Shown in pieces: positions 1 through 28,963 of a stretch of DNA of 28,963 bases (its first letter is position 1; each line of letters begins with the position of its first letter). This stretch comes from a virus, in IMG/VR virus record IMGVR_UViG_3300034374_003079, positions 1 through 28,963 of that record; one strand, 5' to 3'. The translations under genes and the position numbers were made by a program. Below the pieces are notes generated by a model. The model did not search any database and was not told where the DNA came from. It worked only from the letters and a program-made list of their open reading frames with translations.

Positions 1-58
1 GAGAGAGTTCCATTTCACCTGGATCAACCCTGAACATCTCTGTAGGATCGTATTCCAT
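1..58 (-). CDS. Start of next virion-region gene (partial)
   Basis: The window ends inside this gene. An ATG at 56-58 opens a frame of 19 codons reading M-E-Y-D-P-T-E-M-F-R-V-D-P-G-E-M-E-L-S that runs off the edge. It follows the large internal core protein by 11 nt, across the palindrome TTAATTAATTAA. In T7-like cyanophages the next gene is a tail fibre or another virion protein, but too little is visible to say which. No Shine-Dalgarno sequence (SD) precedes it. Confidence 0.6.
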   Translation of the reverse strand, partial: MEYDPTEMFRVDPGEMELS

Positions 59-69
59 AGTTTAATTAA

Positions 70-3000
70 TTAAGATCGTAGTTGACTAGCGATTCGACGG
101 CGCAGAGAGTCGTAATTACGGTAGGGAGTCATATCTTTACTTCCTCTCGGAGCAGGACGTAAGAAGTCAATAGAAGCAATAGTACCATCTGCACTTACTA
201 CCCTACCTGTACCACCTTGTTGACCAATGATTTGACCAAGCCTTACGGTTTGGCCAGGATTTAGGTTAGGTTTAGAAGCTAAGTGAGAGTATAGAATATC
301 TACCTTTTCATTAGTTTCTGGATCAATAGACTCGATAACAACATAGTTACCGTAACCTTTTCCTTGCCCACCTTGGAAGCTGATATCTTTTACGACACCA
401 GGCAACACAGCTGGGAATTTTTTATCTTCAAAGAAAACGTCAATACCAGGCTGTCCAGTATCAAAAGTAATGGAAGATACTTGAGGAGAGAATGTACGGA
501 GAGCACGTTCAGGAATCATCATCATCCGTGAAGATTGCAGTTGAGAACCATCACGCATCAAAGCAGGGTTATTAAGTGCTACCCCACCACCACCATACTT
601 ATACAAAGCTTTAGTAAACTTCTTACCGTGGTTAATCATTTCAGTCTTCTTAGGACCGTCAGGCATTTCACCACGTAGGTAAGCATCATAGTCACCAGGG
701 CCAGCATTGTATGCCATAGCAGCTGCTGCAGGATCTCCGTACTTTTTAAGAAGACCTGAGTAATACTGAGCACCATAGTTAATGTTGGCTTGTGGATCCT
801 TCCAATCATTTTGTGCGAAGAAGTTAGGATGCCAGCGTCGATTGATTTGCATCACACCAAAAGAAGACCCATTATAGCTAACATTATCAGCTTTATGTGT
901 ACTCTCAATCTCACCCAATGCTGCAAGGAATGCAGGATTTACACCAGTTGCTTGCCCAGCTTGTTGATACATAACACCAAGTCCATTAGGCACAACTGTT
1001 GGGTTAAACGTATTAGTTGAACCAAGACCACGTGTGGAACGTTCAGGACTAGGTGTTTGATAAAGCAGATTACGGAAAGCAGGACTTACTGTCTGTCCAG
1101 TAGTCTGTAGAGACGGAGGAGGTTGAAGGGGAGGGAGACCAAGTGCTTGGAATTGACGATTAATGATCACCATAGGATCCAAACCATTAGACATACCAGC
1201 TACAGCCAGTACATCTTGTGGTACAGTGAACCCAGGTTTACCGTATCTTTGTGCAATGACAGGTGCTTCCTCAGCAGTAATAATAGAACCCTTGGTGCCA
1301 ATAACAGTTTCAATACCATTGGTTTGGATGTTCTTCTTAAGCTCTTGGAACCTACGGTTAGCCTGTTCTACAGCAGACAGAGCACCTTTATTAAGATTAG
1401 GGAATGTTGCAGCACCACCAGGAGCATCAGCTTTACGGAACCATTGACTGTTAGGGTCTCTAGCACCTGCTTTTACTTCTGCATCCAAAGCTTGACCAAT
1501 AGTAGTAGCAGCTTGGTTGAAGTCCATACCACCTGCTACAGCCCGATCAACACGTGCACGGTATTCAGCCTTCATACGTTCTTGAAGGAAGACACTAGAA
1601 GGTGTGTTGGGTTTGTTGGTACCAAAGGAGGTTACACCATTAGCAGTAGCCTTAAAGGATTCAGCAGTCTCCTTATAAATACCAGAGTTATACCGCGCTT
1701 CTTGTGCTTGATAACGTTGTTGCAAAGCACGTGCAACTGTAGGATCCAAAGATGCTGCAGCAGCTACAGCCTCTTGGGTGATGAGACCATCAGGAATAGC
1801 TTCAAGTTTCTTGATAGCTTCAATCTTTTGCTTTGCTTCTACAGTAAAGCTAGCTAGATTTTGTGTAAGGACAGAAGGGATAGGTTTGTTAGGGTGAATG
1901 TCACGGAAATACTGGATAGTCGCTCTAGTGTTAGCTTCTGTATTATTTTCCCCACTTAGCAGCTCCATTGTACGATCAACATCCTTTTGGTATGCGATGT
2001 CGTCTATAGCAAATTCACGTCGATCGTATTCAATCTGTGACTTAACCCTAGCCTCTTGCATAGAGGTCCAACGATTTGGCCACTCTTCTGCAAAAGTACG
2101 ACCATTACCACGCACATCTAAAGCTTTAAGTTCCTCCATAGAGTACCTAAAGTTACCATCCTGATCACGTTCAGTAGCGAAGCTTTCAAACTTATCAAGT
2201 GCTCCGGCATAACCAAGATGAGGGAGGGATGCTAACTGACGGAAACCTGTAGGACCATAAGTAGCTAATCCATCAACGTTATTACGGATGGAATTTAAAA
2301 TTAGATCTTCGCTTTGTAAGTTAGTATCTTCTAGCTGCAACTTAGAAGATTGAGCTTGCTGTGAAAGGAGGTGTTGATTGGCTGCCTTCAAACCAGGCAT
2401 CAAGAATTGATCATCAAGACCAACTAGGTTAGCCTTTTTAAGTAGTGTCCTCAATGCAAACGTACCAGCAATACCCATAATCTCTGGGTTACGCCTTGCT
2501 TGAGAGATCTCTACTTCTTGACCTTTATAACGAACAGTAATCCCTGAATTCAATACCGCTTCAAGTGCTATAGGGTATTGATTACTGAGAATAAAGGTAG
2601 CGTTACCTTTATTAGAGAAGTGTGTAAGAGCAGGATTACTGATTCTCGCTTTTGCACTAGACAAAGGATCAGCACCTAATGCCTCTTGTTGAGAGATAGT
2701 GCTGTTGTAAATCTCACCACTTTGGAGTAATTGGTTTTCCTTATCTTTGTACCAAGTCTCTTTAGTATAATCAGGGTTTACAGCAGCAGAGATGTAAGAA
2801 GCCATGACATCACGCTTCTCGTTCTCTACCTTAATTTCTGCAGTAGCTTGGGCTGCTGTTTTACTTAGACCAGCGAGACTACCAAAGATTTGTTGTGCAG
2901 CATCTCGATTAGCCTTAGCTTGGTTTTGAGCTGTTTGAGCTTCAAGTTGTTTTTCAAGCTGCTCAGCTTTTAGATTCTGTTGTTCAATCTCAAAGTTACG

Positions 3001-3207
3001 TTGTTGCTGAAGTTGCTGATATTCAGCATTCTCTCGCATAGCTTTGAGATTAGCCATACCTTGCTCAAGCTCAGCACGTCGATTCCTCTCCATATTATCG
3101 ACAATACGAGCTGTCTCTTCTCGCATCCGAGTGATCTCAGCTGTACTGATTTGAAGGGGACGGAAGGTTGAGTCAGGTCTTGTCGGGTTATGTGTTAGTC
3201 GTGCCAT
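70..3207 (-). CDS. Internal virion (core) protein with lytic transglycosylase domain, gp16-like
   Basis: This 1045-residue protein is most likely ejected with the DNA and opens the cell wall for genome entry. Residues about 20-105 are a Glu/Gln-rich coiled coil and about 110-720 is long helical sequence without a recognised motif. Residues about 755-850 form an SLT (goose-lysozyme-like) transglycosylase domain: the ALGEIES segment carries the likely catalytic Glu near residue 767, followed by SFGVMQIN and AMAYNAGPGDY. Residues about 920-1030 look like an M23/LytM fold, but the metal ligands are lost: QPGID replaces HxxxD and SIDF replaces HLHF. The transglycosylase domain is C-terminal here, whereas in T7 gp16 it is N-terminal. 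The start is ATG at 3207. The gene closes the internal-virion pair. Confidence 0.9.
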   Translation of the reverse strand: MARLTHNPTRPDSTFRPLQISTAEITRMREETARIVDNMERNRRAELEQGMANLKAMRENAEYQQLQQQRNFEIEQQNLKAEQLEKQLEAQTAQNQAKANRDAAQQIFGSLAGLSKTAAQATAEIKVENEKRDVMASYISAAVNPDYTKETWYKDKENQLLQSGEIYNSTISQQEALGADPLSSAKARISNPALTHFSNKGNATFILSNQYPIALEAVLNSGITVRYKGQEVEISQARRNPEIMGIAGTFALRTLLKKANLVGLDDQFLMPGLKAANQHLLSQQAQSSKLQLEDTNLQSEDLILNSIRNNVDGLATYGPTGFRQLASLPHLGYAGALDKFESFATERDQDGNFRYSMEELKALDVRGNGRTFAEEWPNRWTSMQEARVKSQIEYDRREFAIDDIAYQKDVDRTMELLSGENNTEANTRATIQYFRDIHPNKPIPSVLTQNLASFTVEAKQKIEAIKKLEAIPDGLITQEAVAAAASLDPTVARALQQRYQAQEARYNSGIYKETAESFKATANGVTSFGTNKPNTPSSVFLQERMKAEYRARVDRAVAGGMDFNQAATTIGQALDAEVKAGARDPNSQWFRKADAPGGAATFPNLNKGALSAVEQANRRFQELKKNIQTNGIETVIGTKGSIITAEEAPVIAQRYGKPGFTVPQDVLAVAGMSNGLDPMVIINRQFQALGLPPLQPPPSLQTTGQTVSPAFRNLLYQTPSPERSTRGLGSTNTFNPTVVPNGLGVMYQQAGQATGVNPAFLAALGEIESTHKADNVSYNGSSFGVMQINRRWHPNFFAQNDWKDPQANINYGAQYYSGLLKKYGDPAAAAMAYNAGPGDYDAYLRGEMPDGPKKTEMINHGKKFTKALYKYGGGGVALNNPALMRDGSQLQSSRMMMIPERALRTFSPQVSSITFDTGQPGIDVFFEDKKFPAVLPGVVKDISFQGGQGKGYGNYVVIESIDPETNEKVDILYSHLASKPNLNPGQTVRLGQIIGQQGGTGRVVSADGTIASIDFLRPAPRGSKDMTPYRNYDSLRRRIASQLRS

Positions 3208-3225
3208 TAGTTATTTAAGCGAACT

Positions 3226-4476
3226 TTATTTGTTTAGGATTTTTCCTAAAGTATTCTGACTTTGAGCTTGATAAAGACTTGAATAAACAGAAAGACCAGA
3301 ACTAACACCACTAGCAACACCACTAACCAACGGTCCCCATACACTTTGCTGAACAGGTTGTGCAACACCCCCAGCTTTATACTTTGCAGGTTTCACAAAG
3401 ATACGTTCAGGTGCCATTGTTGGAGCAGGTGCATAAGGCAGTGCTTCAGGTTTAATCATTAGATTAGCTGCTGCATTCAAATCAGCACCATACTTCTGGA
3501 GACTAATCTGCTGCATGTTACTTTCAGATTGAGCAATAGCACCCGCAATATCAGCATCCAAGACACGCATGTTAAACTGGGCATCAGCGATGGCACTCAT
3601 TGCAGTGTTATCAAGACTTTCCATTTGGACCTCAAGCTTCTTCTCAAGGATAGAGGTTTCAAGACCAAGTTCAGCTAGTTGCAATGCTGCCTGACGTTGC
3701 TTACCAGACAAAGCGGAAGAGAGTTCAGACATACCACGATAGAATCCAGCCATAGTAGCTTGAGCACCTTTACGTGCTGAACCACCGGCTTGACGTAGTT
3801 CGTTCTTACCTTGTTCTTGTAGGGTTTCAACTAAAGCACTTTGCTTCTTGAAGTCAGTTTGTTTAGTAAACTCCTTTAGGTTTTCTTGGATAGATGTAGT
3901 ACCAATAATACCTTTATTGATAACACTTTGCATCTCAAGGTCTGTTGTCCTACGGTTTAATGCAACCTCAGTTAACGCCTTTTGAAGACCCATGATTTGA
4001 TCTTCACGTGCAAAAGCTTGTTGAGTGAAGAGTCCAGCAAGAGCAGCACTTTCGTTGGCAAATGCTTGGTCAGCAGCAAGATCATTAAAGTTTAGCTGTT
4101 GCTCATAGATTCCGACAGACTTCGCGTATTGACGCATTGCCTGATCATACTCGAAATCTTGGATTTGCTTACCATATTCCCAGTTTTGTGTAGCAATTTG
4201 GTACTGGTAATCCCTTTGAGCATAGTAATCTTCTCTCTCCGCTTTAAATAATTCTTTCTGATATTTATTAGAGATTTTAGTATTCTCTTTAGCTAAAGCT
4301 AGAGCTTTTTCAGCAGCTCTTTTAGCTGCATCATTTGCTTTTTGAGCTTCACTTGCACCGAAGAGTCCTTGTCCGATACCGAGAGCGGTAGAGATACCAA
4401 ACATAGTACCAGGATCTAGGTACATCTCCAAACCAGACTCAGCTAGTTGGTCTCTTAAAAGACTATCCTTTGCCAT
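3226..4476 (-). CDS. Internal virion protein (coiled-coil core protein)
   Basis: The product has 416 residues. A Gly-rich hydrophobic stretch (about residues 20-38, FGISTALGIGQGLFGA) is followed by a long Ala/Gln/Glu-rich coiled coil (about 40-330) and a Ser/Gly-rich tail. Position between tail tubular protein B and the transglycosylase core protein fits a T7 gp14/gp15-type internal core protein, which is inference from order and composition. The frame is open to a TTG at 4482, but the ATG at 4476 is preferred because GGAGGG lies 7 nt upstream. The start region overlaps the TGA of tail tubular B closely, so translation is probably coupled. Confidence 0.8.
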   Translation of the reverse strand: MAKDSLLRDQLAESGLEMYLDPGTMFGISTALGIGQGLFGASEAQKANDAAKRAAEKALALAKENTKISNKYQKELFKAEREDYYAQRDYQYQIATQNWEYGKQIQDFEYDQAMRQYAKSVGIYEQQLNFNDLAADQAFANESAALAGLFTQQAFAREDQIMGLQKALTEVALNRRTTDLEMQSVINKGIIGTTSIQENLKEFTKQTDFKKQSALVETLQEQGKNELRQAGGSARKGAQATMAGFYRGMSELSSALSGKQRQAALQLAELGLETSILEKKLEVQMESLDNTAMSAIADAQFNMRVLDADIAGAIAQSESNMQQISLQKYGADLNAAANLMIKPEALPYAPAPTMAPERIFVKPAKYKAGGVAQPVQQSVWGPLVSGVASGVSSGLSVYSSLYQAQSQNTLGKILNK

Positions 4477-4478
4477 CT

Positions 4479-7019
4479 TCAAACCCTCCTATAAAGACGT
4501 GGTGAATAGTTACCTTCCCACATCATTGATACCAACGATACAGGATATGGAAAATTACTTGTCACTTTCAATTCAAAATTAGTATTACGTTGGTGGACAG
4601 GAATGGTAAAGATACGTTCAGGTTTGACTGGATTACTATCTGATGAATAATAGTCAGCATCTGCTACGTGTTGTATATCACGCCATTCACTAGATCCTGT
4701 TGGTTTTACTTGGAAGCGAATAGCACCTGTTCTACCTACAGAGAACTTAACTCTTGAAATCGTTAACGTAGCAGTAAAATCAGTCGTGGTTTGATCACGT
4801 CTAAAGTAGAACTTAGGTAGTGTTACATCAAAGTTATAGTTATAACCTACAACGATACCGTCAGCATAAGGTAGGAAGTTACCCTTTACTTCAAAGTATC
4901 TATAACCTGTACCAACTTCTGTACGTTCAGTAGCAGCAGACCAATAACCAGCATCAGCATCTAGAAGAGCTTCTGCATCATTTAGATCAGCTTGTGGTTT
5001 AGTGAGAAGCATTGCTGCCTCTCGTTGTTGAAATGGTGTATATGGAACGTAGACCTTGGTGACATCATTTGCCGCATCATACACCACCGCATCTACACCA
5101 GCTGCTGGTGAGACAGGACGTGTAAACATATCTAAACAAGGGTTTCCAATCACATCAGATGTATTAGAGGTGACCTCTCCTGAGGGGATCTCATCAAGGG
5201 TGATAGAACCAATAGTGTATTCATCTTCATGCTGTGCTACGACAACAATAGAGTCATTGATAATCTTAGCTGTTTGGATAGTACCAGGTAGTTCCCATTT
5301 AGTCCATGCTTGGAAGATATCTTTCTCACCATTGTTATAATACCTAAACAGGTAAAGATAAGAGCTACCACGATCAACCAACATGATCACAGAGTTCTGT
5401 GGGCTAACTGCTAAGTCATTAACAGTAGATGGAATCCACTCCAGAACTGCTTTACTGATATCTACAACAATAGGAGGTTGCTCAACATCACGTAGTTGTA
5501 GGGTAAATAGTTTACTGTAACCAGACACCTGGCTAACAAAAGCAGCAGTTGTACCTACATCAGCTGGTGGGATAGTAGCATCCATTTCATAGTTAGAGAT
5601 AGCCCTAACAATAGCTGAAGATGGAGTCAGTACACTACCATCTGTTGTAAAAACTTGGAACTGTTGACGGTCACTAAAGACAAGCAAACCTTGAGGAGAA
5701 GGTAGAACATCATACAAAGTAGCAGGTCTAATACTAGCAACATTCAAATCAATAGGATCTGAATCTACTTGTGTAAGAGCTGATTTAACAAAGAAGTTAA
5801 ACGGGTCATTAGCCCGACTCATGATGATGTTATCTTCTGAAAGGATGCCAAACCTATTGCTATAAAAGAATGTAGAGTTAATAGTATAACCAACAAAAGC
5901 AGGAACTATACTGGTTACTTCATCACCAGTAAGACGTTCTGTCCAATTAATTGGTTTGAATTCAAACGATGTAATACCTGTACGAAGGAGCTGATAAGGC
6001 ATTGTCGTAGAGTCTAGACCAGGTGAAGCATCACGTGCCCTACCTTCTTCCCACACACCACGACCCCTATCATTATCGTATGCTTCAAACTTAAGGTGGA
6101 AGTCATCTTCTGCTACAGTACTATTCAGTACCTTAACCCGATGACCTTGAAAGGATTCAGTAGGAAGACGTGTTACATCTTCAACCGAATCTTGGAAGGC
6201 ATAGAGGGAGTCATTAGATACACCACCTTTAGCTGTGATAGTAAATGGGATTGGAGTACCAGTAGGTGTAGAGTTATCTAAGATAACAGCATTAGCACCT
6301 GTGGTACGTTTAATTACGATACTATTAGTATAACTTTCAAGGTACCATATACCATCAAAGTCAGGGTTACTAGCAGATTGTTGTGCTAAAAGTCCAGCCC
6401 TAAGGGCGTCAATTAGGTTATGATTAGTGTTGATACTCCCTGAATCAAATATCAACATGTCATCAAAGGTCGTCGTACTTTGTGGTGTTACAGAGAACTC
6501 AATACCTTGAATAGTGATGGAATAATTAAAGTCAGCTGTCAACACACTTAAGACGACAGTGGCTACTGTATTCTCAGTGTAGGTACCAGCAGGCTGCATA
6601 GCAGTTACTACTGACCTATTGGTAACAACAGTTGTATCCTGCACACTACGGAAATGATAATCAGCTTGGCTTGTGCCAGTAAGATAACTGGTACCATTAT
6701 TGATAACAGTACACCACTCACCACTAGCTGCTACCCATACATAAATGTTATCATCTTTGATAGCACCAATGTATGAACCAGATATATCACGTTCAATAAA
6801 AAACCAAGCTGCATTTTCAAGTTCAGTTTTACTGAAAAAAGATCCATCAGGTTTCTTTAATACATTAGTAAACCTAAGACCACTCCTTTTTAAAAGACCA
6901 AAGGTAGGGTCAGGATACCCATTAATGCACTCAGTAAGCTGACCGTTTAATTTTTTGTCATCATTTTGTTGAGAGACACCACCAAGAAAGTTCGGTGTTA
7001 GTTGGGTTACAGCAGGCAT
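4479..7019 (-). CDS. Tail tubular protein B (gp12-like nozzle)
   Basis: This 846-residue protein matches T7 gp12, the nozzle of the short tail. The start, VTQLTPNFLGGVSQQNDDKKL, followed by C-I-N-G-Y-P-D-P and LLKRSGL, is characteristic of podovirus tail tubular B proteins; the rest is beta-rich. The length is close to gp12 (about 794). Its ATG overlaps the TGA of tail tubular A by one base (TGATG), which implies coupled translation and fixed stoichiometry. The next gene, an internal core protein, follows almost without a gap. Confidence 0.92.
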   Translation of the reverse strand: MPAVTQLTPNFLGGVSQQNDDKKLNGQLTECINGYPDPTFGLLKRSGLRFTNVLKKPDGSFFSKTELENAAWFFIERDISGSYIGAIKDDNIYVWVAASGEWCTVINNGTSYLTGTSQADYHFRSVQDTTVVTNRSVVTAMQPAGTYTENTVATVVLSVLTADFNYSITIQGIEFSVTPQSTTTFDDMLIFDSGSINTNHNLIDALRAGLLAQQSASNPDFDGIWYLESYTNSIVIKRTTGANAVILDNSTPTGTPIPFTITAKGGVSNDSLYAFQDSVEDVTRLPTESFQGHRVKVLNSTVAEDDFHLKFEAYDNDRGRGVWEEGRARDASPGLDSTTMPYQLLRTGITSFEFKPINWTERLTGDEVTSIVPAFVGYTINSTFFYSNRFGILSEDNIIMSRANDPFNFFVKSALTQVDSDPIDLNVASIRPATLYDVLPSPQGLLVFSDRQQFQVFTTDGSVLTPSSAIVRAISNYEMDATIPPADVGTTAAFVSQVSGYSKLFTLQLRDVEQPPIVVDISKAVLEWIPSTVNDLAVSPQNSVIMLVDRGSSYLYLFRYYNNGEKDIFQAWTKWELPGTIQTAKIINDSIVVVAQHEDEYTIGSITLDEIPSGEVTSNTSDVIGNPCLDMFTRPVSPAAGVDAVVYDAANDVTKVYVPYTPFQQREAAMLLTKPQADLNDAEALLDADAGYWSAATERTEVGTGYRYFEVKGNFLPYADGIVVGYNYNFDVTLPKFYFRRDQTTTDFTATLTISRVKFSVGRTGAIRFQVKPTGSSEWRDIQHVADADYYSSDSNPVKPERIFTIPVHQRNTNFELKVTSNFPYPVSLVSMMWEGNYSPRLYRRV

Positions 7020-7903
7020 CAGCGATACAATGTATGATAAGGTTGATAACTTTGATAATAGTTTTGACCTTGGGGACTACCAAAGTAAGTATAATCTCCT
7101 TGGTTACACTCATATTCAAGCGCCATTGATCGGGCAAACGCTTCCTTCTGTTGAAGCATTTGGTACTGACTACCGTCACCAATAATACGACTAGATACAA
7201 TGGAAGCAGCACGTGCTACGATGAATGCTTGTACAGGAGCTGGAATATTCTCCCAATCAAAGTACCAAGTAATATCTACATAGATGGTTTCATCATCCCA
7301 AGTATATGAATGTGCTGTACGATCATAAAGTTTACCCCCACGATTGACAGCATCACGATTCATATTAACTGGGTAGTTTTGATTTAAATCCATCTGAAGT
7401 GCATTGTTAGGGATTAACACTTCATTGTTAGAATCAGGTGTGATTGGGTAATCATATTCTTTATTAAATGTCCAGCCTTCTGACTGTACCTCACGTGACA
7501 CTTCTCGGAGGGTGTTGAGTACAATCGCAACGTCCGGGTTGGTTGGAGTTTCAACTCTACTTGTAACATTAGATTGAGTCAAGGTACGTTCTGAAACAGT
7601 CTGTGAAATGTTCACAGTGTATTCATACGTTACAGGATCTGTAGCAGGTACAGCTTCTACACCAGCTGTAGCAATAGACGTACCACTTGTTACACCAGTA
7701 CCACCGATATAGGTACCAACTGGAATGTTAGCAGTAGTTGTCGTAAGTGTTGTACCAGAAATAGAACCAGTGAACCGACTTACTTCATTAATTACAAGAG
7801 TCTCTTCAGTTGTCAACGTTGTAACAGGAGCCTGACCAACTGACGCCAGGATCTGATTAACAGCTTGTAGCTCAGTGTTGGAGCCAGTGGTAGGAAATGG
7901 CAT
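7019..7903 (-). CDS. Tail tubular protein A (gp11-like) with inserted Thr/Gly-rich domain
   Basis: This is the adaptor ring below the portal. Residues 1-30 (ELQAVNQILASVGQAPVTTL) and 120-294 (TNPDVAIVLNTLREVSREVQ, then a Tyr-rich C-terminus) are typical of T7 gp11-like proteins. Between them, residues about 31-119 are extra: a Thr/Gly/Val-rich beta module with GSISGTTLTTTT, VGTYIGGTGVTSGT and YTVNISQTVSERTLT. This explains the length of 294 against 196 for T7 gp11. The ATG at 7903 follows a 6-bp hairpin directly and has no SD. It is the first gene after the capsid terminator. Confidence 0.9.
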   Translation of the reverse strand: MPFPTTGSNTELQAVNQILASVGQAPVTTLTTEETLVINEVSRFTGSISGTTLTTTTANIPVGTYIGGTGVTSGTSIATAGVEAVPATDPVTYEYTVNISQTVSERTLTQSNVTSRVETPTNPDVAIVLNTLREVSREVQSEGWTFNKEYDYPITPDSNNEVLIPNNALQMDLNQNYPVNMNRDAVNRGGKLYDRTAHSYTWDDETIYVDITWYFDWENIPAPVQAFIVARAASIVSSRIIGDGSQYQMLQQKEAFARSMALEYECNQGDYTYFGSPQGQNYYQSYQPYHTLYR

Positions 7904-7904
7904 G

Positions 7905-7920
7905 ATAACAATAGTGTTAT
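7905..7920 (-). repeat. Inverted repeat touching the tail tubular A start
   Basis: On the coding strand ATAACA and TGTTAT form a perfect 6-bp stem with a CTAT loop, one base before the ATG of tail tubular protein A. It could hinder initiation or mark an RNA 5' end. AT-rich hairpins this short also arise by chance. Confidence 0.4.
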
Positions 7921-7929
7921 ATTAAGATT

Positions 7930-7957
7930 AAAAAAAGGAGCCTCCGAAGAGACTCCC
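7930..7957 (-). terminator. Intrinsic terminator after the major capsid gene
   Basis: On the coding strand an 8-bp stem, GGAGTCTC with GAGGCTCC (one G-T pair), closes on a UUCG tetraloop and is followed at once by seven T residues. This is a textbook rho-independent terminator. It sits 17 nt after the capsid stop codon, the same place as T-phi of T7 after gene 10. Partial read-through would supply the tail and core genes downstream. Confidence 0.95.
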
Positions 7958-7973
7958 ATAATTCAATGATAGA

Positions 7974-9098
7974 TCAGAATGCAGAAGGAGCAGTACCACC
8001 CACGTACAGCTCAACAGCTGCAGCAGGGTTCAGGTAATCGCAACCGCAAGCAAGACGACCCAGCATCACATCACCTTGGTAGATGACAGACACATCACCG
8101 TTGGTAACTTGCACCTGAGGACCAATGGCTTCCACCATACCTGCAGCTTCCTTCTGGAAGATAAGACCGCAGGACTTGGTACCCACTTCAGCAGCGGTAC
8201 CATAATCGTTGTTGATACCAGTAGAAGCATCAGATGCATTCTCCAGAGCTTCACCAACGAAGTCACCAGTATTGGTGGGGGAAGTCACACCAGTGGTACC
8301 ACCATAAGCAGTACCATACTTACCCAGGAACGGAATGTTCATGGACTTGTAGATCTTGATACCAGCGATCTCGATGATACCCTGACCGGACTGCAGAGCA
8401 GTACCTTGAACGTCACGGTTTACCAGACCATTAGTACCAACAGCTTGGATCAGCTCATAGTACTGACGGGGGTTCAGCACAGCCACACGACCATCGCTAG
8501 ACACACCCTTTTCATCCAGAGCAGCAGCTGCATCATAGAATGCAGACACCAGGTTGGCAGCCACATAAGCATCAGAATCGTTAGCGGTAGAACCCACACG
8601 AATCTGAGTACCACCGGGCTCTACATAGTTAGTAGCGGTGATGGGGCTAGCCTTACGTGCACCACGAGTGATAGCACGGAAAGCAAGACGGTCATACTTC
8701 TCAGCAAGAGCATAACCAATCTTACGAGAGATCTCACTACGAAGATCGTAATGAGCAAGCACCTCATCCAGTTCATACACAAAGGCAGAGCTAATCAGAA
8801 GATCATCACAGGTGATAGTCTTCTCAGCCACCGGGGGTGCACCATTGGTATCACCCAGGATGCTGTTACCAGGAGTATGGAACTCAGACTTAGTACGACC
8901 CGTGAAGATGAACTGCAGAGACTTGCCGTTCTTCAGGGTACGCTTCATGATCAGGTCACGAGCAATAGTGTTATGCTGGAAACCTTTGAACATCTCACCC
9001 GAAAACAGTTTCAGGTAAAGGGCACGGCGATCCGCGCCGAAATTATTAGAACCCGGTACAGTAAGTTGTGCGGGGTTCACAGAAGATTGAAAAGCCAT
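7974..9098 (-). CDS. Major capsid protein (gp10-like)
   Basis: The 374-residue product has the features of a T7-type HK97-fold capsid protein: the N-terminal FSGEMFKGFQHNTIARD, then FIFTGRTKSEFHTPGN, and a C-terminal MVEAIGPQVQVTNGDVSVI with YQGDVMLGRLACGCDYLNP. The size fits the family (about 345-375). It lies after scaffold and the photosynthesis cassette and just before an intrinsic terminator. The ATG at 9098 has no SD; the bases before it are A/T-rich and include CTCCT, which is the reverse of an SD. The upstream 200 nt are unusually rich in inverted repeats, so expression is probably set by the leader or promoter. The coding sequence is C-rich at third positions, typical of a highly expressed gene. 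Confidence 0.96.
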   Translation of the reverse strand: MAFQSSVNPAQLTVPGSNNFGADRRALYLKLFSGEMFKGFQHNTIARDLIMKRTLKNGKSLQFIFTGRTKSEFHTPGNSILGDTNGAPPVAEKTITCDDLLISSAFVYELDEVLAHYDLRSEISRKIGYALAEKYDRLAFRAITRGARKASPITATNYVEPGGTQIRVGSTANDSDAYVAANLVSAFYDAAAALDEKGVSSDGRVAVLNPRQYYELIQAVGTNGLVNRDVQGTALQSGQGIIEIAGIKIYKSMNIPFLGKYGTAYGGTTGVTSPTNTGDFVGEALENASDASTGINNDYGTAAEVGTKSCGLIFQKEAAGMVEAIGPQVQVTNGDVSVIYQGDVMLGRLACGCDYLNPAAAVELYVGGTAPSAF

Positions 9099-9129
9099 TT
9101 TTAAAGGAGTTAAGTAATAAGACTTGCTC

Positions 9130-9330
9130 CCAAACGTTTGGAAATTGTTTTAGTTTTTATTGTGGTCTATCCCACCGTCTAGACGGCGAAGGTTGTCTCC
9201 GTAGAGGCCAACGCCAATAAGAGCTAGGTCCGACTCTGAGGTGCCTAGCTCCAACCACATCTCTGTGGATTTCAGCCCCACTATTAAAGATAGGAGGGGG
9301 AACCTTTAATAAGACATTCCCTTATTAAAG
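9130..9330 (-). promoter_or_regulatory. Palindrome-rich leader upstream of the capsid gene
   Basis: Five perfect inverted repeats lie in 200 bp: CTTTAATAAG/CTTATTAAAG (9304-9330, 10 bp, 7-nt loop), CCACA/TGTGG (9255-9268), GAGCTAGG/CCTAGCTC (9221-9251), and two loopless 12-bp palindromes, CCGTCTAGACGG (9175-9186) and CCAAACGTTTGG (9130-9141). None is followed by a T-run, so they are not ordinary terminators. The looped ones suit RNA structure. The loopless ones suit a protein-binding site, or an RNase or promoter element. A short open frame (9150-9281) runs through the same stretch. The role is inferred only from position before the capsid gene. Confidence 0.5.
9150..9281 (-). CDS. Small ORF in the capsid leader (hypothetical, 36-43 residues)
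   Basis: From GTG at 9281 the frame gives 43 residues; from ATG at 9260 it gives 36 (M-W-L-E-L-G-T-S-E-S-D-L-A-L-I-G-V-G-L-Y, then GDNLRRLDGGIDHNKN). The composition is protein-like and the frame spans several palindromes. Neither start has an SD. It could be a leader peptide controlling capsid expression, a conserved tiny gene, or a chance frame in a structured leader. No function can be assigned. Confidence 0.45.
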   Translation of the reverse strand: MGLKSTEMWLELGTSESDLALIGVGLYGDNLRRLDGGIDHNKN

Positions 9331-9331
9331 T

Positions 9332-9436
9332 TTATTTCTGTTTAGGTGTGTAAGCAACGCCGCGATACTTCAGCTTCTGCTCTTTCTGTTGAGCTTTCTG
9401 CTCCCGTACACGGGCATCCAATTCGACTTGTGTCAT
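9332..9436 (-). CDS. Small DUF4278-like protein (34 residues, start uncertain)
   Basis: The C-terminal KLKYRGVAY resembles the short DUF4278 motif of cyanobacteria and their phages; the N-terminal half is Glu/Gln/Lys-rich and helical. The ATG at 9436 has no SD. An in-frame ATG lies at 9469, and the frame remains open, without a stop, back to the TAA of the preceding 49-residue gene. That added stretch also reads as protein (V-H-P-F-R-D-A-Y-R-L-S-M-E-R-G-S-D). The true protein may therefore reach 45-59 residues through a non-AUG start or stop-codon read-through. Confidence 0.6.
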   Translation of the reverse strand: MTQVELDARVREQKAQQKEQKLKYRGVAYTPKQK

Positions 9437-9453
9437 TGTAAGGAAAGAAGTGT

Positions 9454-9509
9454 CTGAGCCCCGTTCCATGCTCAGGCGGTATGCGTCCCGAAAGGGATGA
9501 ACGTACGTT
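9454..9509 (-). other. Structured spacer: two hairpins and a palindrome
   Basis: On the coding strand, in order: the perfect palindrome AACGTACGTT (9500-9509) just after a stop codon, a small hairpin TCCC-TTTC-GGGA (9486-9497), and CTGAGC/GCTCAG closing a 10-nt loop (9454-9475) that contains an ATG. The stretch also stays open in the frame of the DUF4278-like gene. It may be RNA structure governing that gene's start, or coding sequence that happens to fold. Confidence 0.4.
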
Positions 9510-9511
9510 AC

Positions 9512-9661
9512 TTACTTCTTCTTAGCAGTCTTAGCTGCCTTCTTAAATTGAGCAGCCGTAGGAGCACCTTCGCTTCCTGGCTTCCTCATCTTCTCACCAG
9601 ACCCTTGTTTAATTCTCATCCGTTTTGCATGGATGTTTGCGTAGAGACCACGTTTAGCCAT
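9512..9661 (-). CDS. Small basic protein (DUF6321-like, 49 residues)
   Basis: The product begins [20 protein letters not shown], continues SGEKMRKPGSEGAPTAAQF and ends in a Lys/Ala-rich tail (AAKTAKKK). About a third of its residues are Lys or Arg. The pattern matches a small basic protein I recognise from cyanophages and other marine phages (DUF6321-like, from memory), probably nucleic-acid binding, but no function is established. The ATG overlaps the psbA stop by one base (TAATG), so it is translated by coupling with D1. Confidence 0.75.
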   Translation of the reverse strand: MAKRGLYANIHAKRMRIKQGSGEKMRKPGSEGAPTAAQFKKAAKTAKKK

Positions 9662-10716
9662 TAGCCAATCACCGGGGCTGTGTGTGTAGCAAGATCAAGG
9701 GGGAAGTTGTGAGCGTTGCGCTCGTGCATCACCTCAAAGCCGAGGTTAGCTCGGTTGAGAATGTCTGCCCAGGTGTTAACGACACGACCATCAGAAGATA
9801 CCAGTGATTGATTGAAGTTAAACCCATTCAGGTTGAACGCCATAGTAGATACGCCAAGAGCAGCGAACCAAATACCCACCACTGGCCAAGCAGCAAGGAA
9901 AAAGTGCAGAGAGCGACTATTATTAAAACTTGCGTACTGGAAAATGAGACGCCCAAAATATCCGTGGGCAGCCACGATGTTATAGGTCTCTTCCTCTTGG
10001 CCAAACTTGTAACCATAGTTCTGGCTTTCCGTTTCAGTAGTTTCACGTACAAGTGAGGACGTAACAAGTGAACCGTGCATCGCACTAAATAGCGACCCAC
10101 CAAATACCCCAGCGACACCGAGCATGTGGAACGGGTGCATGAGGATGTTATGTTCGGCTTGGAAAACGAGCATATAGTTGAAGGTACCCGATATACCGAG
10201 AGGCATAGCATCGGAGAAACTACCCTGACCAAACGGGTAGACAAGGAAAACTGCCGTGGCGGCAGCGACTGGTGCTGAGTATGCGACACAAATCCAGGGC
10301 CTCATCCCTAGTCGATAGCTAAGTTCCCACTCTCGTCCCATGTAAGCATAGATGCCAATGAGGAAGTGGAAGACGGTAAGCTGGAAAGGACCGCCGTTGT
10401 AGAGCCATTCATCAAGTGAATTAGCTTCCCAAATTGGGTAGAAGTGTAGTCCGATGGCATTGCTGCTCGGAACGACGGCTCCCGATATGATGTTGTTTCC
10501 ATAAAGAAGAGAGCCAGCAACAGGCTCACGAATGCCATCAATGTCCACCGGAGGTGCAGCAATGAAAGCGATAATAAAACAAATGGCTGCAGCAAGGAGA
10601 CACGGAATCATCAGTGTCCCAAACCAGCCGACATAAAGACGGTTATCTGTACTGGTTACCCAATCGCAGAAGTCGTCCCAAAGATTTTTAGTTTGGGGTT
10701 GTGCAATAGTAACCAT
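9661..10716 (-). CDS. psbA: Photosystem II D1 protein
   Basis: The 351-residue product is a complete D1, the reaction-centre subunit that turns over fastest in light. Landmarks are present: GWFGTLMIP, the [20 protein letters not shown] segment with TyrZ (residue 160, shifted one from the usual 161), [15 protein letters not shown] (P680 chlorophyll ligand), the QB-site stretch [20 protein letters not shown], and the Mn-cluster C-terminus [13 protein letters not shown]. The extension after the Ala cleavage site is only eight residues (THTAPVIG) against about 16 in most cyanobacteria. Residue 129, equivalent to 130, is Glu (GREWELSYR), as in high-light D1 forms. No intron is seen. It starts 5 nt after the RlpA-like gene, without an SD. 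The role in cyanophages is to keep photosynthesis running during infection. Confidence 0.98.
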
Positions 10717-10721
10717 TGAAG

Positions 10722-11042
10722 TTAGTTAAGACGAGTTACTTTGACTTGTCCAACTCCAGAACCAGTGAGACCGATAGCATCAGCCGCACCTTTACTTAGA
10801 TCTAGATTCCTACCATGAATGTAAGGACCACGATCATTTACCCGAACAACGGCACACCGCTTGAAACATACACGAAGTTTAGTTCCAAAGGGTAGTGTCT
10901 TGTGCGCTGTAGTAAGGGCGTTTTGATTATATCGTTCACCGTTAGCAGTAAGGTTACCATGGAAGCCAGGACCATACCAACTAGCGATCACCGATAGAGT
11001 AGTTAGAACAGGAATCATAATAATAAAGCGAAGAACTTTTAT
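10722..11042 (-). CDS. RlpA-like double-psi beta-barrel protein, probable AUA start
   Basis: The core is a clear RlpA-type barrel: [67 protein letters not shown]. RlpA domains bind or cleave denuded peptidoglycan. With the ATG at 11018 the protein is 98 residues with a short hydrophobic start and no SD. Eight codons upstream, AUA at 11040-11042 lies 8 nt after GGAG and adds (M)KVLRFII. This completes a signal peptide, [19 protein letters not shown], ahead of SWYG. No ATG, GTG or TTG lies between that point and the upstream stop. The AUA start (106 residues) is inference. The gene sits between hli and psbA, and may act at the cell wall in lysis or superinfection control. Confidence 0.8.
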
Positions 11043-11059
11043 ATTACTTACTCCTACTA

Positions 11060-11090
11060 ATCCGCCAATACACTCGCAGTATTGACGGAT
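11060..11090 (-). terminator. Strong hairpin after hli, no T-run
   Basis: On the coding strand ATCCGTCAATAC and GTATTGGCGGAT form a 12-bp stem (one G-T pair) around a 7-nt loop, just after the 16-residue peptide gene. No T-run follows, so it is either a weak terminator, an RNase processing site, or a 3' stabiliser for the hli message. The RlpA-like ribosome-binding site begins 5 nt after it. Confidence 0.55.
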
Positions 11091-11099
11091 CTGGCAATA

Positions 11100-11150
11100 C
11101 TACTTTTTCTTAGTACCGCCGCCTTTGTGGCCTTTCTTTCCGCAAGACAT
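11100..11150 (-). CDS. Tiny basic peptide (16 residues)
   Basis: The frame encodes M-S-C-G-K-K-G-H-K-G-G-G-T-K-K-K. GGAG lies 10 nt before the ATG, inside the last codons of hli, so it can be translated from the hli message. One Cys, one His and seven Lys suggest a nucleic-acid- or metal-binding peptide, but nothing more can be claimed. A strong hairpin follows its stop. It may also be a chance frame. Confidence 0.5.
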   Translation of the reverse strand: MSCGKKGHKGGGTKKK

Positions 11151-11152
11151 GA

Positions 11153-11323
11153 TTAGAATACTCCAGGAATAATTTGACCAGTTACAATGTAAGCGCCAAT
11201 AGCAGCCACGAAACCAAGCATAGCAAGGCGACCATTAAGGAGTTCAGCACGTTCGTTATGAGGCACAGTGTAGTCTTTGTCAATATACATGGTAGGTTCT
11301 TTAGCCCAAATGTTGGTGGTCAT
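11153..11323 (-). CDS. hli: High-light-inducible protein (Hli)
   Basis: The 56-residue protein has one transmembrane helix with the chlorophyll-binding motif of the Hli/Scp family: NERAELLNGRLAMLGFVAAI (residues 23-42), followed by GAYIVTGQIIPGVF. Hli proteins bind chlorophyll in thylakoid membranes and protect photosystem II and newly made D1 under excess light, so pairing with psbA is functional as well as positional. The ATG overlaps the scaffold stop by one base (TAATG), linking its translation to a structural gene. Confidence 0.95.
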   Translation of the reverse strand: MTTNIWAKEPTMYIDKDYTVPHNERAELLNGRLAMLGFVAAIGAYIVTGQIIPGVF

Positions 11324-11973
11324 TAGAATTGAAGATCAGAGTTTTCAAGTTTACGGATTACATCTTGCCGGTAAGCTGGGTCTTTATCGTAACGTGGGTC
11401 ACTCATTGCTTGTACAAGTTCAGCTTGGCTGCGGAAGGTAGCGTCTTCTTTACTAGCACTACGGCCAGTCAACAGGTTACCGTCCTTACCAACTGCATCA
11501 CCGTACTTAGCAGCGAGTGCTTGTACAGCAAAGAAGATAGCACTAGGATCACCTTTACCCATCACTGAATCATACATCTGGATCTCACCTTCGGAGAGGT
11601 TTTGTCCAGCCCAACTGATCATAGATTGATAAGCTTTCTTACCACCTACCATCTTGAACAACTGTTCAGCTTGTTCTTGAGTAAGTTGATTTTCAGTAGG
11701 GGCTTCTTCTTCTTCAGACTCCTCTACTTCTTCGTCGGCTTCTTCACCGGCTTCGGCTTCATCGGTTTGTTGTACTTCATCACGTGGTTCACCTAATTTC
11801 TTTTGAAGTGCAAGGTAAGCTTGTTCAAGAGACTCAGCATCTTTGAACTTACCAGCATACATTTGATTTCGTTCACCTTCAGCTGCTTCAGCTACAGCCA
11901 GGGAATCTTGCTCATCAGCATTGAGTTCACCTTGATCTGCAGGTGCTTCGTTATAAGTTAGAGTTTCACTCAT
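11323..11973 (-). CDS. Capsid assembly scaffolding protein (gp9-like)
   Basis: The 216-residue protein is very acidic: residues about 15-30 and 65-95 are runs of Glu and Asp (for example EEADEEVEESEEEE). The middle has AGKFKDAESLEQAYLALQKK, a motif typical of podovirus scaffolds, and the C-terminus is helical and ends in VIRKLENSDLQF. Its place directly after the portal matches T7 gene 9. It would direct procapsid assembly and leave before packaging. The ATG at 11973 is 9 nt after the portal stop. Confidence 0.9.
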   Translation of the reverse strand: MSETLTYNEAPADQGELNADEQDSLAVAEAAEGERNQMYAGKFKDAESLEQAYLALQKKLGEPRDEVQQTDEAEAGEEADEEVEESEEEEAPTENQLTQEQAEQLFKMVGGKKAYQSMISWAGQNLSEGEIQMYDSVMGKGDPSAIFFAVQALAAKYGDAVGKDGNLLTGRSASKEDATFRSQAELVQAMSDPRYDKDPAYRQDVIRKLENSDLQF

Positions 11974-11982
11974 AAGTGGTGG

Positions 11983-13563
11983 TTACATTTGTGGTGGTTG
12001 TTGTTGCATCATTTGTTGAGCCATCTCAGCATTAGCTTGTTCACGACGTTGATCAACTTGTGCTAGTTGTCCAGCTTGTTGTGCCATAGCCATCTGTGCT
12101 TGTTGTTGCATAGCGGCTTGTTGTTGTTGCTGAACTTCTTGCATACTCTTAACAAGGTTCAAGACTTCAATACCTTGTGAAGCAGCTAATCGTTTGATGA
12201 CCTCTTCAGGATTGATGTAGGTTTGAAGGGCTTCCGGTCCCATTGTTTGCGCAATAGTACCGAGGAATTGTGCCAAGCTTTCACGATCTTGACCACGACC
12301 TAATGCATTGATGCCTGCAACAATAGTAGGTCGTACAATGTCACCCTTAGGTAAGCGAGGAATATCGCCAACCTTTTGTGCAACACTGAGTTTACGATTT
12401 AGATACGGTACCAAAAACTCAACAGTCAAAAGGGAAAATAGTCCACCGAGTTGTTGTTCGAGTTCAAGTTGTGTGAGTCGTACTTCCTCAGCTGTGGTGC
12501 GTTCACTTTGCCGTACAGTAAGGATAAGGAATGCATCACTTAGACGTTGTGTTAGTGTACCAATCATTTGGTAAGCAGTTTGGAAGTCTGCTGTTTTACC
12601 AACTTGTACAACACCAATGTCATCTGGGCGACCTTGGATGATAGCACCGTTACCAGCTTTAGCAAGTGTAGCAGGTTTAGTCGTACTTGATGGGGAGACA
12701 GTGAAGACCACTTTAGCAGCAGCAGCAGATCCCTCTACCACTGCTTGTGACAGTGCTTCAAGTGACTTAAGATCACCAATAAATTCTTCCACACGACCAC
12801 GACCATAGACTTCACCATCTACATGGTTAAACCTAAGCACCAACCAAGGTGTTGATTCCTTCGGTGCTTTACCTTGAGATCCAGGTAGTTGTTCCCCATT
12901 GATTTCTTGATGCCAGATCCAACGATTGTTATCTAAAGTACAATGTGTGTAGACATCAACCTCATCTTCATGAGACCTGGATTCATCCATTGGCTCATTG
13001 GGTTGAGGATCTTTATAATTGGGGTAAAATTTTTTCAGTATTTTTTTCGAGATTGTTTCCTTTGTTACGATCTCAATAACATTACCGTTGCCATCTCTAT
13101 CTACTACATAACGGTTCAAAGGATAAAGCTTAAGCCCATCCTTACCCATAAAGATAAGAGCATTACCAGCTACAACAAGATGCTTAAGTGCTTGGTGTAC
13201 AACGACACGATCACCTGAAGCTGCAATAGCCTCCATGATAATACGTTCTACTTTAGCAAACGACAAGTCAAGTTCTGATCTAATCTCAGGACCTAGTTCT
13301 TGACCAAGGTTGATATCATTAACCTGTAGCTTAAAGAAACTGGTTTGAGGTGGTAGTAGAGCTAACATCAATTTAGATGCTAGAGTGACTACCCCCTTTG
13401 CACCAACGCTTTGCCACGGGGTTGTTAGTTTGATAGATCCTTTGGTGTAGACCTCATCCTCTCGGATAAGATAAGGAAGAGTTAGATCGGCTGCCTGTCT
13501 AGCAGTGTTTAGAAACTGGGCACGGTCTGAAGACAATCTGTCATAACGAATTTTAGCAGTCAT
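11983..13563 (-). CDS. Portal (head-tail connector) protein, gp8-like
   Basis: The 526-residue length fits T7 gp8 (536). Early motifs LPYLIREDEVYTKGSIKLTT and PWQSVGAKGVVTLASKLMLA, then LPPQTSFFKLQV, are diagnostic of podovirus connectors. The last 60 residues are extremely Gln/Ala-rich (QQQQQAAMQQQAQMAMAQQA), which is low complexity. It forms the dodecameric ring through which DNA enters and leaves the head. The ATG overlaps the preceding gene's TGA by one base (TGATG). Confidence 0.95.
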   Translation of the reverse strand: MTAKIRYDRLSSDRAQFLNTARQAADLTLPYLIREDEVYTKGSIKLTTPWQSVGAKGVVTLASKLMLALLPPQTSFFKLQVNDINLGQELGPEIRSELDLSFAKVERIIMEAIAASGDRVVVHQALKHLVVAGNALIFMGKDGLKLYPLNRYVVDRDGNGNVIEIVTKETISKKILKKFYPNYKDPQPNEPMDESRSHEDEVDVYTHCTLDNNRWIWHQEINGEQLPGSQGKAPKESTPWLVLRFNHVDGEVYGRGRVEEFIGDLKSLEALSQAVVEGSAAAAKVVFTVSPSSTTKPATLAKAGNGAIIQGRPDDIGVVQVGKTADFQTAYQMIGTLTQRLSDAFLILTVRQSERTTAEEVRLTQLELEQQLGGLFSLLTVEFLVPYLNRKLSVAQKVGDIPRLPKGDIVRPTIVAGINALGRGQDRESLAQFLGTIAQTMGPEALQTYINPEEVIKRLAASQGIEVLNLVKSMQEVQQQQQAAMQQQAQMAMAQQAGQLAQVDQRREQANAEMAQQMMQQQPPQM

Positions 13564-14390
13564 CAGACGTTAATAACAGTAGGTACTTGTGAAGCTGCAG
13601 AGGCAGACAATGTAGGTGAAGTAAAGGCAATAGGTACAGAAGAAGCTGACTGAGGACGATATTTAAATCCCTCAGTACCAGCAAGTTTATTCTGGTTATA
13701 TCCAATACCAAGCTGAAGGTTAGCAGGAGATGTCTGACGACTAGAGTTAATCATAAATGCGCGATTATCAGCAGCTTCTTGCTCTGCAAGGGCAGCGTTT
13801 TGTGCCATCTGTTGCTGGTACATTGCTTGTGAATTAGCAATACCTGCTGTCATCATAGCACTTAGATCAGCCATTTGTTGTTGATTAGCAGCTGTAGATG
13901 CCGCCATCATCTCCAAGAATGGAGCCATAATGCTGGTGTAGTCAGGGCCAGCTGGTGCTTGCGAACCACCAAGTTGTTGCTGGGATGGCGTCATTGGGGA
14001 AGAAGAGGAAGCCGCAGCTAAATTAGGATCCGAAGCAGAAGTTAGAGTTTGGGGTTGGTTGGAGCCACGTGGGGCAATGTTAACTATTGGAACTCCATTT
14101 TGAGTACCGCTGGTACCCTGGTAAACATTTCCAGGGTCAATAACCAGACCTTCCAAAGGTGCTAAAGCCTGTTTAGCAGCCGCTTCGGCAGCACTAGCTG
14201 AAGGTGCAGGTGTAGATATCGATTCATTATAAGTTTTTACAGCACCCGCACCAATATCAATATTAAGTTTTTGAGCTTTGGCAAGAACTTCAGCTACACT
14301 TTTACCAGTTTGTTTAGCAATTTTTTCAGCCTCTTTCCCACTAAGAGTGCCGCCAACTTCTCTGATCAGTTCAGATAACGACTTAGCCAT
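13563..14390 (-). CDS. Gln/Ala/Ser-rich probable virion protein upstream of the portal
   Basis: The 275-residue protein begins MAKSLSELIREVGGTLSGKE with a short helical domain (to about residue 50), then becomes rich in Ser, Ala, Pro and Gln, with a Met/Gln/Ala helical stretch around residues 150-210. No catalytic motif is visible. Position between the reductase genes and the portal, together with its composition, suggests a virion or head-assembly protein of the kind seen in T7-like cyanophages. The GTG at 14429 extends the frame, but the ATG at 14390 is chosen because GAGGAG lies 4 nt before it, the clearest SD in this block. Confidence 0.7.
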   Translation of the reverse strand: MAKSLSELIREVGGTLSGKEAEKIAKQTGKSVAEVLAKAQKLNIDIGAGAVKTYNESISTPAPSASAAEAAAKQALAPLEGLVIDPGNVYQGTSGTQNGVPIVNIAPRGSNQPQTLTSASDPNLAAASSSSPMTPSQQQLGGSQAPAGPDYTSIMAPFLEMMAASTAANQQQMADLSAMMTAGIANSQAMYQQQMAQNAALAEQEAADNRAFMINSSRQTSPANLQLGIGYNQNKLAGTEGFKYRPQSASSVPIAFTSPTLSASAASQVPTVINV

Positions 14391-14586
14391 CGTTCTCCTC
14401 CATATAATTGATGACCCACTCAACGACACTACGTTGACCAGATCGGTACATAACTTGTTCCATTGTCATATCAGGTGTAGGGTTGGTTGGTGGAAATATC
14501 TCGTCTAACTTGGTAAGCATGGCATTAGCTGTCATGCCACGTACATCTAGTAGACTAAGCGTATTGGGGGAGGTTGGGGTTTGCAT
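14383..14586 (-). CDS. Small conserved-looking protein before the portal module (67 residues)
   Basis: The C-terminal two thirds, IFPPTNPTPDMTMEQVMYRS then GQRSVVEWVINYMEEN, resembles a small protein I recognise from other cyanophages near the portal gene; the function is unknown. The ATG at 14586 overlaps the end of nrdB by 32 nt. A later ATG at 14535, which would give 50 residues, falls after the nrdB stop and is a good alternative. Its last codons contain the SD of the next gene, so the two are tightly coupled. Confidence 0.7.
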   Translation of the reverse strand: MQTPTSPNTLSLLDVRGMTANAMLTKLDEIFPPTNPTPDMTMEQVMYRSGQRSVVEWVINYMEENDG

Positions 14587-15271
14587 GTTCAAAGAAAGCA
14601 GGCATACGTGCCCGACGTGTGTCAGAAAGTTCAGGTGCCTTCCCTTGATACATCAAGCTATCGCTGGAATCCAGCCAAAATTTTTTGTTCAAATATTTAA
14701 GGGAGTTACTAGAACTCAATGGTTGCATCACCCAGTTGATAGTTGCCTTACGCAGTTTATCAAGAGAAGGACTGATATCAAGCCCCAACTCACGACAAAC
14801 AAGGCTATTGGTAGCAACATGTACTTGTTCATCACGACTGATATCAGCGCTTACTGTTCGGAGTCCAGCATCACCGTTAAATCGGAAGAACGGGAGGAGC
14901 ACAAAGAAAATTGCACGCTCGGCAACAAGTGCTTTGAGGAGCGTGTGATCTGGATGAGCAACCCAGGCGTCACGAAGTCGTTTTGCTTCTGCCTCAGCTT
15001 CTTCATCAACGCCGATAGCATTGGCGATGTAACCGAGTGCAAGGTCATGGTTCTCTTCGTCCTTGATATTGGACAGAAGAATGTCCCTTGCCATTTCTGG
15101 TACTTCAGTTTTGAGAGCATCTTTGATAAAGTCACCAACTGGTAATTCCATATGTCGAATAGCCAAGGCACGGTAGATAGTTTCTTCCGCACCATCAACA
15201 AGTTTACCAGCAGTTGTTTGGACAGGAGTCCATGTACGTTTACGATCTAATAGTTTTTGATAAGGGTTCAT
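14555..15271 (-). CDS. nrdB: Class I ribonucleotide reductase small subunit without the usual radical tyrosine
   Basis: The 238-residue ferritin-like protein carries the di-metal set: Glu29 or Glu30, E72xxH75 (DEENHD), Glu118 (VAERAIFF) and E148xxH151 (SRDEQVHVA). The place of the radical tyrosine, four residues after the first His, is Leu79. All carboxylates remain, so a manganese-type cofactor of subclass Id style is more likely than the DOPA type that loses them; this is inference. It is shorter than most NrdB proteins (about 320-375). The TTG at 15280 extends the frame, but the ATG at 15271 overlaps the nrdA stop as ATGA and is preferred. It would generate the radical passed to NrdA. Confidence 0.85.
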   Translation of the reverse strand: MNPYQKLLDRKRTWTPVQTTAGKLVDGAEETIYRALAIRHMELPVGDFIKDALKTEVPEMARDILLSNIKDEENHDLALGYIANAIGVDEEAEAEAKRLRDAWVAHPDHTLLKALVAERAIFFVLLPFFRFNGDAGLRTVSADISRDEQVHVATNSLVCRELGLDISPSLDKLRKATINWVMQPLSSSNSLKYLNKKFWLDSSDSLMYQGKAPELSDTRRARMPAFFEHANPNLPQYA

Positions 15272-16668
15272 TCGCCGCAATTACAATCAGGAGCAGGATC
15301 ATTTAGAATCGACTCCAGGTAATCGTCAACTTCAGCTTCATCCAATGCAGCATAGACATTAGATTTGTCTTGAGTATCTCCCATCACCTGAAGCGAATAG
15401 TAAAGGGAGGTTTGAGGAGAATCCAACCACTCTTCTATAAATGCCTCATCATAGGTGATCACATCAGACCAACTATTGAACGAATAGCCATGAAGAAGTC
15501 CCGTTTTATCTAGCATCTTGACGATGCCATTTGCTACATTGAAGTAGTCATCCCAGCCAACTTCAGACGCAATCTCAACCGGACCATAGTCGAAGCTCTG
15601 GACGCCAAACGTACCGCTATCACGGTCTACCTGACGGGCGATGGGAGGTGCGATCTCAGGACAAGTTGTATAACCATCGAGATCGGTATAGCGGTAGCTG
15701 CAGCTAGCAGTAGGAGCGATAGCAAAGGCTCGGTCCATCTTGTTGAACTTAGCTACCTCAGCAGCAGCCTGAACACCAGCGGCAATCTCCTCAGCAAGAA
15801 TAGTAGCGGGAGTACATTCGTAATCAAGCCCAGAATTTACCTGTTGAAGAGCTTGACCAAATTGCTTATAAGTTACACCATGCCGCTTAAGCATGTTTGC
15901 CAACCCAAGGAGTCCGAGACCGACTTGGCGATCAGTCTCTGAAGGGAGGTACTCTCCGCTTTCTCCAACACCTGTTTTGCTGTGGAGGGCGCACAGCTCG
16001 GACATTCCATGGACAAATGCACCTTGAATGTCATCGAGTTCACATCCGCCGAGGTTGACATGTTGCAATAGACATGTTCCGCGTGAGGGCAGGTATACCT
16101 CCAAGCATACGTTACCCCGGATTCGATTTCCATTTTTGTCTACCTTTGTTTTGTTGAGCCAGATGTCACCACGCTTGATCCCTTCAAGCAATGCTTCTCG
16201 GATGTTGGTTGGACATTCATTCCACCAGTGTTGGTTAATGTTGACGCAACGCTTAACCCAAGGAAGCTCACTACGGCTAGCAGTGATAAAGTCAAGCACA
16301 TCAGGATGGTTGAGATCAAGATGACATACAACTGCTCCATTACGGTAAGTACCTCCACGCCTCAAGATTTCGTTGAGTGTGGAGTAGATTTTTGCAAATG
16401 ATACAGGGCCAGAAGCTACCAGAAGGTCTTGACCTTTACGTGTTTCTGTACCCTTGGGGCGGAGCTTACTGAGGTGAACCGCCACACCTGCACCGTATCG
16501 GAGTGCATGGCTGACAAAACGCCAACTGGCTTCGATTCCATTTTCTCCTTCCATAGTGTCTTCCACGACAAAGACGGTACAGGAGACAGGCAGGCGAGAG
16601 GTTGGATCATCAATCCAAGATTGTACACGCCCAGTACGGGCGATTAGTTCTATGGTGGAGCTAGACAT
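15268..16668 (-). CDS. nrdA: Class I ribonucleotide reductase large subunit, N-terminally minimal
   Basis: The protein reduces ribonucleotides to deoxyribonucleotides for phage DNA. Visible residues: first redox Cys30 (PVSCTVF), N186-C188-E190 (GNVCLEVYLP) at the active site, second redox Cys199, the APTASCSYRYTD phosphate-binding turn at 319-329, radical-transfer pair Tyr423-Tyr424 (TSLYYSLQV), and a C-terminal C462-N-C464 redox tail. The Tyr pair and the adjacent NrdB make it class I, not B12-dependent class II. At 466 residues it begins only 29 residues before the first redox Cys. The allosteric ATP cone and most of the N-terminal helical domain (about 190 residues in E. coli NrdA) are absent. 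No other frame upstream encodes them. Confidence 0.92.
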   Translation of the reverse strand: MSSSTIELIARTGRVQSWIDDPTSRLPVSCTVFVVEDTMEGENGIEASWRFVSHALRYGAGVAVHLSKLRPKGTETRKGQDLLVASGPVSFAKIYSTLNEILRRGGTYRNGAVVCHLDLNHPDVLDFITASRSELPWVKRCVNINQHWWNECPTNIREALLEGIKRGDIWLNKTKVDKNGNRIRGNVCLEVYLPSRGTCLLQHVNLGGCELDDIQGAFVHGMSELCALHSKTGVGESGEYLPSETDRQVGLGLLGLANMLKRHGVTYKQFGQALQQVNSGLDYECTPATILAEEIAAGVQAAAEVAKFNKMDRAFAIAPTASCSYRYTDLDGYTTCPEIAPPIARQVDRDSGTFGVQSFDYGPVEIASEVGWDDYFNVANGIVKMLDKTGLLHGYSFNSWSDVITYDEAFIEEWLDSPQTSLYYSLQVMGDTQDKSNVYAALDEAEVDDYLESILNDPAPDCNCGE

Positions 16669-16670
16669 TA

Positions 16671-17060
16671 TTAAACAAGATCAGTAAGTGTGGGTTCTTT
16701 ATAGTTCGGTCCCTTTAGAACCTTACCGTCTTCACGGCGAATAGGTTGCCCATCCTCATCAAGCTTACTCATGTTGCTTTGGTGGACACGATTGAGAGCT
16801 TCATCAAGATCCCAACCAAGGTTTTCTGCATATTGATAGCAGACATAAACTAGGTCAGCTAGTTCCTTTAGACACTCAGTTGCGTTAACACGGAGACCCA
16901 TGATGAGTTGATTCTCAGAGTCTAGGAACTCTTTAAACTCCTCAACGATCAAACTCCGTTGCATAGTCCGTGAAGCTGGACTCGTACTGTTCCTGACCTG
17001 GAAACTTTTCCTGAACTCCTTTGCTTGGACGCTGATAAAGGATTTGGCTTTCAAGCTCAT
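16671..17060 (-). CDS. MazG-like nucleotide pyrophosphohydrolase
   Basis: The 129-residue all-helical protein has the metal-binding pattern of the MazG/phosphoribosyl-ATP pyrophosphohydrolase superfamily: E40-E41-x-x-E44 (VEEFKEF) and E66-x-x-D69 (KELADLVYV). These enzymes hydrolyse NTPs or dNTPs to the monophosphate. In cyanophages the role may be clearing unusual nucleotides or altering alarmones; that is family knowledge, not seen here. The ATG at 17060 lies inside the DUF3310 gene and gives a 119-nt overlap. The extra N-terminus (QAKEFRKSFQV) matches the family, so the overlap looks real. It ends 2 nt before nrdA starts. Confidence 0.85.
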   Translation of the reverse strand: MSLKAKSFISVQAKEFRKSFQVRNSTSPASRTMQRSLIVEEFKEFLDSENQLIMGLRVNATECLKELADLVYVCYQYAENLGWDLDEALNRVHQSNMSKLDEDGQPIRREDGKVLKGPNYKEPTLTDLV

Positions 17061-17241
17061 TTTGTAGATAGTGGATTGCTTTAGTGAGGTCTTCTACTTT
17101 GCTGTCTTTGTAACCAGCACGGCAGATATATTTGATGGCATTACCAAGATGGAAGTTCAGTCCTTGGTCTCGGATGAAATCCCAGACTTCTACTGCCCCT
17201 CGCTTGTAGTAGCTTGGACCTTGGAGGTTGGAGTGGGCCAT
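16942..17241 (-). CDS. DUF3310 protein
   Basis: The 99-residue product has the DUF3310 core at residues 9-65: SYYKRGAVEVWDFIRDQGLN then FHLGNAIKYICRAGYKDS and DLTKAIHYLQNELES. This family is common in phages, often beside nucleotide-metabolism or replication genes; its function is unproven, though it has been likened to nucleotide kinases. The last 35 residues fall outside the domain, are polar, and are encoded in the stretch shared with the MazG-like gene in another frame. The ATG at 17241 has only a weak AAG upstream. The start lies within the preceding gene (52-nt overlap). Confidence 0.85.
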   Translation of the reverse strand: MAHSNLQGPSYYKRGAVEVWDFIRDQGLNFHLGNAIKYICRAGYKDSKVEDLTKAIHYLQNELESQILYQRPSKGVQEKFPGQEQYESSFTDYATEFDR

Positions 17242-17384
17242 TTCTTAACTAGGTTGGACATTGAATTACTAAGCACAAAGCACTGACGCTGTAGTGCAAG
17301 GAATATTGTGATTACATCTTCCAGTTTTGTTTCTGGATGACGTAGTGCATTTTCAATCTGTTTGAGTTTGAACTCTTGCTCCAT
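17190..17384 (-). CDS. Small conserved-looking helical protein (64 residues)
   Basis: From ATG at 17384 the product reads MEQEFKLKQIENALRHPETK, then LEDVITIFLALQRQCFVLSN and SMSNLVKKWP. It is a helical protein that I recognise as a recurrent small cyanophage gene near the exonuclease, with no known function. The frame is open to a GTG at 17453, but the residues added are unlike the rest and overlap the exonuclease further. The chosen start still overlaps the exonuclease end by 32 nt. Its end overlaps the DUF3310 gene by 52 nt. Confidence 0.75.
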   Translation of the reverse strand: MEQEFKLKQIENALRHPETKLEDVITIFLALQRQCFVLSNSMSNLVKKWPTPTSKVQATTSEGQ

Positions 17385-18120
17385 TGTCAGCGTGACAATC
17401 GGGGCTGGGAGTCCAAAGTCTTGGTTCTTGATTGGTGAAATCATAGTCTTCACATTGAAGGATCTTTGCTAGTCGTGCATTTTGCAATGCAACTGACTCA
17501 TCGAGACCCTTCTCCATGAAGGCATCTACGACAGTCTTCCAGTTATCACCTTTCTCTGCTAGAAGTGCTGCTGCACGTTTTACACCAATACCAGGGACAC
17601 CAGCGTAACCATCAGTCTGATCACCAGCCATTGTTTGAATAAGATGCCAACGGTAACCCTCTTCGGGAGTAATGGTCACTACTTCCTGGGTGAAGTCGTA
17701 TAACTCACCAGGAATCTGTCGCATATCTTTATCAGGACTGCAGATGATATGACCTGGTTCTTTAGTGGCGTAGATGCCCATTGCATCATCAGCTTCAAGA
17801 GTAGGCATGATCACCACATGGTAGTCTTCCTTGAGTTTATTGATGACCCTTTTGTAGCCGCACGGTTTCTTTCTATTACGGTGTCCTTTATAAGCTGGGT
17901 CAATAGATTTACGAAAGTTGATACTATCAGAAAAGAACAAAATAGAATCATCAAAACATCCAAGGTCAGAAGCGATGTTGTAGAGTTCTCGTTCAACGTA
18001 TTTATAAGCTTCTGAGAATTGGGAGGTGACGACGATAACATCTTCTCCGAAATCAATTTCAGTTTCTGTTCCGGCACAACACTTATAGACGATATAATCC
18101 GCATCTATTAAAAGGCTCAC
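17353..18120 (-). CDS. 5'-3' exonuclease (gp6-like, flap-endonuclease family)
   Basis: The 255-residue enzyme would remove primers and degrade host DNA to recycle nucleotides, as T7 gp6 does. Acidic metal-binding motifs are in order: LLIDADYIVYKC (N-terminal), YKGHRNRKK, LEADDAMG, CSPDKDMRQIPG, and the helix-hairpin-helix segment GDQTDGYAGVPGIGVKRAA. The start is GTG at 18120, overlapping the stop of the 45-residue gene as GTGA, so translation is coupled. The C-terminal tail after RLWTP overlaps the next gene. Confidence 0.93.
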   Translation of the reverse strand: MSLLIDADYIVYKCCAGTETEIDFGEDVIVVTSQFSEAYKYVERELYNIASDLGCFDDSILFFSDSINFRKSIDPAYKGHRNRKKPCGYKRVINKLKEDYHVVIMPTLEADDAMGIYATKEPGHIICSPDKDMRQIPGELYDFTQEVVTITPEEGYRWHLIQTMAGDQTDGYAGVPGIGVKRAAALLAEKGDNWKTVVDAFMEKGLDESVALQNARLAKILQCEDYDFTNQEPRLWTPSPDCHADNGARVQTQTD

Positions 18121-18254
18121 CTTCCCTGTCCTCGCTTGAGCTTACGCCCATGCGAAGGGAGGCTACGACGACCATTACCTTGACGGGTGTGTTTGTATTT
18201 AGCACGAGACTGAAACTCTACTCGTCCCAATGCAGTTTTAGATTTAACAGCCAT
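18117..18254 (-). CDS. Small basic protein between polymerase and exonuclease (45 residues)
   Basis: The frame reads MAVKSKTALGRVEFQSRAKY then KHTRQGNGRRSLPSHGRKLK and RGQGR. It is strongly basic (about a third Lys or Arg) with no Cys or hydrophobic segment, so it probably binds nucleic acid. Similar tiny basic genes sit at this place in other T7-like cyanophages, from memory; the function is unknown. It starts 11 nt after the polymerase stop, and its TGA overlaps the GTG of the exonuclease. Confidence 0.8.
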   Translation of the reverse strand: MAVKSKTALGRVEFQSRAKYKHTRQGNGRRSLPSHGRKLKRGQGR

Positions 18255-18265
18255 ATGTTTGGTGG

Positions 18266-19534
18266 TTAGTGTACATCTGCCCAGGTCTGACCTACCTTAG
18301 CTTCCGCTTCGATAGGGATTCTCAGGTTATAAGTTTCCCCAGCCATCAGGGCAGATAATGTTAGTGCTGAAGAAAGTGTATCAGAATATTCAGGTGGACA
18401 TTCAAACTGCACCTCATCATGCACAAATGCTAGTTGGTGTGCATTAATTTCACACGTTTTGATTGTATCGTGAATGTGAATCATCCACTGTTTAGCTACA
18501 ATACCTGCGCTCCCTTGGAGTAGGTAGTTAAGGGCTTTGTGGCTACCATCAACAGTGCAGCGGCGACCGTCACACAGGTTAATGTAACCAGATTCCGCTT
18601 TGGACTTAACCGCAGTAACCAGTTTCTCAAGTCCTGGAATTGCATCCATGTAAGCTTGACGTATCTCAGCCCCTTTCTTTTTAGCGGCTTGCGGCGATAG
18701 TTGTGGGTCATAAGATAATCCGATCTTGTGGTCACCGGCTCCGTACAGAAAGGCATAAGTTACAGTCTTTACTAGACGACGAGAGATTCCAATCTTGTCT
18801 GCGTTCTCTTGGTGAATATCACCGTTGAGAAGAACGTCACCGTACCTGCCTCCATCATATCGGGCAAGGTAGTGTGCGAGCATCCGTAGTTCAATCCCTG
18901 CGAGATCAGCACCAACCATGACATGGCCAGGGCTAGCGCGGAATAGCTTTCTAAATTCAAGATCACTAGGTACCTGTGCTAAGTTTGGATTGCGGTGAGC
19001 ACATCGAAATGTGTTCGTAGCAACAGAGCAGTGGTGATGGATACGATTGTTTCGTACCAGCTTTAGCCAAGCGTTGTTACCTTCAGACAACATACCAAGC
19101 TTTTTGGTTGTCTCAAAGCAACATAAGAACTGCAGAGCTTCCTCTGTGCCTATGTCCTTGAGTGTTGTCTCATCAATCACCGCCTTGCCAGTGTTGGTTG
19201 TTTTATCAGGTTTCCAACCATGATGTGTTTTCATGATCCAGGCAATGTGATCACGACTGGTAGGGCTGAACTCCTTCAGTCTAGTGAAAGTAGCTCCGGC
19301 GATGTATCCTTGGGTTCGATTAGGTCGTTTAGGAGTAAACTCCGGTCCAGCAACGTAAGGGTACCGCTTCCGTAGTAGCTGATTAAGATTATCAAGCTCG
19401 GTATAGAGAGTTTGTGCAAGTTCCCATGCAGCTGGCTCATCAAAAAACCATCCATGTAATTCTTGCTCGGTGAGGATTTCTGCGACACGATGCTCTAGTG
19501 CGATCCATTTAGGAATGGTTGAAAGTGTTTCCAA
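18266..19534 (-). CDS. DNA polymerase, polymerase domain (second frame of split gp5)
   Basis: This frame carries the family A polymerase domain of a T7 gp5-like enzyme. Motif A is GADLAGIELRMLAHY (Asp210), motif B is RRLVKTVTYAFLYGAG (Lys256 and Tyr260, equivalent to T7 Lys522 and Tyr526), and motif C is FVHDEVQFEC (His372-Asp373-Glu374). It lies in the -1 frame relative to the exonuclease half and overlaps it by 40 nt. The stop TAA at its upstream edge leaves TTG at 19534 as the only plausible start, and that has no SD. The first ATG is about 100 codons in, beyond conserved sequence. Either a frameshift, reinitiation, or a sequence error joins the halves. Confidence 0.93.
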   Translation of the reverse strand: METLSTIPKWIALEHRVAEILTEQELHGWFFDEPAAWELAQTLYTELDNLNQLLRKRYPYVAGPEFTPKRPNRTQGYIAGATFTRLKEFSPTSRDHIAWIMKTHHGWKPDKTTNTGKAVIDETTLKDIGTEEALQFLCCFETTKKLGMLSEGNNAWLKLVRNNRIHHHCSVATNTFRCAHRNPNLAQVPSDLEFRKLFRASPGHVMVGADLAGIELRMLAHYLARYDGGRYGDVLLNGDIHQENADKIGISRRLVKTVTYAFLYGAGDHKIGLSYDPQLSPQAAKKKGAEIRQAYMDAIPGLEKLVTAVKSKAESGYINLCDGRRCTVDGSHKALNYLLQGSAGIVAKQWMIHIHDTIKTCEINAHQLAFVHDEVQFECPPEYSDTLSSALTLSALMAGETYNLRIPIEAEAKVGQTWADVH

Positions 19535-20013
19535 AGTTTAGTCGTAACAACAACGTCTTGTACCATATAATCTTGCATCTCTTGACTCCATTCTTTCCAA
19601 TCTGCTGTCTTTCCAAACTCTCCTTTATATTCACCTAATCGATACCCATAGGCTTCAAGAGAATGGCGACCATAAAGTTGGAGAGGCATGTTCTTCCAAT
19701 TTCTTTTCTGATCGGTCTTCAGAATATCAGCATGACATATGCGGCTGAGAACAAGAGTATCAAGAACGAGACCACTCCTGTCAAACCAGGGAAAAAGTTT
19801 ACGAATGACAGGTATATCATAATTGATAATGTTATGCCCGACAATACAGTCAGCGTCTTCAAGCCTTTGTATCCCACGGACAATCGGTTCAGTATTCCCC
19901 TCATCATTGTAGACAAGGGTTTTGTCAGTCTCCGTATCATAGATGCCAAGACAGTGAATGTGGGTAACATCATGAACGAGTCCGTTCGATTCCAGATCAA
20001 AAATTAGCGTCAT
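19495..20013 (-). CDS. DNA polymerase, 3'-5' exonuclease domain (first frame of split gp5)
   Basis: The 172-residue product is the proofreading domain: IFDLESNGL (Asp6, Glu8, Exo I), GHNIINYDIPVI (Asp66, Exo II), and YMVQDVVVTTKLW (Tyr149-x-x-x-Asp153, Exo III). A normal T7-like gene would continue into the linker and polymerase domain, but here the frame ends at TAG (19495-19497) twelve codons after VTTKLW, while the polymerase continues in the -1 frame. The ATG at 20013 lacks a good SD. A 56-nt spacer precedes it and includes TAATACGAC, which resembles the first part of a T7 promoter by sequence only. Confidence 0.92.
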   Translation of the reverse strand: MTLIFDLESNGLVHDVTHIHCLGIYDTETDKTLVYNDEGNTEPIVRGIQRLEDADCIVGHNIINYDIPVIRKLFPWFDRSGLVLDTLVLSRICHADILKTDQKRNWKNMPLQLYGRHSLEAYGYRLGEYKGEFGKTADWKEWSQEMQDYMVQDVVVTTKLWKHFQPFLNGSH

Positions 20014-20069
20014 TCCAGTGTCGTATTACACCAGCAACAATAAATAGGTTTGTGATAAAGATCATCAAC

Positions 20070-20333
20070 TCAAGAAGGTTGAGCCTTCGGAGCAGCACCT
20101 TGCCAGACATAAGTTTTATCAACGAATTGTGCTCGTTTGATTGCCTCGGTGGTGGGAGGTTTTGGGCTATAAGCCGTTAGCCAAGTGCCATTTTTTTGCT
20201 CATAAAAGACAACCGTCATGCGATCTTCACGCGGGATGTCAGGAAGATCAGAGTTAATGCAGGGATCGTTTTCCATACTGAGGTACTTAAAATAACCGTC
20301 CTCAGAAATCTGTCGTTGGATCGAAGCTTTCAT
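20070..20333 (-). CDS. Hypothetical protein between primase and polymerase (87 residues)
   Basis: I do not recognise this protein. It is soluble and mixed alpha/beta, with MTVVFYEQKNGTWLTAYSPK in the middle and a Pro/Ala/Gln-rich end. Its ATG at 20333 overlaps the last 32 nt of the primase-helicase gene. The stretch after it (20014-20069) has no gene. The position suggests a role in replication, but this is context only. Confidence 0.75.
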   Translation of the reverse strand: MKASIQRQISEDGYFKYLSMENDPCINSDLPDIPREDRMTVVFYEQKNGTWLTAYSPKPPTTEAIKRAQFVDKTYVWQGAAPKAQPS

Positions 20334-21897
20334 CAGATTTAGTCTCTTTGAATTTACAGGTATTTAGATCATAGCTCAGCCGACACGCGACGCCAACCTC
20401 GCCTGAATAGCGATTCTTGAGGACTCGCACAGTCGTATCACCTCCTCCAGATGTGCTCTGCTGGTTTCGTTCAAGTGCAATAACTCCGTCAGACAACTGT
20501 GCAATTGCTGCACTTCCTCGCAGCTGTCCCAGAGTGACGCGGGCACCCTCTTCATGGTTTTGATCACTAGATGTTCTCCGTAGATGAGAGACAAGGAACA
20601 TGGCGACACCAGTACGCTCTACAAGAGAACGCAACTTAGTCATGGTGGTATCAATCATTCGACGCTCATCACCATCAAGACCACTCAACAGAATAGAGAG
20701 GTGATCAAGGAAGATTACCCTTGTATCAAGACCCGTTGCCAGGTACTCAATTCGGTTGTAGATGAGATCAGGATCAAAAGAACCAAAGCCGTCGAAAAGA
20801 AAAAGATTCCAGTTAGCAAGAGTGTCTTGATATGCTTGGGTGAGAGTAGCTCGGTCATGTTCTCCAATGTGTAGTGATTTACCAACTGCTGCGGACATCA
20901 GTCCGAGAGCTGTACGACGGTTGGATTCCTCAAGTGCCAAGTAACCGACCCGTTCGCCTTTACGTAACAAATGAGTTGCGAGTTCACGACAGAAGCTGGA
21001 CTTTCCGATCCCACTTCCTGCAGTAATCGTGACAAGCTCTCCAAACCTGATCCCGTGTAGTTTGTCTTGGATTCCTTGAAAAGGATACTCATGGTCTGCT
21101 GGTGGTGTTGGTGTGGTGACTAACTCTAAAAGTAATTTACCATCTACAATTCCGTCTGGCCGGTACGGTTTAGCGTCCCAAATAGCCCGACGTATTGACT
21201 CACTGTCATTCGCCTGAAGCGCGTCGCTCGCGTCCTTGTACGCTTCCAGACGGGCGATCTTGCACTTGCCAGGTGGTAGTACCCCTGCTGCTTCCTCCGC
21301 TGCCTTACGGCCCGCCTCGTCATTGTCGAAGAACAGGATAATCTCCTCATAACCCTGGAGCCAGGGGATAGCCCGTTGAATCGACTTCTTTGCCGCAGCG
21401 GCACCGCTAGGTAGAGATACCATCGGCCACCCCGGCATAGCCTCACTACATGAAGCTGCATCAAGTTCCCCTTCAGTGATGACAACTCGTTTTCCAGTGG
21501 AGGGAAACAAATGCTGTCCAAAGAGGCAGGTAGGTGATTGTCCCTCATAATAGAAGTCTTTGGCTTTGGTCTTAGTCTTACATCCAATCAGTATACCATC
21601 TTCATCGTAGTAGTGAAACCGTAAGACATCACCATCACGATAGATCTTATACTGTTGGCATACCTTCTCAGAGATATTTCGCTTACCTAATCGTACAGCA
21701 GAACCTCTGATTGCAATAGACATTTTGTTGGTGTGAATGTGAAATGATTCCTCCGTGTGTCCGTAATTGTTACAAGAGAAGCAGTAGGTATGCCCATCAG
21801 TGTAGAGACTATTTGCATCACTACTGCCACACACATCACACGGTAAGTGCCTGACGAACTCGCTTTCGCATTTCTGCATATGCTCGTGCTTGTGCAT
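20302..21897 (-). CDS. Primase-helicase (gp4-like)
   Basis: This T7 gp4 equivalent primes lagging strands and unwinds DNA. Zinc-binding Cys pairs lie at residues 20/23 and 39/42 (CDVCG and CFSC). The TOPRIM core is VVITEGELDAAS and LFFDNDEAGRKA, and the RecA-like helicase has Walker A AGSGIGKSSF, LEESNRRTALGL, RVIFLDHLSIL and SHLRRTSSD. It ends in an acidic tail with a final Phe (DPTTDF, like T7 NDTDF) that docks the polymerase. The frame opens at TTG 21921; ATG at 21897 is used here and ATG at 21879 is equally possible. An internal ATG at 21723, after the zinc domain, sits where T7 starts its short helicase form, gp4B. Confidence 0.95.
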   Translation of the reverse strand: MHKHEHMQKCESEFVRHLPCDVCGSSDANSLYTDGHTYCFSCNNYGHTEESFHIHTNKMSIAIRGSAVRLGKRNISEKVCQQYKIYRDGDVLRFHYYDEDGILIGCKTKTKAKDFYYEGQSPTCLFGQHLFPSTGKRVVITEGELDAASCSEAMPGWPMVSLPSGAAAAKKSIQRAIPWLQGYEEIILFFDNDEAGRKAAEEAAGVLPPGKCKIARLEAYKDASDALQANDSESIRRAIWDAKPYRPDGIVDGKLLLELVTTPTPPADHEYPFQGIQDKLHGIRFGELVTITAGSGIGKSSFCRELATHLLRKGERVGYLALEESNRRTALGLMSAAVGKSLHIGEHDRATLTQAYQDTLANWNLFLFDGFGSFDPDLIYNRIEYLATGLDTRVIFLDHLSILLSGLDGDERRMIDTTMTKLRSLVERTGVAMFLVSHLRRTSSDQNHEEGARVTLGQLRGSAAIAQLSDGVIALERNQQSTSGGGDTTVRVLKNRYSGEVGVACRLSYDLNTCKFKETKSDESFDPTTDF

Positions 21898-22045
21898 CGT
21901 GATAATCAAACCAGGAATCAAGTGCTAGGTAGAAACCTTCAATCAGGTTCTGCGCTGTGTTAGGGTTTTCAGCATCAACATCAGCGAGGTAATCACTGAA
22001 GCCTTCTGCATAGAACTCAGGTGTGCCGTAAGTCAGGTTAGCCAT
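21836..22045 (-). CDS. Small protein between endonuclease I and primase (69 residues)
   Basis: The frame reads MANLTYGTPEFYAEGFSDYL, then ADVDAENPNTAQNLIEGFYL and a helical C-terminus. It is acidic to neutral and helical, of unknown function; similar small genes occupy this slot in related phages, from memory. The longer frame (to 22099) has an arbitrary N-terminus inside the endonuclease gene, so ATG 22045 is chosen, giving a 13-nt overlap. Its own end overlaps the primase start by at least 44 nt. Confidence 0.75.
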   Translation of the reverse strand: MANLTYGTPEFYAEGFSDYLADVDAENPNTAQNLIEGFYLALDSWFDYHDAQARAYAEMRKRVRQALTV

Positions 22046-22389
22046 TCGAGTGGGATTGAGTGAAAGGAACAGTATTGGAAGCCGTGCTTTTCGCACCACT
22101 TTGCATAGGTGGTCTTAGATCCTTTGTAGATCTTATTATAAGGTGCTTGAAAGACGAATCGAATATCTAAGTCGGGATTCGCTTTCTTCACTGCGATCAT
22201 CTTCCTTCGGTCTTCCTCCGTCAGGCGTCCCTTTGTTTCTAAGAAGACACCATTCGGTAAAAGAAAGTCGGGTGTGTAGTTGCATTGAAGAACGTATGGA
22301 ACTTTGGTTGACTCGTACTCAAACTCTACCTTCAAGCTTGAGAGAAGATCAGCAACCTTCTCTTCAAGACCTGAACGGTATTTAGGCAT
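22033..22389 (-). CDS. Endonuclease I (gp3-like Holliday junction resolvase)
   Basis: The 118-residue enzyme matches T7 endonuclease I, which resolves branched replication intermediates and breaks host DNA. The PD-(D/E)xK site is visible: Glu9 or Glu10 (GLEEKVADLL), Asp41 (YTPDFLLPNG), Glu51 and Lys53 (FLETKG). The length is close to T7 gp3 (149). The ATG overlaps the stop of the ssDNA-binding protein gene by one base (TAATG). Confidence 0.94.
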   Translation of the reverse strand: MPKYRSGLEEKVADLLSSLKVEFEYESTKVPYVLQCNYTPDFLLPNGVFLETKGRLTEEDRRKMIAVKKANPDLDIRFVFQAPYNKIYKGSKTTYAKWCEKHGFQYCSFHSIPLEWLT

Positions 22390-22955
22390 TAGAAATCATC
22401 TTCCTCAATCTCAGGTGTGGAGGTTACATTCGGTTCCGAAGTTTTGTAACCTTTAGTTTGACCAAAGAGAGCTGCCACTTCAGTTTCACCAAGATCGCCT
22501 GTATCAACACCAGCAGCAGATCCAACCGTAACGACTTGGACACCGACAAGCTTAAGACTCGTTCCATAGGTGACACCATCACGGAGGATATATGGCTTCT
22601 GACGGAACGCAAGTTTGACAGTAGAGCCACTGTAGATCGGGGTGTTGGGGTCAGCAATAGGAGTTCCTTCTGTATCAACGACAGGTGGCTTCGTTTCCTC
22701 ATTCCAACTGAACTTGACCTTGTACTTCCCATCAGACACCTCCTCCCAAGGTTCAGGCTTCAGAGTGGAACGCTTCGGGTTCTTTAGTTTAGACTCAGCC
22801 CATTTGAGAGTATCAGCTCGATCTTCTTCAAGCTTCTCAACAAGGGATTGATCAACAATAGCACCAAGCGAGTAACCGAACTTACTTGGTTTGAGGATAG
22901 CCTGGTAACCTTCAAGGATCACAGGCTCTTGGGTAACGTGGATGGTTTGGGGCAT
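22389..22955 (-). CDS. Single-stranded DNA-binding protein (gp2.5-like)
   Basis: The 188-residue protein lies at the T7 gene 2.5 position, between RNA polymerase and endonuclease I, and ends in EIEEDDF, the acidic tail with a terminal aromatic typical of phage and bacterial SSB proteins that contact polymerase and helicase. The middle is beta-rich with aromatic residues (GKYKVKFSWN, VKLAFRQKPYI), consistent with an OB fold. The longer frame to TTG 23036 lies within the polymerase gene and is not used; ATG 22955 is one base after the RNA polymerase stop. Confidence 0.85.
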   Translation of the reverse strand: MPQTIHVTQEPVILEGYQAILKPSKFGYSLGAIVDQSLVEKLEEDRADTLKWAESKLKNPKRSTLKPEPWEEVSDGKYKVKFSWNEETKPPVVDTEGTPIADPNTPIYSGSTVKLAFRQKPYILRDGVTYGTSLKLVGVQVVTVGSAAGVDTGDLGETEVAALFGQTKGYKTSEPNVTSTPEIEEDDF

Positions 22956-22956
22956 T

Positions 22957-25299
22957 TCAGCAAAAGAAATAGGTGGATTCGATAACGGATTCTGGTTCCA
23001 GATCTCCGATGATCGGTGGGTCAGTCTCCGCTCCAATCTGTGAAGCGAAGTCTAGTAGGTAATCATGCTCCGCGAATAGGTGCATGTAAGTCTGCCTCAC
23101 AATAGTGGAGAGGGTAGACATGTCTGTAGCACGACACAATACTGAATCGTGGATGAGTGCAATAGGGGCGTTGAAACGTAAGACACTCAAATGTAGAAGG
23201 CTAGCATCAAGACTGTGAATAAGGTTAGGAGCTGTTGCGTTCTTGTGGTGTTGCTTATCTACCTCCTTTGAGTCATCAACAGCAACCTGTAATTCACAAC
23301 GACCTAACAACTGTAGCTTAACTGTCACCTTCTCTTTCTTCATCAGCCGTTGAGTGACGACAAAGCCAGATGGTGTAGTCCAGGTTAACTCAGTCTTACC
23401 GCTGTCAATAGCTTTGGAGACTTCAGATTCAATCCATGACATGACAGCCATAGGACCAGGAACGACCTCCTCCATAGCATCTCTAACAGCTTTGACTGTT
23501 TTGGTTAGATCCTCTTTCTCAATCTCAATACCTTTCTCCTTTAGTGCGTCCTTGATGTACCCACGATTTGAGTATGGTTTAGCATTATATGGTATAGTCA
23601 TGACTACACGTTTGACCACCTTTCTATCGAGATGTTCTCTAATAGAAGCTGGACAATACGGCTTGGCAGTCTCTGCTACGATTTTATAAGCATCCTGTGG
23701 TTTATCACTAGGTAAGACATTAACAAGCTTAGCAGTAGAACAATCTCGTGCAAGACCTGCAAGGATTTGTAGACCTGAACATGTAGCATCTGTGGCAACA
23801 AATAGACCGGTGAATTGGCGGTCACAAGCTAAGACACAATGGTAGTACTCCTCACAAGCTGCAAGAAACTGCCAAGGTTCATCAGCTACCTCCCATTCAG
23901 AAAGACACCCAATAGGATCTAATACAATGCGCTTGATGAATGTGGAATTATCTTTAACCCAAGCTAATCGCTCAGACATAGGAGCTTTATCAAGACCCCA
24001 AGTAGTAGCTACCTGAAATGCTAACCACTCCTCAGCTTCAGGAGTCATAAAAGCTTCTTCATAACTTCTCAACAAACTTTTTCCAAAGTCTGTATCTTGA
24101 GGAGTTAGAAAGGCAGGAATTGGATAAGCTCTACCTCTGTAGTCAAAAGACCACGGAATATAGAACTTCTCTCTTCCTTTAAACCTCTTTACTGCTTCCA
24201 TTGTCATGCGAGTTCTACATGACTTCCTAAACTCATTAGCTTGTCTATTCCTTACTTCTGCTGCCTCTCTCCTATAAGCTTTCCTAGCTTCTTTATTCTC
24301 AGCTATGTCTACTGGTTTAGGAGGTAGGGGATGTTCTACTACTGGTAGAAACTTACCTATTTGTATTCCCTTCTCATCTAACTCCTCCGCTACTCTTACG
24401 ATAAACGGATTTAGACAGTAGGCTACCTTCTGAATCTTGTTCAGAAACTCCAGGGGTCTCTCCCCCTGTATACATCCGCCATGTCCACGACGCACTAGCT
24501 TATGCCCGTTCATCACCTCGTTGAGCATGTAGCCACCTGCTTGCTCGTTGCTCCAATCATTGGGAGGTATAAGCATTGGCCATGCAAGAGGGCTAAATAG
24601 TTCAGCCTCTTTCATCAGTGCGTCCTTGATGTCCATGAAGTAGGCAGTAGGGACAACAAACTGTGTCTTACGGTTTCTATCTCGTTCGATGTACTTTTCA
24701 AACCAACCACTAACTTGCATGATGCAATCTAGCAGCCAACCACCTAACTTAACACGGTTATCCCTACCCCATGCTTCCCACTTAGGGATGTTATTATGGC
24801 GGTTCATCAATGTCTTGACGACCGTTAGTTTCTGTTGAGTGCCAATGGATTTGTGCCAGTAGTTCTTCTTTAATGAAGTAAGAAGTCCAGGTGCTACCCT
24901 TTCATAGTGTCTCATCTGACACTCATTTTCTACACCAGTTCCAATAGTATCACACACATTGACAAGCTGATTAGCTTTATCTTTGTATGAAAAAACCTTA
25001 TCAAAGGTAATCTTCAAAGCAATGGTAGCAATTGCTAATGGTTCTAGCTGTACGACATAAGTTTTAATGAGTTGAAATTGATGCCCAGTACCTCGCTTAA
25101 GCCTATCATGTGTAGTATCCTCAATGTACTTAACAAGTTTAGGTAGTAGTACATCAATAGATGCGTTACCATAGACACTAGCAGATGCGTAACTCTTATC
25201 CTCTAAGTCATGTGTGTTCTTGTATAGACGTTGTAACCCTAATGCAATAGCCTCTCGCTCGAACTTGATCTGTTCATCAATCTCGGCTTGTGTCGTCAA
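22957..25299 (-). CDS. Single-subunit phage RNA polymerase
   Basis: The 780-residue enzyme is a T7-type polymerase that would transcribe middle and late genes. Catalytic elements are ATDATCSGLQ (Asp near residue 500, T7 Asp537), RVVMTIPYNAKPYSNRGY (Lys and Tyr near 565, T7 Lys631 and Tyr639) and ALIHDSVLC (Asp near 717, T7 Asp812). The C-terminus is YFFC where T7 has FAFA. It is about 100 residues shorter than T7 RNAP, mostly in the N-terminal domain. The start is TTG at 25299, set by GGAGG 6 nt upstream; the N-terminal EIDEQIKFEREAIALG helix is family-like from the first codons. The start overlaps the end of a 38-residue ORF. Confidence 0.97.
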   Translation of the reverse strand: MTTQAEIDEQIKFEREAIALGLQRLYKNTHDLEDKSYASASVYGNASIDVLLPKLVKYIEDTTHDRLKRGTGHQFQLIKTYVVQLEPLAIATIALKITFDKVFSYKDKANQLVNVCDTIGTGVENECQMRHYERVAPGLLTSLKKNYWHKSIGTQQKLTVVKTLMNRHNNIPKWEAWGRDNRVKLGGWLLDCIMQVSGWFEKYIERDRNRKTQFVVPTAYFMDIKDALMKEAELFSPLAWPMLIPPNDWSNEQAGGYMLNEVMNGHKLVRRGHGGCIQGERPLEFLNKIQKVAYCLNPFIVRVAEELDEKGIQIGKFLPVVEHPLPPKPVDIAENKEARKAYRREAAEVRNRQANEFRKSCRTRMTMEAVKRFKGREKFYIPWSFDYRGRAYPIPAFLTPQDTDFGKSLLRSYEEAFMTPEAEEWLAFQVATTWGLDKAPMSERLAWVKDNSTFIKRIVLDPIGCLSEWEVADEPWQFLAACEEYYHCVLACDRQFTGLFVATDATCSGLQILAGLARDCSTAKLVNVLPSDKPQDAYKIVAETAKPYCPASIREHLDRKVVKRVVMTIPYNAKPYSNRGYIKDALKEKGIEIEKEDLTKTVKAVRDAMEEVVPGPMAVMSWIESEVSKAIDSGKTELTWTTPSGFVVTQRLMKKEKVTVKLQLLGRCELQVAVDDSKEVDKQHHKNATAPNLIHSLDASLLHLSVLRFNAPIALIHDSVLCRATDMSTLSTIVRQTYMHLFAEHDYLLDFASQIGAETDPPIIGDLEPESVIESTYFFC

Positions 25300-25393
25300 T
25301 ACAATCCTCCGTGTCGTGAATGTGAATCAGTTGCGCAAGCTCAGGATAATCTTCACTAAGCTCTTCAAATTGCTCAATCGTGATCAGACTCAT
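25277..25393 (-). CDS. Small acidic ORF ahead of RNA polymerase (38 residues)
   Basis: The frame reads MSLITIEQFEELSEDYPELA, then QLIHIHDTEDCIDDTSRD. Its end overlaps the RNA polymerase start by 23 nt, its start overlaps the preceding 105-residue gene by 20 nt, and the polymerase SD lies within it. A role as a leader for polymerase translation, or as an independent acidic protein, would fit. The codons for IHIHD contain the repeated 10-mer TTCACATTCA. No function is recognised. Confidence 0.55.
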   Translation of the reverse strand: MSLITIEQFEELSEDYPELAQLIHIHDTEDCIDDTSRD

Positions 25394-25691
25394 CTTCTTC
25401 GTAGTGTGGTGAAATGAAATGGATTTGTTCATCGGTGCAAACAGTAAACTCTACACCATCTCTCATCAACTCTGCTACCTTTTGTTCAGCAGCATGACGC
25501 TTTTGATAGACATACTCTTTGATCTTACCTTTATCCGTACTTGCACGAATGATGCAACATACAGAACTAGGTAGTTCCCAACCTGCTACCTTCCAAGACA
25601 TAACTTCCTCAAATGTATGAGGAACAAACATCTCATCAGGTGCATCTTTGTATTCTTGCCAGTTGTTTGCATAATACTTCTTACCACTCAT
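25374..25691 (-). CDS. Early hypothetical protein (105 residues)
   Basis: I do not recognise a domain. The N-terminus is SGKKYYANNWQEYKDAPDEM, the middle has a hydrophobic strand LPSSVCCIIRASTDKGKIKE, and the C-terminus is acidic (HYEEDESDHD). The ATG at 25691 has GAGG 7 nt upstream, a fair SD. It overlaps the preceding 50-residue gene by 11 nt and the following small ORF by 20 nt. The position directly before RNA polymerase suggests an early takeover function. Confidence 0.8.
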   Translation of the reverse strand: MSGKKYYANNWQEYKDAPDEMFVPHTFEEVMSWKVAGWELPSSVCCIIRASTDKGKIKEYVYQKRHAAEQKVAELMRDGVEFTVCTDEQIHFISPHYEEDESDHD

Positions 25692-25833
25692 CAGCTTGCC
25701 TCACATTGATTAATTCATCATCTTGTTCGTGGGACAACTCTAAAGCTATCCATGCAGCAGCTTCAGAATCGGGCGCTAACAAATGTATAGTGCCTGAACT
25801 TAGGGTCACCTCGTATAGACGTGGTTGGGTCAT
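25681..25833 (-). CDS. Small early protein (50 residues)
   Basis: The frame reads M-T-Q-P-R-L-Y-E-V-T-L-S-S-G-T-I-H-L-L-A, then PDSEAAAWIALELSHEQDDE and LINVRQADEW. A beta hairpin followed by a helix is likely, and the pattern (VTLSSGT, APDSEAAAW, DE-LINVR) matches a small family I recognise from cyanophages, with no known function. It overlaps the next gene by 11 nt and starts 8 nt after the preceding gene's stop. Confidence 0.75.
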   Translation of the reverse strand: MTQPRLYEVTLSSGTIHLLAPDSEAAAWIALELSHEQDDELINVRQADEW

Positions 25834-25841
25834 AAATAGCA

Positions 25842-26198
25842 CTAGTCAGGGATTGATTCAAGGGCGCGGCGGATGGTGTCTCTACACGTCACAAAAGCTG
25901 CTGCGTCCGGCCCTTTGCATAGAAGGGTGAGGGCATCAAGCGCCTGCTCCTTCAAGCTCGGCGGCTTGGGGCGGCGGCGTGAGCGGAGTAGTTCACCCCA
26001 ATACGTGCTCGGGTTGTGCTCATTAAGCACTTCACAGCACGCCTCCAGCTCTTGGTCTGCGCCCCATTGGGCGGCTTGGGTGGCAAGGAAAGTCTCAGAG
26101 GGGGATAGCTCACCGCTGACAATGCAGCCAAAATAGTTTCCTAGCCAGTGCTGTATCAACTCAGGCGGCGGAGTAATCAGATGTTCTTGGGTCATCAT
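25842..26198 (-). CDS. GC-rich hypothetical protein of cyanobacterial/cyanophage type (118 residues)
   Basis: The protein reads TQEHLITPPPELIQHWLGNY, then TQAAQWGADQELEACCEVLN and RSRRRPKPPSLKEQALDALT, ending TIRRALESIPD. This set of motifs belongs to a helical family that I recognise from marine cyanobacteria and their phages, with no proven function. Its base composition is clearly richer in G+C than its neighbours (for example GGGGCGGCGGCG-type runs on the plus strand near 25,960-25,980), which suggests transfer from a different genome. Two ATGs in tandem (26198, 26195) overlap the preceding TGA; either could be the start. Confidence 0.85.
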   Translation of the reverse strand: MMTQEHLITPPPELIQHWLGNYFGCIVSGELSPSETFLATQAAQWGADQELEACCEVLNEHNPSTYWGELLRSRRRPKPPSLKEQALDALTLLCKGPDAAAFVTCRDTIRRALESIPD

Positions 26199-26398
26199 TT
26201 AACGTAGGGACGTTTACGGGTTGTACGTGTAGTGGTTGGTGCGTCCTTGGTTTCTTCTACTTCCTCGGTTTGAGTTAGTAGAGCCTCGTACTCATCACGT
26301 AGTTTGTAATACTCATCAGTGTATTCTGTTGTGGTTGAACAATAATGTAGCCAACATTTAACAGCGTTAAAGATTAGCCACTCCTTGGATTTAGTCAT
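26195..26398 (-). CDS. Small early protein with basic tail (67 residues)
   Basis: The N-terminal half, MTKSKEWLIFNAVKCWLHYC, is helical and aromatic. A Tyr/Glu-rich segment follows (EYYKLRDEYEALL), and the tail is a Thr/Arg/Lys stretch (TTTRTTRKRPYVK) after an acidic patch. I do not recognise it. The stop overlaps the start of the GC-rich gene, and the gene begins 6 nt after the preceding stop, so it is part of a tightly packed early unit. Confidence 0.7.
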   Translation of the reverse strand: MTKSKEWLIFNAVKCWLHYCSTTTEYTDEYYKLRDEYEALLTQTEEVEETKDAPTTTRTTRKRPYVK

Positions 26399-26404
26399 AG
26401 ATGT

Positions 26405-26707
26405 TTAGTAAGATTGGGTATCAGTAAGGATAAACCTAAGCTCAAGTCCTGGGGGCTCAAGCTTCCCGTTTTCATAAGATGCTTCTACATAGACAGCCTC
26501 AATGCCGCCACTTGATGTAGTAGCCTTCCTATCCCATGAGTCATTAAGACGTTTCTGTGCAGCAAGGATTAGCTGTACTAATGTAGGTACTTTGTAACCA
26601 TCAGTTGTTGCCCACTTCCAGTCAATGTGAGTCATTACCTTATGGACACGTTCAAAGTTAAACGTATTCAGACAATACTCAATCGCTTGTTGTTTGTAGT
26701 CAGTCAT
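26405..26707 (-). CDS. Early hypothetical protein (100 residues)
   Basis: The product reads MTDYKQQAIEYCLNTFNFER, then VHKVMTHIDWKWATTDGYKV, a helical linker (LVQLILAAQKRLND) and a beta-rich C-terminus with GLELRFIL. The layout of a helix, an xDWxW core and a strand end resembles small early proteins in cyanophages, with no known function. The longer frame to 26764 lies in the preceding gene, so ATG 26707 is used; the overlap with that gene's stop is 8 nt. Confidence 0.75.
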   Translation of the reverse strand: MTDYKQQAIEYCLNTFNFERVHKVMTHIDWKWATTDGYKVPTLVQLILAAQKRLNDSWDRKATTSSGGIEAVYVEASYENGKLEPPGLELRFILTDTQSY

Positions 26708-26876
26708 TGTCAGTGAATGTAAAATAATCGTCAATGTAGAGCCAGATGCGACTCTCGATCTCATCAGCTAACTTATAGCTAGCTGTATCGCTAATTTCTA
26801 CATCCGTATTGAGGAATGCATGATCTATGCCCTCACGAATGCAGCGATCAAGTAAGGCTCGGATGTTAGGTTTCAT
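26700..26876 (-). CDS. Small early protein (58 residues)
   Basis: The frame reads MKPNIRALLDRCIREGIDHA, then FLNTDVEISDTASYKLADEI and ESRIWLYIDDYFTFTDND. The pattern of PNIRALLDRCI at the start and IWLYIDDYF at the end is one I recognise from a small, widespread cyanophage family without known function. It is acidic at the C-terminus. The ATG at 26876 overlaps the preceding gene's stop by 4 nt (ATGA), and its own TGA overlaps the next start. Confidence 0.75.
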   Translation of the reverse strand: MKPNIRALLDRCIREGIDHAFLNTDVEISDTASYKLADEIESRIWLYIDDYFTFTDND

Positions 26877-27106
26877 ACTCCGTGCTCAAATGCAGTGTCA
26901 GTAAAGTCATTCTGAAATGACGTGATCTTCTTTAACTCATCATCAGTTAACGCAAACCTGTCAGGATCAGCAATAGCCGTGTTAATTACCTTGAGCAGTG
27001 GAAAGAACTCATCAGGGAAGACATCAACCTTAACGGATGTGTCGTGGATAGCGTTAGTCACAAAGTAACTCCAATTGAAGGTGATCGTCGCATGAATCAG
27101 ACTCAT
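26873..27106 (-). CDS. Early hypothetical protein (77 residues)
   Basis: I do not recognise it. It opens with a probable strand (LIHATITFNWSYFVTNAI), then VKVDVFPDEFFPLLKVINTA and ALTDDELKKITSFQNDFTDT. It is acidic and soluble. The ATG at 27106 lies 53 nt inside the preceding 45-residue gene in another frame, and the stop overlaps the next gene as ATGA. Confidence 0.7.
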   Translation of the reverse strand: MSLIHATITFNWSYFVTNAIHDTSVKVDVFPDEFFPLLKVINTAIADPDRFALTDDELKKITSFQNDFTDTAFEHGV

Positions 27107-27191
27107 GCAAATCCAGCATAGCCATGTCTACGTGAGACACAAGCTTATCGAAGAGAAAGTTAACAAACTCTCGATTCTCTTGACTAATCAT
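27054..27191 (-). CDS. Small acidic early protein (45 residues)
   Basis: The frame reads MISQENREFVNFLFDKLVSH, then VDMAMLDLHESDSCDDHLQL and ELLCD. It is acidic and helical, with no recognised domain. Support comes from its ATG overlapping the preceding gene's stop (ATGA) and from a gene-like composition. Without it the interval 27107-27187 would be empty. It overlaps the next gene by 53 nt. Confidence 0.6.
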   Translation of the reverse strand: MISQENREFVNFLFDKLVSHVDMAMLDLHESDSCDDHLQLELLCD

Positions 27192-27376
27192 TCGTAACAC
27201 TCCTCGTTGATGTAAGTAAGGTAACGATAAAGATCCAGATGAGCTTCTTTACGCTCATGCCAAGGATCAACATACGTTAACGCGCTAAACGGATCACGCA
27301 TGAACAATCCTGTCCAATAGTTACAACAACCTGTGAGGCTGTTAACTAGATCGTACACTGTGTCTTGGTGATGCAT
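27188..27376 (-). CDS. Small early protein (62 residues)
   Basis: The product is MHHQDTVYDLVNSLTGCCNY, then WTGLFMRDPFSALTYVDPWH and ERKEAHLDLYRYLTYINEEC. It is rich in aromatic residues (eight Tyr or Trp) with a C-terminal helix. I do not recognise it. An AAGGA lies about 10 nt before the ATG, and the repeated 10-mer TTCACATTCA lies 19 nt before it in the intergenic leader. Its stop overlaps the next start as ATGA. Confidence 0.7.
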   Translation of the reverse strand: MHHQDTVYDLVNSLTGCCNYWTGLFMRDPFSALTYVDPWHERKEAHLDLYRYLTYINEECYE

Positions 27377-27395
27377 AGCTGCGTCCTTGATAATA

Positions 27396-27405
27396 TGAAT
27401 GTGAA
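27396..27405 (-). repeat. Copy of the TTCACATTCA leader repeat
   Basis: An exact copy of the 10-mer lies in the intergenic gap 27377-27423, before the 62-residue gene. Other exact copies, all in the same orientation, are at 27752-27761, 25317-25326, 21734-21743 and 18471-18480. Confidence 0.6.
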
Positions 27406-27423
27406 TCCCGTTCGGGTTAGTTA

Positions 27424-27744
27424 CTAGGCGTACTTACCCTCCTCTTCGTCATTCATAACTCGCTGACAATACGTCTCAATAGTATGCCAAACCATCACCT
27501 GAATGAGGTTGGGAATGCTAGTCGTACCTCTGGAGAGTTGCTCCATAAAGTCTTCACCTAGCGTGTCATGACATACATCTTCTACGTCATCTTCAAACTC
27601 ATGGAAGAACTTAGTTGTCTCGTGGTAATATACAAAACCAGAGACACCGATAGAACAACCGTAATTGGCAATATCGTAGATCTCGTCTATGTCATCGAAA
27701 CGTTCTTCGAGAGCTTTGGTAAGTTCTTTGGTGTAGAACAGCAT
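27424..27744 (-). CDS. Early hypothetical protein (106 residues)
   Basis: The product reads MLFYTKELTKALEERFDDID, then EIYDIANYGCSIGVSGFVYY and a helical acidic stretch FFHEFEDDVEDVCHDTLGED. The GCxxGVSGF element and the following acidic helix form a pattern I recognise from a small phage family of unknown function. The C-terminus has VMVWHTIETYCQ. The longer frame to 27804 only adds leader sequence; ATG 27744 is used. The 10-mer TTCACATTCA ends 7 nt before that ATG. Confidence 0.75.
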   Translation of the reverse strand: MLFYTKELTKALEERFDDIDEIYDIANYGCSIGVSGFVYYHETTKFFHEFEDDVEDVCHDTLGEDFMEQLSRGTTSIPNLIQVMVWHTIETYCQRVMNDEEEGKYA

Positions 27745-27751
27745 ACGTGTG

Positions 27752-27761
27752 TGAATGTGAA
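27752..27761 (-). repeat. Copy of the TTCACATTCA leader repeat
   Basis: An exact copy lies in the gap 27745-27810, 7 nt before the ATG of the 106-residue gene and at the place where an SD would be expected; no SD is present. Confidence 0.6.
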
Positions 27762-27810
27762 ACAATGTGTGGAAGAAAAGAGGTGAGTAAGTTACCCACC
27801 TCACAAGACA

Positions 27811-28035
27811 TCAGCCAACAACGGTATAACGATTGCCCTTGCAATAAGCATTGACAAACTTACCTACCGACTCAAACTCACCGTAGAAAAAGTCAAGCAT
27901 AGCCTCACTGTTTACGTTATCGTAGAGGTAAGTCTTAGCGTTGTTGATGAACTGAACAATCACTTGGTTAGTCTCAAGGTTAAGACGGATGTTACGGATG
28001 TTGGAAGAGGTGAAGTTGGAAGGTTGGAAGAACAT
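27811..28035 (-). CDS. KTSC-like small early protein, copy 2 (74 residues)
   Basis: The product is MFFQPSNFTSSNIRNIRLNL, then ETNQVIVQFINNAKTYLYDN and a helix with FESVGKFVNAYCKGNRY. The order (SS-x-I, a hairpin ending in Y-x-Y-x-x-V, then S-x-G-x-F-V-N) resembles the KTSC domain, a small fold of unknown function common in phages. It is probably a diverged paralog of the next gene upstream (28085-28330). The longer frame to 28236 lies in that gene, so ATG 28035 is used. The leader has CTTTTTCACTCACG and no SD. Confidence 0.7.
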   Translation of the reverse strand: MFFQPSNFTSSNIRNIRLNLETNQVIVQFINNAKTYLYDNVNSEAMLDFFYGEFESVGKFVNAYCKGNRYTVVG

Positions 28036-28084
28036 GTTAAACGTGAGTGAAAAAGTGTTAACTAATGAAGGATGAAAGGTTAAC

Positions 28085-28330
28085 TCAGACAGCAATAGCA
28101 TAACGGAAGTCAACACTAGCACGCTTGGTATTGACGCAGTTAGCGTTAACCCAGAAGCCAAGAGACATGTTAGGATTAGCAAGAAGGTTAATGATAGCAC
28201 GACGGCTGACACCGCTATACTTATAGCTGTTGCCACCTTTGAAGGTAACGTTAACAGTACCAGTCAAAGGATTAGCAGTCATGAAATAGACAGCATCAGA
28301 GGAACGAACAGGAACGATTGTGTTGAACAT
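28085..28330 (-). CDS. KTSC-like small early protein, copy 1 (81 residues)
   Basis: The product reads MFNTIVPVRSSDAVYFMTAN, then PLTGTVNVTFKGGNSYKYSG and VSRRAIINLLANPNMSLGFW. This is the KTSC pattern: SS at the start, a strand pair with V-x-F-x-G-G-x-x-Y-x-Y-x-x-V, then a helix and S-x-G-x-x-V-N. The function is unknown. ATG 28330 is chosen over the frame start at 28384 because the added residues are leader-like. The leader has ACACATTCACTCACTTTTTC, a variant of the 10-mer repeat seen in front of other early genes. Confidence 0.75.
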   Translation of the reverse strand: MFNTIVPVRSSDAVYFMTANPLTGTVNVTFKGGNSYKYSGVSRRAIINLLANPNMSLGFWVNANCVNTKRASVDFRYAIAV

Positions 28331-28411
28331 GTTGGAAAAAGTGAGTGAATGTGTGTAGCGTTGAGTGCTACAGAAACCCAACACTAAGTGATGGGAAAGT
28401 GTAACAGTCAG

Positions 28412-28615
28412 TTAGAGCCAGTGGCGAATGAACTCGTCTAAGTCGTCAGCACCTGACTCGTTGATAAGCTCGTCATCGCTAAGATGTTGAAGCATCTCTA
28501 GATACTCATCAGGAGTAGGATCAACATCAGGATCGAAGTCATCATGGCAAAGAAACTCGTACTCGTGATGAAGAGCAGAGATGAGATGGGAGCGATTCAT
28601 GTCTTGTTTGATCAT
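28412..28615 (-). CDS. First gene after the early promoter, acidic protein (62 or 67 residues)
   Basis: The core is MNRSHLISALHHEYEFLCHD, then DFDPDVDPTPDEYLEMLQHL and SDDELINESGADDLDEFIRH. It is very acidic; the DFDPDVDPTPDEY element is shared with small early cyanophage proteins I recognise, of unknown function. Two starts are possible. The ATG at 28615 would be almost leaderless if the promoter just upstream starts about 7 nt after its -10 box. The ATG at 28600 would have a leader of about 15-20 nt. Neither has an SD. Confidence 0.75.
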   Translation of the reverse strand: MIKQDMNRSHLISALHHEYEFLCHDDFDPDVDPTPDEYLEMLQHLSDDELINESGADDLDEFIRHWL

Positions 28616-28621
28616 GCTTTT

Positions 28622-28650
28622 AGTATGGCACAGGTTGAGGCAAAAGTCAA
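28622..28650 (-). promoter_or_regulatory. Host sigma70-type early promoter
   Basis: On the coding strand a -35 box TTGACT (five of six to TTGACA, plus-strand 28645-28650) is followed by exactly 17 bp and a -10 box CATACT (four of six to TATAAT, 28622-28627). It lies just before the first gene of the early block. A 6-bp inverted repeat AAGTGG/CCACTT touches the -35 box and might be an operator or the end of the upstream gene's message. Host RNA polymerase would be needed here because the phage enzyme is encoded downstream. Confidence 0.7.
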
Positions 28651-28665
28651 GTGGGGTTGTGCCAC

Positions 28666-28848
28666 TTAGTTGACTGGCATGTAGTACACATGTTCCATAG
28701 CGTCACTGATTTCATGATGCTGAATACCATTCACTTTAGCTGGTTTGTTACGCTTACCCTTTGGTACTTTGTTACACCATAACAGTGTCTTGATTGGTTT
28801 ATCACCAAGGATAAATGTTGTGTCTTTCAGCTTAACACGCACTGGCAC
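28666..28848 (-). CDS. Small basic protein at the genome-end side (60 residues)
   Basis: The frame opens at GTG 28848 (a second GTG lies at 28842), immediately after an in-frame TGA, so no ATG start is available upstream. The product has VRVKLKDTTFILGDKPIKTL, then LWCNKVPKGKRNKPAKVNGI and a Tyr-rich end. It is basic and beta-rich, with no recognised domain. No good SD precedes it. It is upstream of the early promoter, so it would need another promoter. Confidence 0.55.
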   Translation of the reverse strand: MPVRVKLKDTTFILGDKPIKTLLWCNKVPKGKRNKPAKVNGIQHHEISDAMEHVYYMPVN

Positions 28849-28963
28849 TGTCTCTCATCTGTGTTCACACAGCATAGCACCGGCGGGCGAGCGAAGCGAG
28901 CTGGTGTGTGCCAGTTTAGTGAGTGGTTGGCTCGACAGATGTTTTGGCTATTGCTATTGCGAA
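28849..28963 (-). other. Gene-free end with small inverted repeat
   Basis: No gene is supported in these 115 bases. On the coding strand CTGTGT-GA-ACACAG (28859-28872) is a near-loopless 6-bp inverted repeat, preceded by a TATGCT sequence that could pass for a -10 box but has no clear -35. A GC-rich stretch with CGCTTCGCTCG lies at about 28,880-28,900. The end contains AATAGC twice in a row. This may be close to the physical end of the genome, but no terminal repeat can be tested within the window. Confidence 0.35.

Follow-up and report, generated by a model that had tools for sequence, protein, structure and literature searches.

A one-strand word kept at conserved positions in T7-like cyanophages, with strand-specific nicking sites as the favoured reading

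Does a ten-base word that recurs in one orientation ahead of early gene starts in a marine phage genome have a function, and if so, what reads it? The DNA analysed here (the window) is a virus record of 28,963 bases, a fragment of a T7-like Synechococcus phage whose core genes all lie on the - strand and whose RNA polymerase shares 70-75% identity with those of S-RIP1, S-B28, WH11-B, S-CBP1 and their relatives. From the right end, the gene order is early genes, RNA polymerase, SSB, endonuclease, primase/helicase and DNA polymerase (split into two frames), followed by exonuclease, MazG, RNR, portal, hli, psbA, and capsid and tail genes.

We recovered all five exact copies of the 10-mer TTCACATTCA that the initial annotation had reported, each on the - (coding) strand, and detected none on the + strand. 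Dinucleotide shuffles of the window gave a mean of 0.10 copies and never five, which agrees with its estimate that chance would yield far less than one copy; because no 10-mer of any sequence reached five copies in 200 shuffles, the count survives correction for the look-elsewhere effect. The distances to start codons were also correct (7 and 19 nt to an ATG, 17 nt to the RNA polymerase TTG, and 10 nt to the internal ATG of the primase), and the 16-base identity between the copy in the DNA polymerase and the one before the RNA polymerase was exact. The two variants described there are real, with their cores at 28345-28353 (CACATTCAC) and 26713-26723 (TTTACATTCAC) instead, while three core copies (23936-23944, 19954-19962 and 7306-7314) had been missed. 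The useful unit in the window is the 8-9-mer CACATTCAY rather than the 10-mer, and the core conserved in relatives is CACANTCAY, with weak flanks. The initial observation was thus right but too narrow. The copies and the accompanying second word are the following:

28345 to 28353, - strand: CACATTCAC, early leader copy directly before ATG 28330 of a KTSC-like early gene
27752 to 27761, - strand: TTCACATTCA, copy in an early leader, flanked by a terminator-like hairpin and ATG 27744
27396 to 27405, - strand: TTCACATTCA, early leader copy after a CCCGAACGGG stem and followed by the second word AAGGACGCAG and ATG 27376
27379 to 27388, - strand: AAGGACGCAG, second early word (box B), between the CACANTCAY motif and the start codon
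26713 to 26723, - strand: TTTACATTCAC, degenerate copy near the start of the 26704 gene
25317 to 25326, - strand: TTCACATTCA before the RNA polymerase, at the 3' end of a small ORF and 17 nt before the TTG
23936 to 23944, - strand: CACATTCAT within the RNA polymerase gene; this +1352 site is conserved in the two cyanophage clades
21734 to 21743, - strand: TTCACATTCA in the primase/helicase, between the zinc-finger part and an internal Met (T7 gene 4B-like start)
19954 to 19962, - strand: CACATTCAC, core copy in the exonuclease part of the DNA polymerase
18471 to 18480, - strand: TTCACATTCA in the polymerase part of the DNA polymerase; the aligned site of S-CBP4 is TTCACACTCA
7306 to 7314: further core copy, probably due to chance

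The primase copy stands directly before the internal ATG that follows the zinc-finger part, at the place of the T7 gene 4B start, and several relatives without this ATG still keep the word there. In the early region, two neighbouring genes at 27811-28330 (- strand) are paralogues (phrog_7365, KTSC domain). A sigma70-like promoter, TTGACT-N17-CATACT, was matched at 28622-28650 (- strand), the promoter and terminator scans of the window being consensus matches only; its transcript start would fall at or adjoining ATG 28615, which suggests a leaderless early mRNA. Similar recurring promoters are present in S-RIP1. The position of the first promoter relative to the first site followed a loose pattern.

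We examined the relatives of the window (clade B) in 80 loci found by their RNA polymerase, which together cover 754 kb. TTCACATTCA had 42 occurrences, all of them on the coding strand, against a mean of 1.1 for permuted 10-mers in the same loci, and the relaxed form CACA[ACT]TCA was found 387 times on the coding strand vs 40 on the opposite one. Relative to the RNA polymerase start, sites were absent from -10 kb to -4.3 kb and numerous in the early region, with 0.82 copies per genome within the 250 bp preceding the gene, 0.91 at +1352 inside it, about 0.9 at the primase site, and further peaks in the DNA polymerase. A further 199 loci, retrieved with other RNA polymerases, showed the same position pattern, although relatives are not independent and many of the sites are homologous. 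In the late genes the word was at background level: 11 complete or nearly complete genomes held 36 early, 24 middle and 9 late copies, the late part being the longest, vs means of 4.2, 6.4 and 21.2 for permuted words. The enrichment near translation starts for which the initial annotation had suggested a search was present, with 23 of 39 early sites near a start vs 9.1 expected; in S-RIP1 one copy overlaps the start codon itself.

The copies are also constrained at the nucleotide level. The primase site encodes His-X-His, and its first His is CAC in 137 of 137 distinct contexts (45% background). The middle codon ends in T in 133 of the 137 and encodes Ile, Thr or Asn depending on the phage, the word itself staying unchanged, while the last His varies (CAC 52, CAT 85). 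With the first His fixed as CAC, the middle codon ending in T and the last His free, the copies are not explained by coding. We therefore regard the word as a functional element rather than a product of chance or of His-Ile-His coding, since relatives keep it at fixed positions, its synonymous positions are constrained, and it is more frequent near early starts than expected.

The variable base N of CACANTCAY is the same throughout most genomes (T, C or A, with some mixed C/A), and unlinked sites change together. The window and S-RIP1 (full word CACATTCA) have T, S-CBP4, S-B28 and P-SSP7 have C (CACACTCA in S-CBP4 and P-SSP7), and KBS-P-1A and S-SBP1 have A. The RNA polymerase and primase sites agreed in 121 of 129 genomes (TT 59, CC 45, AA 17, discordant 8), the N states of short contigs resting on two or three sites. 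Over all site pairs of the first set the concordance was 0.906, vs 0.705 with sites shuffled between genomes; shared ancestry inflates this measure, and for that reason exchanged genes weigh more. Where phages share 92-96% identity in the primase but only 71-75% in the RNA polymerase, the N in each primase is that of the genome it sits in; the window is one such case. Its word is of the T type, although for most of its core genes the A/C phages are closer relatives than S-RIP1, a T phage. On gene trees, the T vs A/C state changes once for the RNA polymerase, once for gp8, three times for SSB, 5-7 times for the primase and 8-10 times for the endonuclease. The two genes with a single change are the following:

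22957 to 25299, - strand: phage RNA polymerase, among the genes tested the only one present in all these phages with the N=T phages as one clade
25374 to 25691, - strand: gp8 (phrog_9569), conserved early gene before the RNA polymerase, which tracks the N state and is missing from the Syn5 clade

Since the N state changes once on the RNA polymerase tree, we link the recogniser to the RNA polymerase lineage, and since phages of the same host differ (on WH7803, N is A in S-SBP1 and KBS-P-1A and C in WH11-B), we infer that it is encoded by the phage. Sequence comparison shows CACANTCAY to be the recognition word of a trans-acting factor, confined to one strand at fixed positions of the early and replication region, with its variable base tuned to its own genome. 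An operator, as initially proposed, is possible if the term is taken to mean the site that such a factor recognises.

Several candidates for the recogniser were rejected. N does not follow the primase tree, and the sequence of the HNH endonuclease beside the terminase, considered as recogniser or nickase, does not follow the N state. A universal role of gp8 is contradicted by its absence from the Syn5 clade; its model gave no PDB fold match at E<0.001, and it matched no Pfam family above the cut-off. Among several RNA polymerase columns separating T from A/C, the best was residue 17 (Ala/Gln), which is not evidence of contact because the T phages form one clade and Syn5 combines Ala with N=A. 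Separately, the leftmost early gene of the window (28666-28848, - strand, 60 aa) was present in 24 of 25 N=T phages and in none of 61 A/C phages, and the 28615 gene and the 28035 (KTSC) gene in 20 of 25 vs 0 of 61.

More distant cyanophages spell the same element in words of their own. In Syn5, CACCATCA occurs 21:0 on the coding vs the other strand (2.5 expected), and the same word occurs 8:0 in S-CBP2 and 4:0 in P60, in the genome parts covered; S-TIP28 has ATCTCTCA (13:1) and S-CBP42 has CACGAGAG (12:2). P60 and S-TIP28 hold their own word at the conserved RNA polymerase site (+1349 and +1361, respectively), and 9515-10a holds it at the same primase site. The Syn5 RNA polymerase gene contains CACCATCA at +255, +970 and +1898, and Syn5 has copies in late genes too. 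The element predates its spelling. S-TIP37 may use another word: ACATGGAC occurs 8:0 on its coding strand, and its CACANTCA set is weak.

The word is probably kept at conserved places because a phage-encoded protein reads, and perhaps nicks, it. We favour predicted strand-specific nicking sites over an element of early and middle mRNA, with a probability of roughly 45%. The trans-acting factor would be encoded by the phage, the word would be the site of a phage-directed, strand-specific nicking activity, and virion DNA would in consequence carry localized single-strand interruptions, densest in the left part of the genome. We put nicking first because the signature of one strand, left part, lineage-specific word and conserved positions is shared with the proven nick sites of phage tf. 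Site-specific single-strand interruptions are proven in three groups, including phage tf, T5 and phiKMV-like phages. Phage tf carries 14 nicks at TACT/RTGMC on one strand, 11 of them in the left half, while LUZ24 and PaP3 have similar nick positions with one base of the word exchanged, and a co-evolution of nickase and nick sites was proposed (PMC3517423). When we ran our one-strand statistic on tf, the proven nick word ACTGTGAC came first (12:0), and 5 of 12 tf nick words lay within -45 to +20 of a start (13% expected), several exactly before RTG start codons. The nick sites of tf, LUZ24-like, T5 and phiKMV-like phages thus resemble the word studied here in lying on one strand, denser on the left, both near starts and inside genes, and in the nick-site phages, too, positions are similar between relatives, one base is exchanged jointly and words are group-specific. 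This is a resemblance of pattern, not proof, and we do not claim membership of the class. The words and hosts differ, the positions here are kept over much more diverged relatives, and nicks that are proven in those phages are predicted here.

Some observations weigh against nicking. In contrast to tf, which has no nick word on the reverse strand, the reverse strand of clade B is not depleted of the active word (T 20 vs 11.2 expected, C 8 vs 10.2, A 3 vs 8.7), so that the avoidance expected of damaging nicks was not seen in this clade. The N state follows the RNA polymerase and gp8, which a late nickase need not do, and it is not tracked by the HNH gene next to the terminase, the obvious nickase candidate. 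Metagenome contig ends were weakly enriched near sites (15 vs 8.2 expected), a comparison that is confounded, the primase site being also a variable region. In phiKMV, the published nick consensus coincides at 6314, 13986 and 24128 with three annotated putative phage promoters, and from this coincidence nicking sites and polymerase sites may be linked.

A family-wide one-strand code of T7-like cyanophages, in which a factor linked to the RNA polymerase reads an 8-10-base word that is neither promoter nor nick site, is a tentative alternative that we hold to be rather less than an even bet. An equally tentative part of it is that early and middle transcripts or DNA would be read, that the word would turn over between lineages, and that every site of a genome, coding sites too, would be re-tuned after gene exchange.

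We consider it unlikely, though a serious contender, that the word acts at the RNA level, where a phage RNA-binding protein or endoribonuclease would read CACANUCAY in early and middle mRNA and silence, process or activate early and replication genes, as T4 RegA/RegB do. T4 RegA/RegB control early mRNA through motifs that are short and not lineage-variable. Like those motifs, the word lies on the mRNA strand of early and middle genes, near starts; unlike them, it is lineage-variable, and no homologous factor was found. To our knowledge, no RegA/RegB-type system has a lineage-specific 8-10-mer. The RNA reading is favoured by the restriction to the coding strand of early and middle, not late, genes, by the start-proximal early sites and by the tolerated reverse-strand copies. 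The second word GGACGCAG follows 155 of 552 early sites vs 13 random windows, and in each of the four classes sites were marginally more unpaired than words matched for composition. Against it, the internal RNA polymerase and DNA polymerase sites are far from starts, Syn5 has its late-gene copies, the candidate gp8 is absent from the Syn5 clade and without a convincing fold match, and proven nick words show the same start preference. As for the second early word, GGACGCA(G), found at 27379-27388 of the window and in relatives, it occurs 691 times forward and 57 times reverse in relatives, is concentrated from -4 kb to +2 kb of the RNA polymerase, and is SD-like in some genomes and not in others (AAGTCCGCAG). 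The initial suggestion of a translation enhancer replacing the SD accounts neither for the copies that lie within the genes of the RNA polymerase and the DNA polymerase, nor for the variation of the word from phage to phage, nor for the copy before the RNA polymerase, which lies upstream of a perfect GGAGGA SD.

It is improbable that the reader is the RNA polymerase of the phage itself, with the word serving as a secondary promoter or as a sequence-specific pause of the T7 class II kind, even though this polymerase is the only common gene with N=T as one clade (one change) and the one-strand statistic, run on T7, returns its promoters. The word shares with T7 and Syn5 promoters a one-strand, lineage-specific repeat close to genes that follows the polymerase lineage; unlike them it is an 8-9 bp core with weak flanks, and it does not match the Syn5 promoter or its positions. 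The Syn5 genome has only two promoters for its RNA polymerase, ATTGGGCACCCGTAA, from which more than 30 kb are transcribed without significant intermediate products, and a plasmid with the RNA polymerase gene was described as holding one Syn5 promoter (PMC3950665), although this gene holds three copies of CACCATCA. The proven promoter maps to two places, RNA polymerase +809 and the right end of the genome. There, seven of the clade B references examined carry a single repeated pair of 16-21 bp, and the sequence aligned at the first place in all clade B references is GTATACAGGG or TTATACAGGG. The clade B promoters, in Synechococcus and Prochlorococcus phages alike, are likely this pair of GTATACAGGG elements, one at RNA polymerase +~800-815 and the other at the right end. 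In the window, GTATACAGGGG at 24463-24473 (- strand), inside the RNA polymerase gene (GTATACA/GGGGGAGA), is a candidate phage RNA polymerase promoter, and relatives have it at the same place and once more at the right end. Both the existence of a separate promoter pair and the Syn5 data rule against the word as a phage RNA polymerase promoter, one of the initial proposals, and so do the background level before late genes and the S-RIP1 copy over a start codon; moreover, a single T clade provides no independent co-variation.

A host-factor site (Chi-like, a sigma or response-regulator box, or 16S rRNA pairing) is very improbable: the word is short, oriented and repeated, and TTCACATT may resemble one half of the cyanobacterial HLR1 box, but WH7803 phages carry different words and the word tracks the phage RNA polymerase lineage. 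A binding site for pMarR was also rejected, as the early genes of the window include no MarR-like gene and the published passages considered give no such motif (PMC9692554). Finally, a by-product of His-Ile-His codons and low-G leaders with no dedicated function is almost inconceivable: the coding copies of the window do encode (I/F)HIH, but the codon choice at the primase site contradicts such codons as the sole cause, an outcome that the initial annotation had named as refuting its claim, the word stays where the amino acid shifts, and the concerted N state and permuted-word controls agree.

The word is kept at the same places in hundreds of related, abundant marine phages, even inside genes, and a search of the open-access literature found no paper describing it. 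Localized nicks in phage DNA, known since the 1960s, have no agreed function and were suspected to be more widespread than reported. As the word can be read from sequence, predicted nicking at it can be tested in cultured phages. Should it act in mRNA instead, this would help to explain how middle and late expression are separated in phages that transcribe 37 kb from one promoter.
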